The notes under the pieces: generated by a model
What the model saw: the letters and a program-made list of their open reading frames with translations, nothing else
Told to the model about the DNA's origin: nothing
Database searches by the model: none
NCBI RefSeq assembly: GCF_024298845.1
Contig: NZ_CP101156.1
Coordinates: forward strand, 1,674,001-1,738,000
DNA from: Natronosalvus amylolyticus
GTDB taxonomy: Archaea; Halobacteriota; Halobacteria; Halobacteriales; Natrialbaceae
Direction of reading: 5' to 3'
Length of the DNA stretch: 64,000 bases
Shown: positions 1-64,000 of the stretch, piece after piece
Position numbering within the stretch: position 1 is the first letter of the stretch
How the letters are laid out: every line of letters begins with the position of its first letter
Program-made: the position numbers and the translations under genes

Positions 1-2
1 TC

Positions 3-401
3 GATCGTGCCATCAGCGAAGGGACGATCGTCATGACGACCGTCGAAGAGGAGGCAGTGGGAACCCTCGAAAGCATCGAGGTTCGCATTGACGGCGAGGC
101 AGCCGTACAGGCCTCCTCGCAGTCGGAACTCGAGAGCGCGATCGGCGGCGACGAGTCGGCGTACATGGTCAGCCAGCACGCCGAAGCCGAGGCGAAAGCG
201 ACCGTCTACGTCGCGTTCAACCACTTCTCGGAACGAACGGCTTCGATCGGCTCGGCCAACGACGGCGATGCTGACGACGGAACTAACGACGGAACTGACA
301 GCACCGACGACGAAGGCGTCGCCGACGGCCTACCCGGCTTCGGCGCACTCGCCGCGTTGCTCTCCCTCGGTATCGGTATCGGCAGCCGACTCCGACAGTG
401 A
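3..401 (+). CDS. PGF-CTERM surface protein, C-terminal fragment
   Basis: The reading frame is open from the window edge, so the true start lies upstream and about 132 residues are visible. The visible part is acidic, with no recognised domain, then an Asp/Thr/Gly-rich linker (around positions 260-320), then LPGF, a hydrophobic helix and a final Arg-rich tail. That tripartite end is the PGF-CTERM signal which archaeosortase A cleaves before lipid attachment to the cell surface. This identifies a secreted, surface-anchored protein, but its function cannot be told from the fragment. The sorting tail is clear; everything else is unknown. Confidence 0.8.
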   Translation, partial: DRAISEGTIVMTTVEEEAVGTLESIEVRIDGEAAVQASSQSELESAIGGDESAYMVSQHAEAEAKATVYVAFNHFSERTASIGSANDGDADDGTNDGTDSTDDEGVADGLPGFGALAALLSLGIGIGSRLRQ

Positions 402-573
402 CTCCCCACCAGCGCGTCGACGTTCCGGCCCGGTTTTGTTACGTTGGCGATTGAAGTCGATCACGCTCGGTCTTTCAGCGCACGAAAAGGAGCCGAAGCT
501 TCCGTTTCGCTCATCCGTACCGAGAACGCACGACCGCGAGAACGTCTATTGACCCGGAGACTGTATCGACCCT

Positions 574-1998
574 ATGGACACGCTCCACGTCGCGATCGTC
601 GGTGCCTACGGCAGTGCCGGCGTCGCTACGGCCGATGAACTCCTCGAGCGAACCGACGAATCGACCCAGAACGTCCAACTCACGCTGATCGACGACGGCG
701 ATCCGGGCGGTGGCCTGTGTATACTCGAGGGGTGTATGCCCTCCAAGGACGTCCTTTCGGCAGCGAAACACCAGTATCAGGCCCGACACGACGACCGGCT
801 CGAGGGAAAGGTCAACGCCATCCCCGAACGAGTCATCGAGCAGAAAGACGACCACATCCACGGCTTCGCCGAACACCGACGGAATCACGTCCACGAGTTA
901 GCCGAACGCGAACGGGTCGAGTTCGTCCACGACCGGGCGCGGTTCGTCGACGACCGCACCCTCGCCGTCGGCGATCGAACCATCGAACCGGACTACGTCG
1001 TGATCGCCACCGGGTCGTCGCTCAACGTGCCCGAATTGCCCGGCATCGGTACCGTCGACTGGAATTCGAGCGCCGATGTCCTCGACGCGACGACGTTTCC
1101 CGACTCGGCCATCGCCATGGGCTTTGGCTACATCGGCCTCGAACTCGTCCCGTACCTCAGCGAAGTCGGCGACGTCGATATAACGGTTATCGAACACGAC
1201 GACCGGCCCCTGGATGCGTTCGACCCCGCCTACGGTGAGACCATACTCGAGGTATACCGCGAGCACTTCGGCGTCGAAATTCTGACCGAAGCCGACGAAC
1301 AGCGACTCGAGCGAACCGACGACGACGGCGTCCGACTCACGGTCGACCGACATGGGACCGAATCGACGGTGGAAGCTGATAACCTATATCTGTTTACCGG
1401 CCGACGGCCGAACGTCGAGGGACTCGGCCTCGAGCAAACGGGTCTCGAAGCGACCCGCGGATGGGTCGAACCGACGATGCAAGCGCGAGACGTCGAGCGC
1501 GTGTTCGTCGTCGGCGACGTCAACGGCCACGAGCCCATCCTGCACGTCGCCAAAGAGCAGGGGTTCGCTGCCGGGGCGAACATCCTCCGACACGCTGCCG
1601 GTGAGCGCCTCGAGCCCTACACGAACGTACCCCACCACGTCATCTTCTCCGGTCTGGGGACCTATCCCGTGGCTCGAGTCGGACACACACCACAGACGGC
1701 TGCCGAGGCCGAGTTCGACGCCATCGTCGTCTCGACCGAGGCGTCCAAAGACGGGGTGTTTAAGAGCAAGAATCACCCGGAAGGCGTAGCAACGCTGGTT
1801 GTCGACGCGTCGGACGGGACGGTCGTCGGCTATCAGGGGTTGCACCTCCACGCCGACGTGATGGCCAAAACGATGCAGGTCGTCGTCGAAATGGGGGTAG
1901 ACGTCCGAGAGATTCCGGATCGGGCGTATCACCCGACGACGCCCGAAATTCTGGACAGTCTCATCCGGAGCGCGGTGGCCGAACTCGAGGTGAAATAA
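574..1998 (+). CDS. Dihydrolipoyl dehydrogenase / mercuric reductase-like flavoprotein
   Basis: A 474-aa class I pyridine nucleotide-disulfide oxidoreductase. The FAD-binding loop is near residues 9-16 and the redox-active pair is C49 and C54 in GGLCILEGCMPSK. A second Rossmann motif for NAD(P) is near residue 185 (GFGYIGLE), and an FAD-contact VFVVGDVNG is near 310. The C-terminal dimerisation domain ends with the HPTTPE catalytic His-Glu motif. Length fits the family. No lipoyl-acyltransferase or E1 genes are adjacent, so this is probably not the Lpd of an oxo-acid dehydrogenase cluster; a mercuric-reductase-like or general disulfide reductase role is equally possible. It converges with the XRE regulator gene. 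Confidence 0.85.
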   Translation: MDTLHVAIVGAYGSAGVATADELLERTDESTQNVQLTLIDDGDPGGGLCILEGCMPSKDVLSAAKHQYQARHDDRLEGKVNAIPERVIEQKDDHIHGFAEHRRNHVHELAERERVEFVHDRARFVDDRTLAVGDRTIEPDYVVIATGSSLNVPELPGIGTVDWNSSADVLDATTFPDSAIAMGFGYIGLELVPYLSEVGDVDITVIEHDDRPLDAFDPAYGETILEVYREHFGVEILTEADEQRLERTDDDGVRLTVDRHGTESTVEADNLYLFTGRRPNVEGLGLEQTGLEATRGWVEPTMQARDVERVFVVGDVNGHEPILHVAKEQGFAAGANILRHAAGERLEPYTNVPHHVIFSGLGTYPVARVGHTPQTAAEAEFDAIVVSTEASKDGVFKSKNHPEGVATLVVDASDGTVVGYQGLHLHADVMAKTMQVVVEMGVDVREIPDRAYHPTTPEILDSLIRSAVAELEVK

Positions 1999-2033
1999 AA
2001 CGCGATGCAACTTCCTGCTTTCCGTGTCGCAAG

Positions 2034-2074
2034 ACGACACTGCGATAGGTGTGTAAATCGTTCCACTGGCTACT
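2034..2074. repeat. Palindromic repeat copy A (right half)
   Basis: This stretch matches the right arm of the element at 43835-43916: GCGATAGGTGTGTAAATCG followed by TTCCACTGGCTAC. The left arm is not recognisable. It lies between two convergent genes, and its last bases contain the stop codon of the minus-strand regulator gene. Confidence 0.7.
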
Positions 2075-2267
2075 CGAGCTCCGGATCGAACAGGTCCTCG
2101 ATCGAGCACTCGAAAAAGCCCGCTAATTTGAACGCCAACTCGAGTGAGGGATCGTACCGCTCGCGCTCGAGCGCGTTGATCGTCTGACGAGAGACCCCGA
2201 CCGCTGCCGCGAGATCGCCCTGGCTGAGGTCGTGGCGGTCGCGATACGCCCGAAGTTCGTTTTTCAT
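2070..2267 (-). CDS. XRE/Cro-type HTH transcriptional regulator
   Basis: A 65-aa protein that is essentially one lambda-repressor-like helix-turn-helix. Residues 15-45 include LSQGDLAAAVGVSRQTINALE, followed by the YDPSLELAFKLA helix typical of the YozG/SinR-like small regulators. It overlaps the membrane-protein gene upstream by 4 nt (ATGA), so the two are almost certainly co-transcribed and translationally coupled. Such pairs are common in archaea and bacteria, the regulator usually repressing its own promoter. Two adjacent inverted repeats in the promoter (2726-2758) are the likely binding sites. Its stop codon lies in repeat copy A. Confidence 0.92.
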   Translation of the reverse strand: MKNELRAYRDRHDLSQGDLAAAVGVSRQTINALERERYDPSLELAFKLAGFFECSIEDLFDPELE

Positions 2268-2722
2268 GAGTGCTGTCTGGAGTAATACCAGTGAGAAACG
2301 CTATAGATGGCAAACACGAGAAAGAAGGCGCCGCTGACGCCCCACACTTCGGCCGGCATCTGATACGTGCCGGTGGCGTCGAGGGCGACTGCTGCCGGTG
2401 TGAAAAAGACGAACAATACGGCGATGGCTCCCAGGGTTACCCCACCCGCTTCCGCGGCAATCTGGGCGTCTCGTTCGTCCTCGAGGCTGATCGAGGTTCC
2501 GAAGTAGATCCCGAGCATGCCGAGAAATCCGAGCCAGTACAGTCCCGTGCCGGCAAAGACGACGATATCTTCGGGAACGGTCATCCAGATTCCGATCGCG
2601 ATAAACAGGCTCAGGATACCCGCCCAGAGGCTGTAGTTCATCCAGCGCTGGTATCGTTCCCGTTTTTCCAGTTCTGCGCGTGCCGCCTCGAGATCGCTCG
2701 AGGAGTTGGCTGTCGTATCCAT
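2264..2722 (-). CDS. Four-helix membrane protein paired with XRE regulator
   Basis: A 152-aa protein with an acidic, Glu/Arg-rich N-terminus and four predicted hydrophobic helices (roughly residues 32-50, 60-78, 90-110 and 122-142). It resembles the DUF2178-type membrane proteins commonly found beside small XRE regulators; their biochemical role is unknown. I chose ATG at 2722; an in-frame GTG at 2734 lies inside the operator and would add four residues. A TATA box at 2764-2771 places transcription start near 2741. Translation runs straight into the regulator by ATGA overlap. Confidence 0.85.
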   Translation of the reverse strand: MDTTANSSSDLEAARAELEKRERYQRWMNYSLWAGILSLFIAIGIWMTVPEDIVVFAGTGLYWLGFLGMLGIYFGTSISLEDERDAQIAAEAGGVTLGAIAVLFVFFTPAAVALDATGTYQMPAEVWGVSGAFFLVFAIYSVSHWYYSRQHS

Positions 2723-2725
2723 GGT

Positions 2726-2758
2726 GTAAAGCACCTTTTACAGTAAAGTATACTTTAC
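2726..2758 (-). promoter_or_regulatory. Tandem 16-bp inverted-repeat operators
   Basis: Two 16-bp inverted repeats of the form GTAAA-N6-TTTAC lie side by side, at 2726-2741 and 2743-2758, one base apart. The distal one, GTAAAGTATACTTTAC, is a perfect palindrome. They sit between the minus-strand TATA box and the start codon, where bound repressor would block transcription. The co-transcribed XRE protein is the obvious candidate ligand. Confidence 0.8.
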
Positions 2759-2763
2759 AACCG

Positions 2764-2771
2764 CATATAAA
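2764..2771 (-). promoter_or_regulatory. TATA box of membrane protein/XRE operon
   Basis: On the minus strand this reads TTTATATG, centred about 26 bp upstream of position 2741. It precedes the twin operators directly. Confidence 0.65.
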
Positions 2772-2909
2772 CCTATTGGTGTCAGCAGACAATCATAGCG
2801 TCGTGGTAGGTACGTATCGCTGATCGCCCGCACGTGGGTCGTCGACAGGTCGATTGGTGTGGACTACGAACGTTTATTGAAACGGAGCCAGTTGGGCTAC
2901 CTGATAACT

Positions 2910-3245
2910 ATGGCTGACAACGACGCGTCCGACCTCCCGGATGAACTGCCATCGGCGGCTGGGCGAATCGCCACGGAATATCCGGACCTCTGGGAACAGT
3001 ACACCGACCTCGGCAAAGCCAGCGCTGAAGCTGGCCCGCTCGAGGGAGAAACGAAGCGACTGGTCAAACTGGCACAGGCCGTTGGCACCCAGTCGGAGGG
3101 AGCAGTCCACTCACACACGCGTCGTGCACTCGAGGAAGGTATCGAGCCCGAAAAGCTGAAACACGTCGCCTTGCTCGCCGTGACGACCCAGGGCTTCCCC
3201 GAAGCCGTCGCCGCCCTGACGTGGGTCGAAGACATCACTGAGTGA
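2910..3245 (+). CDS. Carboxymuconolactone decarboxylase (AhpD-like) family protein
   Basis: A 111-aa all-helical protein of the CMD/AhpD fold. The core motif region (EGAVHSHTRRALEEGI, then HVALLAVTTQGFPEAVAAL) matches the family pattern, in which gamma-carboxymuconolactone decarboxylases and peroxiredoxin-reducing AhpD proteins share one helix bundle. There is no CxxC motif and no cysteine at all, so AhpD-type disulfide reduction is excluded. The enzymatic role is unknown. ATG at 2910 was preferred over an in-frame ATG at 2859, which would add 17 atypical residues. Confidence 0.85.
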   Translation: MADNDASDLPDELPSAAGRIATEYPDLWEQYTDLGKASAEAGPLEGETKRLVKLAQAVGTQSEGAVHSHTRRALEEGIEPEKLKHVALLAVTTQGFPEAVAALTWVEDITE

Positions 3246-3522
3246 TTCGACGAGCAGAGACGGGCGAACCATTTTGCAGATTCTGACCTCTCAGTAAGGC
3301 CGTTCTCGAGAGGCCGAACACGAACGAAAAATCGTACAGACCATTGCCACGACGGTGAATGCGACCGTCTGGGAACAGATCTGACGTACCCACCGAGGGA
3401 ACAGCGACCCGTTCGAATGACTGGACCAACTGGGAGAATTATAAAAAGAGGAGACAAATATCATTTGCCGACGACGGACGGTGAACCCGCAAAATTAACT
3501 CCCACCGCCGACCATAGCAAGT

Positions 3523-3777
3523 ATGAGCCGCCTAGTCGAACTCGAGGAAACTGGCCCGCTGAAACTCGACGAATCGGATCTGAACGCGAAAAAAGGCAAC
3601 GTCGCAATCTGCCAGTGTGGCCTCGCAGAGACCTTCCCGTTCTGTGATGGCACCCATCGAACGACACGATCTGAAACTGACGGCGTCTGCTATCACTACC
3701 CAGATGACGAGGCCGATTCCCGCCGGGAAGTCGATCACGTCGTGTACAAAGAATCGGACTCCGATACCGGGCAATAA
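3523..3777 (+). CDS. CDGSH iron-sulfur domain protein
   Basis: An 84-aa protein with the mitoNEET-type signature CQCGLAETFPFCDGTH at residues 30-45. Three cysteines and one histidine ligate a labile [2Fe-2S] cluster. The acidic C-terminal tail is typical of halophilic proteins. In prokaryotes such small CDGSH proteins are soluble and are thought to act in redox or Fe-S transfer; the partner is not evident from the neighbours. An AT-rich box at about 3491-3499, some 28 bp before the ATG, suggests a leaderless transcript. Confidence 0.93.
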   Translation: MSRLVELEETGPLKLDESDLNAKKGNVAICQCGLAETFPFCDGTHRTTRSETDGVCYHYPDDEADSRREVDHVVYKESDSDTGQ

Positions 3778-4150
3778 CGGGTCAGCGACGGTATTTTCCG
3801 ATTGACACGCTGTGACGAGAGTACATACACCCCGAGCGTCGCGACTCCCTCGAGAGAGTGCATTTTGTATAGCCACATACGATATATCACGAGCACATCT
3901 AATGGTAGTAACACGGGTAGAGCGCTGTGCTCAGATGTCCCGAAAGAGCCTGAGATACCACTAAAAGCCGTGAGATGCCGCCAGAGGCATTAATGGCCGT
4001 GTTCAATCATTTCGATTCTATCGAAAGCCAGCGGAACGCGAAAACAGCCCACCGATTCGAAAACGAACGACAGTTCACCGTTTACTATAGCGGGCACTCT
4101 CGCAACTGCCACTGAACGAACAAACGAGGACTTCCTCGACAGGCGACCCG
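3778..4150. other. Intergenic region with no clear gene
   Basis: This 373-bp gap lies between convergent CDGSH and rio2 genes. It has mixed composition and no strong TATA box. Only a weak 46-codon ORF (3975-4115, plus) is present, with codon use unlike the neighbours. I see no RNA gene or repeat in it. Confidence 0.5.
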
Positions 4151-5050
4151 TTACTGTAGCCCATCGAATTCGTTTGACTCTATCTCCGTGGCGAGAGCCC
4201 TGGTGCTCAACTCCTCCGGGACGATTCGAGGATATTTCCGGCGGAAGTACCCCACGATGTTCTCGAGGTCGCGCTCGAGAAACTCACGGGCGTGTTCGTG
4301 GTCGGTCGACACAGCCTGAGGCCAATCGAAGATTGTGATGCCGTCTTCGGCCACGAACACGTTGTACTCGCTCATATCTGCGTGCACGTAGCCAATCTCG
4401 TACGCACGCGCGAGTTCGCCACAGATCAACTCGAGGACACCGAGTACCTGACCATCTTCGAGGCGCGTCTGGGAGAGTTCGACGCCGTCCATTTTCTCCA
4501 TCACGATGGCGTGGCGGTTCTGGTCGATCGGACGAGGAACCGAAATATCCGGATACAGCGTCTCGAGGGCGTCGTATTCCCGCTCGGCGGCTTTTCGAGC
4601 GGTATAGAGCCAGGAGACGTGCCGATTTTCGGACGTGTAATCGCGCTCGCGGTTGACTTCGCGAAAGTTCGTGTACCCCTCTCGGTGATACTTGAGCGCG
4701 AGCGGTTTGTATGATTTGACCTCGTACACGTCGCTCTCTTTCCCGACGCCGAGTGGCGAGCCAAACTCCGCGATGGTGTCGCGTTCGACCAGTGCCCGCA
4801 ACGCGAGCGTATCGTATCCCTCGAACGCGAGGGTATAGCCCTCGTACTGGATCGTCTTTTTCTCAACCAGGTCTCGTTTGAGACAGCGCTCGAGACGATA
4901 GTCGACTTCTTCGGGTGTCAATCCCGAAAAACGGGGCAGTTTTTCGCGCTGTACCCACTCCGAGAAGCGCATCCCCTGTTCGATACCCGAAAGGAGATAG
5001 AAATCCTCGGTCTCGAGTTCCGCCAACAGCTCGGCGACGTTCCGCACCAT
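4151..5050 (-). CDS. rio2: Rio2 serine/threonine protein kinase
   Basis: A 299-aa RIO-family atypical kinase. Residues 1-80 form the winged-helix domain specific to Rio2. The glycine-poor ATP loop is at SPLGVGKESDVYE and the ATP-binding lysine at LALKYHREG. The catalytic loop is YVHADMSEYNVF and the metal-binding loop is IFDWPQAV, both diagnostic. Rio2 is universally conserved in archaea and eukaryotes and acts in maturation of the small ribosomal subunit. It stands alone on the minus strand, with a 364-bp upstream gap holding its promoter and repeat copy B. Confidence 0.96.
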   Translation of the reverse strand: MVRNVAELLAELETEDFYLLSGIEQGMRFSEWVQREKLPRFSGLTPEEVDYRLERCLKRDLVEKKTIQYEGYTLAFEGYDTLALRALVERDTIAEFGSPLGVGKESDVYEVKSYKPLALKYHREGYTNFREVNRERDYTSENRHVSWLYTARKAAEREYDALETLYPDISVPRPIDQNRHAIVMEKMDGVELSQTRLEDGQVLGVLELICGELARAYEIGYVHADMSEYNVFVAEDGITIFDWPQAVSTDHEHAREFLERDLENIVGYFRRKYPRIVPEELSTRALATEIESNEFDGLQ

Positions 5051-5320
5051 AGCGTCGCTAGCCGGTGTACACGTAAAAGTCTGCGCGAGACGACTCGAGG
5101 ATGACGGACGTGTACTTGCTCAGGTCCAGTGCACGCCCCGCATAAACCAAATGGAACTATATGAAATCTCCAAGTGTTGGCGAAACAGGCATGAGCCATT
5201 GGCCGAAGCGTCGCTACTCGAGTGGCAGTGCGCTCAAAAAGCGAAGTGCAACTCTCAATTTACAGAGCAACGGACTCGAGTCCAGTCGGTGGGACATCGA
5301 GTGTCGTCTACGACGCGGCG
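5051..5320. other. rio2 upstream region
   Basis: Upstream of rio2 on the minus strand. AACTATATGAAATC near 5154-5168 is AT-rich but not a convincing promoter at this distance. No ORF with haloarchaeal codon use was found, and the stretch ends at repeat copy B. Confidence 0.4.
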
Positions 5321-5397
5321 ACAGTAGTCAGTGACAGTCGGTGTACACCCTATCGCAAGCGGGCATCGCGGTAGGTGGTAAATCGTTTCACCGGCTA
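5321..5397. repeat. Palindromic repeat copy B
   Basis: A full-length copy. The left arm is ACAGTAGTCAGTGACAGTC then GGTGTACACCCTATCGC; the right arm is GCGGTAGGTGGTAAATCG then TTTCACCGGCTA. The arms are imperfect complements, so the 77-bp unit can fold into a long hairpin. It lies 17 bp beyond the uspA stop codon. Confidence 0.8.
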
Positions 5398-5414
5398 AAT
5401 ACCGTGGGCGTTCA

Positions 5415-6314
5415 TTACATCTCGTTCGGTCGAACCGTTACTACCGGCACTGGAGCGGTCCGAATCACCCTGTCGGTGACGCTGCCGAGGATCGCCCGTT
5501 CGAATCCGCTTCGACCAGCCGTTCCCATCGCAACCATGTCGATGCCCCCCGTCTTCACATACTCGAGGATTTCCGTCGCTGGCTTCCCGCTTGTCGTCGC
5601 GACCACGACCTCGTGACCATCCGCTCGAGCACGGGTGGCAAGCGTCTCGAGGTGCTCGTCAGCCGATTCCGTACGCTCACTGGCGGGATCGGCACCGGTA
5701 TCGACGACCGATTCGAGCGTTTCTGTGAGGTCATCGTCGATCACCATCAGGAAGTGGACGGTCACCTCGAGCGCGTCGGCAAGTGCGAGACAGCGATCGA
5801 TTGCATCGGTCGATCGCTCACTCCCATCGGTCGGAAACAGTATCGAGTCAAACTCGGTCTGTCGATCCGCCGTCTCGCCAGCAGCAGGCGTAATCGTCAC
5901 CACGGGCACGGAAGCCGTTCGAACGACTTTATCGGCAACGCTACCGATAATCGCCCGGGTGACACCGCCCCGCCCGACCGTCCCAATAACGATAGCGTCG
6001 ATACCGTGCTCGTCGGCGTAGTCGACGATTTCCATGGCCGGGATCCCTTCACGAACTGCGGCCGTGGCCTCGAGTCCACGCGCTGTTGCCGTTTCTCGAA
6101 GCGCCGTCGCACGCACGTCAGCTTGCTCGCGGAGTCGACGCCGGATCGATGCTGAATCGCCCGAATATCCCGCTCCCGTCGCGATGGAACTGTCCGCAAC
6201 TGAAAGAACGTGAACGTCCGCCTCGAGTTGTGTTGCAAGGTCGAAGCCACGGCGTGCAGCGGCCTGGGCTGCATCGCTTCCGTCGGTGGGAATCAAGAGT
6301 GTGTTGAGTGTCAT
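5415..6314 (-). CDS. Tandem-domain universal stress protein (UspA family)
   Basis: A 299-aa protein with two UspA alpha/beta domains, about residues 1-145 and 150-297. Each carries the ATP-binding glycine motif near its end: GTVGRGGVTRAIIGSV in the first, GTAGRSGFERAILGSV in the second. Each starts with a strand ending in PTDGS. Binding of ATP or another nucleotide by both halves is likely. It begins 6 bp after the Acr3 stop codon on the same strand, so it is probably the last gene of the arsenic-type operon, which suggests a stress role linked to metalloid exposure. Confidence 0.94.
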   Translation of the reverse strand: MTLNTLLIPTDGSDAAQAAARRGFDLATQLEADVHVLSVADSSIATGAGYSGDSASIRRRLREQADVRATALRETATARGLEATAAVREGIPAMEIVDYADEHGIDAIVIGTVGRGGVTRAIIGSVADKVVRTASVPVVTITPAAGETADRQTEFDSILFPTDGSERSTDAIDRCLALADALEVTVHFLMVIDDDLTETLESVVDTGADPASERTESADEHLETLATRARADGHEVVVATTSGKPATEILEYVKTGGIDMVAMGTAGRSGFERAILGSVTDRVIRTAPVPVVTVRPNEM

Positions 6315-6320
6315 TGGAGA

Positions 6321-7499
6321 TCAGTCGTCTGTTTTTGCAGGAGTCGTGTCCTCGTCTGTGGGTTTCGTGCTCTCGAGTTGCCCGGTTTCGTAGCCCGCCC
6401 AGTCGAACTTCTGCTGGAAGTAAATGGCGACGTTGACCAGTGCCAGGAGGACTGGCACTTCGATAAGCGGGCCGACCACGGTCGCGAACGCGACACCGGA
6501 GCCAACACCGAAGACGGCGACCGCGACCGCAATCGCGAGTTCGAAGTTGTTCGATGCCGCGGTGAACCCAATCGCGGTGGTCGTCGAGTAGTCCGCACCG
6601 ATACCACGCCCCATCGCGAAGCTCACGAGGAACATGATCACGAAGTATATCGTCAGCGGGACGGCGATCCACAGGACGTCGGTTGGCTGGGCGAGGATGT
6701 TGTCACCCTGGGTGGCGAACATCACGATCACGGTGAACAGGAGTGCGATCAGGGTAACGGGGCTAATTTTCGGGACGAACTGCTCTTCGTACCACTCCTC
6801 TCCTTTCGCGCGGACGCCGCCGAACCGAGTGAGGATACCACCGGCGAACGGAAGGCCGAGGAAGATCGCAATCGCCCAGAACACCTGTTCGACCGTAATA
6901 TCGAACGTGCCGATCCCAGCCACCAGTGCGTCCATACCCAGCAGTGGCGGCAAGAACAGGGCGAAAAACCAGATGTACACTCCGTAGGTGATGATTTGAA
7001 AGACGCTGTTGAACGCGACCAGTCCGGCAGCGTACTCACTCGAGCCGTCTGCGAGGTCGTTCCAGACGAGTACCATCGCGATACAACGGGCCATGCCGAT
7101 GAATATCAGGCCAAGGAAGTACTCGGGGTGGGCGGGAAACGGCGGCACGAGGCCACTGAAGAAGACCACCGCGAGCGCGAACATCAGCGTCGGCCCGATC
7201 AGCCAGTTCTGGATGAGGCTCAAACTGAGCACGCGCCAGGCGCTGAACACCCGCGGTAGCTGGCCGTAGTTGACCTTGGCCAACGGTGGGTACATCATCG
7301 CGATCAGCCCGATCTCGACGAGGTAGTACTCCTGAATCGGCCCGACGACACCCGGTGTAATATAGCCCAGGCCGACACCGAGAGCCATCGCTCCAAAGAT
7401 CCAGACGGTCAGATACTTGTCCAGGAAATCCATCGAACGCGGGTCCCCACAGTCGGGACACGAACAGTCGGATCCGTGTTGGTGCTCGAGGTCACTCAT
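6321..7499 (-). CDS. acr3: Acr3-type arsenite efflux permease
   Basis: A 392-aa integral membrane protein of the bile acid/arsenite (BART) superfamily with about ten helices. The Acr3 hallmarks are GMARCIAMVLVWN, with conserved Cys139, and FTAASNNFELAIA in the second half. Acr3 exports arsenite from the cytoplasm using the proton motive force. An unusual hydrophilic N-terminus carries DCSCPDCGD (C12, C14, C17) beside His residues, a possible metalloid-binding tail. Its start overlaps the 27-aa ORF upstream, and uspA follows 6 bp downstream. ArsR, encoded at the head of the cluster, supports arsenic-responsive expression. Confidence 0.94.
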   Translation of the reverse strand: MSDLEHQHGSDCSCPDCGDPRSMDFLDKYLTVWIFGAMALGVGLGYITPGVVGPIQEYYLVEIGLIAMMYPPLAKVNYGQLPRVFSAWRVLSLSLIQNWLIGPTLMFALAVVFFSGLVPPFPAHPEYFLGLIFIGMARCIAMVLVWNDLADGSSEYAAGLVAFNSVFQIITYGVYIWFFALFLPPLLGMDALVAGIGTFDITVEQVFWAIAIFLGLPFAGGILTRFGGVRAKGEEWYEEQFVPKISPVTLIALLFTVIVMFATQGDNILAQPTDVLWIAVPLTIYFVIMFLVSFAMGRGIGADYSTTTAIGFTAASNNFELAIAVAVAVFGVGSGVAFATVVGPLIEVPVLLALVNVAIYFQQKFDWAGYETGQLESTKPTDEDTTPAKTDD

Positions 7500-7575
7500 C
7501 AGGGTCGACCTCCGATAATCGGCTTGCGTTGACGATACCCGACGCTACCGCCGAGACGAGAGAGTTTTCTTTCAT
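7492..7575 (-). CDS. 27-aa ORF coupling RidA and Acr3
   Basis: A short ORF starting MKENSLVSAVASG and ending LSEVDPDE. Its ATG overlaps the RidA stop codon in the sequence TAATG, and its last codons overlap the Acr3 start (GATGAGTGA). It therefore exactly bridges two operon genes, as expected for translational coupling. It has no recognised domain and no transmembrane segment. It may encode a real microprotein or serve only to carry ribosomes from RidA to Acr3; chance is not excluded at this length. Confidence 0.4.
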   Translation of the reverse strand: MKENSLVSAVASGIVNASRLSEVDPDE

Positions 7576-8036
7576 TATTCTATCAGTTGCTCGATAGCGG
7601 CAACGACGTCGAGTTGGATACCGGCATTACCTGGAAGCGCATACACGCCGGTGGTCGTTCGAGGTGGATAGGAACCGTCAAATCGTCGCTTGTAGACATC
7701 GTCGACAACGTCACGTGTCCCGATATCCGTCAGTTGGACCTCGATTTTCATCACGTCCTCGAGCGTGAGGTTCGACGCCGCAAGCACCGACTGGAGTCGA
7801 TCGAGACACAGGTCAGTTTGATCCTCAGTTGAAGGTTCGTTCATCACAACGCCAGACTCTTCGGGAAGAATCCCCTCGAAAAAGATCAGGTCAGAGCTAC
7901 CGGCCTGGACACCATACGCCGAGCCATTCGACTCACGCTGTCGTTTACTGAGGGTGCTGTGTGTTTCGAGGGTAACTCCTTCAGTTCCGGTGTTACCTGT
8001 ATCTGAAGTCTGGCCGACCCAGTTTGATTGAGACAT
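7575..8036 (-). CDS. RidA (YjgF/YER057c/UK114) family deaminase-like protein
   Basis: A 153-aa member of the RidA family, about 25 residues longer at the N-terminus than usual (residues 1-40 are Ser/Thr/Gly rich). The core holds VMKIEVQLTDIG and SYPPRTTTGVYALP; the Arg in PPRT corresponds to the substrate-carboxylate-binding arginine of RidA enzymes that hydrolyse reactive enamines/imines. The glutamate of the C-terminal IEIEAIA motif is replaced by Asp (IQLDVVA). Its position between arsR and acr3 is unusual and suggests it belongs to the metalloid response. An AT-rich box centred about 26 bp upstream indicates its own leaderless promoter. Confidence 0.9.
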   Translation of the reverse strand: MSQSNWVGQTSDTGNTGTEGVTLETHSTLSKRQRESNGSAYGVQAGSSDLIFFEGILPEESGVVMNEPSTEDQTDLCLDRLQSVLAASNLTLEDVMKIEVQLTDIGTRDVVDDVYKRRFDGSYPPRTTTGVYALPGNAGIQLDVVAAIEQLIE

Positions 8037-8037
8037 A

Positions 8038-8049
8038 CTTCAATTGAAG
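8038..8049. promoter_or_regulatory. 12-bp palindrome at RidA promoter
   Basis: The perfect palindrome CTTCAATTGAAG lies 1 bp before the RidA start codon on the minus strand and downstream of a TATA-like TTTTTGAAT (about 8058-8066). The position over the transcription start, and the TTCAA/TTGAA arms seen in several ArsR/SmtB operators, make it a candidate ArsR binding site. Confidence 0.5.
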
Positions 8050-8105
8050 AGGCCCTCATTCAAAAACCCATCCATGCCCACCCACCGTGTGATGCCAACG
8101 CAGGG

Positions 8106-8495
8106 CTAGCGGGCGCCATCGAGAACCGTTAGCAGTGCCTGAGCGCGTCTGGTCGCCCGATACTTCCGCCATCGACCCTCCTTTCGCTTCGTAACGAGTC
8201 CCGATTCAGTCAGATTCGATAACGCGTGGCTGACAGCGCTATCGCTGACGTCGACGAGTGGCGTTATCTCACAGACACACAGTTCCGCATCCGCCTCGAC
8301 GAGTAACCGAACCAATCGGTAACGCGTCTCATTGCCGAGTGAGGATAACGTTTGTACGTCCTGTGCGATCAACGTGGGGTCCAGCGTCGTCTCGAGGTCT
8401 TCGAGTTCGTCAAGTCGCTCTTGGACGTCCTCGTTCCGACATGCTCCAAGGTCATTCTCGAGGTAGCGGCGGAGGCGTTCGTTTGCCTGGCTCAT
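8106..8495 (-). CDS. arsR: ArsR-family metalloregulator
   Basis: A 129-aa winged-helix repressor. ELCVCEIT at residues 71-78 carries the CxC (C73, C75) of the ArsR metal-binding box at helix alpha-3, and a further Cys lies at 19. DSAVSHALSNL is the recognition helix. Arsenite or antimonite binding would release it from DNA. It heads the minus-strand cluster RidA-Acr3-UspA, with a 69-bp gap to RidA. Start ATG at 8495 gives MSQANERL; an in-frame ATG three codons upstream is possible. It is transcribed divergently from the lipoate ligase gene. Confidence 0.93.
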   Translation of the reverse strand: MSQANERLRRYLENDLGACRNEDVQERLDELEDLETTLDPTLIAQDVQTLSSLGNETRYRLVRLLVEADAELCVCEITPLVDVSDSAVSHALSNLTESGLVTKRKEGRWRKYRATRRAQALLTVLDGAR

Positions 8496-8624
8496 ACACG
8501 CCATTTCGAGAGTTGCTCAAATAAGGGTTCTGACGTCGCTCGCAGAGAAGAGTGCCGAAAATACGTACCGGGCCACTCGAGGCAGGTCGCAATCACTTTC
8601 TCACTTGCTCTCGAGCCTTCGAGT

Positions 8625-9467
8625 ATGACCGCACTCGCCGACCGCCAGTGGCGGCTGATCGTGGACGACCCCCGAGATGGCCCCACCCAGATGGCACTCG
8701 AGGAGATTGCCGCACGGACGGCTCTCGAAGACGACATCCGAACCGTTCGCGTCTACGACTGGGAGCCCTCCACGCTCTCTCTCGGCTATCGACAGAATCC
8801 GGACACCGTCGATTGGAAGTTCTGTGAGGAGAACGACATCGGCGTCACGCGACGTCAGACCGGTGGTGGCGGCATCTATCACGACGCCGTTGCCGACATT
8901 TCGTATACCATCGTCGCACCCGCTTGTGAGGTCCCTGGCGACCTGATGGAGTGTTATGCGCTGTTCTGTGAGCCGGTTCTCGATGCGTTTTCCCGCATGG
9001 GTGTCGACGCGCAGTTCGCCGACGAAACACAGGACGCTATCTATCACCCGTCCTGTTATCTTCGGGATATCAATCCCGCCCACGACATCGTGGTTCCGAA
9101 CGAAGGGAGACCAGCACAGAAACTCAGCGGTAACGCCCAGTATCGCCAGCGAGACGTCGTGATCCAGCACGGATCGATCAGTTTCGACCGCGAGCCAGCG
9201 GCCCACCTTGGCGTGTTCACCACGGATAGCGTGTCGACCGAGACGTTCACCGACCGCGTTACGAGCATCCGCGAACAGACCGGAATCAGCCGTGAACGTG
9301 CGGTTTCTGACCTGGCAAGCGCACTCGAGGACTGGTGTGACGCCGACCCCGTCGACGGCTGGCGTCACGGCGAACTCGAGGCCGCCCGCGAGTTAGCCGC
9401 CCGGAAGTTCGGTGCCGATAGCTGGATTCGAAATCGCGAAGTGCTCGAGGAAGCGGCCGACAGGTGA
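8625..9467 (+). CDS. lplA: Lipoate-protein ligase A family protein
   Basis: A 280-aa biotin/lipoate ligase-fold enzyme. The conserved RRQTGGGGIYHD (about residues 75-86) is the lipoyl-AMP-binding loop, and the catalytic lysine lies in KLSGNAQYR. It attaches lipoate or octanoate to the E2 or GcvH lipoyl domain; whether it activates free lipoate or transfers octanoyl groups cannot be told from sequence. A C-terminal region of about 70 residues resembles the LplA accessory segment. ATG at 8625 is preferred over longer upstream starts because the protein then begins at the normal family N-terminus. Confidence 0.88.
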   Translation: MTALADRQWRLIVDDPRDGPTQMALEEIAARTALEDDIRTVRVYDWEPSTLSLGYRQNPDTVDWKFCEENDIGVTRRQTGGGGIYHDAVADISYTIVAPACEVPGDLMECYALFCEPVLDAFSRMGVDAQFADETQDAIYHPSCYLRDINPAHDIVVPNEGRPAQKLSGNAQYRQRDVVIQHGSISFDREPAAHLGVFTTDSVSTETFTDRVTSIREQTGISRERAVSDLASALEDWCDADPVDGWRHGELEAARELAARKFGADSWIRNREVLEEAADR

Positions 9468-9592
9468 ACGCGTAGGCTAGCGGCTCGAGGCGCGTCGAGA
9501 CCCCAAAAAACACTGAGACGGCGTATTCTGACTGGTTACTGGTCTCCGATCGAACCTGGTGGGTCCCAGACCGGAGAGAAAACAATAACCGA

Positions 9593-9883
9593 TTAGTCGT
9601 CGCTCTCGTCGTCGACGATGACTTCGACGGGTTCGTCGGCAGCCGCCTCGTCGGCCCCCTTGGATTCGCTCTGTTGTTGTTGCCAGAGGAGCGCGCCGGC
9701 GACGGCGACGACGATCCACGAACGCCAGTTCGCCAGGTTGAGCGTGTAGCCGATCCCGAAGGGTTTCTCGACGAGCATTCCTTCCCCGGGCTTCCAGTGT
9801 GACGAGAGCATCCGTCCGAAACTCGGTCGCTCAAAATTGTACGGTACGCCAAAGATTTCACCGGAGGTGGGTTTATCTGCCAT
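9593..9883 (-). CDS. DUF5808-like small membrane protein
   Basis: A 96-aa protein. The N-terminal part contains GEIFGVPYNFERPSFGRML, matching the DUF5808 pattern of a small soluble motif. A single hydrophobic helix follows (about residues 58-73, SWIVVAVAGALLW), then a highly acidic tail. Function is unknown. It probably has its own promoter and diverges from the 57-aa gene at 10031. Confidence 0.75.
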   Translation of the reverse strand: MADKPTSGEIFGVPYNFERPSFGRMLSSHWKPGEGMLVEKPFGIGYTLNLANWRSWIVVAVAGALLWQQQQSESKGADEAAADEPVEVIVDDESDD

Positions 9884-10030
9884 ACGTCTTGGTACACGCT
9901 CCGATACTAAGAGTATTGTGTCGTCTCGAGGTCCGTGCAAACGAGTAACAGCGAGGTGTGCTTTCGCTAATCGTATCGACCCATCAATACTTTTGTGCTC
10001 GAGGGAGAATCGGCACTCGAGAAGCCCTTC

Positions 10031-10204
10031 ATGATTCATAGGTTGGTGAAACGGGTTCGAGAGTGGCTTGCCGTCGAGGATCCCGAGGGCCGGATCGAAG
10101 GCTCTGGTGAGGCGATCACGTCACCTCAACATCGCCGATCACCCGAAGCGGAGGCCGAACTCGAGCGATTACAGGAGGCTGCCGAGGAGACCGAACGGAC
10201 GTGA
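10031..10204 (+). CDS. Small hypothetical protein (57 aa)
   Basis: A short soluble ORF beginning MIHRLVKRVREWL, with a charged C-terminal helix rich in Glu and Arg. Third-base use resembles real genes nearby. An in-frame GTG at 9995 would add 12 residues. It ends 6 bp before the convergent thrC stop codon, so it fills its gap neatly. No family recognised. Confidence 0.55.
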   Translation: MIHRLVKRVREWLAVEDPEGRIEGSGEAITSPQHRRSPEAEAELERLQEAAEETERT

Positions 10205-10210
10205 ACGAAG

Positions 10211-11407
10211 TCAGGTCGAAAAGACGGCATCAAGGGCGTCGCGAGTGCTGACTGTCGACTCCGGCTCGGTACCGCCGCCTCCGTAGCCCCGCCCCGTCAG
10301 GACGCCGGCGACACGGTCACCTGGCTCGAGGGATCCTGACTCACACAGCGTCGTGATCGCTGCCAGCGTGGTCGCCGACGATGGTTCGACCCGCATACCG
10401 GCGGTTGCGAGTCGGCGCTGAGCGGCGAGTATGGCGTCGTCGTCGACCGAAACGACCGAACCGCACGTGTCGCGAACGGCGGCGAGTGCACGCGTTCCGC
10501 TCGGTGGATCAGCGTTCGCAATCGAGTACGCCACCGTGACATCAGGATCGTCGATCGGTGTCACAACGTCGTCGTCGGCACGATAGGCGCGAGCGATCGG
10601 ATCACAGGCCGCGGCCTGCACGAGGTACAACGCGGGAAGGTCGGGACATAACCCGCCAGCGCACATCTCGAGCAGTCCCTTCCAGACGGCACTCGCGTTC
10701 CCCCCACTGGAAACGGGGAGGACGATGGCATCGAGATCGGACACCGCCTCGAGGAGTTCGAACGCGAGGGTTTTCTGGCCCGCCACGCGGGACGGCACGT
10801 CCGAGTTACAGACCGTGACGCCGTGACGAACACCCAGTTCGAGGACGTCGTGGTAGAGCCGACCGTAGTCACCGCGCACGCGAACGATCTCCGGGTCGAA
10901 CGCGCCCATCGCGACCAGGCGCTCGCTTGCGATGTCTTCGGGGACGAAAACGGTTGCCTCGAGGTCGGCCGCGGCGGCACAAGCCGCGGTGCTCAGCGCC
11001 ATATTGCCGTGGGAGACGGTCGCGATTCGAGCGGGTTCGGTGGTCGTTCCCTCGGACGAGCCGTCGGTCGCACGCTCGAGTGCGACCCCGACACCGACGG
11101 CGCTTCCCCGGTCTTTGAAACTGCCCGTCGGATTCCGCCCCTCGTCTTTGAGCCAGAGGTCGAGACCCGTCTCCTTGCGGAGGGTTGGAACCGAGAGCAA
11201 GGGCGTCACCCCTGGCGCGAGATCGCCAGCTGGCCGGTCGACCGGGAGGGCGTCACGATACCGCCAGATCGAACCCGCCGGTCCACCGTCCGCCGGCCAC
11301 GCCTCGAGCGGTCGAACCGGAAACCACAGCGGCTCACCGCAGTCGCATCTTGCGCGTGGTTGCTCGGTCATTCGGTCGCAGGCATAACAGCGGCGCTCGA
11401 GACCCAT
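10211..11407 (-). CDS. thrC: Threonine synthase
   Basis: A 398-aa PLP-dependent fold-type II enzyme that converts O-phosphohomoserine to threonine. An N-terminal zinc-ribbon-like segment (CYACDRM, then CDCGEPLWF) is typical of archaeal threonine synthases. The PLP lysine lies in NPTGSFKDRGS (about residues 98-108). The phosphate-binding SSGGNASA is near residue 226, and GRGYGGGG lies close to the C-terminus. ATG at 11407 was chosen because it begins the zinc-ribbon motif. No other threonine-pathway gene is adjacent. A related PLP lyase cannot be fully excluded. Confidence 0.88.
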   Translation of the reverse strand: MGLERRCYACDRMTEQPRARCDCGEPLWFPVRPLEAWPADGGPAGSIWRYRDALPVDRPAGDLAPGVTPLLSVPTLRKETGLDLWLKDEGRNPTGSFKDRGSAVGVGVALERATDGSSEGTTTEPARIATVSHGNMALSTAACAAAADLEATVFVPEDIASERLVAMGAFDPEIVRVRGDYGRLYHDVLELGVRHGVTVCNSDVPSRVAGQKTLAFELLEAVSDLDAIVLPVSSGGNASAVWKGLLEMCAGGLCPDLPALYLVQAAACDPIARAYRADDDVVTPIDDPDVTVAYSIANADPPSGTRALAAVRDTCGSVVSVDDDAILAAQRRLATAGMRVEPSSATTLAAITTLCESGSLEPGDRVAGVLTGRGYGGGGTEPESTVSTRDALDAVFST

Positions 11408-11740
11408 ACACACACCAGCGAGGCGAAGCAACAAGGCTGTCACGGTGGACGGGCGACGGGACAGTTGTACGAAGGCGTGTCCGGTGACTGCTGAGCGGCG
11501 TAAACCAACCAATACATCTACAATAGTAAATAGATTGTATTGTGATAATAGAATTGGTATAAAGAGTGATTTACTATTAGACCCATATTAAATATCAGTT
11601 AGTCATCTACTGTTACGGCACACGACCTCGAGTTACCGACGACGTACGGTTCGAGACGGGAGCCGGTCTTCGAGCCGTCGTGCAGATTATTTATCAGAAT
11701 TGCGATACACAGATATTATCCAGACGCTTCAAGAACAGAG
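11408..11740. other. AT-rich divergent promoter region
   Basis: The 333-bp gap between thrC and the lipoprotein gene has an AT-rich centre (11510-11610) unlike the GC-rich surroundings. It holds several TATA-like boxes in both orientations, such as TTATTTATCAG near 11688. No ORF with coding-like composition was found. Confidence 0.5.
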
Positions 11741-13528
11741 ATGATTCGGGGGACTACCACACGAAACCGACGAGACTCGCAGGGAACGGGGACGACGCGG
11801 CGGGCACTGCTCGCCACCGGCGGAGCCCTCGCAATGGGAAGTATGGCAGGCTGTGTCGGGCGAATTGCGAGTGCAGCAACCAATACGATTGCCACACCGG
11901 CGATCCACTACGGCGGCGGGGCCGGAACGGTCGCCCTCTCGTATGACGACCCCTCGAACCGGGCACTCGAGGCCGACCCGAGCACCGTCATCTCGCTCGT
12001 GGGGAGCGTCGATGGGAGCGTCGGCCCCGTGTCGGGGTCGGTGGACCTCGAGGGCTGGTTCACCAATTCGAGCACGAAAGCCCAGGATTACAACTCCGTT
12101 CGCTCGAACAAACGCAGGAGCGAGTACCAACCGGAACCAGGCGACCCGGTAGTGGACGTGCTCGAACGCGAGCGTTCACTGCTCGAGACAGTCGGTTCCT
12201 GTCTCGAAGCGCTCGAGGACCGCGACCGGGCGGCGGCGACACGGGCACTCGAAACGATGGCAAGAACGATCGACGAGATACAGGAATTGATCGAAAGCTG
12301 TCCGGGAGACGTCTGTAAAACGGTTCGCGAGCATGCAGATACCCGACACCTCGGGACGCGACGGGCCCAAACGGCCCTGGAAGACGGTAACTGGGACGAA
12401 GCAACCGAGGAAGTCGAAGCCGTCAAAGACGTCGTCGAGGGCGATATCGTCCTCCTCGAGGCGACGCTCGAGCCCGCTGCCGACGAACTCGCGCCCGTCG
12501 ATGCGGCCGTCTACGAGTATCTGGCTGGCGACCCAACGGTAGGCGAGCGATTCGTCTTCTCACTGCCAGCTGCAAGCGTCCCCGGCGGCGGCCCGGCTCT
12601 GGCCGACTCGCTCACCCCCGGGCGGGTGCTTTCCGGACTGGCTGACGATGGACGAAGCTGTGCTCAAGACGACAATACGCTCTACTGTTGGGGGAATAAC
12701 GAGCGAGCCGCCCTGTCGTCAGTCATCGACCCGGACGGGAACGCCGAGCGTGGCGTTCGGGCAACCACGACCCGAGATGGCGTTTGCGTGACCGGCGTCC
12801 CCGCAGACGCCGACGGTGCTTCCTCCGTCCTCGCCGTCTCCCAGGAACGAGCATCGTCAGCTCACTTCCAGGCTCGCTCGAAGCGGAGAAACACGCTCGA
12901 GGAGTGGGGTTCTGAGACCGACAGCGGCGGTATCCGCGTTACCTCGACGTTCGTCTGTCCGGTCGCCGCCACGCCGCCAGGCTGTTCCGCCCCGATTCCC
13001 GCCCTGCTGTGGTTCACTCGTCTCACTCGAGGCGATCAGTGTCTGTACGCCGGTGGCTGGCTCATCGATGACGGCGCGCTGTACGCCGACTCGTGTACAC
13101 TGCTCGTTGCCGACGGGCTACCAGAGGTACTCGACGTGACGAGTGCCGATGCCGACCGACGGAACGCCATATCGGGTCGCCTCGAGCGCGAATTGAGTGC
13201 GCAGGGGTCGATGGTCTACGACGGCGCGGCCGGCTCCGACCTGCTTCGTCACTGCCCCGACGTTTTCCGTTCGGGGGAGGGCCTCGAGGAAATTACCACC
13301 CTTGCGGCGGCCTCGATCAGCAAGCGGAGTGCCCGAACCGGACGCAATCCCCAGACAGGCAAGGAGATTCAGATCGCCGCCGGAGTAGACGACGGTACCG
13401 ACGGCGAAATCAGGTGTGTCTGTACGCACCTGCGGGGTCCGGTGTTACATCTCGAGGACGACAGCTGTTCGGCCGACGGGCGTCTTGATCGATGTGAACG
13501 AACGCTCCACGGACTCGAATCGGCCTGA
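11741..13528 (+). CDS. Large Tat-exported lipoprotein of unknown function
   Basis: A 595-aa protein. The N-terminus has TTRRALLATGG, a Tat motif, then a hydrophobic stretch ending in the lipobox MAGC, so it is exported folded and lipid-anchored on the outside. Residues about 150-260 form a Glu-rich helical region (repeated cysteines around SCLEAL and ESCPGDVCKTV). The second half contains many paired cysteines (CAQDDNTLYCWGNNE, CPVAATPPGC, CVCTHLRG), suggesting disulfide bonds. I do not recognise the family. It is a single-gene unit behind an AT-rich promoter region. Confidence 0.85.
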   Translation: MIRGTTTRNRRDSQGTGTTRRALLATGGALAMGSMAGCVGRIASAATNTIATPAIHYGGGAGTVALSYDDPSNRALEADPSTVISLVGSVDGSVGPVSGSVDLEGWFTNSSTKAQDYNSVRSNKRRSEYQPEPGDPVVDVLERERSLLETVGSCLEALEDRDRAAATRALETMARTIDEIQELIESCPGDVCKTVREHADTRHLGTRRAQTALEDGNWDEATEEVEAVKDVVEGDIVLLEATLEPAADELAPVDAAVYEYLAGDPTVGERFVFSLPAASVPGGGPALADSLTPGRVLSGLADDGRSCAQDDNTLYCWGNNERAALSSVIDPDGNAERGVRATTTRDGVCVTGVPADADGASSVLAVSQERASSAHFQARSKRRNTLEEWGSETDSGGIRVTSTFVCPVAATPPGCSAPIPALLWFTRLTRGDQCLYAGGWLIDDGALYADSCTLLVADGLPEVLDVTSADADRRNAISGRLERELSAQGSMVYDGAAGSDLLRHCPDVFRSGEGLEEITTLAAASISKRSARTGRNPQTGKEIQIAAGVDDGTDGEIRCVCTHLRGPVLHLEDDSCSADGRLDRCERTLHGLESA

Positions 13529-13580
13529 ACCGGGCATCGGCGAATTACCGCGGCGAACCGCCCTCCGACGTGCGTGAATA

Positions 13581-14216
13581 CTACCGTAACGGGCTACTCT
13601 CCGCTGTGATCGCCGTCTCGATACCGACCTCGAGACCTCGAGCCATCGTCTCGAGGGACATACTCGGTTGGGTGTCCTCGCGCGCCGCGGCCCCCTCGTG
13701 GCTGAACGGGACGTGAACGAATCCCGACCGGGCCTCGAAATCGGTCGTCTCGACGTGGTGGCGGGTCGCGTAGAGGATGTCGTTACAGAGATGAGTTCCC
13801 GCGTTGGTCGACAGCGTCGCCGGAATTCCGGCCTCGTTCATCGACTCGACCATTTCGCGAACGGGAACGGTCGCGAAATACGCGTCCGGCCCATCAGCGG
13901 TGACCGGTTCGTCGATCACGTCTCGGTCGTCGTTATCGGGCGTGCCGTTCGTATCCCGCAGATTGATCCCGACCCGCTCGAGTGAGAGCCCCGGTCGGCC
14001 GGCAGCGAGTCCCAGCGAGAGGACGATCTCGGGGTCGTGTCGCTCGAGTAACTCGAGCAGGGCAAGTCTGGCCCGGTCGAACGCGACGGGAAGTTGGCGG
14101 CCGACGATCGAGCCTCCGGCACACGTGGTGCCGTCGAGTCGCATCGCCAGCCGACTCGCGGGGTTGCGGTCGAACTCGCCGAAGGGTTCGTAACCGGTGA
14201 GCAAGATGGTCGTCAT
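13581..14216 (-). CDS. pcp: Pyroglutamyl-peptidase I
   Basis: A 211-aa cysteine peptidase of family C15 that removes N-terminal pyroglutamate from peptides. The N-terminal TGYEPFGEFDRNPAS is the family signature. Catalytic Cys lies in NAGTHLCNDILY and catalytic His in GFVHVPFSHE; the conserved Glu is expected in the SLERVGINLRD region. The length matches the family (about 215). Start ATG at 14216 begins directly with the signature; upstream extensions lack similarity. It is divergent from the GNAT gene, with 92 bp between. Confidence 0.93.
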   Translation of the reverse strand: MTTILLTGYEPFGEFDRNPASRLAMRLDGTTCAGGSIVGRQLPVAFDRARLALLELLERHDPEIVLSLGLAAGRPGLSLERVGINLRDTNGTPDNDDRDVIDEPVTADGPDAYFATVPVREMVESMNEAGIPATLSTNAGTHLCNDILYATRHHVETTDFEARSGFVHVPFSHEGAAAREDTQPSMSLETMARGLEVGIETAITAESSPLR

Positions 14217-14308
14217 GCACCCCATCTTCGTGCCAAGTAGCAAGAATCTACGGTATCGGCTGTCAGGGCACCACAATCGGTTTACTCGAGGGGCACACAC
14301 CCTCGGCC

Positions 14309-14836
14309 ATGGAAACCGGGTTCGCCATACGCGAGGCCGACGCCGGCAACGCCGAGGCCATCCAGTCGGTCGCTCGAGAAAGCTGGCACGCCGCCTACGA
14401 CGGCTTTCTCGGTGCTGGCACCGTCGACGGAATTATCGACGAGTGGTACGCCCTCGACTCCCTTCGGTCGTCCATCCGCGCATCCGAACACCACGTTTTC
14501 GTCGCAACCAACGGCTCCCCAACACGCGAGGACTCGAGACTCGTTGGATTCGTCCACGGCGGTCCCTGGACTGACGAGCCACGCATTGGCCACCTGATGC
14601 GGCTGTACGTCCGTCCGGACAGCTGGGGTCGAGGGATTGGGACTGACCTGCTCGAACGCGCCGAAATCGCACTCGAGGCCGACGGCTACGAGCGGTGTCG
14701 ACTCGAGGTGTTCGCTCGAAACGAGGATGGCGTCGGTTTCTACGAGAGTCGTGGGTACGAACGGTGTGACGACGTCTTCGAAGAACTCGACGGAGCGTCC
14801 TATCGGGTGTTGCTCCTCGAGAAGAAACTCGAGTAG
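14309..14836 (+). CDS. GNAT-family N-acetyltransferase
   Basis: A 175-aa acetyl-CoA-dependent acetyltransferase. Motif A, LYVRPDSWGRGIGTDLLE, carries the Q/RxxGxG pyrophosphate loop at about residues 100-117. NEDGVGFYESRGY follows as motif B. It is probably of the RimI/ArgA-like soluble type; the substrate is unknown. It is a single gene converging on the RNB exonuclease. Confidence 0.9.
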   Translation: METGFAIREADAGNAEAIQSVARESWHAAYDGFLGAGTVDGIIDEWYALDSLRSSIRASEHHVFVATNGSPTREDSRLVGFVHGGPWTDEPRIGHLMRLYVRPDSWGRGIGTDLLERAEIALEADGYERCRLEVFARNEDGVGFYESRGYERCDDVFEELDGASYRVLLLEKKLE

Positions 14837-14879
14837 ACGCGGAGAAACCAGTAGATGAGGAGTGATTAGCTCGTCTCGT

Positions 14880-15000
14880 GAGTCTCGCTTTTTGCGCCTT
14901 CGCCGCTCGGTACGCCCAGACCCCTTCACACCGTCTTGTCGTTCTCACTCTCTTCGCGGCTTTACCGCTCTGTACGCCGAGGCCTCCTCACAACGTTCGT
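14880..15000. repeat. Degenerate tandem duplication at RNB gene 3' end
   Basis: Two imperfect copies of about 60 bp are visible: 14880-14938 (CTCGCTTTTTGCGCC...CGCTCGGTACGCC) and 14939-14998 (CTCACTCTCTTCGCGG...CGCTCTGTACGCC). The second runs into the last codons of the RNB gene. Confidence 0.5.
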
Positions 15001-16286
15001 TCGGCCTCGCTCTCTTCGACGACCTCGAGGCCACGGTTGTTGACCGCCTGCGCGTCGAGACCTACCTCCGAGAGGAAGCCTTTGTACTCGCGTTCGCACG
15101 TTTCGGCCGCCTTCTGTTTATCGCTCGCTCGGTCACACAGTTCGATCAGGTTCTCGGGGACGTCGTTCTGGTAGACGATCCAGTGATTGATCAGGTCGCT
15201 CAGTCGGCGAATCGGACTGGTGAAGTGGCCGTAAATCTCGAAGTTGAGCGCGTGGTGACCGCCGAACGGGTCGTTCATGTACTTCGCGCGCGGCATCACC
15301 TTCATGACCGCCCACTGGATCTTATCGAGTTGGCGACCAGGAGCCGTCTCGAGGGTCGCGTTGACGGCCTTTCGAGGGTCGTCCCACGTATCGCCGGGGA
15401 TGGAAACACCATCTAGATCCTGAATCTCTTGCAGCGCTTTCGACCACTCGTCGGGCGTTGGCTGCGGGTGGACGCGATACATCGCCTCGACGCCTCGAGA
15501 CCACATCAGTTCGTGCGTGACCGCCTTGTTCGCCTTGAGCATACACTCTTCGATGATGGTGTGAGCCCGGTCGCGGCTCGGATTGAGCACGAGCGAGCCG
15601 TCTTCCTTGCGGATTTCGTGCATCTCGTTGGCGACCTCAAAAACCAGCTTGTTCTCCTCGTGCAGCGGCGCGTCGGGGTCGTCGAGGCGGTTTTCGGCCT
15701 GTGAGTAGGTGAGTCGCTCGTCCGATTCGATGACGGATTTGTAGATGTCGATCGACTCGTAGGAAAGTGTCTCCTTGTCCAGATGCATCTCCACGGTGTG
15801 GGCCAGTCGCTCCTCGTTCGGCACGAGCGAGCAGACGGATTCCGCGAGCACCGGCGGCAACATGTGGATGGTGTACGCCGGCAGGTAGACCGTGTTCCCG
15901 CGCTCGACGGCCTCAGCCCACATCTTCGACTCGGGGTGGACGTAGTGGGTCACGTCGGCGATGTGGACCCAGAGGACGTACTCCTCCTCTCGCTCTTCGA
16001 TCGAAAGCGCGTCGTCGAAGTCCTGGGCGTCGATAGGGTCGGTCGTCCACGTGGTCATCTCCCGCAGGTCCCGCCGATGCTCGAGTTCCTCGTCGATGTC
16101 GGCCTGTGGGTCCTGGGTCAATTCTCTGGCCTCCTCGAGGACGGGTTCGGGGAACTCGTCCCGGATTTCGAACTTCTCGAACAGTTCCTCGCGTTTGTTC
16201 TCGAGATGGCGTGCCATGTCCTCGGAAATCTGGACCGGGCCCTGCCCTTCGGCCGTGCCGGCTGCGGCCTGTGCGTCGTCGCTCAT
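14988..16286 (-). CDS. rnr: RNB-domain 3'-5' exoribonuclease (RNase R/II family)
   Basis: A 432-aa protein dominated by an RNB domain. TDPIDAQDFDDALS (about residues 83-96) gives the catalytic aspartates that hold Mg2+, and HFTSPIRRLSDL is the conserved C-terminal RNB motif. It lacks the cold-shock and S1 domains of bacterial RNase R (700+ aa), so it is the short haloarchaeal form. It degrades RNA processively from the 3' end, and haloarchaea that lack an archaeal exosome rely on this type. The start at 16286 (MSDDAQ) is preferred over a GTG/ATG nine codons upstream. Confidence 0.93.
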   Translation of the reverse strand: MSDDAQAAAGTAEGQGPVQISEDMARHLENKREELFEKFEIRDEFPEPVLEEARELTQDPQADIDEELEHRRDLREMTTWTTDPIDAQDFDDALSIEEREEEYVLWVHIADVTHYVHPESKMWAEAVERGNTVYLPAYTIHMLPPVLAESVCSLVPNEERLAHTVEMHLDKETLSYESIDIYKSVIESDERLTYSQAENRLDDPDAPLHEENKLVFEVANEMHEIRKEDGSLVLNPSRDRAHTIIEECMLKANKAVTHELMWSRGVEAMYRVHPQPTPDEWSKALQEIQDLDGVSIPGDTWDDPRKAVNATLETAPGRQLDKIQWAVMKVMPRAKYMNDPFGGHHALNFEIYGHFTSPIRRLSDLINHWIVYQNDVPENLIELCDRASDKQKAAETCEREYKGFLSEVGLDAQAVNNRGLEVVEESEAERTL

Positions 16287-16379
16287 ACCAGTGCCTACGA
16301 AAAGGAGTGCCAAAGACGTGTCGGGACGCCGGGCAGAACCCGTCCGGACCGCATCAATCTACCCGTATGAATATGATAT

Positions 16380-16637
16380 TCAGGGACCCTCGAGCCGTTT
16401 CCGCTCGATCGCACACCGATATCGACGCAAAAACGCTTCCTGTGAGTGTTCGCCAGCCTCGAGGGCGACGAGCTGGTCCTCGAGCCCCCCTCTATCGGCG
16501 CGGCAGCGATCACGGTCACAGGGCTTACACAGGTACTCGAAGGTCTTCCCCTCGCGGTCCCAGCGATTGCCGTACTTGTCATATTCGCGCGCATCGGCCC
16601 GAGAGAGCCGGTTGCCACAGGCGATACAGGTGACCAT
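16380..16637 (-). CDS. Small zinc-finger protein
   Basis: An 85-aa protein (94 if the ATG at 16664 is used). It has CIACGNRL near the start and LCKPCDRDRC about 35 residues later, a two-CxxC zinc ribbon. The remainder is charged and helical. Resembles HNH/treble-clef-like small haloarchaeal proteins, but no His nuclease motif is visible. Function unknown. It diverges from the PUA-domain gene, suggesting a nucleic-acid role at most. Confidence 0.75.
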   Translation of the reverse strand: MVTCIACGNRLSRADAREYDKYGNRWDREGKTFEYLCKPCDRDRCRADRGGLEDQLVALEAGEHSQEAFLRRYRCAIERKRLEGP

Positions 16638-16768
16638 CTCGGTTCGCCACCGCGAGAACCTCATACTCGAGCCATTATCGTGTGAGTACTTAGCATTTCT
16701 CACGACATTCGAGGACGACCACAACGAGAGACGGACGTTTTATACCGAAACCGCTCGTGCTGAGGAGT

Positions 16769-17248
16769 ATGCAGGTCAAATCCCGACACCACCTTCGGAG
16801 CGACGTCGTCTCCGACATCGAGGCCGTCGTCGCTGACCGGCTGGGCGTGACCCTCGATGGCGACGCGTACGAGCGCGTCGAGTTCGAAGAGAGCGACTGG
16901 GAGGTCGTCCTGGTCGACGGCTCGCCCGAAATTGCCTACTTCGACGAGGAGCCGTTTCTCACCGTCCGCGGGGCGAACGTCTACGAACCATCTCAGCGCA
17001 TCGTCACCGTCGACGCCGGTGCAGTCTCGTTCGTCTCCGACGGTGCGGACGTGATGCGTCCAGGTATCACCGAAGCCGACGAACTAATCGAACCCGACGA
17101 CCTCGTGCTAATCGCTGAGGAATCACACGGAAAGATACTCGCAGTCGGCCGTGCGCGCGTCGGTGGCGACGACATGGTCGGCTCGGAGGGAAAAGTCGTC
17201 GACTCGCTACACTACGTCGGTGACGAACTGTACTCATTCTCCGGATAA
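16769..17248 (+). CDS. PUA-domain RNA-binding protein (MCT-1-like)
   Basis: A 159-aa protein with an N-terminal DUF1947-like domain (residues 1-75) and a C-terminal PUA domain (about 78-155). The PUA core is VTVDAGAVSFVSDGADVMRP and VLIAEESHGKILAVGRA. This architecture is the archaeal counterpart of MCT-1/Tma20, which in eukaryotes binds the ribosome with DENR. Role is likely RNA or ribosome binding. ATG at 16769 follows the purine-rich GAGGAG; a GTG 12 nt upstream is an alternative. Confidence 0.9.
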   Translation: MQVKSRHHLRSDVVSDIEAVVADRLGVTLDGDAYERVEFEESDWEVVLVDGSPEIAYFDEEPFLTVRGANVYEPSQRIVTVDAGAVSFVSDGADVMRPGITEADELIEPDDLVLIAEESHGKILAVGRARVGGDDMVGSEGKVVDSLHYVGDELYSFSG

Positions 17249-17381
17249 TCGCCCTCCCTCCGATGTTTTCACCATCTCGAGTGAAAGCGTAACCCATCCG
17301 AAAGCGAACGCGGCAAAATGACGGAAACGCACTTACGAGGGCTACGTTTGCGTGTCCGCCGCCTCGGTCGCTTCGCTCGAG

Positions 17382-18131
17382 TCAGCTTCCTTTTTCATCA
17401 TCCTCACCCATCTCATCATCCTCGTAGGCGTCTTCGTACAGTTCGAGCGTCTTTTCGTAGCCCTCTACTGCCAGTTCGTACGTCTCCTCGAGGTCGACGA
17501 TCGGCTCGAGGCTGGCGTCGACGCGCAGATTGTTGTAGAACGGCTCGAGTGCGGGCTCTTCGGTGGTTTCGACGCGCACAGCAGCGCTCTGGACCCGTAG
17601 CTCCTCGCGTTTGTCACCGCCTTCGGCCTGTCCGGCGGCGAGCGCGTCGACCAGTCGTTCGGCCAGCGGGGCGTCGCCGTCCCGTCCGTCTTCGTAGGCG
17701 TCTGCCGTCGCCTGGATCACCGACTCGCCGGTGAGCAGGTTCCCGGCGACGGTGAATCCCTCGCCCTCGAGGTGTCCGAACCAGTCTTTGCAGTCCTCGC
17801 CCGAGAACACGAACGTTCCCTCGCGGTCGACGCCGTGAAGCTGGCGGTTCGACGCCCCGTCGTCGGCGTTGAGCAGCGCCTCGAGGGCGTCCTCGACGGC
17901 GAGACCGTCGTCGATGTACTCGATTCCCTTGCGTCCGAGTTCGACGTTGACCAGACTCTGGGTCGCCACGGCCCCGTTCTCGCTCGCGAACGGACAGAGC
18001 GTGCCAACGCCGGGGAGCCGGGTCGTCACCGCGACGCCAAAGCGGTCGTGTTCCTCGCCGTCCTCGTTCTCGTAGGTCTCGTGAACGCAGATGCTGAACG
18101 TCACAGCCGGAGCCACGTAGCGAATCGTCAA
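17382..18131 (-). CDS. DUF1028 Ntn-hydrolase-like protein
   Basis: A 249-aa member of the DUF1028 family. The N-terminal TFSICVHETYEN, then VAVTTRLPGVGTLCPFA and GAVATQSLVN match the family, which has an Ntn-hydrolase (proteasome-like) fold with a predicted catalytic Thr near the start. No autoprocessing or substrate has been established for the haloarchaeal form. The last 25 residues are acidic. If Thr10 or Thr11 were the nucleophile, the few residues before it would have to be removed. Confidence 0.82.
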   Translation of the reverse strand: MTIRYVAPAVTFSICVHETYENEDGEEHDRFGVAVTTRLPGVGTLCPFASENGAVATQSLVNVELGRKGIEYIDDGLAVEDALEALLNADDGASNRQLHGVDREGTFVFSGEDCKDWFGHLEGEGFTVAGNLLTGESVIQATADAYEDGRDGDAPLAERLVDALAAGQAEGGDKREELRVQSAAVRVETTEEPALEPFYNNLRVDASLEPIVDLEETYELAVEGYEKTLELYEDAYEDDEMGEDDEKGS

Positions 18132-18201
18132 AAAAGAGACCCTCTCGGCAGCCTGCCACGGATTTCAGAGCGAAATTCGTTCGAGGCCTGCCGGAACGTG
18201 A

Positions 18202-19749
18202 TCAGTAGTCTTGCGTCTCGCTCGTCTCGTTGCCCGCTTCGTCGACCACCGTCAGGCGGACGCCGTCAGGATTGTCGCGCGTGCGAACCTCGTGTTCGCC
18301 CGAGGCACTCGAGCCACTGACTCCCGAACTGTCGCTGTCGAGGACGCTCGAGCCGTCGAGCAGTTCTGTCGTCACCGACGCGAGGTCACCGTCCTCGTCG
18401 GAGACGGCCCAGTCGACATCGGCGCGCGACCAGGGACCGCTCGAGCGAGTGGACACATCGAACTGGTCGATGACCGGTGCGTTGTCTCCAGTGTCACCAT
18501 CATCGCCATCGTCGTCATCACCGTCGTCACCATCGTCATCATCTCCATCATCACCGTCGTCGACCTCGATCCCGAGCGAGTTAGCGACGTTCAACCGACC
18601 GGCGCCCTGCTCGTTGTCGTCGAGGCCGATATCCTCAGCACCGTCTTTGAGAACCTGTCGAACTTCGCTTCGGTCGTAACCGGCCGCAATGAGCGTCGCC
18701 GCTGCACCGCTAACGTGTGGGCATGCCATCGACGTGCCGGAGAATTCGGCGTAGTCGTCCCGTGGAATCGTCGACAACGTGTCGACGCCGGGAGCGGCGA
18801 GTTCGACTTCCGGCCCGGTCGAGGAGAAGTCCGCGAGGTCGTCGTTCTCGTCGGTTGCACTGACCGCGATGACTTCGTCGTGGGCAGCCGGATAGCCGAC
18901 ACAGTCGGTACACTCCCCGTCGTTACCCGCCGCCGCGACCTGCACTTTGCCCTGCTGGTCGGCGTACTGTACCGCGTCGTACACGACGTCGGATTCGTCG
19001 CCACCGAGACTCATACTGAGGACGTCGATCTGATCCTGATCGGCCGCCCACTCGATGCCAGCCGCAACGCCGTCCCAGGAACCGCCGCCGGAACAATCGA
19101 GCACCTTGACGGCGTGCATCGTCGCATCGGGTGCGACACCGAGAACGCCTTCACCGTTGTCCGCTGCCGCAGCCGTCCCGGCGCAGTGGCTTCCGTGATC
19201 GTTGTCGTCATCCCAGACCTCGAGACACTCCTCGATGGCGTTCCCGCCGCCGAATGGACCGCCGCCGCCACAGTCGGCGTCACACTCGGCGTCGTCGGCC
19301 GCCCAGCCCTCGCCAAGGTTTTCGGCGAGCGTTTCGTGCTCGGGGTCTATTCCCGTGTCGATAATCGCGATGTTCGCACCCTCGCCTGTTTCCCCGTCGT
19401 CGATAGCGACATCGGCGTCGACCTTCTCGATGCCGTAGGGTGTCGTCTGCTCGAGCGCGTGCATTCGGCCGTTTTTCTCGGCGTACCGGACGTTTGGGTT
19501 GTTCTCGAGCGCCTCGATAGCCTGCTCGGAGAAACGCCCGGAGACGGCCTTCCCGATGGAGCCGAAGTCGAGTTCGAACCGAACACCGTTTGCCCGCTTT
19601 TTGGCCACGTCGAAGTCGCTGCTTGCACGAAGTCCGATAATATACTCCGCGTCGTCCTGTGCGGCAGCCTGACCTGCAAGTGCTGTCGCTGCAACACCAG
19701 CACCGACGCCCTGCAGCAATCGTCGACGAGATACGTTGTCACGCGTCAT
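18202..19749 (-). CDS. Halolysin-type subtilisin protease, Tat-exported
   Basis: A 515-aa secreted serine protease. A Tat signal (SRRRLLQGVGAG...AGQAAAQ) is followed by an inhibitor I9-like propeptide (about residues 30-100). The S8 catalytic domain follows, with Asp131 in IIDTGID, His185 in DHGSHCAGT and Ser340 in GTSMACPHVSG. An Asp/Gly tandem linker (about residues 405-435) separates a C-terminal beta domain like that of halolysins. Several cysteine pairs suggest disulfides. A TATA-like TTTTATTATAC near 19784 supports the ATG at 19749. Confidence 0.95.
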   Translation of the reverse strand: MTRDNVSRRRLLQGVGAGVAATALAGQAAAQDDAEYIIGLRASSDFDVAKKRANGVRFELDFGSIGKAVSGRFSEQAIEALENNPNVRYAEKNGRMHALEQTTPYGIEKVDADVAIDDGETGEGANIAIIDTGIDPEHETLAENLGEGWAADDAECDADCGGGGPFGGGNAIEECLEVWDDDNDHGSHCAGTAAAADNGEGVLGVAPDATMHAVKVLDCSGGGSWDGVAAGIEWAADQDQIDVLSMSLGGDESDVVYDAVQYADQQGKVQVAAAGNDGECTDCVGYPAAHDEVIAVSATDENDDLADFSSTGPEVELAAPGVDTLSTIPRDDYAEFSGTSMACPHVSGAAATLIAAGYDRSEVRQVLKDGAEDIGLDDNEQGAGRLNVANSLGIEVDDGDDGDDDDGDDGDDDDGDDGDTGDNAPVIDQFDVSTRSSGPWSRADVDWAVSDEDGDLASVTTELLDGSSVLDSDSSGVSGSSASGEHEVRTRDNPDGVRLTVVDEAGNETSETQDY

Positions 19750-19947
19750 GTTATTATCAACCACAGAGACTGCAACTATAGAGTATAATAAAAATGTTTT
19801 GGAACGAAGTTGCTAATATGAACGAATACCACCGAGTATCTAGTTAATATTTTTAACTTATAGTAGTTATAACACAACAAATGCACGCACCGAATCCGGT
19901 CACGTCTGACGCAAGAACTATACTCACTGCGCCGGACCAGTTACCCT

Positions 19948-20304
19948 ATGGGACTGATGAGTAAAATTCTCGGCAGCGACCAGAACCGTAGCGCCGACGA
20001 ATACGTCGAACTCGACCTCGACGACGTTTCCCCGGCAACCGGTGACGCAGCCATGTCCGTACACATCGCAGAAATCGGCGGCCAGGTCGACGCAATCGAT
20101 ATCAAAGACGCCGTCTACGACGGTGACATCGTCATCGCAGACATCACACGCCTGCGTACGAAAGACAGCACGACCGAACACATCATCGACGAACTCCGAC
20201 AGGTCGCCCGAGAGGTCGACGGCGATATCGTCCAGAAAGGCGACGACCAGATTATCGTTACCCCGACCGGCATCAGCATCGGCCGCGAAAAGCTCGGGCA
20301 GTAA
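19948..20304 (+). CDS. sepF: Cell-division protein SepF
   Basis: A 118-aa archaeal SepF (DUF552). An amphipathic N-terminal helix (MGLMSKILG) targets the membrane. The core (VHIAEIGGQVDAIDIKDAVYDG to ISIGREKLG) is the dimerising SepF fold that bridges FtsZ to the membrane; in Haloferax it anchors FtsZ2 and is essential. It is a single gene with an AT box at about 19917-19923, consistent with a leaderless transcript. A T6 run follows 8 nt after the stop. Confidence 0.92.
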   Translation: MGLMSKILGSDQNRSADEYVELDLDDVSPATGDAAMSVHIAEIGGQVDAIDIKDAVYDGDIVIADITRLRTKDSTTEHIIDELRQVAREVDGDIVQKGDDQIIVTPTGISIGREKLGQ

Positions 20305-20311
20305 CGAACGC

Positions 20312-20317
20312 TTTTTT
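20312..20317 (+). terminator. T-run after sepF
   Basis: CTTTTTTG directly follows the sepF stop codon in a GC-rich setting, the usual signature of archaeal intrinsic termination. Confidence 0.55.
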
Positions 20318-20585
20318 GACGTATCTCTCGGTCAGACGCTCGAGAGCGGCCAGTTAGCTGGAACGTGATCCTGTGGACACGACAAGCAAGGGCTCGAGCG
20401 TGCAACAAGAGTGGTCAACCGTCTCGTATCGGACTCGTTTGATCGAAACGTCGGCAATTCACGTTCAACGAGCATCCCCCAACTGCGCGTTTACACGCAT
20501 CTGGGAAGGCAACTCCTGCGAATCTTCGAGAGAGTAAACGAAACGGACGATGTTCGCCGAAATTGGCCAGAAGCGAAGTGAGACG

Positions 20586-22772
20586 CTACAGGTAATCGAT
20601 CGCCGGCGGCAACTCGAGTTTCATGCCCTTGCGCTCACGAATCTCCATGATGGTTTCGCGCTGGAGCGAGTCGGACATGACCTCGAAGCCAGCGTTCTCG
20701 GTGTTCCAGGCGGCACGACCCTCGGTCGCACTGCGGATGTCACTCGAGAAGCCGATCATCTCTTCGACGGGCGCGATGCCTTCGACGACCATGAGGTCAC
20801 CCTCCTGGTACATGTCGTCGACGCGGCCACGTCGGCCCTGGATCTCGCCGGAGGCGGCACCCATGTGGTCGTTTGGCACGTCGATTCGGACGTCCTGCAT
20901 CGGCTCGAGCAGCTTGATGTGGCCGTCGATCAGCGAGCGGTGAACGGCTTCACGCGTCGCGGGGATAACCTGTGCCGGGCCACGGTGGATGGTGTCCTCG
21001 TGGAGTTTGGCGTCGTGCAGGCGGATGAGCGTCCCCTGAACGGGCTCGTTGGCGAGTGGGCCGTTGTCGAGGGCGTCTTCGAGCCCCTCGATGAACAGTT
21101 CCATCGTCTCGTTCAGGTGCTGGATACCTTTCGTGTCGTCGATGAGGATGTTCGTCCCGTGGATGTGCTCGACGTTCTGGGACGTGTCTTTGTCCATGCC
21201 GGCTTCTTGGAGCGCTTCACGGCGCTCGAGTTCGGGCATATCCATCGACGCCTCGCCGAGCTGGATCGTCTGGACGAGTTCGTCGCTAAGCGGGTGTGCC
21301 GAGATGTAAAAGCGGTTGTGACGGTTTGGCGAGATACCTTCGACCTCGTCACTCTCTCGCTGGACGGCCTCGCGGTAGACGACGATCGGCTCACCTGTGT
21401 TGACCGGAATCCCCTGGTTTGCCTCCATTCGCTGGGTGATGACTTCGAGGTGAAGTTCACCCTGTCCGGAGATCAGGTGTTCGCCGGTGTCTTCGTTGAT
21501 GTCGATCTGGATCGTCGGGTCCTCTTTCGAGAACTGCCGAAGCGCTTCGATGAGCTTTGGCAGGTCGTCCATCGTCTTCGCTTCGACGGACTTCGTGATG
21601 ACCGGCTCGGAGATGTGCTCGATGGACTCGAACGGCGTCATCTCGACGCTCGAGACAGTCGAACCAGCGATAGCATCGCGCAGGCCGGTGACGGCAGCGA
21701 TGTTTCCGGCTGGAACACGTTCGACTTCCTCGCGTTCGCCACCCATGTAGATACCGACGGACTGGACGCGGTTTTTCCCGGCCGTTCCGGAGACGTACAG
21801 TTCCTGCCCTTTCTCGAGGCTCCCCGAGAACACACGGCCGGAGGCAATTTCACCGGCGTGTGGGTCCATGGAGATGTCGGTGACCATCAAGACGACTTCG
21901 CCGTCTTCGTCGACGAGTCGCATCGAATCCGCGAGTTCGGTCTCGGAATCACCACGCCAGATACGTGGGATACGACGGGGCTGTGCGTTGACTGGATTCG
22001 GGAAGTGCTCACAGACCATGTCGAGCACGACGTCCGACAGGGGCGTCCGCTCGTGGAGTTCCTGGCGTTTGTCGGCCTGCTCGAGGTCGATAATATCGCC
22101 GAAGTCCATTCCGGTTCGCTGCATCGACGGCATCGAGACACCCCACTTGTACAGTGCGGACCCGAAGCCGACGGTACCATCTTCGACCGAAACCGTCCAG
22201 TCATCGACGTCGTCCATCTCCTCGGTCATGCCGCGGATGAGGTCGTTGACGTCTTTGATGACCTTCAGGAGGCGCTCTTGCATCTCCTGTGGCCCTTCCT
22301 GCAGTTCCGAGATGAGGCGGTCGACCTTGTTGATGAACAGTGCCGGTTTGACACCCTCACGGAGCGCCTGACGCAGCACCGTCTCCGTCTGGGGCATTGC
22401 ACCTTCGACGGCGTCGACGACCACCAGCGCACCGTCGACAGCGCGCATCGCCCGCGTCACGTCGCCACCGAAGTCGACGTGGCCTGGTGTGTCGATGAGG
22501 TTGATCAGGTGGTTCGTGTCGTCGTACTCGTGGGTCATCGAAACGTTTGCCGCGTCGATGGTAATCCCACGCTCTTGCTCGTCTTCTTCAGTGTCCATCG
22601 CGAGCTGTTGACCTGCCGTGTCGTCGGAGATCATACCCGCGCCCGCGAGGAGATTGTCGGAAAGCGTCGTTTTACCGTGGTCGACGTGAGCGGCGATGGC
22701 GATGTTCCGGATGTGCTCCGGGTTATCCATCAACCGTTCACATTCTTGAACGATCTTCTTACGTCGGCCCAT
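20586..22772 (-). CDS. aef2: Translation elongation factor aEF-2
   Basis: A 728-aa translocase GTPase. G1 is [11 protein letters not shown]3 is DTPGHVDF, G4 is NKVD. Domain IV carries the diphthamide histidine in the motif [10 protein letters not shown]. It moves tRNA-mRNA through the ribosome after peptide transfer. ATG at 22772 begins MGRRKK; a purine-rich GGTGG sits just upstream. In many haloarchaea this gene follows rpsL and rpsG; here an accessory cassette lies between. Confidence 0.98.
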
Positions 22773-22966
22773 ATATCCACCTGTACCGGTAGCGGGGTCA
22801 AAAGGGTGCTGTTTCGTGTTCGCCGAAATCACCCGCTGTGACCGTCTCACACACCGCATACTCTCTCTCGAGTGAATGGGTACACGAAAACCGAATCTCG
22901 AGAGGGGAAGGCACCCTCTAGACGGGCGTAAAAGCCATACCCTGCGAGACCTTGGTATCTCATCAC

Positions 22967-23800
22967 ATGGACATTCGTATACAGGGTCCCGGCCCCAGCG
23001 CACCGTTTCTTGGAGCCCGAGACCTGTTCGAAACCGAACGGGACCTCACCCTGCCGGTGTACGTCCACCTGCGTGATGACCCCGACGAACGCACCTGGGC
23101 AGGCCACTACGACGACAGACACGTCCTGAACATCTCGCGGCAGGCTGCCTCGTCTGCGATGGCTCGCGAACTCGCGTTACACGAGTTTTCGCACATGGCA
23201 CGCTACGAGGAATCTCACCCCTCGCACGTTCAACCCATCGAAGAGGCGCTGTACCTGGCACTGGCCGGCCACCGCGTCGAACGTCGCCGACTGACTCACT
23301 GTTACCAGATTGCCAATCACGCAAAGGACATCTACGCCGACGATATCACACTCGCCGTCGGTCCCGGCGAGAAACTACTCGCCTTCCTCGAGTCCTCGCT
23401 TGCAACGGCGGTTGCCGATCACGGATCGACAAACCCGGTTCGGGCCGGGAAAACGACCCGACTCACGCCAGCCGCCGATCCAAACATCACGGCCGTCAAC
23501 GCCGCGTTTGCCCTGGCACTCGCGGAACGACACGATCTGCTCGAGGCCGACCATCGACTGTACGATCTGGCTCGAATCGCCGCCATGGACGCACCCGCTG
23601 TCGACCTGGACGCCTTCGTTCGGCAATTCCGGGACCTCAGCCACGACCCCGACGCAAGTACCTACCGACAGACGCTCGTCGAGTTAACTCGAGCGTACGT
23701 CCTGGATCAACCGCCCGGTTCGACACCAAAAGCTGAGCCGAATGGCAGCCGTGAAAACCGTCGCGGTGCGTCACGGGGCCCCAATACTGGAGCTGATTAG
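22967..23800 (+). CDS. DUF5781-like protein with HEFSH motif
   Basis: A 277-aa protein. [16 protein letters not shown] (about residues 76-91) contains an HExxH zinc-protease-type motif followed by an acidic stretch. The rest is largely helical, with a disordered polar C-terminus. It matches the haloarchaeal DUF5781 family, usually encoded beside aEF-2, and no activity is established. It is transcribed divergently from aef2 with 194 bp between. ATG at 22967 was preferred to the TTG at 22952. Peptidase activity is inferred only from the motif. Confidence 0.78.
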
Positions 23801-23824
23801 GGGTCATCTCGTTGTGGACGGAAT

Positions 23825-23901
23825 AGTAGCCGGTGAAAGCCATTGTACACCCTATCGCAGGATGCCATCGCGGGAGGCATGAAAATCGTATCACTGGCAA
23901 C
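23825..23901. repeat. Palindromic repeat copy C
   Basis: A full-length copy with left arm AGTAGCCGGTGAAAGCCATT then GTACACCCTATCGC, and right arm GAAAATCG then TATCACTGGCAAC. It lies 24 bp after the DUF5781 stop codon and marks one edge of the CHAT cassette. Confidence 0.8.
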
Positions 23902-24007
23902 GATAATCGTCGCACGTAATTCTCGCATCACCTTACCGTCTACTTTTTCTATATTTCTACTCGATTTAACTATTCCCCAATGTCGATGGTACTATACTTT
24001 CTATGTT

Positions 24008-24059
24008 TGATATATTTAAATAAATTCATTACGGGCTGGTACCATGTGCCATATGTACC
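24008..24059 (+). promoter_or_regulatory. Strong TATA box and inverted repeat before 42-aa gene
   Basis: TTGATATATTTAAATAAATT (24007-24026) is the most AT-rich promoter-like block nearby. TGGTAC (24037-24042) and GTACCA (24055-24060) form an inverted repeat around the expected transcription start and abut the ATG. Confidence 0.6.
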
Positions 24060-24188
24060 ATGACGGAACTTAGCGACTACCTGAAGAAGCACCCACGAAT
24101 GATCGGCGTCCTGTTCACGGCCATGCTGTTGCTGTCCCAGGCTGGGACAGTTGCTGCCGGGAACGGAAACGCATACATCGGCCCCTAA
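24060..24188 (+). CDS. 42-aa hydrophobic microprotein (DUF7503-like)
   Basis: A tiny gene. The product begins MTELSDYLKKHPRMIGVL, continues with a single hydrophobic segment (FTAMLLLSQAGTVAA, about residues 19-33) and ends GNGNAYIGP. It looks like a signal peptide or single transmembrane helix with almost no mature part. I recognise the pattern of very small haloarchaeal proteins (DUF7503-like: HPRMIGVLF, then LLLSQAG, then an ending in GP). A strong promoter precedes it. It converges with the CHAT gene 100 bp away. Function is unknown. Confidence 0.72.
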   Translation: MTELSDYLKKHPRMIGVLFTAMLLLSQAGTVAAGNGNAYIGP

Positions 24189-24287
24189 AGACTACGTCCA
24201 AAATCACTGGTGAATTGTTCGGAATCACCGATGTCGTCTCTCGACCGTCTCGTTACTGAAGACGCGTTTCGATTGTGGGCATAGCGA

Positions 24288-26429
24288 TCACACCCCTCCG
24301 TCGATCACGTCGTCCCCCCAGGAGAGTTCGCCATCGAACAATATCGGTATCTGTTCTAGCTCGAGAAACTCCGAAAGTTGGGCCTTCGTCGCTTCGAACG
24401 GGCCAACAACGTCAGGGCTCACAAAGTATGACCCAGTCGTATCCAGGTAAGGCATAAAGAGCACTCCTTTGCCCGAACTGGTGTGAGTATACATTTCCAG
24501 TTCGACGGTGAAGGCTCCGTTCGCTCGTTCTATCGTTGCCAGATTTGGAACTCCCGTTTCCGACTGTGCGATAGTGATGAGGCCGTCACCAACCAGTTGA
24601 TACTGTTGACCGATGAGGCTTCGCTCTCGGGCGATCTCGAGGGCGGCATACAGCGGGTAGCCGCGGTTGAGCAACCGAGCCAGTTCAGTGCCCACGCTAA
24701 TTGCACCACTATTGATGACGTCACCCAGCGTGACGACACCGCCAATACTTCCGCCTTCGACCAGATACAGTCCCTGATCGCGCGATTGGCACGCGTTGAG
24801 TAAAAACGCCTTGGCACCCACCGAATCTACCGTCGAGACGTCGAATATTCCATCCGAACACTGGAATCCCGATTCGTCGATGTGGCCGATGTAGTGGAAT
24901 AGGTCGCTCTCGCGGGTGAGCACCGCCTCGAGTTCGTCTCTCGTTAGATCGTAGTGTTCGGTGACGGTGAACGGTAACGACTCACGATCGCCGTAGATCC
25001 CGTTGACCGCGTCGAGTTCTTCGCGCATTTCGGAGTCGTTACAGACCACTTCGATCTCGATCGGGTCCGATCTCGGTTCCCGCCCGATACTGTTATAAAA
25101 CGCTGATACGGGTGTTGTGCTCTGGATATCGGGGCCATCTTGCCGTCGCCAAAATTGGCTAATCGTCGGTGGGAGATCCCCCGTGGATTCGTTCGTCGTT
25201 CCTTCGGAATGAGCCGTTGTCATCTCCGCATTTTCCACTTCCGATTCGCCCACTGTCGCCCCTGTTTTACTCTCGTCCGTCCCATCTTGACTCGAGCGAA
25301 CGCCACGACTGAACGAATCGCGTGTAAACGTATGAATCGCTTGTTGATACTGTGCCGTCGATGAACTCGAGCGATCGGTCTCGGTCGTGACAATCGCGAG
25401 GCTCTTGGCGATAAACGGCAAGAACTCGATCGACGATGGGGTCGGTTTCAACTCGGCTTCGAGTCGCCACTGGGGAAGTTCTGGTTCGAGCACCTCGTAC
25501 GGCGTTTCGAGGTACGTCTGCACCCGTTTGGCAGGCGACTGGTCGTACACCGTCGCTGGATCCCAGGATAGTTCGGGTTCGATAACCGATCGTGCATGCA
25601 AGGGAACGGGTGTCGTTCCCTCCGTTCGGACGATACAATCCAGGAAGAACACGTGTTTCAGCACGCGTTCGACCGTTTCCTCGAGATTCTCCGATTCCTC
25701 GAGAGGAAACGAAAACCCCGCTTCGGTCGTAATCGCTGGTTTGGCCCCTTCGACGACGGTCGCACCAAGATAGGACGCAAGCGGTGTCACGACAAAAACC
25801 GAAGCCAGGTCCGGTGGTACTGTTATACGAACGCCGGTTTCGGGGGGTGTGATTGTCTCAGGTACCGAGAGACACTCACCGAGTTCCAACGTTGGCGGAT
25901 GGCCACGAAGCGTCGGATACGACCGTTCTGCAGTCGTCGTCTTCAGTGCCGAGCCGAACATCGTCACTGCCTGCATGAGGTCTGTGGGATCCTCGGTCGT
26001 CGTAATCGTCCCTGCAGGGCGAGTGTGATAGGATCGAGCCCCGATCACCGCTTTCGTCGATTCCTCGAATCCAATGTGGGTCCGTTCGGGGTCAAAATAG
26101 AGTTGAATCGAACTGTCGACGTCGATATATATTTTGAACGGGTTGGTCAGGTCGATCGTGTAATGGTCGGCCTCGAGGAACGTTTTACCTGACGGACCGA
26201 TCCCCTCAACCATCGATCCGGTATCGTCTCGAATACAGGGCAAAGTGTTCGTTGGCAGCGTTATCATATCCGTCGTCACTGAGACGGCTGCGTCGACCGG
26301 GTACGGAATCGTATCGGATGGAACCGAGGTCGGCGCTACCGGATCGTGTGTGATGAGTTGACAGCGGTGACGTTCGATTCGATCGATAATCTCGAGGCCG
26401 TTCTCGACCGGTTCGAATGTTGGTTTCAT
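24288..26429 (-). CDS. CHAT-domain caspase-like protease
   Basis: A 713-aa protein. The C-terminal third (about residues 455-640) is a CHAT domain: catalytic His in FHYIGH (H516) and Cys in LLNACQS (C547), followed by GGVVTLGDVINSGAISVG and PLYAALEIARERSL as in family C80/CHAT peptidases. Residues 1-350 form a beta-rich region I do not recognise, and about 350-430 is a Ser/Thr/Glu-rich linker. No TPR repeats are seen, unlike many bacterial CHAT proteins. CHAT proteases elsewhere act in defence and regulated cell death. The DUF7504-like gene precedes it by 72 bp. Confidence 0.88.
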   Translation of the reverse strand: MKPTFEPVENGLEIIDRIERHRCQLITHDPVAPTSVPSDTIPYPVDAAVSVTTDMITLPTNTLPCIRDDTGSMVEGIGPSGKTFLEADHYTIDLTNPFKIYIDVDSSIQLYFDPERTHIGFEESTKAVIGARSYHTRPAGTITTTEDPTDLMQAVTMFGSALKTTTAERSYPTLRGHPPTLELGECLSVPETITPPETGVRITVPPDLASVFVVTPLASYLGATVVEGAKPAITTEAGFSFPLEESENLEETVERVLKHVFFLDCIVRTEGTTPVPLHARSVIEPELSWDPATVYDQSPAKRVQTYLETPYEVLEPELPQWRLEAELKPTPSSIEFLPFIAKSLAIVTTETDRSSSSTAQYQQAIHTFTRDSFSRGVRSSQDGTDESKTGATVGESEVENAEMTTAHSEGTTNESTGDLPPTISQFWRRQDGPDIQSTTPVSAFYNSIGREPRSDPIEIEVVCNDSEMREELDAVNGIYGDRESLPFTVTEHYDLTRDELEAVLTRESDLFHYIGHIDESGFQCSDGIFDVSTVDSVGAKAFLLNACQSRDQGLYLVEGGSIGGVVTLGDVINSGAISVGTELARLLNRGYPLYAALEIARERSLIGQQYQLVGDGLITIAQSETGVPNLATIERANGAFTVELEMYTHTSSGKGVLFMPYLDTTGSYFVSPDVVGPFEATKAQLSEFLELEQIPILFDGELSWGDDVIDGGV

Positions 26430-26501
26430 ATCTCGAGGATGTGGGGGCTTCAGCCGGGATGTGCTGTTGGTAGTCTGGTTGGCCCTGTCCGTACGAAGCA
26501 G

Positions 26502-27263
26502 CTACTCTCGAGGCATTGGGAGCCATCCCGAGCTATGAGTTCCGTTTGTGATTGTCCACCGTTCCTGACAGCCACCCCCTCGTTCTCGCAACTCGATGGT
26601 CGCGTCAAACAACGGAGTCAACACTGAGACGATCTTTGCATCCTCGTCTACTGGCAGGTGGATGTGTCCCATCCCGTTGACTGCTCGAGTGCGACCGTTG
26701 ATGAGGTGTAAAAACTGGAACACGGTCTCTCGCCCGTACGTCTCGAGAAACGGCAACAACGTGGTCATCCCGAGTCGTACTTCCCCCGGTGTGAGTGTGT
26801 CGGCGTCGTCTTCGAACCGTTCGATGGCTTCGGAGATTGCAATACCGACATCCGCGAGCGTTTCGGTCGTCACTGGGTCGGTGGCAGTTGTCGAATCCCG
26901 CTCGTCTGTACCTATCGACGGAGTAGCTGTCGTCGATACCGACTGATTCCGCTCATCCGTGATCGCCGCTGTTTGGGTACAACGAGCCTGGTTTGCATAT
27001 TCGATGTGTACGAACGATTCCGGTGGGGACTGATCCGGATACAGACCCGTATCGACGTCGTCGGACGCCGTCGACACCACGATTCGTCGGCGTGGAGCCA
27101 TCGATGACTGGCCAAGCAATCGCTGCGTGAGGCGGTTTCGATAGGTCGAGTCGACTGAGCCAACGACTAAGACCGAAGCCCCCTGCTGTTTTAATTCCGT
27201 TAATTTGGCTGCGAAGGCGCTTTCATCGTAATCGCGTCTGCAATCGTTTCCGGATTGAATCAC
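26502..27263 (-). CDS. DUF7504-like RecA-fold-related protein
   Basis: A 253-aa protein. The N-terminal SVLVVGSVDSTYRNRLTQRLLG resembles the first strand and helix of the haloarchaeal RecA/KaiC-derived families but has no Walker A glycine-lysine motif. A Ser/Thr-rich linker (about residues 90-130) separates an alpha/beta C-terminal half (VGIAISEAIERFE, ETVFQFLHLINGR, IHLPVDEDA). Probably a non-hydrolysing sensor or scaffold; that is inference. It is the first gene of a two-gene operon with the CHAT protease, with a minus-strand TATA-like ACTTAACC near 27291-27299. Confidence 0.75.
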   Translation of the reverse strand: MIQSGNDCRRDYDESAFAAKLTELKQQGASVLVVGSVDSTYRNRLTQRLLGQSSMAPRRRIVVSTASDDVDTGLYPDQSPPESFVHIEYANQARCTQTAAITDERNQSVSTTATPSIGTDERDSTTATDPVTTETLADVGIAISEAIERFEDDADTLTPGEVRLGMTTLLPFLETYGRETVFQFLHLINGRTRAVNGMGHIHLPVDEDAKIVSVLTPLFDATIELRERGGGCQERWTITNGTHSSGWLPMPRE

Positions 27264-27450
27264 GTAACTATCACCTGATACTGCCTATCGAAGGTTAAGT
27301 TTTCTGGGTCCGAAATTCGCGCTGCGTAACATCTCGAAGTCCCACTCGAGGACGTCTCTTGCCCCCTCACACTCATCGGTTGCCGCCTGAGATATACCGA
27401 GGATACACGCACTGTTCTCGAGGCGAGCGTAGCCACTCCCGATTGTGACG

Positions 27451-27460
27451 GAAAACAAAA
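27451..27460 (-). terminator. T-rich run after rpsG
   Basis: On the minus strand TTTTGTTTTC begins 13 nt after the rpsG stop codon, a plausible end of the rpo-rps transcript before the CHAT cassette. Confidence 0.5.
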
Positions 27461-27473
27461 TCTCGAGGCGCGG

Positions 27474-28082
27474 TTATCTGGCTGCGGCCGCGACGCGCTC
27501 TTTTTCCTCTTTCTGGCTGATCGAGTACGTCTGGACGTCGTAGTCAGCAGCACCGATAAGCTGACGTGCCAGCGCTTCCGACGCCGAGGTCGAGGTTTTG
27601 AACGAGGCGCTGTGAGCACCTTCGGCGATGAACTTCAGGGCCTGGTCGACACGACGCTGTGGGGCGACGTCGACAGCCTTGGGAACCGAAATTCCACCGT
27701 ATTTCAGGCGGACGGTCTCCTCACGTGGTGCTGAGTTCTCGACGGCCGTCACGAGCACCTGCACGGGGTTTTCTTCCGTGCGGTCGTGAACGATATCGAA
27801 GGCTTCGCGGACGATTTTCAGCGTCTGCTGTTTTTTGCCCGTGTTCTCTTCAGTCTGCATCAGACGGTTGGTCAGGCGCTCGACGACCGAAATTTCGGAC
27901 TTTTTGAACTGTTTGCTCGCGTGGCGACCCGCCGTGTGAGCGATCGGCGTCACTGAGAGGTAGCGCTCGGTCGAGGGGTCGTTGTAGACGATATCGGAGA
28001 CGTCCCACGTGCCGAAGAGTTTGGCCGAAAGGTCGCCGCCACCGGCCGGTGCTTCGGGTTCTGGTTGTTCTTGCTCGCTCAT
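27474..28082 (-). CDS. rpsG: 30S ribosomal protein S7
   Basis: A 202-aa archaeal uS7 with a longer acidic N-terminus than bacterial S7. HTAGRHASKQFKKSE, then LTNRLMQTEENTGKKQ and the C-terminal YDVQTYSISQKEEKERVA are typical. It binds the 3' major domain of 16S rRNA and nucleates head assembly. ATG at 28082 lies 2 bp after the rpsL stop codon, so both are co-transcribed. Confidence 0.97.
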   Translation of the reverse strand: MSEQEQPEPEAPAGGGDLSAKLFGTWDVSDIVYNDPSTERYLSVTPIAHTAGRHASKQFKKSEISVVERLTNRLMQTEENTGKKQQTLKIVREAFDIVHDRTEENPVQVLVTAVENSAPREETVRLKYGGISVPKAVDVAPQRRVDQALKFIAEGAHSASFKTSTSASEALARQLIGAADYDVQTYSISQKEEKERVAAAAR

Positions 28083-28083
28083 G

Positions 28084-28512
28084 TTATCGCACCGGTTTCT
28101 CCGCGTTTCCGCGAACCAGTTCGAGGAGCGCGACACCGTTGACCTTGTCGACCTTGTAGTTGACACCCGAAAGGTCACCCATTGCACGACCCTTTGCCCC
28201 ACCGATACCGGCGATGGTGACTTCGTCGTGTTCGTCGATGAAGCTGATCGCACCGTCACCGGGGCAGAACGCGGTGACCTGCTTGCCGTTTTTGATCAGC
28301 TGGACTCGGACACACTTTCGAATTGCCGAGTTGGGCTGTTTCGCTTCGATACCGACCTTTTCGAGAACGATACCGCGAGCCTGTGGGGCACCCTCGAGCG
28401 GGTCCGACTTCTCACGCAGGCCGCGTGCTCGGCGCGCGTAGTCCGAGTCGGACCACCGCTGTTTCTGGCGGTCCTTCTGGAGCTTCCGCGCGGCGTATTT
28501 GCCGTTTGCCAT
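28084..28512 (-). CDS. rpsL: 30S ribosomal protein S12
   Basis: A 142-aa archaeal uS12 (S23e type). [19 protein letters not shown] is the decoding-site loop, where the bacterial counterpart carries streptomycin-resistance positions. [21 protein letters not shown] closes the protein. It contacts the codon-anticodon helix. Start ATG at 28512 ([10 protein letters not shown]). An AT-rich CTTAAG box about 26 bp upstream suggests an additional leaderless promoter inside the operon. Confidence 0.97.
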
Positions 28513-28670
28513 GGACGTGGCTATCCGACGGAGACACTTAAGCATCCCCTTTTGAGCCGGGAGAAACGCCTCGAGAGCGCTTTATCGATAGCTCTCGAGG
28601 AATCTCAGCGCGTTTCGTCGGGAACGGCGGTCGCTCGAGGCGTGACAGACCAGCCAGTAGCAGATGCTGG

Positions 28671-29090
28671 TCACACCAACTGCACGTCGTCGATTCCGAA
28701 GTGCCGGTTGGCGAGCGCTCGAGCGTCTTCGATTCGCTCGCCACCCGTCCCAATAGCCACGCCGCGGTCACCCGAGGCGACCTCGACGTAGGCGACCGTG
28801 TCCTCGTTCTCGCTGATCGTGACGTTGAACACGGCCGCTGGGGCGAGGGCGTTCGCCACGAACGTCTCGGGTTCGCTCGCACCCTCGACCAGTCTGACCG
28901 AGCGGCCCACCGCTTTTTCGAATCGTTTGACGTGCTGGCCGCGTGCGCCGATCGCCTCCCCGAGCGAATCGGGAGGCACGACGATCACCAGTCGCTCGTC
29001 GGTGACCAGACAGTCCCGTCCCGAGACACCCGAGACCTCCTCGAACCGGGCGATGAACTGCCGGGCGTCGTCCTCGAGTGTAATAGTCAT
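28671..29090 (-). CDS. nusA: Archaeal NusA-like transcription factor
   Basis: A 139-aa protein with two KH domains and no N-terminal RNAP-binding or S1 domain, as in all archaeal NusA. The RNA-binding GxxG loops are in AIGARGQHVKRFE and AIGTGGERIEDA. It probably aids termination or pausing. It lies 33 bp downstream of rpoA2 and 158 bp upstream of rpsL, the conserved archaeal order. Confidence 0.94.
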   Translation of the reverse strand: MTITLEDDARQFIARFEEVSGVSGRDCLVTDERLVIVVPPDSLGEAIGARGQHVKRFEKAVGRSVRLVEGASEPETFVANALAPAAVFNVTISENEDTVAYVEVASGDRGVAIGTGGERIEDARALANRHFGIDDVQLV

Positions 29091-29123
29091 ACGAAAAGTA
29101 CTCGTGAAAGTCGGCGACCGCGT

Positions 29124-30323
29124 TCAGTCCGCTTTGTTCGGCGACGACCCCATCCGGAGGTCGACGTCACCGGTACCGAGTTTGATCGGCTTCCCGACGA
29201 TAACGTTCTCCGTGACGCCGTCGAGTTCGTCGACCTCGCCGTGGATGGCCGCGTTGAGCAGGTGGTTGACCGTGACTTCGAACGCCGCACGGGCGAGAAC
29301 GGAGTCTTTCGCCCCGGAGATTCCGTGTCGACCGATCGACTCGATGGTCCCCTCGTTGGTCATCATGTCGGCGACCAACATCAGGTGGCGAACGTTCACG
29401 TCGTCAAGCCCCTGTTCGGCCAGCGTGTTGTTCGTCTCCTCGATGATGGCCTCTCGAGCGGCCTCGATGCCGAGGTTACGGTGAATCTCGTGAATGTTGT
29501 TACAGGTCGTCCGCGAGTCGTCGACACCCTCGATAGAGAGGACATCGCCGAATGCCGATCCCTCGGTGTAGAGGATGAACTCCTCGGTCCCGTCGTCCAT
29601 CTCTTCGCGCCGGATGACGACGCGGGAGATATCCTCGATACCTTTGAACGTGATATCTCGAAGTTCCTCGACCAGTTGCAGGAGGTCGCGGTAAGACGGC
29701 TCTTCCGGACCAAACTCGACGGTCGTTCCCTGTTGAACGGTTTTCACTCCCAGGTTGTCCTCGATGATGTCGGCCACTGCTTCGGCCGTGATCATCCGCT
29801 CGTCGAGGGTGTCCTGGTTGAGCGAAATCTGGACGCGCATGTCGGCGACGTTCGTCGACACGTCACCCAGCGCGAGGATCTTCGTTGCCTCGATCTTCCA
29901 GACGACCTCGTGGGCTTTCTCCCGTTCGGTGGCGTACTCGCCCTCGAGGTACACCGTCATCATCGGCGTGTCGGGCGTCTTTCGAGCGTCGACCAGTTCG
30001 ATCAGCCGCGGAAGCCCCTGCGTGACGTCGATCTCTGCGACACCCGCGTAGTGGAACGTGTTCATCGTCAACTGCGTTCCGGGCTCACCGATAGACTGTG
30101 CGCTGACAGTGCCGACCGGGTCGAGCGGATCGACGCGCGTGTCGATGTACTGCGTTTCGACGGCCGAAACGACGTCCTGCGCCTGTTCAGGGGTCACGTC
30201 GCCGCGTGCCTCGAGCGACTCGTAGACGCGGTCTTTGAGTCGACGGGGCAGTTCGCTGTCTTCAACGATGACGATAACGTCGTCGCTGACGTCGTAGGCC
30301 TGCGTGAACACTGACTCAGTCAT
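29124..30323 (-). CDS. rpoA2: DNA-directed RNA polymerase subunit A''
   Basis: A 399-aa C-terminal half of the largest RNAP subunit, split from A' as in archaea. [22 protein letters not shown] is the trigger loop, with the conserved start of the cleft-side jaw following. The start overlaps the end of rpoA1 by 8 bp, consistent with coupled synthesis of the two halves. The C-terminal [10 protein letters not shown] ending is as in other haloarchaea. Confidence 0.98.
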
Positions 30324-33276
30324 CGGAGGTCACCTCCTCGGTCCCGACACGTCGACTATCGGCATGCTCCGAGAGGTTCGTCTCGACTCGTTTGCCCTCG
30401 AGGAACTCTCGGCGTTCGCCCTCGGAGTCGAACTCCTCGTCGAGGACCCGATTTGTGATGCCTTCGACGTCGATATCGTGGTCCTCACCGGAGCCGACGA
30501 GCACCGGCGAGGTACCGTCTTCACCGAACTCGAACTGGACGATGGTGTCGCTCGTGTCTCGGACCGTCCCGTCGTACTGGGCCTCGAGTTCCGAGAGGGC
30601 GTTGATCAGCCGGCGCTGGAGGTAGCCCGATTTCGACGTTCGGACTGCCGTGTCGACCAGCCCTTCGCGGCCACCCATCGCGTGGAAGAAGAACTCACGC
30701 GGGCCGAGTCCGACGGTGTAGGAACTCTCGACGAACCCGTGTGCTTCCGCCGAAAGATCGTTTTTCTGGTAGTGGCTGAGCGTTCGATCTTCGTATCCGC
30801 GGTTGATTCGCTCGCCCCGAACTGCCTGCTGGCCGACACAGCCAGCCATCTGAGTCAGGTTGAGCATCGAACCACGCGCCCCGGAGTTCGCCATGACGAC
30901 TGCCGGATTGTCCTCGGTGAAGTGTTCCTCGGCAATAGTACCAGCATTGTCACGCGCACGCGAGAGCGTCTGCATGATCTTCATCTCGAGGGTTTCGTCG
31001 ATGGTCCGACCTGGCAGACTCTCGAGTTCCCCGCGTTCGTACGCCTCGATCAACTCTCCGACGCGGTCGTAGGCGTCTTCGATGGTCTCGTCGATGCGAG
31101 CCTCGGCTTCGTCCGGGATCGTTTCGTCGTCGATCCCGATCGAGAACCCGAAGTGCATGATCGCCCGCATCGCGAGCGTCGATAGCTCGTTGATGAACAC
31201 CCGCGAGCGGGTGTTGCCGTACTGTTTCGTGATGGCGTCGACGATTTCGCCGCCGAACTCGCCCACTTCGTCTTCGGCAATGGTCCCTTCGACGAGTTGG
31301 CCGTCTTCGATGATCACGTCGTCCCCGATAGTGCCCGTGAACTCGAGGTTCATGTCGTCTGGCAGGAGTTCGGAGAAGACGTCCCGGCCGGTCCAGAACG
31401 GCTCACCCTCGTCGTCGATGCCACTCGGTTCGGGCAGTTCGTCGATCCGGGTCGCTCGCAGCAAGTCGAGCGCCTGGGTCTCGTTGAATCGTGGGTTGTC
31501 CTTCGTGAGCAGGTACGTTCCGGAGATGTGGTCCTGAATCGCGCCGATGATGTTCGCGCCGAAACGCGGACTCAAGATCTGTTCTTGCACGCGCATGAGA
31601 ACACGCGCTTCCGCGCGGGCTTCCTCGTTCTGGAGGGCGTGCATGTTCATCTCGTCGCCGTCGAAGTCGGCGTTGTACGGCGGACAGACGACGGTGTTGA
31701 GTCGGAACGTCTTGTACGGCATGACCACGACCTCGTGGGCCATGATCGACATCCGGTGCAGCGACGGTTGTCGGTTGAAGATAACGATGTCCCCGTCGAT
31801 CAGGTGCCGGTTGACTTCCCACCCGGGACCGATAGTCTGGGCTTCGTCCAGTTCGGTTTCCTCGGACATCCCAGCCAATGCCTTGCAGTTTTTCTCGGTC
31901 ACTTTGAGTCGTCGACCGTCAGGCCGTCGAACGTAGTTCGCACCGGGGTGGGAGTTCGGCCCGTTGGCGACGTACTGTTTGGCCTGCTCGAGGTTGCGTT
32001 CGGTGACGAGCATGGTCTGGGTCATCTCGGTCGCGACGCGATCAGGGACACCGACCTCGTTGAGCGAGAGCGTCGGGTCCGGGGAGATGACAGTTCGGGC
32101 CGAGAAGTTGACACGCTTTCCGGACAGCGAGCCACGGAATCGCCCCTCCTTGCCTTTGAGCCGCTGGGAGAGCGTTTTGAGCGGCCGTCCCGAACGGTGT
32201 CGGGCCGGTGGCGTTCCCGAGATTTCGTTGTCCATGAACGTTGTGACGTGGTACTGGAGGAGTTCCCACAGGTCCTCGATAATCAGCTGTGGCGCACCCG
32301 CCTCACGGTTCTCCATGAACCGTTGGTTGATGCGGATGATGTCCACGAGTTTGTGCGTGAGGTCGTCCTCACTGCGCTGGCCGTTGTCGAGCGTAATCGA
32401 TGGCCGTGTCGTCACGGGTGGAACCGGCAACACGGTCAGGATCATCCACTCCGGACGCGAACGCTCGGAGTCGATGCCGAGCACTTCGATATCCTCGTCC
32501 GGAATCGCTTCGAACCAGTCACGAATGTCCGAAGGCATCAGTTTGTTCGTGTCCTCCTCGGTGAGGTCGATGTCGAGTGCTTTCTCGATGGCCTTCCGCT
32601 GACTTTCGCGGGGGCGGAACGACCCAGAGAGGATTTCGTTGATGCGTGTCAGTTCGATATCCGTCTTCTCGGCCAGTTCGTCCGGCGTCGTCCGGTCGAT
32701 TCCTTCCTCCTCGTTGCCCTGCATCGCGCCCGCGATGCGCTGGGAGTACTCGCTCGTGAGGACCTGCTGAACCTCGTAGTAGGTCGTCGGTTTCTCGTGT
32801 TCGATGTCGTACTGGATCTCGCCACAGTGGGGACACCGGTCTTTCTTTCGCGCCTGTCGGATGGCCGCTTTCAACACGTCCTGTGGGTCACGACCGAGAC
32901 GTCGTGCCTCGGACAGTCGCTCGCGGAACTCGGCTTTTTCGTCTTCGGTGAGCAGCAAGCGCGAACACTCACGGCAGGTACCACGCAGCAATCGTCGGAT
33001 GAGTTTAGTAAAGCCGACGTGAATCACCGGCGCGGCGAGTTCGATGTGCCCGAAGTGGCCCGGACACGACCCCGAGTGCTGTCCACAGGTCGGACACTCG
33101 AGACCGGGGTCGATGACGCCCAGTCGCGTGTCCATCAGCCCCATGTCGATGGGGAAACCGTCGTCGTCGTAGGTGTCCGCCGTAATGACCTTCGTGACCG
33201 AGAGGTCCCGATACGTCTCCGGGTCCATCAGCCCGAACTGAATCTCGTCGAGTTCTTTTGGTGTTTGTATTGACAT
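30316..33276 (-). CDS. rpoA1: DNA-directed RNA polymerase subunit A'
   Basis: A 986-aa N-terminal part of the largest subunit. The absolutely conserved [10 protein letters not shown] holds the catalytic Mg2+. N-terminal zinc sites are visible in [17 protein letters not shown] and CRECSRLL, and again in [10 protein letters not shown]. The bridge helix region lies near the C-terminus ([19 protein letters not shown]). Archaeal members are about 870-1000 aa long, so this is complete. It begins 1 bp after rpoB1. Confidence 0.98.
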
Positions 33277-33277
33277 A

Positions 33278-35107
33278 TTAGACTGCGTCTTTGAGGTTGA
33301 GTCGTGGTCGAATGCCGAGTGCCATCATCTCGTCGAGCAGCAGTTTGAACGCGTAACTGATTTCGACGCGGTGAATATCGCTTTCGTCACCGGTGAGCTG
33401 GTCGTACACACGACGCTGGTTGACGTCACTGACCGCGATCATACCGGTCTCGGCGGAGATGTACACCTCCTCGCGGTCGGATTCGTCGACCAGCCGTTCT
33501 TTCAGCGTCATGGCCGCCCCGTGGCCGATGAACACGTCACGTTCCATCTCACCGATACGCAGACCGCCTTCGCGGGCCCGCCCTTCGGTCGGCTGGCGCG
33601 TCAGCACCTGCACCGGCCCTCGCGAACGGGCGTGCAGTTTGTTCGAGACCATGTGGTACAGCTTCTGGTAGAAAATGACGCCGACGAAGATTTCGGCCTC
33701 GATCTTCTCGCCGGTGACACCCGAATACATGACTTCTTTTCCAGCAGAGTTGAAGCCGTTCTCTTCGAGTCCCCCGCGAAGTTCGTCTTCGTCCTCACCG
33801 AGGAACGGCGTGCCGTCGACACGACGACCCTCGAGCGCGCCGAGTTTGCCACCGATCATCTCGAGGATGTGCCCGACTGTCATCCGGGACGGCAGCGCGT
33901 GTGGATTGACGACCAGGTCTGGAACGACGCCTTCCTCGGTAAACGGCATGTCTTCCTGTGGAGCCAGGTGGCCCACGACCCCCTTCTGCCCGTGGCGGGA
34001 GGCGAACTTGTCGCCCAGTTCGGGAACCCGCTCGTCACGAACCGAGACTTTGGAGAGCTTCGAACCGTCCTCGCCTTCCATCAGCGTGACCGTATCGACG
34101 ACGCCGGATTCGCCCGACCGCATCGTGACGCTCGTCTCACGTCGCTTCTGTGGCGAGAGGCCGCCCATGTCGTCCGGTTCCTCGAGGAATCGTGGGGGGC
34201 TCGTCTTGCCCAGCAGAACGGAGTTTTCGTCGACGTTCGTCTCCGGGTTGACCAGGCCATCTTCGTCGAGGTGCGTGTAGGCTTCCTCGCCGCGAGCACC
34301 GCGAACGTCCTGACTTGGAATCTCGAATCGGTCTTCCTGTCCGCCAGGGTAACGTCGCTCTTCACCTTCGTACGTACGGAAGAAGTGCGAGCGAGCCAGT
34401 GCGCGTTCGACGCTTGCTTTGTTCATGACCAGCGCGTCCTCGATGTTGAACCCTTCGTAGCTCATCACGGCGACGACGAAGTTCTGTGCCGCCGGTCGCT
34501 CGTCGAAACCGATCTGCTCGGTCGTCTGGGTCTTGACCATCGACAGCTGCGGGTAGTGCAGCAGGTGCTGGCGCGTGTCCGGTCGGATTCGGTAGTTCGC
34601 GCTCGGCAGACCGAGCGACTGTTTGACCATCCCTGCCCCCATCGTAATACGCGGACTCGCGTTGTGTTCCGGGTACGGGATCATGCCCGCACCGATACCG
34701 AAAATCAGCGACGGGTCGATCTCGAGGTGGGTGTGTTCGTCGGAGAGTTCGTCCTCGTCGACGGCCACGTAGATGTCCTCCTCCTCTTCGGCGTCGATAA
34801 ACTCGACGTACCCGTGATCGACGAGATCCTCGAACTCGATGTCACCGTCCCGAAGCGCTTCGATCTCGTCCTCTGAGATCCGCGGTTCGCCGTTTTCGAC
34901 GACCAGCAGTGGTCGCCGGGCCCGGCCCGCGTCGGCGTTGACGATGACTTCGCGGGTGCGTTCTTTGACCGAGACGTTGACCATCTCGGAGATGTCCCCG
35001 ATTCGTCTCGCTTCTCGAATCTGTTCGGCAAGTTCGTTCGGATTCGGGTGGGTACCCACCAGCGACCCGTTGACGTACACCTTGGCTTCGCGTTGTTGGC
35101 TACTCAT
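33278..35107 (-). CDS. rpoB1: DNA-directed RNA polymerase subunit B'
   Basis: A 609-aa C-terminal half of the second-largest subunit. [17 protein letters not shown] is the conserved hybrid-binding and catalytic-site motif, and [15 protein letters not shown] lies near the clamp anchor. Splitting B into B' and B'' is characteristic of haloarchaea and methanogens. It begins 6 bp after rpoB2 and is followed by rpoA1. Confidence 0.98.
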
Positions 35108-35113
35108 GTCCTG

Positions 35114-36682
35114 TTAGTCATCCGCTGTCGTTCGTGCAACGCTCTCGAGTCCTGGAATGCCCTCGACACCCATCGACGCGAGTTCGCGTTTGAGTTCCTG
35201 TTCGTCCTCGACGTGCTGGGAAAGTTCCATCGCCTGCGCGAAGTTCTTCACCAGCCCACAGTTCGGTCCCTCGGGCGTCTCAGAGGGGCAGATGCGGCCC
35301 CACTGAGTCGCGTGCAGGTCCCGTGCCTCGAAGTGGGGCTGACTGCGCGAAAGCGGCGAACGCAGTCGTCGAAGGTGGCTAAGCACCCCCATGAAGTCCG
35401 TTCGGTCCACCAGCTGACTCACACCCGAGCGTCCACCGACCCAGTTCCCGGTCGCAATGGGATGCTCGAGACGTTCGGTCAACACGTCGGATCGAACCAC
35501 GGTATTCACCGAGAGCTGGCGGTTTCGCATGTTCGCTCGCTCGAGCTGGTACTTCACGTCGCGTGCCAGCTTGTTCAGTGCCGTCCGGAACAGGTCCCGC
35601 ATCAGATCGCCGCTGACCTTGAGGCGTTTGTTAGCGTAGTGGTCCTTGTCGTCGGATTCCCGCCGGTTGAGCGCGAGTTCGAAACACGCTTCTGCCATCC
35701 GGCAGAGGTAGTGCGCCTTGTTGATTCGAACGTCCTCTTCCTCGACACCATCCTCGTGGAGGTGTGGAAGGAGATATCGGTCGATGACGTAGTTGGCGCG
35801 TTTCAGCTGGTAGTTTTTCCCCTGCCCACTGGCAACGCGCTTACCGAGCGTCTCGATCGCTTCCTCTTTGGTCTGGACATCCGCTTCCTCGAGGTTCTCG
35901 AGCATGTACTTGACAACCTCGGGGTCGTTCGAGACCTTGTGGACGATCTCCTCGTCGGACTCGAGACCGAGTGCGCGCACGAGCGTGACGAAGTTGATCG
36001 AACCCGAAACTGACGGGAACGAAACCTCGAGCAAACCGTCTCGCGTTCGTTCACACAGCACGAGGGCCCGATACCCGCGTCGCTGGCTGAAGGTTTTGGC
36101 GACCTGAATTTCGTCGCCGTATTTGGTGTCGTACTCGGCGAGGATTTTGTTCGGAGCGAGGTCTTCGCTCGTCATCAGGACGCGTTCGGAACCGTTGACG
36201 ATGAAGTAGCCGCCGGGGTCGGCCGGGTCCTCACCGATTTCGATCAGTTCCTGGTCGCTGAAGCCGGCGATGTTACATTTCTCGGAGCCCACCATGATCG
36301 GCATCCGACCGATTTTGGTCTCCGTGGAGTCGACGACGCGCTCGTCGCCCTCCTCACCTTTAACGATGGACATCTCCATGAACACCGGGGCGGAGTAGGT
36401 GATGTTTCGCAGGCGTGCCTCCTGTGGGTACAGCAGTTCCTCCGACCCGTCGGCTTCGCGTACACGCGGGGTGACGACCCGAACGTCACCGAGTTCGACG
36501 TGTACCGGTTCTTCGCCCTCTTTGTCACCGATGTCCGTCTCGATCGTCGCCTTCTCGTCGACGACTTCCTGCATTCCTCGAGTGAGGAAGGAGTTGAACG
36601 ACCGATAGTGGTGTTCGGCGAGGCGTTCTTTCGAAAAATACTCCCGCGAAATGTCCCGTCTGAGTGTTCGATCCAGTTCCAT
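35114..36682 (-). CDS. rpoB2: DNA-directed RNA polymerase subunit B''
   Basis: A 522-aa N-terminal half of the second-largest subunit. The protrusion and lobe domains fill most of it; GYFIVNGSERVLMTSEDLAP is the diagnostic fork-region start and ICPSETPEGPNCGLVKN lies near the end. Starts 1 bp after rpoH. Confidence 0.98.
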   Translation of the reverse strand: MELDRTLRRDISREYFSKERLAEHHYRSFNSFLTRGMQEVVDEKATIETDIGDKEGEEPVHVELGDVRVVTPRVREADGSEELLYPQEARLRNITYSAPVFMEMSIVKGEEGDERVVDSTETKIGRMPIMVGSEKCNIAGFSDQELIEIGEDPADPGGYFIVNGSERVLMTSEDLAPNKILAEYDTKYGDEIQVAKTFSQRRGYRALVLCERTRDGLLEVSFPSVSGSINFVTLVRALGLESDEEIVHKVSNDPEVVKYMLENLEEADVQTKEEAIETLGKRVASGQGKNYQLKRANYVIDRYLLPHLHEDGVEEEDVRINKAHYLCRMAEACFELALNRRESDDKDHYANKRLKVSGDLMRDLFRTALNKLARDVKYQLERANMRNRQLSVNTVVRSDVLTERLEHPIATGNWVGGRSGVSQLVDRTDFMGVLSHLRRLRSPLSRSQPHFEARDLHATQWGRICPSETPEGPNCGLVKNFAQAMELSQHVEDEQELKRELASMGVEGIPGLESVARTTADD

Positions 36683-36910
36683 TTATTCCACCACAAGTCG
36701 GTATACGACGGCCTGATCCGTCGTTCGTGAGTTTCGGACGATTTTGATGACGTCCCCGACCTCGGCCTCGTCGGGCAGCGCCTTGTCCGTGCGTTTGATT
36801 TTTGGTAAGTCTGTACGGTCGATGTCGTACTCGTCGAGCACGTCTTCGAGGATCTCTTCCTCGAGGACCGAGTGCTCTGGCACGAGTTCGTGTTGGCTTA
36901 CGTCTACCAT
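36683..36910 (-). CDS. rpoH: DNA-directed RNA polymerase subunit H
   Basis: A 75-aa homologue of the C-terminal domain of eukaryotic Rpb5. [20 protein letters not shown] and [20 protein letters not shown], then VYRLVVE, match it throughout. It is the first gene of the rpo operon in nearly all Euryarchaeota. A TATA-like GTTAAATGC on the minus strand near 36985-36993 gives a leader of about 50 nt. Confidence 0.97.
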
Positions 36911-37115
36911 GTGTTGTTGGTCCGGCCTACCGGGAGAGAAGCGGCTGTCACGAGATACTACAGGGAGTTACCGCCGGCAAGCATTTAACCGTTATGAAGT
37001 CGTCTCACGCGTCGCTAGTCGACTCGGCCGCAGTCGACCACGCGGCAATCACCTAAAGCTCTGTGACCAGGAATAAAAACAGTTGCGGGTAGCCACCATC
37101 TACCACAGAGGACGA

Positions 37116-37138
37116 TGATGGTCCGAAAATCACCATCA
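37116..37138 (-). other. Stem-loop over permease stop codon
   Basis: TGATGGT (37116-37122) and ACCATCA (37132-37138) form a 7-bp stem with a 9-nt loop. The stem includes the stop codon of the last ABC gene. Possibly a 3' processing or stability element; no T-run follows directly. Confidence 0.35.
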
Positions 37139-37969
37139 GAGGTCGGTTCGTTCGAACTGATACAGACCAATTGTCAGTGGGAGGACCATCCACGCAGCGA
37201 AGACGACGAGCGCCATCCACCAGTCGACGAACCACGGTGCCTCGGAGCTGGCATATCGCGCTCCTCGAGTCGTGTCGAACCCAACCCTGAGCAGCCGATT
37301 GTACGCTTCGGCAGGTTTGAGCAGATACATCAGATACGCCCAGTCGGGGAGGGTAAAAAGGGCGTCCTGTCGAAAGCGGTAGAGAAACTGGACGGTCGCG
37401 GTGACCAGGTTGTCCCAGAACGAGACGAGCAGGATATAGGCACCGAAGGTGCCGAGCGTGACGCGACGTTCGGCCGTCGTACTCATCGAAAGTGCGATGG
37501 CTACGGCGAGGAATCCAAGCCCGAAAAGGGCCGTGATGAGTACGAGCCAGCCGAACCCGAGGATTTCGCTCCCTGAGGGTGGATACAGGAAGGCTCCGAG
37601 AAGGCCGACGACGACCAGCGTTCCCAGTACTGGGGCGAGGAGCACGATACCCCGCCCGACAAAGGTGCCCGCAATGAGGTCACGCCTCGAGTGTGGGAAC
37701 GACAGCGAGAGGACGATGCTACCGCTGACGCGTTCGTGGATGACGGATTTATACCCTAACAGCAGGGCGATAAGGGGGACCAGAAAGCCGAGAAAGGAGA
37801 CGATTGTGGTGACGAAGTCGGTGAAATCGTTGAACAGGTCACTTCCGGTCAAGAAGTCGGCACCGATCAGAACGAGAAACAACAGTCCGAGGACACCGAC
37901 GACGAGCCAGATCGTTTTCGACCGACCAGCGTCACGGACGTCTTTCGCTGCAACGGTTTGCCAGCTCAT
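37136..37969 (-). CDS. ABC transporter permease (ABC-2 type), second
   Basis: A 277-aa membrane protein with six predicted helices. It starts MSWQTVAAKDVRDAGRSKTIW, typical of haloarchaeal NosY/ABC-2 permeases. The loop around HERVSGSIVLSLSFPHSRRD is conserved in this family and also present in the first permease. It shares one base with the preceding permease stop codon. The two permeases and ATPase form a three-gene exporter unit. Confidence 0.88.
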   Translation of the reverse strand: MSWQTVAAKDVRDAGRSKTIWLVVGVLGLLFLVLIGADFLTGSDLFNDFTDFVTTIVSFLGFLVPLIALLLGYKSVIHERVSGSIVLSLSFPHSRRDLIAGTFVGRGIVLLAPVLGTLVVVGLLGAFLYPPSGSEILGFGWLVLITALFGLGFLAVAIALSMSTTAERRVTLGTFGAYILLVSFWDNLVTATVQFLYRFRQDALFTLPDWAYLMYLLKPAEAYNRLLRVGFDTTRGARYASSEAPWFVDWWMALVVFAAWMVLPLTIGLYQFERTDL

Positions 37970-38775
37970 CAGAGATCACCTCCCGAGAACCGCCGGAACG
38001 CCAGCCCGAGAGGACCGACGATCCAGCCGACAAACAACACGAGTGCGACCCACTCGTTGAGATACCATACGCTCGAGACCGACTGGGAAGGATCGATAAA
38101 ACCGGCGATCAGCCGCAGGTAGACCGCCCCAGGTTCGGCCGCAAAGAGAAATTCGAGGACCCCCGGCAGTTCGTCTTCGATCAGCCCGGCTTGCCACAAT
38201 CCAAACGTGAGTGCTCCCTCGAGAACGTCCCAGACGAGGACAAACAGGAAATAGATGCCAAAGGCGAGGACGGTCGCCCGCTGTTTCGTCGAGACGGCCA
38301 TCGAAACGGCGACGCCGAGCGCCGTGTACAACACGCCGAATCCGACCGTGAGGGCGACGAAACCGACGAACGGCAACACCACGAGTTCGCCAAAGGGATA
38401 CACCACGAGTGCACCCGCGACGAGGAGGCCAGCAACGATTGCGGCGACGAATACACCAGCCCGACCGAACAGTTTCCCCGCGACCACGTCGCGACGGCTG
38501 TACGGCATCGAAAGCGTCAGCAACAACGATCCCGAGGCACGATCACTACAGATGGCGTTGTAGCCGATGAGTAACCCGATGAGCGGGAGCAATGTCGTGA
38601 GCCAGCCGGTCAGAAAGCCGCTAAACTGGGCTGTCGTATGCGGTTCGCTCGCCATCACCGGATACAGATACCCGCCGAGGAAACACACAATGACGAGCAA
38701 GCCGAGCAGCCACCGTGCCGACCGCGCCCCGGCGAGCAGTTTCGCCTCCTCACGAGCAACCGGAGCCCATCTCAT
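37969..38775 (-). CDS. ABC transporter permease (ABC-2 type), first
   Basis: A 268-aa membrane protein starting MRWAPVAREEAKLL, with about six helices and the loop DRASGSLLLTLSMPYSRRD. It is a paralogue of the next gene; the pair is likely to form a heterodimeric membrane channel. Its ATG overlaps the ATPase stop codon (ATGA). Confidence 0.88.
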   Translation of the reverse strand: MRWAPVAREEAKLLAGARSARWLLGLLVIVCFLGGYLYPVMASEPHTTAQFSGFLTGWLTTLLPLIGLLIGYNAICSDRASGSLLLTLSMPYSRRDVVAGKLFGRAGVFVAAIVAGLLVAGALVVYPFGELVVLPFVGFVALTVGFGVLYTALGVAVSMAVSTKQRATVLAFGIYFLFVLVWDVLEGALTFGLWQAGLIEDELPGVLEFLFAAEPGAVYLRLIAGFIDPSQSVSSVWYLNEWVALVLFVGWIVGPLGLAFRRFSGGDL

Positions 38776-39689
38776 TGGCGCGAGCCTCCCGTGTACTCGA
38801 TGAACATATCCTCGAGACTGGCCTCCTCGGTTCGGAAGTTCAGGACGTCGACGCCGGCACCGTGGAGCGCAACGAGGACGTCCATCTTTGCGTCGTTCGT
38901 ACACGTGACTTCGACCGTCGATTCGTCCTCGGCCGGTCTGGCCGTCTCGACGCCGTCAGTGCCACGGAGCGTGTCGAGAATCGCCGGTGACAGTTCGTCG
39001 ACCGTAATGATGAGTTTCGTGCCACCACCGAGGGAGTCGCGGAGTCCCTGAATCGTGTCTACGGCAACCAGTTCGCCACCCTGCAAGATTGCGACGCGGT
39101 CACAGACGGCCTGGACTTGCTCGAGGATGTGACTCGAGAAGAATATCGTCGCGCCGCGTTCGTTTTCTTCTTCGATGATGCGACGCATCTCGGCGGCCCC
39201 GTTGGGGTCGAGTCCGGAGGTCGGTTCGTCGAGTAAGAGCAGGTCGGGTTCGCCGACGAGTGCCATGCCCAGAACCAGCCGCTGAGCCATCCCCTTCGAG
39301 TAGCCGCTGGCTTTTCGGTCGCCATCCTCACGGATGCCGACGCGACGAAGGATTTCGACCGGATCGTCGTCCGCATCTTTCGATCTGATCGCATACTCGA
39401 TGTGTTCTCGGCCGGTAAGCCGGTCGTAGACGGCATAGCCTTCTGGGAGAACGCCGAGGTGTTCTCGAGCGGCGACCGGATTTCGCTGGCAGTCAGCCCC
39501 GAAAATAGTGGCCGATCCGTGGGTCGGTTTTGCGAAGTCGAGCAGAATGTTCAACAGTGTCGATTTACCGGCCCCGTTGGGACCCAGAAAGCCAAAGATC
39601 TCCCCCTCCTCGACAGCGAGGTCGACTCTGTCGAGTGCGAGCAGACTCCCGTACCGTTTAGAAACGCCGTTAACCTCGATAGCAGCCAT
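38772..39689 (-). CDS. ABC transporter ATP-binding protein
   Basis: A 305-aa ATPase. Walker A is LGPNGAGKST, the signature is the variant GYSKGMAQR, Walker B is LLLLDEPTSGLDP and the H-loop is FFSSHI. A C-terminal extension of about 90 residues is typical of DrrA/CcmA-type exporters. The substrate is unknown; drug, peptide or lipid export are all possible. A minus-strand TATATTTTAC at about 39710-39719 lies 26 bp before the ATG, so the transcript is probably leaderless. Confidence 0.93.
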   Translation of the reverse strand: MAAIEVNGVSKRYGSLLALDRVDLAVEEGEIFGFLGPNGAGKSTLLNILLDFAKPTHGSATIFGADCQRNPVAAREHLGVLPEGYAVYDRLTGREHIEYAIRSKDADDDPVEILRRVGIREDGDRKASGYSKGMAQRLVLGMALVGEPDLLLLDEPTSGLDPNGAAEMRRIIEEENERGATIFFSSHILEQVQAVCDRVAILQGGELVAVDTIQGLRDSLGGGTKLIITVDELSPAILDTLRGTDGVETARPAEDESTVEVTCTNDAKMDVLVALHGAGVDVLNFRTEEASLEDMFIEYTGGSRQ

Positions 39690-39815
39690 ATATCATCCAC
39701 AAAACCACAGTAAAATATACCTTTTGTTGTCATTTTTGTTACCGAACCAGTGAAGAAATCGCTCGAGGTAACCGTGTCGGGTGTCACCCTACCAAGGCGC
39801 CGTTGATTGGAAAGC

Positions 39816-39823
39816 CTTAATAC
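39816..39823 (+). promoter_or_regulatory. TATA box of tRNA-Asp
   Basis: CTTAATAC, preceded by a purine-rich GAAAG (BRE-like), lies about 35 bp upstream of the mature tRNA 5' end. Confidence 0.55.
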
Positions 39824-39852
39824 TTCGACCGGGAAACGAAGAGGTGTAGCAA

Positions 39853-39925
39853 GCCCGGGTGGTGTAGTGGCCTATCATACGACCCTGTCACGGTCGTGAC
39901 GCGGGTTCAAATCCCGCCTCGGGCG
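39853..39925 (+). tRNA. tRNA-Asp (anticodon GTC)
   Basis: A 73-nt cloverleaf. Acceptor GCCCGGG pairs with CTCGGGC (one G-U); anticodon stem CGACC/GGTCG with loop CTGTCAC gives GTC at 39887-39889; T arm is GCGGG-TTCAAAT-CCCGC. No intron. No CCA is encoded after discriminator G. A five-T run follows at 39927-39931. Confidence 0.97.
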
Positions 39926-39945
39926 CTTTTTCGACGAACAACAAC
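39902..39945. repeat. tRNA-Asp 3' direct repeat, left copy
   Basis: The last 24 nt of the tRNA plus about 20 nt downstream recur at 40049-40092 with about four differences. Candidate att-type duplication or partial tandem duplication. Confidence 0.65.
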
Positions 39946-39947
39946 GT

Positions 39948-39980
39948 AGAACAGCCCTGAGTGTCAACGAAGGCTGTTCT
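39948..39980. other. 9-bp perfect stem-loop
   Basis: AGAACAGCC (39948-39956) and GGCTGTTCT (39972-39980) are perfect complements with a 15-nt loop. It lies between the two tRNA-derived repeats. Confidence 0.5.
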
Positions 39981-40048
39981 GTATCCGTGAGTCGGAAAAC
40001 AGACACAGCGGATTTGAATCGCGAGCCGACCGGAGTGAGGTTCGCAAT

Positions 40049-40092
40049 CGGGTTCAAATCTCGCCTCGAGCGCTTCTTTCGACGAACAACAC
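40049..40092. repeat. tRNA-Asp 3' direct repeat, right copy
   Basis: CGGGTTCAAATCTCGCCTCG and the following AGCGCTTCTTTCGACGAACA match the tRNA 3' end and its flank. No integrase gene or cargo remains between the copies. Confidence 0.65.
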
Positions 40093-40204
40093 TAATTCTT
40101 TAGTACCCGGTGCGTCACCTCCCACTAATGAAGCCTGTTACACGCCACCAGTCGGTCTCGAGCGTGTGTCAAGCCAGTAGCGACGGTTCGAGGAGGCGGC
40201 AGGG

Positions 40205-42325
40205 ATGAACGAACCGATTCGCGCCCTGGTCGTCGACAACGAACCGGGGTTCGCCGACCTGGCCGCGACGATGCTAGAGCGCGAAGACGACCGACTCGAG
40301 GTGACGGGCGTAACGAGTGCGAACGAGGCGCTGGAAACCCTCGACAGCAACGGCATCGATTGTATCGTCAGCGATTACGAAATGCCGGGGTCCACGGGTC
40401 TCGAGTTACTCGAGTCCGTGCGAAAGCGAGACCCTGATCTGCCGTTCATCCTCTTTACCGGGAAAGGCTCAGAGGAGATTGCCACGGAGGCAATCGCCGC
40501 GGGAGTCACGCAGTACCTCCAGAAGAAACCGGGGAGTGATCGATACACGTTGTTGGCCAATCAGATTACGAACGCGGTCTCACAGTATCGGGCGGAGACC
40601 GAGTTACGAGAAAGCGAACGGCGGTACGAACGGACGCTGACGACCATCCACGATACGACGCGTGACCTGATGCGTGCGGGGACGAAAGAAGAGATTTACG
40701 AAGCAGCCGTCGAGACAGCAGGCACGATTCTCGAGGTCCCGATCGTGACGGCGTACCGTTTCGATCCAACGGTTGGAGCGCTCTCCTATGCGGCCTCGAC
40801 GACAGAGACCCGCCAGCGGTTGACACCCGATACGACGATCGAGCGTGGCGATGGACACATCTGGGAGGGATTTTCCGAGGGCGAACCAGCGTACGTTTCC
40901 GATCTAGCGGGCTCGAATCAAAACACCGCACTGGAGGCCGTTACTCGAAGTGAACTGGTCGTTCCGCTTGGCACCCACGGTGTGATCGTCGCTGGAAGTG
41001 AAACCGTCGACGCGTTCGACGAATCGATGCAAGAACTGCTCTATATTCTCGCCGCGAACACCGAGGCAGCCCTGGACAGAGCGGAGCGAGAACAACTGCT
41101 CCGTGAGCACGATCGAACGCTGACCGAACAGAACGAGGCGCTGACGCGGCTCAATCACACCAACGAGATCGTTCGGGCGATCAATCGGGCGATTGCACAG
41201 GCGTCGACACGGCGCGAAATCGAAACCACCGTCTGTGAACAACTCGCCGACGCCGACCGATATCTGTTCGCCTGGATCGCCTCGAGCGCCCAGTCACCGC
41301 CGGAACCGATGGCCTGGGAAGGCGTTGACGCGACCTACATCGACCGGGTTCGAGATGACGGAGAGGGTGCTCCCGAGTATGCACTGGTCGAACGGGCGCT
41401 CAAGACCGAATCAGTGGTCGTCGTTGAAAACGTCCTCGACGACGACAGCTGGCAGGACCGACGAACCGCAGCACTCACCTACGGCTATCAGACCGTGATC
41501 GCCGTCCCGTTGCTCGATGGGGAACGAGCCTACGGGGTCGTCGTCGTCCACGCTCCGCAAGCCAATGCGATCAGCGATAGCGAGCGGGAAGTGCTCGGCG
41601 AACTCGGCGAGACGATCGGCCACGCAATTCGGTCTGTCGAACGGACACAGGCCATGCTGACCGACAGTCGGCTAGAACTCGAACTCGAGTGTGCCAGTCC
41701 ACAGCTGTTGTTCAATCGTATCGCGGCCGCCGCTCCGGGCCCCATCTCGCTCGAGGGATCCCTCGAACGAGAACGGGAAACCGTCCTCTTCATCTCCGTC
41801 GAAGCTACCAATGTCGATGATCTGTTACAACTCGCCGACAACTGGGCTGCGATCGATTCGATCTCGGTCGTCTCGACAGGTGAGGAGTCGACACTGCTCG
41901 AGTGTACGATGATGCCGACACCGTTTCTGGACACGCTCCGAGAGTTCGATGCACAGATCACACACGTCACGGCGACAGAGGGGACGAGTTCGATTGTCCT
42001 TTCAGTGCCAAGTGGAATCGACACACGCTCGCTGGTCGAGCGTGTTCAGGACCGCTACCCGGAGACCTCGTTGACTGCCAGACGGGAAACGACGAGCACG
42101 GCGTCAGCACGTGGAATCGATGCCCAACTCGAGTCGACACTCACCGCGAAGCAACTCGAAGCGTTGCAGGCGGCCCATTATAGCGGGTTTTTCGACTGGC
42201 CTCGTGAGAGCACCGGCGAGGATATCGCAGCGGCCCTGGACGTTACGCCACCAACCTATCACTATCACTTACGGGCGGCACAGCGAAAACTTGCGTCGAT
42301 CGTCTTCGACAGCGGTTCTAATTAA
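40205..42325 (+). CDS. Receiver-GAF-GAF-HTH_10 signal-transduction regulator
   Basis: A 706-aa cytoplasmic sensor-regulator. Residues 1-125 are a response-regulator receiver with phospho-acceptor Asp in CIVSDYEMP and the conserved Lys region near LQKKPGSD. Two GAF-like domains follow (about 150-295 and 320-480). A bacterioopsin-activator-type region (about 490-640) leads to an HTH_10 domain (LTAKQLEALQAAHYSGFFDWPRE, then VTPPTYHYHLRAAQRKL). It resembles Bat-type haloarchaeal regulators. No histidine-kinase domain is present. The signal and target genes are unknown. Confidence 0.93.
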   Translation: MNEPIRALVVDNEPGFADLAATMLEREDDRLEVTGVTSANEALETLDSNGIDCIVSDYEMPGSTGLELLESVRKRDPDLPFILFTGKGSEEIATEAIAAGVTQYLQKKPGSDRYTLLANQITNAVSQYRAETELRESERRYERTLTTIHDTTRDLMRAGTKEEIYEAAVETAGTILEVPIVTAYRFDPTVGALSYAASTTETRQRLTPDTTIERGDGHIWEGFSEGEPAYVSDLAGSNQNTALEAVTRSELVVPLGTHGVIVAGSETVDAFDESMQELLYILAANTEAALDRAEREQLLREHDRTLTEQNEALTRLNHTNEIVRAINRAIAQASTRREIETTVCEQLADADRYLFAWIASSAQSPPEPMAWEGVDATYIDRVRDDGEGAPEYALVERALKTESVVVVENVLDDDSWQDRRTAALTYGYQTVIAVPLLDGERAYGVVVVHAPQANAISDSEREVLGELGETIGHAIRSVERTQAMLTDSRLELELECASPQLLFNRIAAAAPGPISLEGSLERERETVLFISVEATNVDDLLQLADNWAAIDSISVVSTGEESTLLECTMMPTPFLDTLREFDAQITHVTATEGTSSIVLSVPSGIDTRSLVERVQDRYPETSLTARRETTSTASARGIDAQLESTLTAKQLEALQAAHYSGFFDWPRESTGEDIAAALDVTPPTYHYHLRAAQRKLASIVFDSGSN

Positions 42326-42580
42326 TTAGTACCGTCCCTTCGCACACACCAAACAGTTAGACAGTATTCTTAACCCCTCTGCACCCATACGATTAGTTGG
42401 CGATTCAAGACAGACTGTCGCCACCCCCCCCCCCCCCCCCCTAACCCCCCACCCCACTTTTCCCCCAGACTACACCCGTAGTGTATACTGTCGTCACCGG
42501 CTACGCAGTCTTGCTGTTTGCAGAACGAGGTTCCATTCCCGCTCTCGAAGTTTATATACAAACCGGCGGCCAGACCGTCC
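42326..42580. other. Intergenic region with C tract and promoter
   Basis: Contains a run of 18 C (42424-42441) followed by CTAACCCCCCACCCC and TTTTCCCCC. Its complementary strand is an obvious four-block G tract. A TATA box TTTATATAC at about 42550-42558 lies near the start of the next gene. Confidence 0.8.
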
Positions 42581-43033
42581 ATGGAATCACGACTCAAGTT
42601 TAGCAGTGATCACCGAGCAATCGAAGGGCTTCCAATCCGACTCGTCATCGCCCTCGTCGTAGGTGTTGCGAGTCTCGCAATCATGATGTCGATGCTCGGT
42701 GGCGTCGGGACGATCAGCGAAACCGAAGTCGACGTCGAACCGGCCCCTGTAACGGTCGACGCAGATACCAGCACGGACGTCGAGCTCACCGTTATCGGGG
42801 ACGATGGCAATACGGTCAGAGACGCAACTGTCATCGTCTCGAGTGAGAGCGCCTGGCTGGACTCGGCAGCGAAAGGCACCACGGACGACGATGGCCAGGT
42901 CCAGTTATCACTCGAGCCGGAACTCAAACAGGGACAGCGTATTGGCACCCTTCAGGTCGATATCGTTCCTCCAACGAACAGCGATTACGTCGACGACCAG
43001 GCTAATACCGAAATCGTCGTCATCGAGAGCTGA
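42581..43033 (+). CDS. Pilin-like secreted/membrane protein with Ig-like domain
   Basis: A 150-aa protein. The N-terminus (residues about 12-45: HRAIEGLPIRLVIALVVG) is a charged stretch followed by one long hydrophobic helix as in archaeal pilin-like proteins. The exterior part (residues 55-148) is beta-rich and resembles a carboxypeptidase-regulatory/Ig-like domain (DUF7382-like). Function unknown; a surface-filament or envelope role is inferred. It overlaps the 3' end of pcm by 14 bp on the opposite strand. Confidence 0.75.
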   Translation: MESRLKFSSDHRAIEGLPIRLVIALVVGVASLAIMMSMLGGVGTISETEVDVEPAPVTVDADTSTDVELTVIGDDGNTVRDATVIVSSESAWLDSAAKGTTDDDGQVQLSLEPELKQGQRIGTLQVDIVPPTNSDYVDDQANTEIVVIES

Positions 43034-43769
43034 CGCCGTCCCACTCGATCCAGTCACGTTCCCAGCCAGTTCGTGATTGGGCTCGACGAGCCGCATATTC
43101 GCCGTCTTCCCGAGCCGTGCGGTTTCGCTCGAGTGTTCCCGCCTGCTCGCCATCGACTAATAGCGGTTCGAACGATACCGCGCCAAATGACTCGAGCGTA
43201 CCGGCCCGCGTGTGTGCCTCGAGTCGCTGTTTCCCGCTGGCCGTGATTCGCGGAAAAACGAGCACACCATCGTCCCGCAACTGCTCGAGCAGTGCTCGCG
43301 GGGGTGATACGGTGGCAGCTTCCAGCAAAATCCGGTCGAACGGCGCGTACGTGGAAAGCCCAGCGGCCCCGTCGCGACAATCGACGAGCACGCCACCGTA
43401 CCCTGCTCGCTCGAGCATCGTTCGGGCCTCGTAGACGATCGGCCGGGCGATGTCGACTGCGTGGACGTTCGATTCGCCGACGAGTTCCGCGAGCACGGCC
43501 GCCGTGTAACCGACGCCCGCCCCAACGATGAGCGTCGAATGGCCGGGTCTGGCTGACAGCGCCTCGAGCAGGCGAGCGACGGTGCTCGGCGCGAGAACGC
43601 GGGTGCCGAGATGTTCGTGGTCGCGGTCGGCATACGCTGCCCCCTCCGGAACGAACTCGTGTCGAGGAACGGCACCCATGGCTACGGTGAGCGCCTCGTC
43701 CTCGAGCACGGCTTTCGACTCGTGGACGAGGCCATCGATCATGTCCTCACGCAATACCGCAGCGTCCAT
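43020..43769 (-). CDS. pcm: Protein-L-isoaspartate O-methyltransferase
   Basis: A 249-aa SAM-dependent methyltransferase that repairs isoaspartyl residues. AMGAVPRHEFVPEGAAYAD gives the family N-terminal motif. The SAM loop is LIVGAGVGYTAAVLAEL (less glycine-rich than the usual GTGSGY), followed by VHAVDIARP. ATG at 43769 begins MDAAVLRED; the sequence upstream runs into repeat copy D. Confidence 0.88.
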   Translation of the reverse strand: MDAAVLREDMIDGLVHESKAVLEDEALTVAMGAVPRHEFVPEGAAYADRDHEHLGTRVLAPSTVARLLEALSARPGHSTLIVGAGVGYTAAVLAELVGESNVHAVDIARPIVYEARTMLERAGYGGVLVDCRDGAAGLSTYAPFDRILLEAATVSPPRALLEQLRDDGVLVFPRITASGKQRLEAHTRAGTLESFGAVSFEPLLVDGEQAGTLERNRTAREDGEYAARRAQSRTGWERDWIEWDGVSSR

Positions 43770-43834
43770 ACCGCCCCTATCGTGGCGAGCGTATTCAACC
43801 GCACGCTTGCTTTTTCGACGGCAGTCTTGGGGAT

Positions 43835-43916
43835 ACAGTAGCCAGTGAAACGATTTACACACCTATCGGGACGCTGTATTGCGATACGGTGTGCAATGAC
43901 TTTCACTGGCTACTGT
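43835..43916. repeat. Palindromic repeat copy D (best preserved)
   Basis: An 82-bp unit with perfect 16-bp terminal inverted repeats: ACAGTAGCCAGTGAAA at 43835-43850 and TTTCACTGGCTACTGT at 43901-43916. The inner parts, CGATTTACACACCTATCG and GCGATACGGTGTGCAATGAC, also pair imperfectly. It lies upstream of pcm. Confidence 0.9.
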
Positions 43917-43926
43917 AGTTATTCTC

Positions 43927-43980
43927 GAAAGCCATTGACCATCCTACCCCAAGATGCCGTGGCAATGGGTGTAAAAACCG
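43927..43980. repeat. Palindromic repeat copy E (degenerate)
   Basis: GAAAGCCATTGACCATCCTA followed by CCCCAAGATGCCGTGG and GGGTGTAAAAACCG matches the inner part of copies B and C. It sits 10 bp from copy D, so a tandem or nested insertion is likely. Confidence 0.6.
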
Positions 43981-44086
43981 ACTCAACACCCGCTCGAGAA
44001 CCGACCACGAGACAAAACAACCGTCGTGTCCCAGCCCCGAGGAATCGGTCTATGCGTTTTTTACGCTGACAATCCTCCTTTGTCGT

Positions 44087-44548
44087 ATGAGTACGCTTTC
44101 TCGACCCGTTAGTGTCTATCTGCAGGGCGGCGTCGCTGCCCTCGGGGCCATCGTTGTACTGGTGAGCCTCGTCGGGTTCAGTCTCATCTTCTCGTCGATG
44201 CCACCGAGCGAGAGTGGCTTCGCCGAAGGGTTGGCGATTCTGCTGTTTGGCCTGTACGTGCTAGCGGGGTTCGTGATTCTCGCTGGCGGGCTACTGATTC
44301 CACAACGGGACGCACACGGGATAGCGTTCACATCACAGCAACGAACACTCCTCACTTACGGCCTGCTTGCGCCGATTGTGGGTGTCGCCCTCGTTCCCCT
44401 TGGCGCGATGTTCGTGCCGCCCGCCCTCGACCCACTCCGACCGGCACTCGTGGTCGGGTTGGGTGTGTTTCTTTGCAGTGGTCCACTTGCAACCCTGGTT
44501 GCAATCGGCCTGAAACTACGTGATAGCAGACACAACGAGACCACCTGA
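44087..44548 (+). CDS. Four-helix membrane protein of unknown function
   Basis: A 153-aa protein with four predicted helices (about residues 15-38, 48-70, 86-108 and 122-143) and a short polar C-terminus. I do not recognise the family. GTTTTTTACG about 30 bp upstream and TCCTCC near 44071 could serve transcription and translation start. It faces the methyltransferase gene. Confidence 0.7.
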   Translation: MSTLSRPVSVYLQGGVAALGAIVVLVSLVGFSLIFSSMPPSESGFAEGLAILLFGLYVLAGFVILAGGLLIPQRDAHGIAFTSQQRTLLTYGLLAPIVGVALVPLGAMFVPPALDPLRPALVVGLGVFLCSGPLATLVAIGLKLRDSRHNETT

Positions 44549-44604
44549 AAACCGCTTCAGTCGGTATCATCCTCGAGTCAGCGCCACCCTCGAGACCGCG
44601 CTCA

Positions 44605-45531
44605 CTATCCGTCCAACGGCCAGCGCCCGGCAATAGCGTGAAAACCAGTTCCCGGAATCGTAGAAACGGTGGTCTCCTCGAGACCGCACGCCTCGAACCA
44701 CTCGAGATACCTGTCGCCGTCATACACGCGACCGGCATCGGTTTCCAGGAGTAACTCGACGGCCCGCCGTGTAGCCCTCTCGCCCTCGAGTCGTTCGACG
44801 AGGACCAGCCAGCCACCCGGCTCGAGGACGTCGGTCGCCCGTTCGACCAGTTCTCTGGTAGTCTCTGGGCCACAGCGCGAGGCGTACTCGATACCGACGA
44901 TGATATCGAATCGTTCTGCAGGCATGTCTGCCGGCGTAGCCGCTTCGAGTGGCCGTACTGATTTGCCAGCGAGAATCGCTTTCGAGTCTGCGAGACGTGC
45001 GGGCGTGTCGGTCAGCGTCACCTCGAGCCCGCGTGACGCGAGTTCGACGGCATACCGTCCCGGTGCGCCACTAATCTCGAGCACCCTCGTCGCGTCGGGG
45101 GCCGTCCGCACGATTTCGGTCACGACTGCACGGACGGTCGCCTCGTCGACTGCAGCCTGGGCCCCGAGATTGTTCCGTCGCTCGCGCGCATCTATCGGCC
45201 GGGGAGCGTCCGTACACAGCGTCTCATCAAGCTCGAATCCACGATCGAGTCGATCGAGGGTAGCCGGCAGCGAGCCGATCGACCGGACGTCAGTTTTCGC
45301 CAGAAAGCCGAGTGATCGGTTCGTCGGTTCGTAGCTGTCACGGACCCGCTTGAGAAAGCCTTCGGCCTCGAGGACGTCGATCAGAATCCGTGCACCACGT
45401 TCGGTCAGTTCCGTCTGTTCACAGAGTTCACTGGGAGTGGCGGCCGTTCGCATCAACGCCTCGAGTGCGCCTGTCTCCCTAGCAGCCCGCAAGAGAAGGA
45501 GGACCTCGAGCGATGGTGGCCGCTGACTCAT
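44605..45531 (-). CDS. SAM methyltransferase with N-terminal HTH
   Basis: A 308-aa protein. The first 85 residues are a winged helix (LTERGARILIDVLEAEGFL) like the dimerisation domain of small-molecule O-methyltransferases. The SAM-binding Rossmann domain follows with RVLEISGAPGRYAVELA and VEL-type motifs (VLEPGGWLVLVERLEGE). The substrate is unknown. It starts 6 bp after the zinc-finger gene stop codon and is co-transcribed with it. Confidence 0.85.
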   Translation of the reverse strand: MSQRPPSLEVLLLLRAARETGALEALMRTAATPSELCEQTELTERGARILIDVLEAEGFLKRVRDSYEPTNRSLGFLAKTDVRSIGSLPATLDRLDRGFELDETLCTDAPRPIDARERRNNLGAQAAVDEATVRAVVTEIVRTAPDATRVLEISGAPGRYAVELASRGLEVTLTDTPARLADSKAILAGKSVRPLEAATPADMPAERFDIIVGIEYASRCGPETTRELVERATDVLEPGGWLVLVERLEGERATRRAVELLLETDAGRVYDGDRYLEWFEACGLEETTVSTIPGTGFHAIAGRWPLDG

Positions 45532-45537
45532 CCGCCG

Positions 45538-46191
45538 TCACCAGGCCGACCAGGCGCGACTGGTCTCGTCGTAGGCGTAGACCCGTTTGGCGTCTTTGGC
45601 CAGCACCGTATCGCCCTCCTCTTCGAAGCGGTCACGGAAGTAGCCATCCGCGTCCGAGCGGACGACGAACGCGTCGATTTCGAACTCGTCGTCGCCGAAC
45701 GACTCCGTTTCGCCGACGGTAAACTCGTAATCACCGGGTACGTGCGCGGTAATGCTCCGACTGTCGTCTCGCCGGCCATCCTGTGGGTGGATGGTGATGT
45801 TGACCGAAACGTTGTCGACCTCGCGAGTCCAGACCGTCTGAATGTCCGGCGCTGGAGCGCGTTCGACGCGTTTCATCTCCTCGAGTTCGATGCTGGTGAC
45901 GCGAACCGTCGCGAGCACTTCGTCGGTCTCGAGCAGGAACTCGTCACCGAGTTCGACCGTCTCGTCCTCGGACGTCGTCACGTTCGCGGTGAACGATTCG
46001 CCGTCCTGTGAGACGATGACGTCGAGAGTGACTTCGCGTTCGGGTTCGGGCTGTATTTTGTGGACGTGGCCACACTCCCCACAGCGGACGGTGAGACTGC
46101 CACCACCGGGTGAGAGGACTTCGTGGACCGTCTCGAGATCGGGAGAACACGACGGACATGGCGTCGGGATGCGGTCCTGTGTATCGCTCAT
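45538..46191 (-). CDS. HVO_0476-family zinc-finger protein
   Basis: A 217-aa archaeal protein. The zinc ribbon is CPSC near residue 12 and CGEC near residue 37. The remainder is beta-rich, with EVTLDVIVSQDGES, then VYAYDETSRAWSAW at the end. It matches the HVO_0476 family of conserved archaeal proteins of unknown function (COG1326 type). Start ATG at 46191 gives MSDTQDR. Confidence 0.85.
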   Translation of the reverse strand: MSDTQDRIPTPCPSCSPDLETVHEVLSPGGGSLTVRCGECGHVHKIQPEPEREVTLDVIVSQDGESFTANVTTSEDETVELGDEFLLETDEVLATVRVTSIELEEMKRVERAPAPDIQTVWTREVDNVSVNITIHPQDGRRDDSRSITAHVPGDYEFTVGETESFGDDEFEIDAFVVRSDADGYFRDRFEEEGDTVLAKDAKRVYAYDETSRAWSAW

Positions 46192-46282
46192 AAGGGACAC
46201 ATACAGGCTCCGTCCCTAAAAGACGATTGAACTGGCTCGAGAAAGACGGCCAGCGGATACGGCTGGCTCGAGAAACCGAGAG

Positions 46283-47230
46283 TTACTTCGAGGGCAACGT
46301 TATCTGCTCGCCGTCGGCGTACACGGTCGGGTCGCGAATAATCCCGTCGAGATGGATCGGTGCTTCGACAGTGCCGCCGATACCCGCATCGTCGCCGATG
46401 GCGATGTGAACTGTGCCGGCGGCTTTTTCATCCAGCAGGACGCTCCCTACGAGTTCCGTCACGGCGACGTTCGTTCCGATACCGAGTTCTGCGAGGTTGT
46501 AGGCGTCATCGCCCGCTTCTTCGGCGGCCGTCTCGACAGTTTCGCGAATATCGTCGTCAGAAATTCGTGTGACGAGTCCGTCTTCGACGTCGAACTCGAG
46601 TGTCTGTCCGTCCTCGAGGCGTCCGTGTGGCATCATCGTGCCGTCGACGACGAACGTTCCGTCACCCGTTTCCGGACTGACGAACACCTCGCCAGCAGGG
46701 AGATTCGACATCTGCCCCGACTGGTGGACGATACCGGTATCCGAGAGAAACTGACGATTACCGATACCGAACGTAATATCGGTGCCAGCTGGCGTCGTCA
46801 CGCGGATTTCGTCGGCATCGTCGACCTGCTCGCGGACGTCCGCACAGTGGGCCGCGATCGTTTCGTAATCGGCATCCAGTCCCGTAATAAACACGTCTTC
46901 AGTGATGCCAGGGAGGGTGGCAACCCGCGCACCGGCTTCGTTGGCCTCGGTACGGGCTCTGGTGTGGCTCAAACTCTTGGTCGTGGGGGCGAGGACGACG
47001 TCAGCACTGGCCATCGCCGCGGCGACCGGTTCCGGCGGTTCGCTTCCGTGGGTATCACCTGGCGGATAGCGGACGATAACGGCGAATTCGGCCGTTTCAC
47101 TCGCCACGTCGTACAGCGCCTCACCGATCGGTTCGCGCTTGTCGTCGGTGACGATTACACACGATTCGTCCGATTCGAGACCCAGACACTGATGGATAGC
47201 CGTCTCAGCCGGGCTCCGGAGATCGCTCAT
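46283..47230 (-). CDS. M29-like aminopeptidase family protein
   Basis: A 315-aa protein similar to the shorter archaeal relatives of thermophilic metalloaminopeptidases (M29). ADVVLAPTTKSLSHTRAR, NLPAGEVFVSPETGDGTFVV and NLAELGIGTN are family segments. The conserved Glu, His and Asp ligands are only partly evident by eye, so catalytic activity is not certain. Same strand as the HVO_0476 gene, 91 bp upstream of it. Confidence 0.75.
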   Translation of the reverse strand: MSDLRSPAETAIHQCLGLESDESCVIVTDDKREPIGEALYDVASETAEFAVIVRYPPGDTHGSEPPEPVAAAMASADVVLAPTTKSLSHTRARTEANEAGARVATLPGITEDVFITGLDADYETIAAHCADVREQVDDADEIRVTTPAGTDITFGIGNRQFLSDTGIVHQSGQMSNLPAGEVFVSPETGDGTFVVDGTMMPHGRLEDGQTLEFDVEDGLVTRISDDDIRETVETAAEEAGDDAYNLAELGIGTNVAVTELVGSVLLDEKAAGTVHIAIGDDAGIGGTVEAPIHLDGIIRDPTVYADGEQITLPSK

Positions 47231-47339
47231 GAGCTAGTATGTGAACACCCATGGGATAGCTCTTTCCGAACGGACCATCGTCTGTCAATTGTGAGACACA
47301 GACTGACGACGTCGTTAGGCCTTTGAGTGAGACCTCCGT

Positions 47340-48296
47340 ATGACTCCGTATCTCATGGTCCGTGACCAGCTCGAGTCGCTATTGTTCGATCAGTCGACGA
47401 ACGAGGCGATACGAGAGGGACTTCCGGAGTGGGGAATTACGTTTTTCGAACTGATAACGCATCTCGGAGACGGCGCAGCATTGATCATTTTTGCCACGCT
47501 GTTGTACTGGTTCGGCGCTGAGTCTCGACGCCAGCGTCGTGCACTGGTCATCGCTATCGGCATCGGCGCACTCGCGATCAGCGCCGGGATGAAGGGAATT
47601 TTCGTTCGCCCACGCCCGGAACTCGCCGGCGACTACGGCGGATACAGTTTTCCCAGTGCCCACGCACTGGGAGCAACAGCCTTCTACGGCGCACTCGCCG
47701 TCGTTGCAGATACCGGGACCCGTGCCCAGCGCTACGTCGCCGCCGGAACGATTATCCTCCTCGTCGCGTTCTCCCGAGTCGTCATCGGCGTCCACTACGT
47801 CGGTGACGTCGTCGTCGGCGTCGTCGTTGGCCTGCTGTTCGTCGCCGTGCTCCTCAGAGACCAGAACCCCGAGCCCGGATTCGTCTTTATTCTCGCCGGC
47901 GCTATCGCCTTGCTCGCGTTGGGACTCGGGTCTCGAGAGTTCACGACCATGACCATCGGTGCCTCCCTCGGGGCAACCGTTGCGTGGAACACAGTGGCAA
48001 ACAGAGATTCGGACCCTCGAGGCGCATCGATTCTCCTGCTGGCGTATCTGTGTCTCCCCATCATCGTCGTGGTGAGAACGGCTACCTCGGTTCTCGGTAC
48101 ACCCGATCTGGGGAGCCTCCAGTGGGCTCTGGAGATCATCGGTTACGCAGCGGCAACGGGACTGATTCTCGCCGTCCCCGTCATCGCCGAGGAGCTCAAC
48201 GACTGGCCACCTGTCGAGTGGTTGCAGGGACGACTCCCCTTCACCGGGCGAACGATCGATCCCGAAAAACTGCCACAGAGACAGGCCGACGACTGA
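47340..48296 (+). CDS. PAP2-family membrane phosphatase
   Basis: A 318-aa protein with about eight helices. The PAP2 motifs are in order: KGIFVRPRP (C1), SFPSAHALG (C2, catalytic His) and SRVVIGVHYVGDVVVG (C3). Probably dephosphorylates lipid or polyprenyl phosphates at the outer membrane face. A second ATG at 47355 is an alternative start. It converges with the MinD-like gene. Confidence 0.9.
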   Translation: MTPYLMVRDQLESLLFDQSTNEAIREGLPEWGITFFELITHLGDGAALIIFATLLYWFGAESRRQRRALVIAIGIGALAISAGMKGIFVRPRPELAGDYGGYSFPSAHALGATAFYGALAVVADTGTRAQRYVAAGTIILLVAFSRVVIGVHYVGDVVVGVVVGLLFVAVLLRDQNPEPGFVFILAGAIALLALGLGSREFTTMTIGASLGATVAWNTVANRDSDPRGASILLLAYLCLPIIVVVRTATSVLGTPDLGSLQWALEIIGYAAATGLILAVPVIAEELNDWPPVEWLQGRLPFTGRTIDPEKLPQRQADD

Positions 48297-48318
48297 TTAC
48301 GGTACAGCATCTGACCGT

Positions 48319-49023
48319 TCACAGAACGCCGATTCCTCCGAAGAGGTGCCTTTCACACCGTTCTATCGCCCAGGTGATCGAGTCGAACGCCTCGAGAGCC
48401 GGTGACGTCGGCGATTCGGTGCGGAGGGGGCAGCCCGCCGCCTGTGCCGTTGCAACGTCTTCTCGGCGTTCGATCACCGTCACCGGTGCCCCCATCTTTG
48501 CCTCGACCTGTCCGACCAGATTCCCGTCATCGGTGGACCGACATTGATTGAGAACGACCGACACGATAGGTGTCCCGACGTCGAGTGCGAGACGTCGGGT
48601 TCGATATGCGTCGTGTAAGGCGATGCGGTTTGGCATCGTGACGAGGACAGCAGCGTCGGCACTGTAGAGTTCGACGCCGACGTCACGAGCGAGACCAGCA
48701 GGACAGTCGATAACCACGCGCCCACACTGGTGTTCGAGGCGTTCGACGACGCGCGTCAGCTCTGCGAGTTTCGACGCTCGAGCGCCCTCAAGCGTTCGCC
48801 CACAGGGAAGCAACCGAGTCGGCCCTACAGTTTCGACGGCTGCCATTGGTTCGGCTCGACCGGCCAATACGTCGTGTAAATTAGGACCCCGGCCAGCCCC
48901 CGCAGGCAGGTCAGCGGTGGCCAGATCCGCATCGACAATCACAGCATCGAGTTCGTAGCCGAGATTGAGCGAGAGCGTCGATTTTCCCACACCTCCTTTC
49001 CCACCGGTAACAGCGATAATCAT
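48319..49023 (-). CDS. MinD/ParA-like P-loop ATPase
   Basis: A 234-aa ATPase. The deviant Walker A is GGKGGVGKST at residues 7-16; VIVDADL and VVIDCPAGL follow as the Walker A' and B regions. It belongs to the SIMIBI class that dimerises on membranes or partners. No C-terminal amphipathic helix is obvious. The start overlaps the upstream gene stop by 4 nt, so the two are coupled. Confidence 0.9.
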   Translation of the reverse strand: MIIAVTGGKGGVGKSTLSLNLGYELDAVIVDADLATADLPAGAGRGPNLHDVLAGRAEPMAAVETVGPTRLLPCGRTLEGARASKLAELTRVVERLEHQCGRVVIDCPAGLARDVGVELYSADAAVLVTMPNRIALHDAYRTRRLALDVGTPIVSVVLNQCRSTDDGNLVGQVEAKMGAPVTVIERREDVATAQAAGCPLRTESPTSPALEAFDSITWAIERCERHLFGGIGVL

Positions 49024-49394
49024 CGGTTTCGAGTGACGATGTCAGTTGTCGGTGACCAGGCATCGAGAGCTGCAACAATCGCCTCGGGCTGGACAGTGTC
49101 CACCTCGAAGTCCCTCGCCCGATCGACCGAAACGACTTCGACGAGTTCTGCTGCCCGTTCGGGTTTCTCGACCGGTACAGCGAATCCGAGACCGCGGCAT
49201 CGGCCCGGGGCGATGACAGCCTCCCACGAATCCCCATTCCACGCCGGGGCCGACAGTCCGCCCCGTTGCGGTGCCCACGTCGGTCCCGAGCAGCGCAAAC
49301 GTACTCGCTGGGCAGTCGTCTGCGGGTTCCGGACAGTCACAGTGACGAACGCCACGCCATCTGCGTACGCCGTCCTCGAATCGACCTCGACCAT
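49020..49394 (-). CDS. Hypothetical protein (DUF7857-like)
   Basis: A 124-aa beta-rich protein: VTVTVRNPQTTAQRVRLRC, then AWNGDSWEAVIAPGRCRGLG. It resembles a haloarchaeal family of small Ig-like proteins (DUF7857), usually beside the MinD-like ATPase. Function unknown. TTTATAACC on the minus strand near 49418-49426 is its likely TATA box, giving a near-leaderless transcript. Confidence 0.72.
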   Translation of the reverse strand: MVEVDSRTAYADGVAFVTVTVRNPQTTAQRVRLRCSGPTWAPQRGGLSAPAWNGDSWEAVIAPGRCRGLGFAVPVEKPERAAELVEVVSVDRARDFEVDTVQPEAIVAALDAWSPTTDIVTRNR

Positions 49395-49519
49395 GCCAAC
49401 GGTTAGTATCGCGATGGGTTATAAATTTCAACGTGCGCGGATACGATATCAGCCCCCATCTCACGGCCGACGGTTACGCCGTGAGGGCTACTATAGCTAT
49501 CTTTAAACAGCGAGAGAAT

Positions 49520-49537
49520 CCCGGCCTTTAGGCCGGG
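49520..49537. other. Left hairpin before tnpB
   Basis: CCCGGCC-TTTA-GGCCGGG is a perfect 7-bp stem with a TTTA loop, followed by GTGAATCGCGTCAC. The layout resembles the right-end hairpin. Confidence 0.7.
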
Positions 49538-49612
49538 CGTGAATCGCGTCACTCAACTACGAAACCCACCGCACGACGGCAGACCGGATATTCAACGCTG
49601 CGCAAATACTCA

Positions 49613-49620
49613 GTTATAAG
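49613..49620 (+). promoter_or_regulatory. TATA box of tnpB
   Basis: GTTATAAG is centred 28 bp before the tnpB ATG, indicating a leaderless transcript. Confidence 0.6.
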
Positions 49621-49644
49621 TAGGATTAGTGACACAGTCTATGT

Positions 49645-50895
49645 ATGGCGATTCAGGCCACTCGGACTTACGTTGGTTCCATCCAGAACCACCGACAGGT
49701 CTGCGATGGCCTCGACTCGCTCGGAGACTCCGCCTCGAAAATCTGGAACGTCGCACGATGGACAGCAGACCGCGTATGGGATGAGATCGGTAAGATTCCC
49801 GACGAAGGCTCGCTCAAATCGTATATGAAAAACCAGTCGTGCTGGAAAGACCTGAACGCACAATCCAGTCAGAAAGTCATCGAAGAACTTTCTGAAGCTT
49901 TCCAATCATGGTTCGACCTGCGACACAAGTTTGACGAGGCGAATCCGCCCGGCTACCGCAAACACGGCGACACCCGACCCAAGAGTACGGTCACGTTCAA
50001 AGCAGACGGGTTCAAACACGACCCCGAAAACAACCGCGTTCGACTCAGTAAAGGGTCGAACCTCAAAAAACACTGGTCGGACTTCATCCTCTGTGAGTAC
50101 CAAACGCGCCCCGACGTTGACCTCTCGGAAGTCAACTCGGTGCAGAACGTTCGGGCAGTCTGGAACGGCGATGAGTGGGAACTACACTTCGTCTGTAAAG
50201 TCGAACTCGATACGAACGACTCCGCAGGCGACGGCGTGGCTGGAATCGACCTCGGTATCAAGAACATCGCCACAGTTGCATTCCCCGACGAATACGTTCT
50301 CTACCCCGGTAACTCGCTCAAAGAAGACAAGCACTACTTCAACCGTGCCGAGTACGATACTGAGGGTAAGAACGGGCCTTCTGAGAAGTCGATGTGGGCA
50401 CGTCAGAAACTCGCAGACCGAGAGACGCACTTCTACCACACACTCACAGACGCCATCATCACCGAGTGTGTCGAACGCGGTGTTGGAACGCTCGCGGTGA
50501 GTTGGCCCGAAGACGTGCGCGAATCCAATTGGGGCAAAACGGGGAACAAGAAGTTGCACTCGTGGGCGTTTGACCGTATCTACCAGTACCTCGACTACAA
50601 AGGCGAAATCCGTGGCGTCGAGGTGCTGAAAGAGAACGAGTGGAACACCTCGAAGACCTGTTCACGGTGTGGGGACGACACGAAGTCGAATCGTGTTGAA
50701 CGTGGCCTGTACGTCTGCTCGTCGTGTGAGTTAGTCGGAAACGCAGATTGCAACGGGGCGGAGAATATGCGTCAGAAGATAACTCCGAGTCCTCACGGTG
50801 AGGATAGGAGTAACGGCTGTGTGGCACAGCCATCGGTACACCTGTTCAACCGCGAGAGCGGGACGTTCACCACGAGAGAACGGGTTGTGTCGTAG
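49645..50895 (+). CDS. tnpB: TnpB RNA-guided nuclease (IS1341-type OrfB)
   Basis: A 416-aa TnpB. RuvC-like acidic residues: D202 in GIDLGIKN, an acidic site in WPED (287-290), and D368 in NADCNGAEN. The zinc finger uses C339, C342, C358 and C361. All catalytic motifs appear intact and the length is normal, so the nuclease may be active. TnpB is an ancestor of Cas12; it uses an RNA made from the element 3' end to cut DNA next to a short motif. Confidence 0.95.
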   Translation: MAIQATRTYVGSIQNHRQVCDGLDSLGDSASKIWNVARWTADRVWDEIGKIPDEGSLKSYMKNQSCWKDLNAQSSQKVIEELSEAFQSWFDLRHKFDEANPPGYRKHGDTRPKSTVTFKADGFKHDPENNRVRLSKGSNLKKHWSDFILCEYQTRPDVDLSEVNSVQNVRAVWNGDEWELHFVCKVELDTNDSAGDGVAGIDLGIKNIATVAFPDEYVLYPGNSLKEDKHYFNRAEYDTEGKNGPSEKSMWARQKLADRETHFYHTLTDAIITECVERGVGTLAVSWPEDVRESNWGKTGNKKLHSWAFDRIYQYLDYKGEIRGVEVLKENEWNTSKTCSRCGDDTKSNRVERGLYVCSSCELVGNADCNGAENMRQKITPSPHGEDRSNGCVAQPSVHLFNRESGTFTTRERVVS

Positions 50896-50956
50896 ACCGG
50901 CAAATATCCCACCTGCGGTACGGGAAGCCCCGTCGTTTACGACGGGGAGGATGTCA
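50750..50956 (+). ncRNA. Predicted omega-RNA (reRNA) scaffold
   Basis: By homology with other TnpB systems the guide RNA overlaps the 3' end of tnpB and ends at the element boundary. The hairpin CCCCGTCG-TTTA-CGACGGGG (50928-50947) plus GGATGTCAC is the expected scaffold terminus, and the following flank (CGGCCGTTCGGAAGAAAGC) would be the guide. The 5' end given is a rough guess. Overlapping sense transcripts of this kind are known for IS1341-type genes in Halobacterium. Confidence 0.5.
50928..50947 (+). other. Right-end hairpin of IS1341-type element
   Basis: Perfect 8-bp stem CCCCGTCG/CGACGGGG with TTTA loop, 32 nt after the tnpB stop codon. Confidence 0.85.
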
Positions 50957-52102
50957 CGGCCGTTCGGAAGAAAGCAGTGTATCGATCTCAGCTGGCGTCC
51001 CAAACGCGTACACCGTGTCACCCCGACGAATCGTTTCCCGTCCGTCCGGGAGCGTGAGCAGTTCCTCCGCTCGTTCGAGTGCTAACACGGTCGCTGGCAC
51101 CCAGTCGACGAACTCGCCGTCGATAGTGTCACCCGGGTCGACCGTCACCTTCGTTACGGTTTCATCGGCCGTTCGAATTAGCCTAACCAGGTGGTGAACG
51201 TCGTGTGGTGAATCCGAACGGGTGGTTAGCCGGTAGTCACCATCCACGTCGAACGCCTCGAGGTCATCAACGTCGACCAAAATCGTTGCAACATCACCGA
51301 CGGTCGAACGTAACTGACCGGTGGTAACAAGATGGCTCTCTCCGTCGGAATCCATCCAGAGTTCTACCGGGTCTCCGGCGCCCGAGTGCGATGGCGGATC
51401 ACACTCGACGGCAATCAGTCCCGTTTCCGGTGGTACCGTCGAACTCAGCCCTGTCGACCGACGACCCAGTGCCAGTCCCTCGACACACCCATCCGAGCCA
51501 AATGTAATCTGGACCTGTCCGATGCCGTAATCCTCCTCGAGGCGGCGACAGAGTCGATCCTCGAGTTCCTCGAGCGAGAGTCGACGGGGAAACAACAGCG
51601 TCTCGCCGGCCAGAATTCGTTTCCGTTCCGGATCGACGGGTGGATAGCCGGGCACATCTCCGATTCGATCCGGCAGAGTGAGCGAAACTGCCAACCCGGC
51701 AGATCGAACGAGTTCGGCGACGGGCCCCTTAGCCTCGAGTTTCGCAATGTCGAAGACGCCACAGGCGAGGTGATCGCCGACGATCCGGCCGGCGGCAGAC
51801 ACGACGACGCTCCCGGTAACGACCCCGAGGATGTACAGTCCGCTCGCATACCCTATCAACGGCGATGGTTCGATGAGAATCTCCCGCATACCCGCTTCGA
51901 TTACCAACAACAGCGACGGAAACGCTACACCGAGGACGACACCAGTGCCAATGGGAATGGGGCGAATAGTCGCTCGGCGGTACACGAACGCGACCCCCAT
52001 AGCCATCACGCCGGCCAGGAGACCGAACCCGAGGATGTTCAACAGGGCGGTATGGGTCCACTCGGAGACGAACGCCGGCGCAACGACGAAGGGCGCGTTC
52101 AT
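50954..52102 (-). CDS. TrkA-C (RCK_C)-type membrane protein, distal
   Basis: A 382-aa protein. Three predicted helices occupy residues about 15-110 (LLNILGFGLLAGVMAMG and others). Soluble domains follow, and the last about 75 residues (VTKVTVDPGDTIDGEF to TVYAFGTPAEIDTLLSS) are an RCK C-terminal ligand-binding domain. Haloarchaeal relatives are annotated as potassium-channel/TrkA-like, but no pore filter is seen. It overlaps the upstream paralogue by 4 nt. Its TGA stop (50954-50956) lies in the TnpB element right end, so the last residues may have been altered by insertion. Confidence 0.8.
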   Translation of the reverse strand: MNAPFVVAPAFVSEWTHTALLNILGFGLLAGVMAMGVAFVYRRATIRPIPIGTGVVLGVAFPSLLLVIEAGMREILIEPSPLIGYASGLYILGVVTGSVVVSAAGRIVGDHLACGVFDIAKLEAKGPVAELVRSAGLAVSLTLPDRIGDVPGYPPVDPERKRILAGETLLFPRRLSLEELEDRLCRRLEEDYGIGQVQITFGSDGCVEGLALGRRSTGLSSTVPPETGLIAVECDPPSHSGAGDPVELWMDSDGESHLVTTGQLRSTVGDVATILVDVDDLEAFDVDGDYRLTTRSDSPHDVHHLVRLIRTADETVTKVTVDPGDTIDGEFVDWVPATVLALERAEELLTLPDGRETIRRGDTVYAFGTPAEIDTLLSSERP

Positions 52103-53244
52103 CGGGCCACCTCCACCGTTTCCGGACGCCCTGTCGATAGACCGGAACCGGCGAGAGCAGCGAGTCGAATCCGGTCACCAACGACCATCACGTCGTCACC
52201 GCTCTCGAGCGTCGACACCGGCGGTTCGAACACCCATCCCTCGGCGTTCGACCGGACGGCAAACGGGCACAACTCCGCAGTCGATTCCAGGGCACCCAGC
52301 GTCTCCGTATCGAGAACGAGTCGGCGGACGGTCTTTCCGGTCCGCTCGAGTTTCGAAACGGCTTCGAACGCATGGGTAGCCCCAGCCGAAACGACGACGA
52401 CGCGAGCGCGGTCGGCATCAAGCACAGCACCGGCATCCGTCGTCGGAACGGCGACCGTCAGCCGACTCATCGTAGCTGCCGATCCCGTCGAAGCAGTCGT
52501 ACTCAATACCTGCCCCGTTACCGATCCCGTCTCCATCTCGAGACGAACGCGATCGCCCGAAGAGAGCCCGCTTGGTAGAACGGCCGGTATCGACACCGCT
52601 CGCCATCCGTCCGGAACCTGCTTGCCGACGCCCTTTATCGGGGGCGCTCCGGCAATGGCGGCTCGTCCACGCGCATCGATCGAGACCGTGACGGTCTCCA
52701 GATCGTGGTGCTGACGGAGTTGCCGTTCGAGTCGAGACTCGAGTGCCGAAAGCGGGAGATCTACCGGCAACCGCCAGACGCCGTCTTCGAGCGACTCACG
52801 AAGGGGCGGATCCAGCGGCGGATAGCCCTCAATGTCACGGACGTCACCGGTCGGCCGAATCGTTACCTGACCCATCGCATCGACCGAATCGATCGCTTCC
52901 ACGGAAAGCGTTCGTCCGCGAACCGCCGGTTGGGCATTCCCTCGAGGAAACTCGGCGGCGAGTCGATCTCCCTGGCTCGCCGCGTACAGCGTCACCAACA
53001 CGACGATGACGGTCGCAATCGAGAGACGCAATGCGACCGAACCCGCTACCTCGAGGACACCCATGTACTGGCCGATACCTGCGCCAGCGAGGACAGCTCC
53101 ACCGATCACGACGAGTTGAGGGATCGTCCGCTTCGCGTAGTACCGGTAGCAAAAGCCCAGAACCCCGAAAACGAACGCGAGAACCGTCCCGATGAGGAGT
53201 CCGTAGGCGATCCCGAGGAGGACTTCGATGGGGAGCGTGGTCAT
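52099..53244 (-). CDS. TrkA-C-type membrane protein, proximal paralogue
   Basis: A 381-aa protein with three N-terminal helices (LLGIAYGLLIGTVLAFVFG and two more) and the same layout as the next gene, including the shared DVRDIEGYPPLDPP / DVPGYPPVDPE segment. The C-terminal domain (VRRLVLDTETLGALESTAEL to GDDVMVVGDRIRL) is RCK_C-like. Probably a ligand-sensing membrane complex with its paralogue; ion transport is not demonstrated by sequence. ATG at 53244 overlaps the stop of the 53-aa gene (ATGA). Confidence 0.8.
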   Translation of the reverse strand: MTTLPIEVLLGIAYGLLIGTVLAFVFGVLGFCYRYYAKRTIPQLVVIGGAVLAGAGIGQYMGVLEVAGSVALRLSIATVIVVLVTLYAASQGDRLAAEFPRGNAQPAVRGRTLSVEAIDSVDAMGQVTIRPTGDVRDIEGYPPLDPPLRESLEDGVWRLPVDLPLSALESRLERQLRQHHDLETVTVSIDARGRAAIAGAPPIKGVGKQVPDGWRAVSIPAVLPSGLSSGDRVRLEMETGSVTGQVLSTTASTGSAATMSRLTVAVPTTDAGAVLDADRARVVVVSAGATHAFEAVSKLERTGKTVRRLVLDTETLGALESTAELCPFAVRSNAEGWVFEPPVSTLESGDDVMVVGDRIRLAALAGSGLSTGRPETVEVAR

Positions 53245-53402
53245 CGGACACCCCATGGCACCGGAACTCGAGCGCCTCCGTCTGCCGGACGGCCCGCGAC
53301 GAGCGCGACAATGTTGCCGATGAGGCCCGTAGTGGCGACGAACGAGACGGCGACTCCTTCGGTCCGGGTCGAACGACTGACGAAAGACCGCTGGTGATCC
53401 AT
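53241..53402 (-). CDS. 53-aa membrane microprotein, first gene of TrkA-C operon
   Basis: A short gene missed by usual length cut-offs. It starts MDHQRSFVSRSTRTEGV, has one hydrophobic segment (about residues 17-36: VAVSFVATTGLIGNIVALVA) and ends VPVPWGVR. Its TGA overlaps the next ATG (ATGA). A minus-strand TTTAAATA at 53424-53431 lies 26 bp before its ATG, as for a leaderless transcript, which supports the start. Likely a subunit or regulator of the following membrane proteins. No homologue recognised. Confidence 0.65.
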   Translation of the reverse strand: MDHQRSFVSRSTRTEGVAVSFVATTGLIGNIVALVAGRPADGGARVPVPWGVR

Positions 53403-53423
53403 ACCGTCGTTGTTTCGGAATCG

Positions 53424-53431
53424 TATTTAAA
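53424..53431 (-). promoter_or_regulatory. TATA box of TrkA-C operon
   Basis: TTTAAATA on the minus strand, centred 26 bp upstream of the 53-aa ORF start. It is back to back with the promoter of the HerA-like ATPase. Confidence 0.65.
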
Positions 53432-53462
53432 TCTCGAAGCGCTCACTCGAGGATTTTGGCTC

Positions 53463-53470
53463 GATTTTAT
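53463..53470 (+). promoter_or_regulatory. TATA box of HerA-like ATPase
   Basis: TTTTATAT centred about 28 bp before the GTG at 53496, indicating a leaderless GTG start. Confidence 0.6.
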
Positions 53471-53495
53471 ATCACAAAGCGACCCTAACAGCGGT

Positions 53496-54602
53496 GTGAA
53501 ATTCGTTATCGGACGAGGAACGGACGCTAGCGGTGGCCCAGTCGGGCATCTCGGTTCCTACAGAGCCCTCGACGGAAGCCCCGGCGCAGCTCTCGGCCTC
53601 GACCTGGACGGACCACACGCGATGCTCGTCGTCGGCAAACGTGGCTACGGAAAATCGTTCACGCTGGGAGTCATCGCCGAAGAACTCGCCCGCTCGAGCG
53701 GAGTAGCCCCCGTCATCGTCGATCCGATGGGCGTCTTTCGGGCACTCACTGCCACGGTAACTGGCAGACCGAGTTATGACGAAAGCGATACCACGGATAG
53801 ACACACTGACCGCGATCCCGTTCCTGCAACCGTTCTCGAGCGGCCAACCGTCGCCCCTGACGCCCTCGATCCCCAGTCGTGGTGTGCGCTCGTCGGCCTC
53901 TCGACTGAGAGCGGAGCCGGGAGCCTCCTCTGGCGAAGCGCTCAGCGAGCCTCGACGCTCGAGGGGATGCGGTCGACTATCGACGCCGCGGATGCGCCCG
54001 CTGCCGACAAACGGGCGGCGACAAACCACCTCGGCCTGGCCGACTCCTGGGGCGTATTCGATGCTGACGGGATCGAGGCGAACGATCTGTCTGGCTCCGA
54101 AGTGACCGTCGTCGACCTCGCCGGCCTGGACGCTGCGCCGATGAACGCCGTCGTTCGCGCCATCGCCGAATCGTTGTATCGCGCTCGAGTCGATGGAGTC
54201 ATCGAACGACTGCCGTGGCTCATGATCGACGAGGCCCACACCTTCTTTTCCGGCGTTGCCCAACCAGCCCTCGAAACGATTCTCACGCGCGGGCGAGCCC
54301 CTGGCGTCAGTCTCGTTTCGGCGACCCAGCGTCCGAGCGCCGTTCCCGCCGTGGGCATCTCCCAGTCCGACGTGATCATCTCCCATCGGCTCACCTCCCA
54401 GGCCGATCTCGAAGCGCTCGAGGCGGCTCAGCCGACGTACATGAACGCCTCGCTGACCGATCGGATGCCCGAGCGACCGGGGGAAGTCATCGTGATCGAC
54501 GATTCGACGGAGACGATTCACGCCGCACAGGTCCGGTTTCGGGACACACCCCACGGCGGTGATAGCCCGCGCGCGAGTGACGTCACCGGTGTCGATGTTT
54601 AA
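53496..54602 (+). CDS. HerA/VirB4-like P-loop ATPase
   Basis: A 368-aa ATPase of the DUF87/HerA-FtsK class. Walker A is VVGKRGYGKSFTLG (about residues 42-55), Walker B is LPWLMIDEAHTF (about 240-251) and ISQSDVIISHRLTSQ carries the sensor/arginine region. Related proteins pump DNA or act in secretion machines. GTG at 53496 (MKFVIGRG) was chosen because a TATA box lies 28 bp upstream; the longer ATG at 53394 would place the promoter within the gene. It heads the pilus-like cluster on the plus strand. Confidence 0.82.
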   Translation: MKFVIGRGTDASGGPVGHLGSYRALDGSPGAALGLDLDGPHAMLVVGKRGYGKSFTLGVIAEELARSSGVAPVIVDPMGVFRALTATVTGRPSYDESDTTDRHTDRDPVPATVLERPTVAPDALDPQSWCALVGLSTESGAGSLLWRSAQRASTLEGMRSTIDAADAPAADKRAATNHLGLADSWGVFDADGIEANDLSGSEVTVVDLAGLDAAPMNAVVRAIAESLYRARVDGVIERLPWLMIDEAHTFFSGVAQPALETILTRGRAPGVSLVSATQRPSAVPAVGISQSDVIISHRLTSQADLEALEAAQPTYMNASLTDRMPERPGEVIVIDDSTETIHAAQVRFRDTPHGGDSPRASDVTGVDV

Positions 54603-54627
54603 ATAGGGTGACCGGGCTATCGGTGCC

Positions 54628-55344
54628 ATGAGCGACATCGACCGAATCGAACACCGACTGGCCGCCGTGGAGCGAGTCGTCGTCGACGACGAGCGAACCT
54701 TCGACGACATCGCCCATCTGGCCGCACTCAGCGACGCGGTCGAACGCCTCGAGGAGAGGCTCGAAGACCACGAACGCCGGATTGCCGAAATCGACGGGAA
54801 GAACCAGTCCGTCGAAGGCTACGTCAACAATGTCGAGCGAATCAACGAAAACGTCGAGCAACAGGCCAACGTCGCCCTCGCAACGGTCGACCGGCTGGAA
54901 AAACGGGTCGACGAGCTGGCGGCACACCTCGAAACCGACCACGGGCAATCGAACAGAGCGTTTACGCCAGAGGCCGAGACCGACGACACTCCGGCCCCGC
55001 TCGAGGAGAGTCACGGCGCCGATGCCGAAGCAGACTCGTCGGTACGAGTGGACGGACATGGCCAGGGGGTCGAACTGGAGGGCGAAGCAGCCGTCGAACA
55101 GGCGGTCGATGAAATATTCGAGACGGCAACCGATTCTCGAGCCCCCGAGACGCCGACGGGCGACGATGCGGTCGTGGAACCAGCCTCACCCACGACGAAA
55201 CCGAAACCCGAAGCCGATCAATACGCAGTCGACACGCAGTTGGCCGGTGACGTCAGCGTGAACGAAGTCAACGACCAGGACGACGGCGGACCGGCGGCGG
55301 ACGACTCGAGCGTGTTCAAACGCGTCCTCTCGAAACTGTCGTGA
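54628..55344 (+). CDS. Coiled-coil protein (DUF7310-like)
   Basis: A 238-aa protein. Residues 1-105 form a coiled coil (LERRLEDHERR and LEKRVDELAAHLE type heptads). A long acidic disordered stretch follows and the last residues (SVFKRVLSKLS) form a short basic helix that may touch the membrane or the next protein. Resembles haloarchaeal DUF7310. Function unknown; a scaffold for the secretion ATPase is a guess. It overlaps the next gene by 4 nt (GTGA). Confidence 0.72.
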   Translation: MSDIDRIEHRLAAVERVVVDDERTFDDIAHLAALSDAVERLEERLEDHERRIAEIDGKNQSVEGYVNNVERINENVEQQANVALATVDRLEKRVDELAAHLETDHGQSNRAFTPEAETDDTPAPLEESHGADAEADSSVRVDGHGQGVELEGEAAVEQAVDEIFETATDSRAPETPTGDDAVVEPASPTTKPKPEADQYAVDTQLAGDVSVNEVNDQDDGGPAADDSSVFKRVLSKLS

Positions 55345-55808
55345 TCAGATACGTTCTCGCCGTGATACTGGCCGTATTGGTGCTCGCGATGTCGGTTCCA
55401 GCAGTCGACTACGCCGCCGGACAGAACACCGACCGGCATGCAATGAACGCCATCGCCGATATCAACGAAGCGGCAGTGTCGTTGCTCGATCACGAGGAAG
55501 TGCCACCGGCCGGCTATCCAGGCCCACAGCGAGTCATCACGATCACGTTTCCCGACGATTCGCTGACCAGCCACCCGATTGACAGGTTCGAAATCGAACG
55601 GATCGGCGACCAAAGTAGCGTAGCACGGTACCAGCATGGAAGCCGTGCCGTGCGAACGGTGTTCGTCGACGCACCGATCGTCGAACGCGACGCCCGAGCC
55701 AACCGAACCGTCGTGGTGGAGGGAACCGGCGAACAAACCCTCGTGCTCACGCTCGAGACGGACGAAAACAACGAGGCGGTTATCGTCGTTTCCCGCGTGC
55801 AATTTTAA
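55341..55808 (+). CDS. Small membrane-anchored protein (DUF7311-like)
   Basis: A 155-aa protein starting at GTG. One N-terminal hydrophobic helix (VLAVILAVLVLAMSVPA) precedes a beta-rich exterior domain (VITITFPDDSLTS to TVVVEGTGEQTLVLTLETD). It looks like a minor pseudopilin or an assembly subunit. Coupled to the coiled-coil protein upstream and followed by the TadA-like ATPase after 25 bp. Confidence 0.72.
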   Translation: MIRYVLAVILAVLVLAMSVPAVDYAAGQNTDRHAMNAIADINEAAVSLLDHEEVPPAGYPGPQRVITITFPDDSLTSHPIDRFEIERIGDQSSVARYQHGSRAVRTVFVDAPIVERDARANRTVVVEGTGEQTLVLTLETDENNEAVIVVSRVQF

Positions 55809-55833
55809 ACCAAATAGCGAATCAACAATCGGC

Positions 55834-57768
55834 ATGTCACAGAACGAGTCTGCGCTCGCGGCCACGTTAGACACCGTCGGGCTTGGCTCGCTGGTAGGGG
55901 CCGACGACACCAGCAGCGAGAGACAGGCGTGTACCTGTCACCACGAGTTCGAGGAAAACGTGCTGATCGTCGATGCTGATGGCTGTGATGGCAACGGCGA
56001 TCTCGCCGCTGTCGGTGCCTGTCGTGGGGCCGTCATCGAGTCACTCGAGGATCGCGACGTCGAGGGGCTCGTCGTCCGATCGAACGGCCTCGAATACCGG
56101 TACGGCGAAGCGGCCGTCTCCCTGCTGGCTGCGGCGGGCCGATTTATCGATATGATCGGAGATCGGAACGACCGGCTTGCCGGCAGCGCGAAGACGGATC
56201 CACTCACCGTCGCCGACGAGTTGCGAACGCGGACCGATCCGGTCGCCGATATCGGCTCGAGTTCGGGCCTTCTCAGTGAATCACGGCCCATTGACTCATA
56301 CGGCGAAGCCCTGACACCAACGGTCGGACTCACTATCGGCCACTCGTTCGTCGACCGGTCGGTTGGTGGCGGCGCACGATTGCGAGACGTTACCGTCCTC
56401 GAGACCGGGAGCGAGGCTCGAATATACGACCGGCCGGATAGCGTCCCCTGCTACGCCCTTGACCCCGTAGAAACGGCGTTCTCGATCCCCGAACGAACCG
56501 TCCTCGTGGCGGGCTACGAGGCGATTGCCGACGGCAGCGTCGACGGCGACAGGGCGGCCTCTCGAGCGATCGAACACGTTACAGAAGAGACGGTTGACCC
56601 ACGCCTGGCCACCGTGCTAGCGAAACACACCGCCGGATACGACGTTTTAGAGGATCTGTTTGCCGACCCGCGAATCAGCGACGTTTACGCGACCGCGCCC
56701 GTTTTGGAGAACCCGCTTCGTATCGTCTGTGACGGCGAGTCGATGGCGACGAACGTGCACCTCACGGACGATGGCGCGCGGTCGCTGGCCTCGAGGATTC
56801 GCCGAACGAGCGGTCGTGCGTTCTCTCGAGCGAATCCGACGGTCGACGCGACGGTCGATCTCGGCAACGGCACCGGGATTCGGATCGCAGGGGTGAGCGA
56901 CCCGGTCTCGGACGGGGTCGCGTTCGCGTTCCGTGAACGGGCTGACGACCAGTTTACCCTTCCCGGTCTGGTTGCGAACCGGACGATGACGGCTGAAGCG
57001 GCGGCGTTTCTCTCAGTCGCCATCGAACGCAGTGCAGCGGCGCTGATCGCCGGAACCCGAGGGGCAGGTAAGACCACGTTGCTCGGAACACTGCTGTACG
57101 AACTCACGCCCGATACGCGGACGGTCGTCATCGAAGACACGCCCGAACTGCCTGTCAGTCCGCTGCAGGGAGTCGACCGCGACGTACAGGCGTTACGAAC
57201 GGGGAGCACAGACGGCCCTGAGATCACGCCTGCGGAAGCCCTGCGGACGGCGTTGCGCCTCGGCGATGGCGCACTGGTCGTCGGCGAGATACGCGGTGAG
57301 GAGGCCCGGGTTCTCTACGAGGCGATGCGGGTCGGAGCGAACGCCAACGCCGTACTCGGAACGATCCACGGCGACGGGGCAGACGACGTGTACGAGCGCG
57401 TCGTCTCTGACCTGCAGGTTGAGCCCTCCTCGTTCGGTGCGACCGATCTCGTTGTGACGACGCAGTCCTCTCACACCCCCAGCGGAAAGAAGCGTCGGCT
57501 GGCACGGATCGAAGAGGTACTCGGCAGTGGTGAAGACATCTGGTTCGAGCCGCTGTACGAGATTTCCGGGGATCAGGCGACATCGACCGGGCGAATTGAC
57601 CGCGGTGAAAGTCACCTCGTCGATCGACTCACTGGCCCCTCCGAAGCCTACGCCGACATCCGCTCGGCTATCGACAATCGCACGCGAGTGATGGAATCGC
57701 TCGCTGCTGACGGTCGAACGAGTCCCCGGGAAGTCGCCTCAGCGTACGCACAGCACAGACTCGAGTGA
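55834..57768 (+). CDS. TadA/VirB11-type secretion (pilus) ATPase
   Basis: A 644-aa hexameric assembly ATPase. The C-terminal core has Walker A GTRGAGKTTLLG (about residues 409-420), an acidic Asp box (VVIEDTPELP), Walker B ALVVGEIRGEEA and a His box TIHGDGADDVYERV. The N-terminal 300 residues are haloarchaea-specific and contain a cysteine cluster (CTCHH near 30, then CDGNGD and GACRG). It powers a type IV pilus or related filament with the TadC-like platform that follows 4 bp later. It belongs to the PilB/ArlI/TadA group; the exact filament is unknown. Confidence 0.93.
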   Translation: MSQNESALAATLDTVGLGSLVGADDTSSERQACTCHHEFEENVLIVDADGCDGNGDLAAVGACRGAVIESLEDRDVEGLVVRSNGLEYRYGEAAVSLLAAAGRFIDMIGDRNDRLAGSAKTDPLTVADELRTRTDPVADIGSSSGLLSESRPIDSYGEALTPTVGLTIGHSFVDRSVGGGARLRDVTVLETGSEARIYDRPDSVPCYALDPVETAFSIPERTVLVAGYEAIADGSVDGDRAASRAIEHVTEETVDPRLATVLAKHTAGYDVLEDLFADPRISDVYATAPVLENPLRIVCDGESMATNVHLTDDGARSLASRIRRTSGRAFSRANPTVDATVDLGNGTGIRIAGVSDPVSDGVAFAFRERADDQFTLPGLVANRTMTAEAAAFLSVAIERSAAALIAGTRGAGKTTLLGTLLYELTPDTRTVVIEDTPELPVSPLQGVDRDVQALRTGSTDGPEITPAEALRTALRLGDGALVVGEIRGEEARVLYEAMRVGANANAVLGTIHGDGADDVYERVVSDLQVEPSSFGATDLVVTTQSSHTPSGKKRRLARIEEVLGSGEDIWFEPLYEISGDQATSTGRIDRGESHLVDRLTGPSEAYADIRSAIDNRTRVMESLAADGRTSPREVASAYAQHRLE

Positions 57769-57772
57769 ACAC

Positions 57773-59485
57773 ATGCAGGCACTCACACCAGTCACCCGGG
57801 CGCTCGCAAGGTGGTATCCCGCCGACGTCACGGCGAGTGATGAACTGGCCGACTCGCTCGAGTTCATCGAGTCCTCGATCGAACCCGAAACGATCGTCAA
57901 AGCAGGGTATACGGCGGGCGCACTTTCGATGCCGTTGCTGGTTCCGCTGGTTTTCACACCGTTGCAGTGGTACGTGATTCCGGTCGTGATGCTGGCGGTC
58001 GCACTCGGCGTCATTCACAGCGTTCATACCGCCCCACACGTACTTGCGGCACTTCGCCGGACGGAAGCACTCGGAGACACGCCGAATCTCATCGGGAGAG
58101 CCGTCCTCAGAATGGGAATCCAGCCGTCGACTGAAAACGCCGTTCGGTTCGCCGCCGATACCGGACAGGGACCGCTTGCCAGCAGTCTCTCGAGCCACAT
58201 CGATCGGGCGATGGGGACACCCAGATCCGGCCTCCTGACCTTCGCCGAGGAGTGGGCCGAGTGGTTCCCGGCCCTGCGTCGCTCGAGCTATCTGCTTTCG
58301 ACCGCACAGGACGCCCCCGCAGGTGAGCGAACCCGAACGTTGGATCGGTCGTTAGCTGCCATTTTACACGGGACGAGGGACCAGATGGCGGAATTTACGA
58401 GCGCGATTCGCGGGCCAACGACCGCACTTTACGCGTTCGGTATCTTGCTCCCCCTTGCGCTCGTCGCCCTCGTTCCGGCCGCTGCTATCGTCGAATACCC
58501 CGTCGATACCTGGGTGTTCATTGCCGTCTACAACGTCCTCTTGCCGCTCGTCATCGTCGTGGCGAGCGTCTGGTTGCTCGTGCGCCGACCCGTCGCCTTT
58601 CCCCCGCCGTCGGTACCCCACGACCATCCGGATATTCCCGATCAGCTCTGGCTCCGACTGACGTGGGGGCTCGCCGCCGGCGTCGTGGCCTCCGTTCTCA
58701 CCGCACTACTGGGGCCCCCGTATCTGGCGCCGGTCGCAGCGATGGGAATGGGCCTCGGCGTGACGCTCCTGGCGCTCTTTCGACCGGTTATGGTCGTTCG
58801 AAATTACGTCCGGGACGTCGAGGAACATCTGGTCGACGCGCTCTATCTCGTGGGTCGGCAAGTGACCGAGGGACGGGCCGTCGAGGCGTCCATCGAACTC
58901 GCAGCCGACCGCGTCCCCGGCGAAACAGGCGACGTATTCGAGGCAGCGAGCGGCGTCCAACGACGGCTTCACATCGGCGTTCAGGAGGCCTTTCTCGGCG
59001 ACTACGGCGCCCTTCGGGATGTTCCGAGTGCCCGGGCGCAGGGAATGGCCCGGTTGCTCGCCATCGCCGCCGAAGAGGGACGACCGGCCGGCCGAGCGAT
59101 CGTCGAGATGGCCGACCACCTCGAGGAACTACAGGAGGTCGAATGCGAGACGCGCCGACAGCTTACCATGGTCACCGGCACGCTCGAGAACACGGCCTCG
59201 TACTTCGGCCCGCTGATCGCCGGGTCGACGGTCGCGCTCGCCGGGTTGATGGCCGAGCACGTCATCGACGACGAAGCGATCGCACAGGAGATGTTGGCGG
59301 TTGACTCCCTCGGGATTGTCGTCGGCGTCTACGTACTCACCCTCTGCCTGTTGTTGACGCCCCTGTCGCTGGCGCTTCGACACGGTCTCGACAGGGCACT
59401 CATCGGGTATAACGTCGGTCGGTCACTCGTGTTCGCCACGCCGATTTACGTCGTCACTGTCGGCCTGGTCGAACTGCTCATTTAA
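57773..59485 (+). CDS. TadC/FlaJ-type membrane platform (T2SSF domains)
   Basis: A 570-aa integral membrane protein. About eight helices are grouped as two halves, each with a T2SSF-type cytoplasmic domain (residues about 105-220 and 360-470; TEGRAVEASIELAADRVPG in the second). It is the membrane core of archaeal type IV pilus-like machines, matched to the ATPase upstream. Confidence 0.9.
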   Translation: MQALTPVTRALARWYPADVTASDELADSLEFIESSIEPETIVKAGYTAGALSMPLLVPLVFTPLQWYVIPVVMLAVALGVIHSVHTAPHVLAALRRTEALGDTPNLIGRAVLRMGIQPSTENAVRFAADTGQGPLASSLSSHIDRAMGTPRSGLLTFAEEWAEWFPALRRSSYLLSTAQDAPAGERTRTLDRSLAAILHGTRDQMAEFTSAIRGPTTALYAFGILLPLALVALVPAAAIVEYPVDTWVFIAVYNVLLPLVIVVASVWLLVRRPVAFPPPSVPHDHPDIPDQLWLRLTWGLAAGVVASVLTALLGPPYLAPVAAMGMGLGVTLLALFRPVMVVRNYVRDVEEHLVDALYLVGRQVTEGRAVEASIELAADRVPGETGDVFEAASGVQRRLHIGVQEAFLGDYGALRDVPSARAQGMARLLAIAAEEGRPAGRAIVEMADHLEELQEVECETRRQLTMVTGTLENTASYFGPLIAGSTVALAGLMAEHVIDDEAIAQEMLAVDSLGIVVGVYVLTLCLLLTPLSLALRHGLDRALIGYNVGRSLVFATPIYVVTVGLVELLI

Positions 59486-59510
59486 ATACGAAGGCGAAAC
59501 CAGATCGGGT

Positions 59511-60107
59511 ATGGATTGGGAGGCCCCGGTCGATGCCTGGTACGTCTGGATGGCCGTCGCGATCGTCAGTTTCGCTATTGCTGGGGTCGCCCTGGCTGTC
59601 CCGTCCGGCCCACCACCGGATGCGAATGGGGCCGCAAACACCATCGACAGAATCGCCGGCAGTAACTATCAGGCAAGCGGGAGCTACGCCCACGATGCCG
59701 AAGACGTGAAAATCGGTGCGAAGACGATTACGCTCAGAAACGAACACGGGACGGCCCACGCGAGCACCGCCTTCGGCGAAATGGTACCCGCCAACGGCGT
59801 CGTCGGACTCGAGAACGTAACGTACGGAACACCGTACACGGTCGAATACGGTGACGGGACCCTCCCGCCGGAGCGTGTGTTTCTCGAGGCCGTCGATGCT
59901 GCCTACACGCCGAAGCAGGAAGCGTGGGCCACCTCGAATGGCGAACTCGTCGTCCGGATGATCAGACTCGATGCAACAGTGCTCGAAGAAGGCCAGACAC
60001 CCAGTTCCATCGACACCACCGAACCGGGATGGTTGGCAGACAGGTGGGATGGCATCCATTACGATAGCGCCCAGGACGAATACTACATCCTGCTCGTTTT
60101 GCTCTGA
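59511..60107 (+). CDS. Pseudopilin-like membrane protein (DUF7283-like)
   Basis: A 198-aa protein. One N-terminal hydrophobic helix (YVWMAVAIVSFAIAGVALAV) and a beta-rich exterior part (IGAKTITLRNEHGTAHASTAF). It resembles DUF7283, often next to TadC-like genes. A prepilin peptidase site is not clear. It is likely a minor subunit of the same machine. Confidence 0.75.
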   Translation: MDWEAPVDAWYVWMAVAIVSFAIAGVALAVPSGPPPDANGAANTIDRIAGSNYQASGSYAHDAEDVKIGAKTITLRNEHGTAHASTAFGEMVPANGVVGLENVTYGTPYTVEYGDGTLPPERVFLEAVDAAYTPKQEAWATSNGELVVRMIRLDATVLEEGQTPSSIDTTEPGWLADRWDGIHYDSAQDEYYILLVLL

Positions 60108-60183
60108 CCCTCCCGTATGAAGTCACGAAAAACGGCCGCGTCTCGAATGGATGTTCAAATACGATGGCGGCCGAAATACCGGT

Positions 60184-61479
60184 ATGATTGCTATTGCCGG
60201 TGCGAAAGGCGGATGCGGAAAAACCACCGTAGCGCTCGGCCTGACCGAAGCGTTCGCTCGAGACGGAACGGCCGCTATCGCCATCGACGCCGATCGCCAA
60301 CTGCCAAACTTGCACGTGATGGCCGGCACCGACCGAACGCCGACCCTCGGGTCGCTCGACGAAAGCACCTGCGTTGCTCAAGAGAGCCCCCGTGTTTCGA
60401 ATGCCGGTATCGTTGCGGCGCCAAAACCCTCAGAATCGGTCGACTTCCGGACGGCGTTCAACCGGTTCGAAAACCACGCAACCGAGACGAATCTCGAGGT
60501 CGTCATCGACTGTCCGTCCGGGGCCGGTCCTGACGTCGTCGAGCCGTTGTCTGCAGCCAGTGCCGTCGTGCTCGTGACCACCGATACCGAACGGAGCATC
60601 ACTGCCGCCGAGACCACACTCGAGATTGCCCACCGACTCGAGACCCCGGTCCTCGGCGTGGTGTGCAACAGGTGTGAGAGCCCACCTGCAGGTCTCGAGA
60701 GGCGACTGGGAATCGATGTCCTCGGAACTGTTCCGGACGACCCCGATCCGATTACGGGTGATGGGCCGCAGGCTGGATTCGCCGAAATCGCCACCGTCCT
60801 GGGTGGGCTCGAGTACGATGGATCTCCAGCGAGAAACGCTCACGATCGGCTGACGACCGGTATCGACGTCCTCGACAGCACGCTCGAAGGCGGGGTCCCG
60901 GTGGGATCGGTCGTCGCCCTGACTGCCGACGCTGCCAGCCAGACCGAGCATCTGCTGTACGCCATGACTGCTCCCCGCGGAACCCTATATCTCTCCACTG
61001 AACGCTCGGCATCGAACGTTGAGCGAGCGATCGACAGATCGACCGTCGAGACGGGGAAACCGACGATTAGACGGCTAGATAGCGAGACTCCGCTCGAACA
61101 CGCACTCGAGATTATGCAGAAACTGCCGGACGGGGCAAATCTGATCGTCGACCCGATCGACCGACTGGAAGCGACCGACCGCGAGCGCTATCTGGACTTC
61201 CTCAATGCAGTTGCAGATCGTATGGCCGAAACGGATGGCATGACGGTCTTTCACTGTCCCGTCGCAGCGTCAGAATCGGCGAATCGACGCTCCACCAAAC
61301 ACGTCGCTGACGCCGTTTTCGACGTTCACACCACGACGCCCGGCTCGGACGTCGATGTGGATCAGTACCTCTCGGTGTCGAAATGTCGCTTCGATAGCTC
61401 ACTGGTCGACACCGTCGAACTCGATGGCGAACTTGCAGCCGAGACGAATCGCGAAGACCGTCCGGCGATTCTCGAGTGA
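60184..61479 (+). CDS. MinD-like / RecA-like fusion ATPase
   Basis: A 431-aa protein with two parts. Residues 1-225 are a MinD/ParA ATPase with deviant Walker A AGAKGGCGKTT. Residues about 230-420 resemble the KaiC/RecA-derived haloarchaeal family (LTTGIDVLDSTLEGGVPVGSVVALT, then LIVDPIDRLEATDRERYLDFL), but the usual GxxGxGKT loop is replaced by TADAASQTEHLL, so the second half probably does not hydrolyse ATP. A TTCAAATAC box 28 bp upstream supports the ATG at 60184. It ends the pilus-like cluster, so localisation of that machine is a plausible role. Confidence 0.82.
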   Translation: MIAIAGAKGGCGKTTVALGLTEAFARDGTAAIAIDADRQLPNLHVMAGTDRTPTLGSLDESTCVAQESPRVSNAGIVAAPKPSESVDFRTAFNRFENHATETNLEVVIDCPSGAGPDVVEPLSAASAVVLVTTDTERSITAAETTLEIAHRLETPVLGVVCNRCESPPAGLERRLGIDVLGTVPDDPDPITGDGPQAGFAEIATVLGGLEYDGSPARNAHDRLTTGIDVLDSTLEGGVPVGSVVALTADAASQTEHLLYAMTAPRGTLYLSTERSASNVERAIDRSTVETGKPTIRRLDSETPLEHALEIMQKLPDGANLIVDPIDRLEATDRERYLDFLNAVADRMAETDGMTVFHCPVAASESANRRSTKHVADAVFDVHTTTPGSDVDVDQYLSVSKCRFDSSLVDTVELDGELAAETNREDRPAILE

Positions 61480-61522
61480 GCCGAGTCGGTCTCCGGCCCC
61501 AGTGATGGGAACCGAGCGATAA

Positions 61523-62734
61523 TTAGGCCGCAGCCGCGCGCTCGAGGACCTCGATACCGATCAGCGGTTCGCCGGTGAGCGCCCGCACGTACGCCCCGCC
61601 GGCGATCGAGACGTGCCCGAAGTCGGCTTCGTCGAGGCCGTACATTCCGATCGCTCTCGAAGTGTCGCCCCCGCCGACGACGGAGAAACAGTCGGTCTCG
61701 GCGATGGCCTCGAGTACGGTTACCGTCCCCGTCGCAAAGCGCTCGTCCTCGAAGACGCCGAGGGCACCTTTGACGAAGACCGCGTCGGATTCGCGAACGA
61801 GGTCGGCGTAGGCTTCGGCACTCTCGCTTCCGATGTCGAGGGAGGAAGTGTCTTTTTCCAGACCCTCGACGGCCGTTTCCGCGCGCTCGCCATCGTCGCC
61901 TTCGTAAGCGAGGTCCGAGGCGAGGGTGAGTCGGTCGCCGTAGGTTTCGAGAATGGATTCGATGGTGTCGGCGTGGTCGTCCCACTGGTGGTCGAAGAAC
62001 TCGGTTCCCTCGACGTCGTAGCCGACGTCGTGGCCGGCAGCCCGCAAGAATAGTTCGCCGACGATGCCGCCCAGACAGAATCGGTCGACGGTGTCGTCGA
62101 CGCGTTCGATGACCGGGATCAGGTCTTCAGCTTTCGTGCCGCCGAGGACCATCGTCACGGGGCCATCGAACTCTCGGTCCTGAATCGCGGAGTTAGCGGT
62201 GTACTCCGCGTCCATGACTGGGCCGGCGTACGCGTCCATGACGAGCGGGAAGCCGACGAGTGAAGCGTGTGCGCGGTGGGCCGCCGAGTAGGCGTCGTTG
62301 ACGTAGGCGTCGAACTTCGGTGCCAGCGTCTGAACGAACTCACTCTGGGCGTGTTCCTCGGGCTCTTTTTCCGGAAGTTCGTCCTCGCACATGCGGACGT
62401 TCTCGAGGAGGAGTACTTCGCCGGTCTCGAGCGCCTCGATCGCCTCGAGGGCGTCTTCGCCGAAGGTATCGGAAACGAATCCGACGTCCTGACCGAGATG
62501 TTCGCCGAGGATGTCGGCGTGGCTCTCGAGGGAGATGAACGTGTCCCGACCGGGCCGACCCTGATGGGCCATGACCGCGACGGCGTGCCCATCCTCGAGG
62601 AGCGTCCGAATGGACGATGCGTGACGTTCGAAACGACGATTGTCCTGTGCGCGGCCGTTTTCGACGGGTGCGTTGATGTCGACTCGAACCAGCACTCGCT
62701 GGCCGGAATCGAGGTCACTGACGGTGTTGAACAT
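61523..62734 (-). CDS. pgk: Phosphoglycerate kinase
   Basis: A 403-aa glycolytic/gluconeogenic kinase. RVDINAPVENG, MAHQGRPG, VNDAYSAAHRAHAS, GGTKAEDLIPV and the ATP loop VVGGGDTSRA are all in place. Start MFNTVSDL at 62734; a TTTTATGC box on the minus strand near 62758-62766 suggests a near-leaderless transcript. Downstream of gap on the same strand. Confidence 0.97.
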   Translation of the reverse strand: MFNTVSDLDSGQRVLVRVDINAPVENGRAQDNRRFERHASSIRTLLEDGHAVAVMAHQGRPGRDTFISLESHADILGEHLGQDVGFVSDTFGEDALEAIEALETGEVLLLENVRMCEDELPEKEPEEHAQSEFVQTLAPKFDAYVNDAYSAAHRAHASLVGFPLVMDAYAGPVMDAEYTANSAIQDREFDGPVTMVLGGTKAEDLIPVIERVDDTVDRFCLGGIVGELFLRAAGHDVGYDVEGTEFFDHQWDDHADTIESILETYGDRLTLASDLAYEGDDGERAETAVEGLEKDTSSLDIGSESAEAYADLVRESDAVFVKGALGVFEDERFATGTVTVLEAIAETDCFSVVGGGDTSRAIGMYGLDEADFGHVSIAGGAYVRALTGEPLIGIEVLERAAAA

Positions 62735-62860
62735 ATCTCTACTCCAGTGACGAACCCGCATAAAACGGATGGATAGCGCCCAGTCCTGCCCACGGGAGCA
62801 AGTGACGGGATATACAAGGACACCGCTCGCGCGGCGAACGCCAAAGACGGATACTCGATC

Positions 62861-63925
62861 TTAGGCCGCAGCTTCGGCTTCAGCTTCCTCCTGTGCGATG
62901 ACGTACGTCGCCAGGTCGAGCATTCGGTTGGAGAAGCCATACTCGTTGTCGTACCAGGTGAGGACCTTGACGAGACCGCCTTCGAGGACCATCGCTGCCT
63001 CGAGATCGACGTACGAAGAGAAGGGAAGACCAACGATATCCCGGGAAACGATTTCTTCGTCGGTGTAGCCGAGCACGCCCGCGAGTTCGCCGTTGGCAGC
63101 CTCGCGGATGGCGGCCTCGAGGTCGTCTTTGGTGATGTCGGCTTCGAGGTCGACCGTCAGGTCGGTAATCGAGCCGTTGGGAACGGGGACGCGCATGGCC
63201 ATCCCGTCGAGTTTGCCCTCGAGTTGTGGAAGCACTTCGGTGGTCGCGATAGCGGCACCGGTCGTGGTCGGGATGATGTTCTCGGCGGCGGCACGGCCGC
63301 GACGACGTTTGCCCATCGGTCCGTCGATGAGCGCCTGCGTGCCAGTGTAGGCGTGGACGGTCGTGAGCAGGCCGGATTCGATACCGAACTCCTCGTCGAG
63401 CACTTTCACGACTGGGGCGACGCTGTTGGTCGTACACGAAGCGTTCGAGACGACGTCTTCGCCGTCGTACTCCGCGTGGTTGACGCCGTAGACGAGCGTT
63501 TTGACCGGTTTGTCACCTTTGGCTGGGGCGGAGATGACGACCTTGTCGGCTCCGGCCTCGAGGTGTTGGGCGGCTTCGTCGTGCGTGCGGAACAGACCGG
63601 TCGCCTCGAACGCGACATCGATATCGTGTTCGTCCCACGGCAGTTGGGTGGGGTCACGCTCCGAGAGCAACTGCACGTCGTGCCCAGCGACCGACAGGGT
63701 GTCATCCTCGAGGGTAACGTCGTCGAGTCGGCCGTGTACCGAATCGTACTTGAACAGGTACCGCATGTCCTCGTTATCCATCACGTCGTTGATGGCGACA
63801 ATTTCGACGTTTTCGTACTCCAGGGACGCGCGCAGCACGTTTCGGCCGATACGGCCGAACCCGTTGAGGCCCACGCGAACGACTGCATCGTCCTGACTGT
63901 CGTCTGAAAATGAATGTTCACTCAT
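62861..63925 (-). CDS. gap: Glyceraldehyde-3-phosphate dehydrogenase, bacterial type
   Basis: A 354-aa type I GAPDH with catalytic Cys in SNASCTTN, NAD fold GLNGFGRIGRN and the WYDNEYGFSNR ending. This is the bacterial-type enzyme of haloarchaea, distinct from the archaeal type II form. Partner of pgk in sugar breakdown or synthesis. TTTAAC on the minus strand near 63949-63954 lies about 26 bp before the ATG. Confidence 0.97.
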   Translation of the reverse strand: MSEHSFSDDSQDDAVVRVGLNGFGRIGRNVLRASLEYENVEIVAINDVMDNEDMRYLFKYDSVHGRLDDVTLEDDTLSVAGHDVQLLSERDPTQLPWDEHDIDVAFEATGLFRTHDEAAQHLEAGADKVVISAPAKGDKPVKTLVYGVNHAEYDGEDVVSNASCTTNSVAPVVKVLDEEFGIESGLLTTVHAYTGTQALIDGPMGKRRRGRAAAENIIPTTTGAAIATTEVLPQLEGKLDGMAMRVPVPNGSITDLTVDLEADITKDDLEAAIREAANGELAGVLGYTDEEIVSRDIVGLPFSSYVDLEAAMVLEGGLVKVLTWYDNEYGFSNRMLDLATYVIAQEEAEAEAAA

Positions 63926-64000
63926 ATGTGAGTAGTATGTTTCCCACCGTTAAAGTAGTTACTCCCTGCAACGGCCACGGCCACCGGTTTCGTCGGGAAG

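Follow-up and report, generated by a model that had tools for sequence, protein, structure and literature searches.

Bacteria are known to pair CHAT proteases with a dedicated protein partner, as with Csx29-Csx30 (PMC10028731). Archaeal genomes are said to lack clear homologues of caspase-like protease genes (PMC3615174). In Haloferax volcanii, caspase-like proteolytic activity was reported without a known gene; this activity prefers Asp at P1 (LEVD, VEID, IETD) and leaves ARR-AMC uncut (PMC3615174).

Here we analysed a locus of Natronosalvus amylolyticus in which the gene of a predicted CHAT-fold protease faces that of a 42-aa peptide. It lies in a stretch of 64,000 nucleotides (NZ_CP101156.1, positions 1,674,001 to 1,738,000), called the window below. 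The three genes were confirmed at 24060-27263, where the first-pass annotation had placed them. The features, in window positions, are as follows.

23916..27353, no strand assigned: whole cassette with promoters, inverted in place by comparison with Natronosalvus hydrolyticus (L047) and other relatives
24015..24059, plus strand: peptide promoter, an AT-rich BRE/TATA-like stretch followed by the inverted-repeat-like GGTAC-N12-GTACC abutting the ATG (upstream-region survey)
24060..24188, plus strand: DUF7503 micropeptide, 42 aa, MTELSDYLKKHPRMIGVLFTAMLLLSQAGTVAAGNGNAYIGP (Pfam PF24335, E 1.2e-23)
24288..26429, minus strand: predicted CHAT-fold cysteine protease, 713 aa, convergent with the peptide gene at a gap of about 100 bp (AlphaFold, Foldseek, homologue loci)
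24555..25061, minus strand: CHAT domain proper, residues about 457-625 (secondary-structure order; conserved HYIGH and LNAC motifs)
24789..24791, minus strand: predicted catalytic Cys547, kept in 65 of 66 homologues (Arg in the exception, L041)
24882..24884, minus strand: predicted catalytic His516, kept in 65 of 66 homologues (Asn in the exception, L041)
26502..27263, minus strand: DUF7504 protein, 253 aa, KaiC/RecA fold, on the same strand as the CHAT gene and 72 bp upstream of it (PF24336, E 2.2e-48)

Fold and conservation of the three proteins

The 713-aa protein gave no significant match in Pfam, NCBIfam, PADLOC, or PDB sequence searches, so its assignment needed fold comparison; PDB sequence profiles yielded nothing useful for this protein or for the DUF7504 protein. 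An AlphaFold model built from 58 homologues (pLDDT 85, pTM 0.85) was searched with Foldseek, and its C-terminal part matched SAVED-CHAT, separase, and gingipain R (RgpB) with E values of 1.9e-6 to 2.3e-5 and probability 1.00. These matches confirm the CHAT assignment made in the first-pass annotation, and place the protein in clan CD with a caspase-haemoglobinase fold. In the model, His516 follows a strand at residues 508-514 and Cys547 a strand at 539-545, that is, His and Cys follow successive strands. The catalytic pair, described earlier as intact, was found at both positions and has not been lost in the homologues. As judged from the model, the 713-aa protein is a CHAT-fold protease with an intact His/Cys pair, and proteolytic activity is predicted.

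The N-terminal half (about 345 residues) carried the conserved motif YPTLRGHPP and had no convincing or close solved relative in the fold comparison. An acidic residue was found at position 570 in 58 of 66 CHAT homologues; this residue, assigned by eye on the sequence, may be the S1 residue that receives a basic P1. The sole CHAT without both catalytic residues was a divergent paralogue in the source genome (L041:4949-7120; C1, about 3032-3034 kb), in which they were replaced by Asn and Arg and beside which there was no peptide. It is apparently an inactive family member. Two plasmid records label members as "caspase family" or "CHAT domain-containing protein", so the protease itself had already been noticed by automatic annotation.

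The 253-aa protein scored 165.5 bits against DUF7504 (PF24336; curated cut-off 27), and its AlphaFold model (pLDDT 83) matched the KaiC CI domain best in Foldseek (E 4e-7). The RecA-like protein lacking a Walker A lysine, as first described, was thus recovered as a KaiC/RecA fold with a replaced P-loop (VVGSVDSTYRNRL in the window protein). GK[ST], with its Walker A lysine, was absent from the window protein and from the aligned cassette homologues listed, which sets them apart from KaiC/RecA ATPases.

The peptide scored 82.9 bits against DUF7503 (PF24335; curated cut-off 27), and its conservation was computed on 140 distinct relatives. Pro12 was present in all 140, Arg or Lys at position 13 in 139, Gln27 in 137, and the C-terminal Gly-Pro in 118, while Gly16, Leu18, Phe19, Gln27, and Gly29 were nearly invariant. 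In all 140, position 33 was Ala or Gly, and position 31 was Val or a small residue. The hydrophobic stretch was strongly conserved (LF, LLLSQAG), and tail residues 34-40 were variable (0.8-2.0 bits), in contrast to the fixed terminal Gly-Pro. Codons for Gly and Pro as well as the stop codon varied synonymously, with all synonymous codons in use, and dN/dS was 0.12-0.21 in four lineages. This result indicated that purifying selection acts on the peptide as a protein.

Over 138 regions upstream of peptide genes, the AT fraction reached 0.91 at -35, and TTTAWW at -50..-28 was present in 69 of them against 20 expected by shuffling. The TATA/BRE-like element about 35 bp before the ATG indicated that the peptide gene has its own promoter. 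Inverted-repeat-like sequences were seen between the TATA element and the ATG: GGTAC-N12-GTACC at 24038-24059 of the window, where a 21-mer of this promoter occurs only once, and those ahead of the peptide in L060, L063, and L068, with CCAAYGG...CCATTGG as the form in the glp lineage. These lineage-specific repeats are possible operators. A universal operator was rejected, because only the TATA/BRE-like element is general.

Pairing and inheritance of peptide and protease genes

The peptide gene was convergent (tail-to-tail) with the CHAT gene in 57 of 58 loci, an arrangement that is not due to chance. The 58th locus (L066) had the same arrangement with the CHAT reading frame broken in two, so that automatic pairing picked a tandem copy instead. 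When counted separately in 61 genomes, 60 of 63 peptide copies were convergent with CHAT within 500 bp; two of the other three were at contig ends, and one lay 4.5 kb apart, with phosphoglycerate-dehydrogenase-like and CAAX-protease genes in the interval. In the named-genome set, the peptide was present at 76 of 80 loci and convergent with CHAT at 75 of these 76. In the 61-genome set, CHAT accompanied the peptide in all 50 genomes that had it and was missing from 7 of the 11 that did not. Wherever the peptide occurs, the protease is practically always present, which bears out the pairing suggested for the window.

Over 148 pairs, the median gap between the two stops was 4.5 bp, and 88 of the pairs had a gap of 10 bp or less; gaps of 50-127 bp were also common, and in L059 an IS605-type transposase gene lay between peptide and CHAT. 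Peptide distances correlated with CHAT distances in a Mantel test (r 0.39; the null reached at most 0.10). Among 31 paralogue cases, there were 25 in which the own peptide best matched the peptide of the nearest foreign CHAT. A near-obligate, convergent, and co-diverging pair argues for a functional link between peptide and protease, although a locus inherited as a whole can also produce such gene order and distance correlation without contact.

CHAT often occurred without the peptide (48 of 108 strong matches in the 61 genomes), which shows that some CHATs can do without it. A loose motif search of the downstream opposite strand found no diverged peptide behind these genes. In a tree of 199 CHAT sequences (FastTree), peptide-less CHATs were mostly one basal group with scattered losses, with 10 changes of state in all.

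Among the 148 peptide-associated CHATs, 77 (about half) adjoined DUF7504. The three-gene cassette initially described was therefore upheld for its core, in that the constant pair is peptide and CHAT, but not for DUF7504, which is optional and was rejected as an essential part.

An AAA_16/Cdc6-like ATPase gene beside CHAT, between AglB and glpABC, replaced DUF7504 in one Natrialbaceae lineage (L038, L052, L056, L057, L060, L061, L063, L072, L088, and others); the source genome's own copy of this type (L038) had no peptide. DUF7504 had been proposed as the sensor, and an obligatory role of this kind is weakened by its being optional and replaced in one lineage. On the peptide side, a codirectional HalX-family gene was located just upstream in 35 of 150 loci, mostly of Haloferacaceae and Natrialbaceae (for example L142:5412-6002 and L095:7204-7785). 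Its receiver domain was full in Haloferax and apparently degenerate in Natrialbaceae.

A second, tandem CHAT gene was found across the peptide in L058, L066, L071, L076, L095, L099-L105, L110, L111, L114, L117, and L118; several Natrialbaceae (Natronorubrum, Natronococcus, Haloterrigena) had this arrangement. These second genes formed their own group in the CHAT tree.

Of 149 Halobacteriales genomes, 129 carried DUF7503. A draw of 295 genomes across the phylum gave 44 positives, every one of them Halobacteriales, and no genome sampled outside this order had the peptide. The CHAT family was present in Haloferax species, and DUF7503 in H. volcanii. The pair was found in the contexts rps7/EF-2, AglB/glp (glpABC), aminotransferase/TrmB in Haloferax, and plasmids. 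When compared with L047 by blastn, positions 20592-23800 and 27435-31000 of the window matched on the plus strand and 23916-27353 on the minus strand; the inverted segment was the cassette only, between DUF5781/EF-2 and rps7. No inverted repeats that could explain the inversion were seen at its borders. The inversion exactly at the cassette borders shows that the three genes move as one block. No viral contig carried the protease, and a viral origin was rejected.

Possible functions of the pair

These results point to an unstudied protease-and-partner system in almost every haloarchaeon examined. The hypothesis that the peptide may be a substrate or membrane effector came with the first-pass annotation. 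We propose, with a probability of roughly 0.45, that the pair is a membrane-linked regulated-proteolysis module in which DUF7503 would be the dedicated ligand of CHAT, most likely its substrate. The two-gene core would carry out regulated proteolysis at the cytoplasmic membrane. DUF7503 would have a single hydrophobic segment and a charged N-terminus, the latter probably cytosolic, and would be bound by a cytosolic CHAT protease. At the border of the membrane, P1 would be taken by the basic residue of the (H/N)-P-(R/K) motif, which is near-invariant. Separase and gingipain R, the closest structural relatives, cleave after Arg, and this specificity, together with the conserved acidic residue at 570, is why we expect a basic P1. 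The swappable partner on the CHAT side, either the KaiC-like pseudo-ATPase DUF7504 or the Cdc6-like AAA ATPase, would set when the protease acts, as would the HalX regulator beside the peptide in some lineages. The cut would free or inactivate the peptide and thereby change the membrane or stress state, possibly leading to cell death. In line with a ligand, the core of DUF7503 was more conserved in the 140 sequences than export alone would need.

The main alternative, which we regard as unlikely but the best of the rivals, is that the peptide is the precursor of a secreted signal. Residues 1-33 would be a Sec signal peptide cut by signal peptidase after Ala33, the tail of 7-10 residues ending in Gly-Pro would be released as a pheromone or bacteriocin-like peptide, and CHAT would process this precursor, the signal peptide that is left, or the response. 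The residues at positions 31 and 33 obey the -1/-3 rule in all 140 sequences, and fit release of the tail by signal peptidase at least as well as the ligand model; the variable tail before a Gly-Pro that is fixed through all synonymous codons also suits a secreted product. Such strong conservation of the hydrophobic stretch is, however, rare for signal peptides, and no transporter or receptor gene recurred beside the pair among the neighbours scanned.

A toxin-antidote pair seems distinctly less probable. The peptide would be a small toxin that depolarises the membrane, controlled by the convergent CHAT gene through 3' antisense transcription, degradation, or both. Type I toxins are small, hydrophobic peptides, which the peptide resembles in size and hydrophobicity; it has its own promoter, and the genes often abut or overlap at their stops, so that read-through transcripts would be antisense. 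The common gaps of 50-127 bp do not fit this arrangement, type I toxins do not typically show such strong conservation of particular residues and of the C-terminus, and the size and conservation of CHAT go well beyond what an antisense role requires.

Still more doubtful is the immune role put forward in the first-pass annotation, namely an effector of anti-viral defence or abortive infection, of the CHAT-gasdermin or Craspase kind. CHAT proteases do serve in bacterial immunity loci (PMC10028731), and plasmid copies, tandem duplication of CHAT, and exchange of partners are features often found in conflict systems. The cassette was, however, near-universal, largely vertical, and placed beside housekeeping genes (rps7, EF-2, AglB, glpABC); PADLOC matched none of the three proteins and gave only isolated hits among 56 neighbour representatives, and neither a viral copy nor a gasdermin, CRISPR, or SAVED partner was seen. 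Improbable above all is an executioner module, in which a nucleotide-fold partner would release a class-wide haloarchaeal CHAT, cutting of the dedicated membrane micropeptide would start a regulated stress or death response, and at least part of the caspase-like activity of Haloferax would be explained.

Comparison with described systems

A near-obligate convergent link between DUF7503 and CHAT was not found in the open-access literature searched, nor was any paper on DUF7504, on haloarchaeal CHAT proteins, or on "CHAT domain" together with Haloferax volcanii. In Pfam, the peptide and the upstream protein are by score members of DUF7503 and DUF7504, both described only as families of unknown function.

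The locus resembles Craspase (Csx29-Csx30) and CHAT-gasdermin in that a CHAT His-Cys protease is encoded beside a dedicated non-enzymatic partner. It differs in that the partner is a convergently encoded 42-aa hydrophobic peptide, and in that the haloarchaeal cassette has no Cas7-11, TPR, or gasdermin and does not lie in defence islands. The TPR-CHAT, Cas7-11, and Csx30 that define type III-E Craspase gave no PADLOC match and were absent among the neighbours scanned, where there was also no gasdermin match (in one survey, among the 25 commonest families). PADLOC on the proteins and neighbours assigned the cassette to no known anti-phage system or defence island, its flanks being rps7/EF-2 and AglB/glp.

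The C-terminal domain was closest in fold to SAVED-CHAT (PDB 8tl0; E 1.9e-6) and separase (5fby; E 2.8e-6), but only about 200 of the 713 residues align, with 15-18% identity, and no SAVED or TPR domain was seen here. Similarly, DUF7504 shares its fold with the KaiC CI domain and with BcsE, which was among its best matches, but has neither the P-loop lysine nor the second KaiC domain, and identity is about 13%.

As for the caspase-like activity of H. volcanii, the haloarchaeal CHAT family is only a possible candidate, because the Arg specificity expected from its CHAT-fold relatives mismatches the Asp preference reported there. Most haloarchaeal genomes contain a caspase-fold protease family with an intact predicted catalytic pair, tied to one tiny peptide; among them are those of Haloferax, a genetically tractable genus. 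Both the orphan activity of Haloferax and a possible protease pathway with a single peptide thereby become testable.
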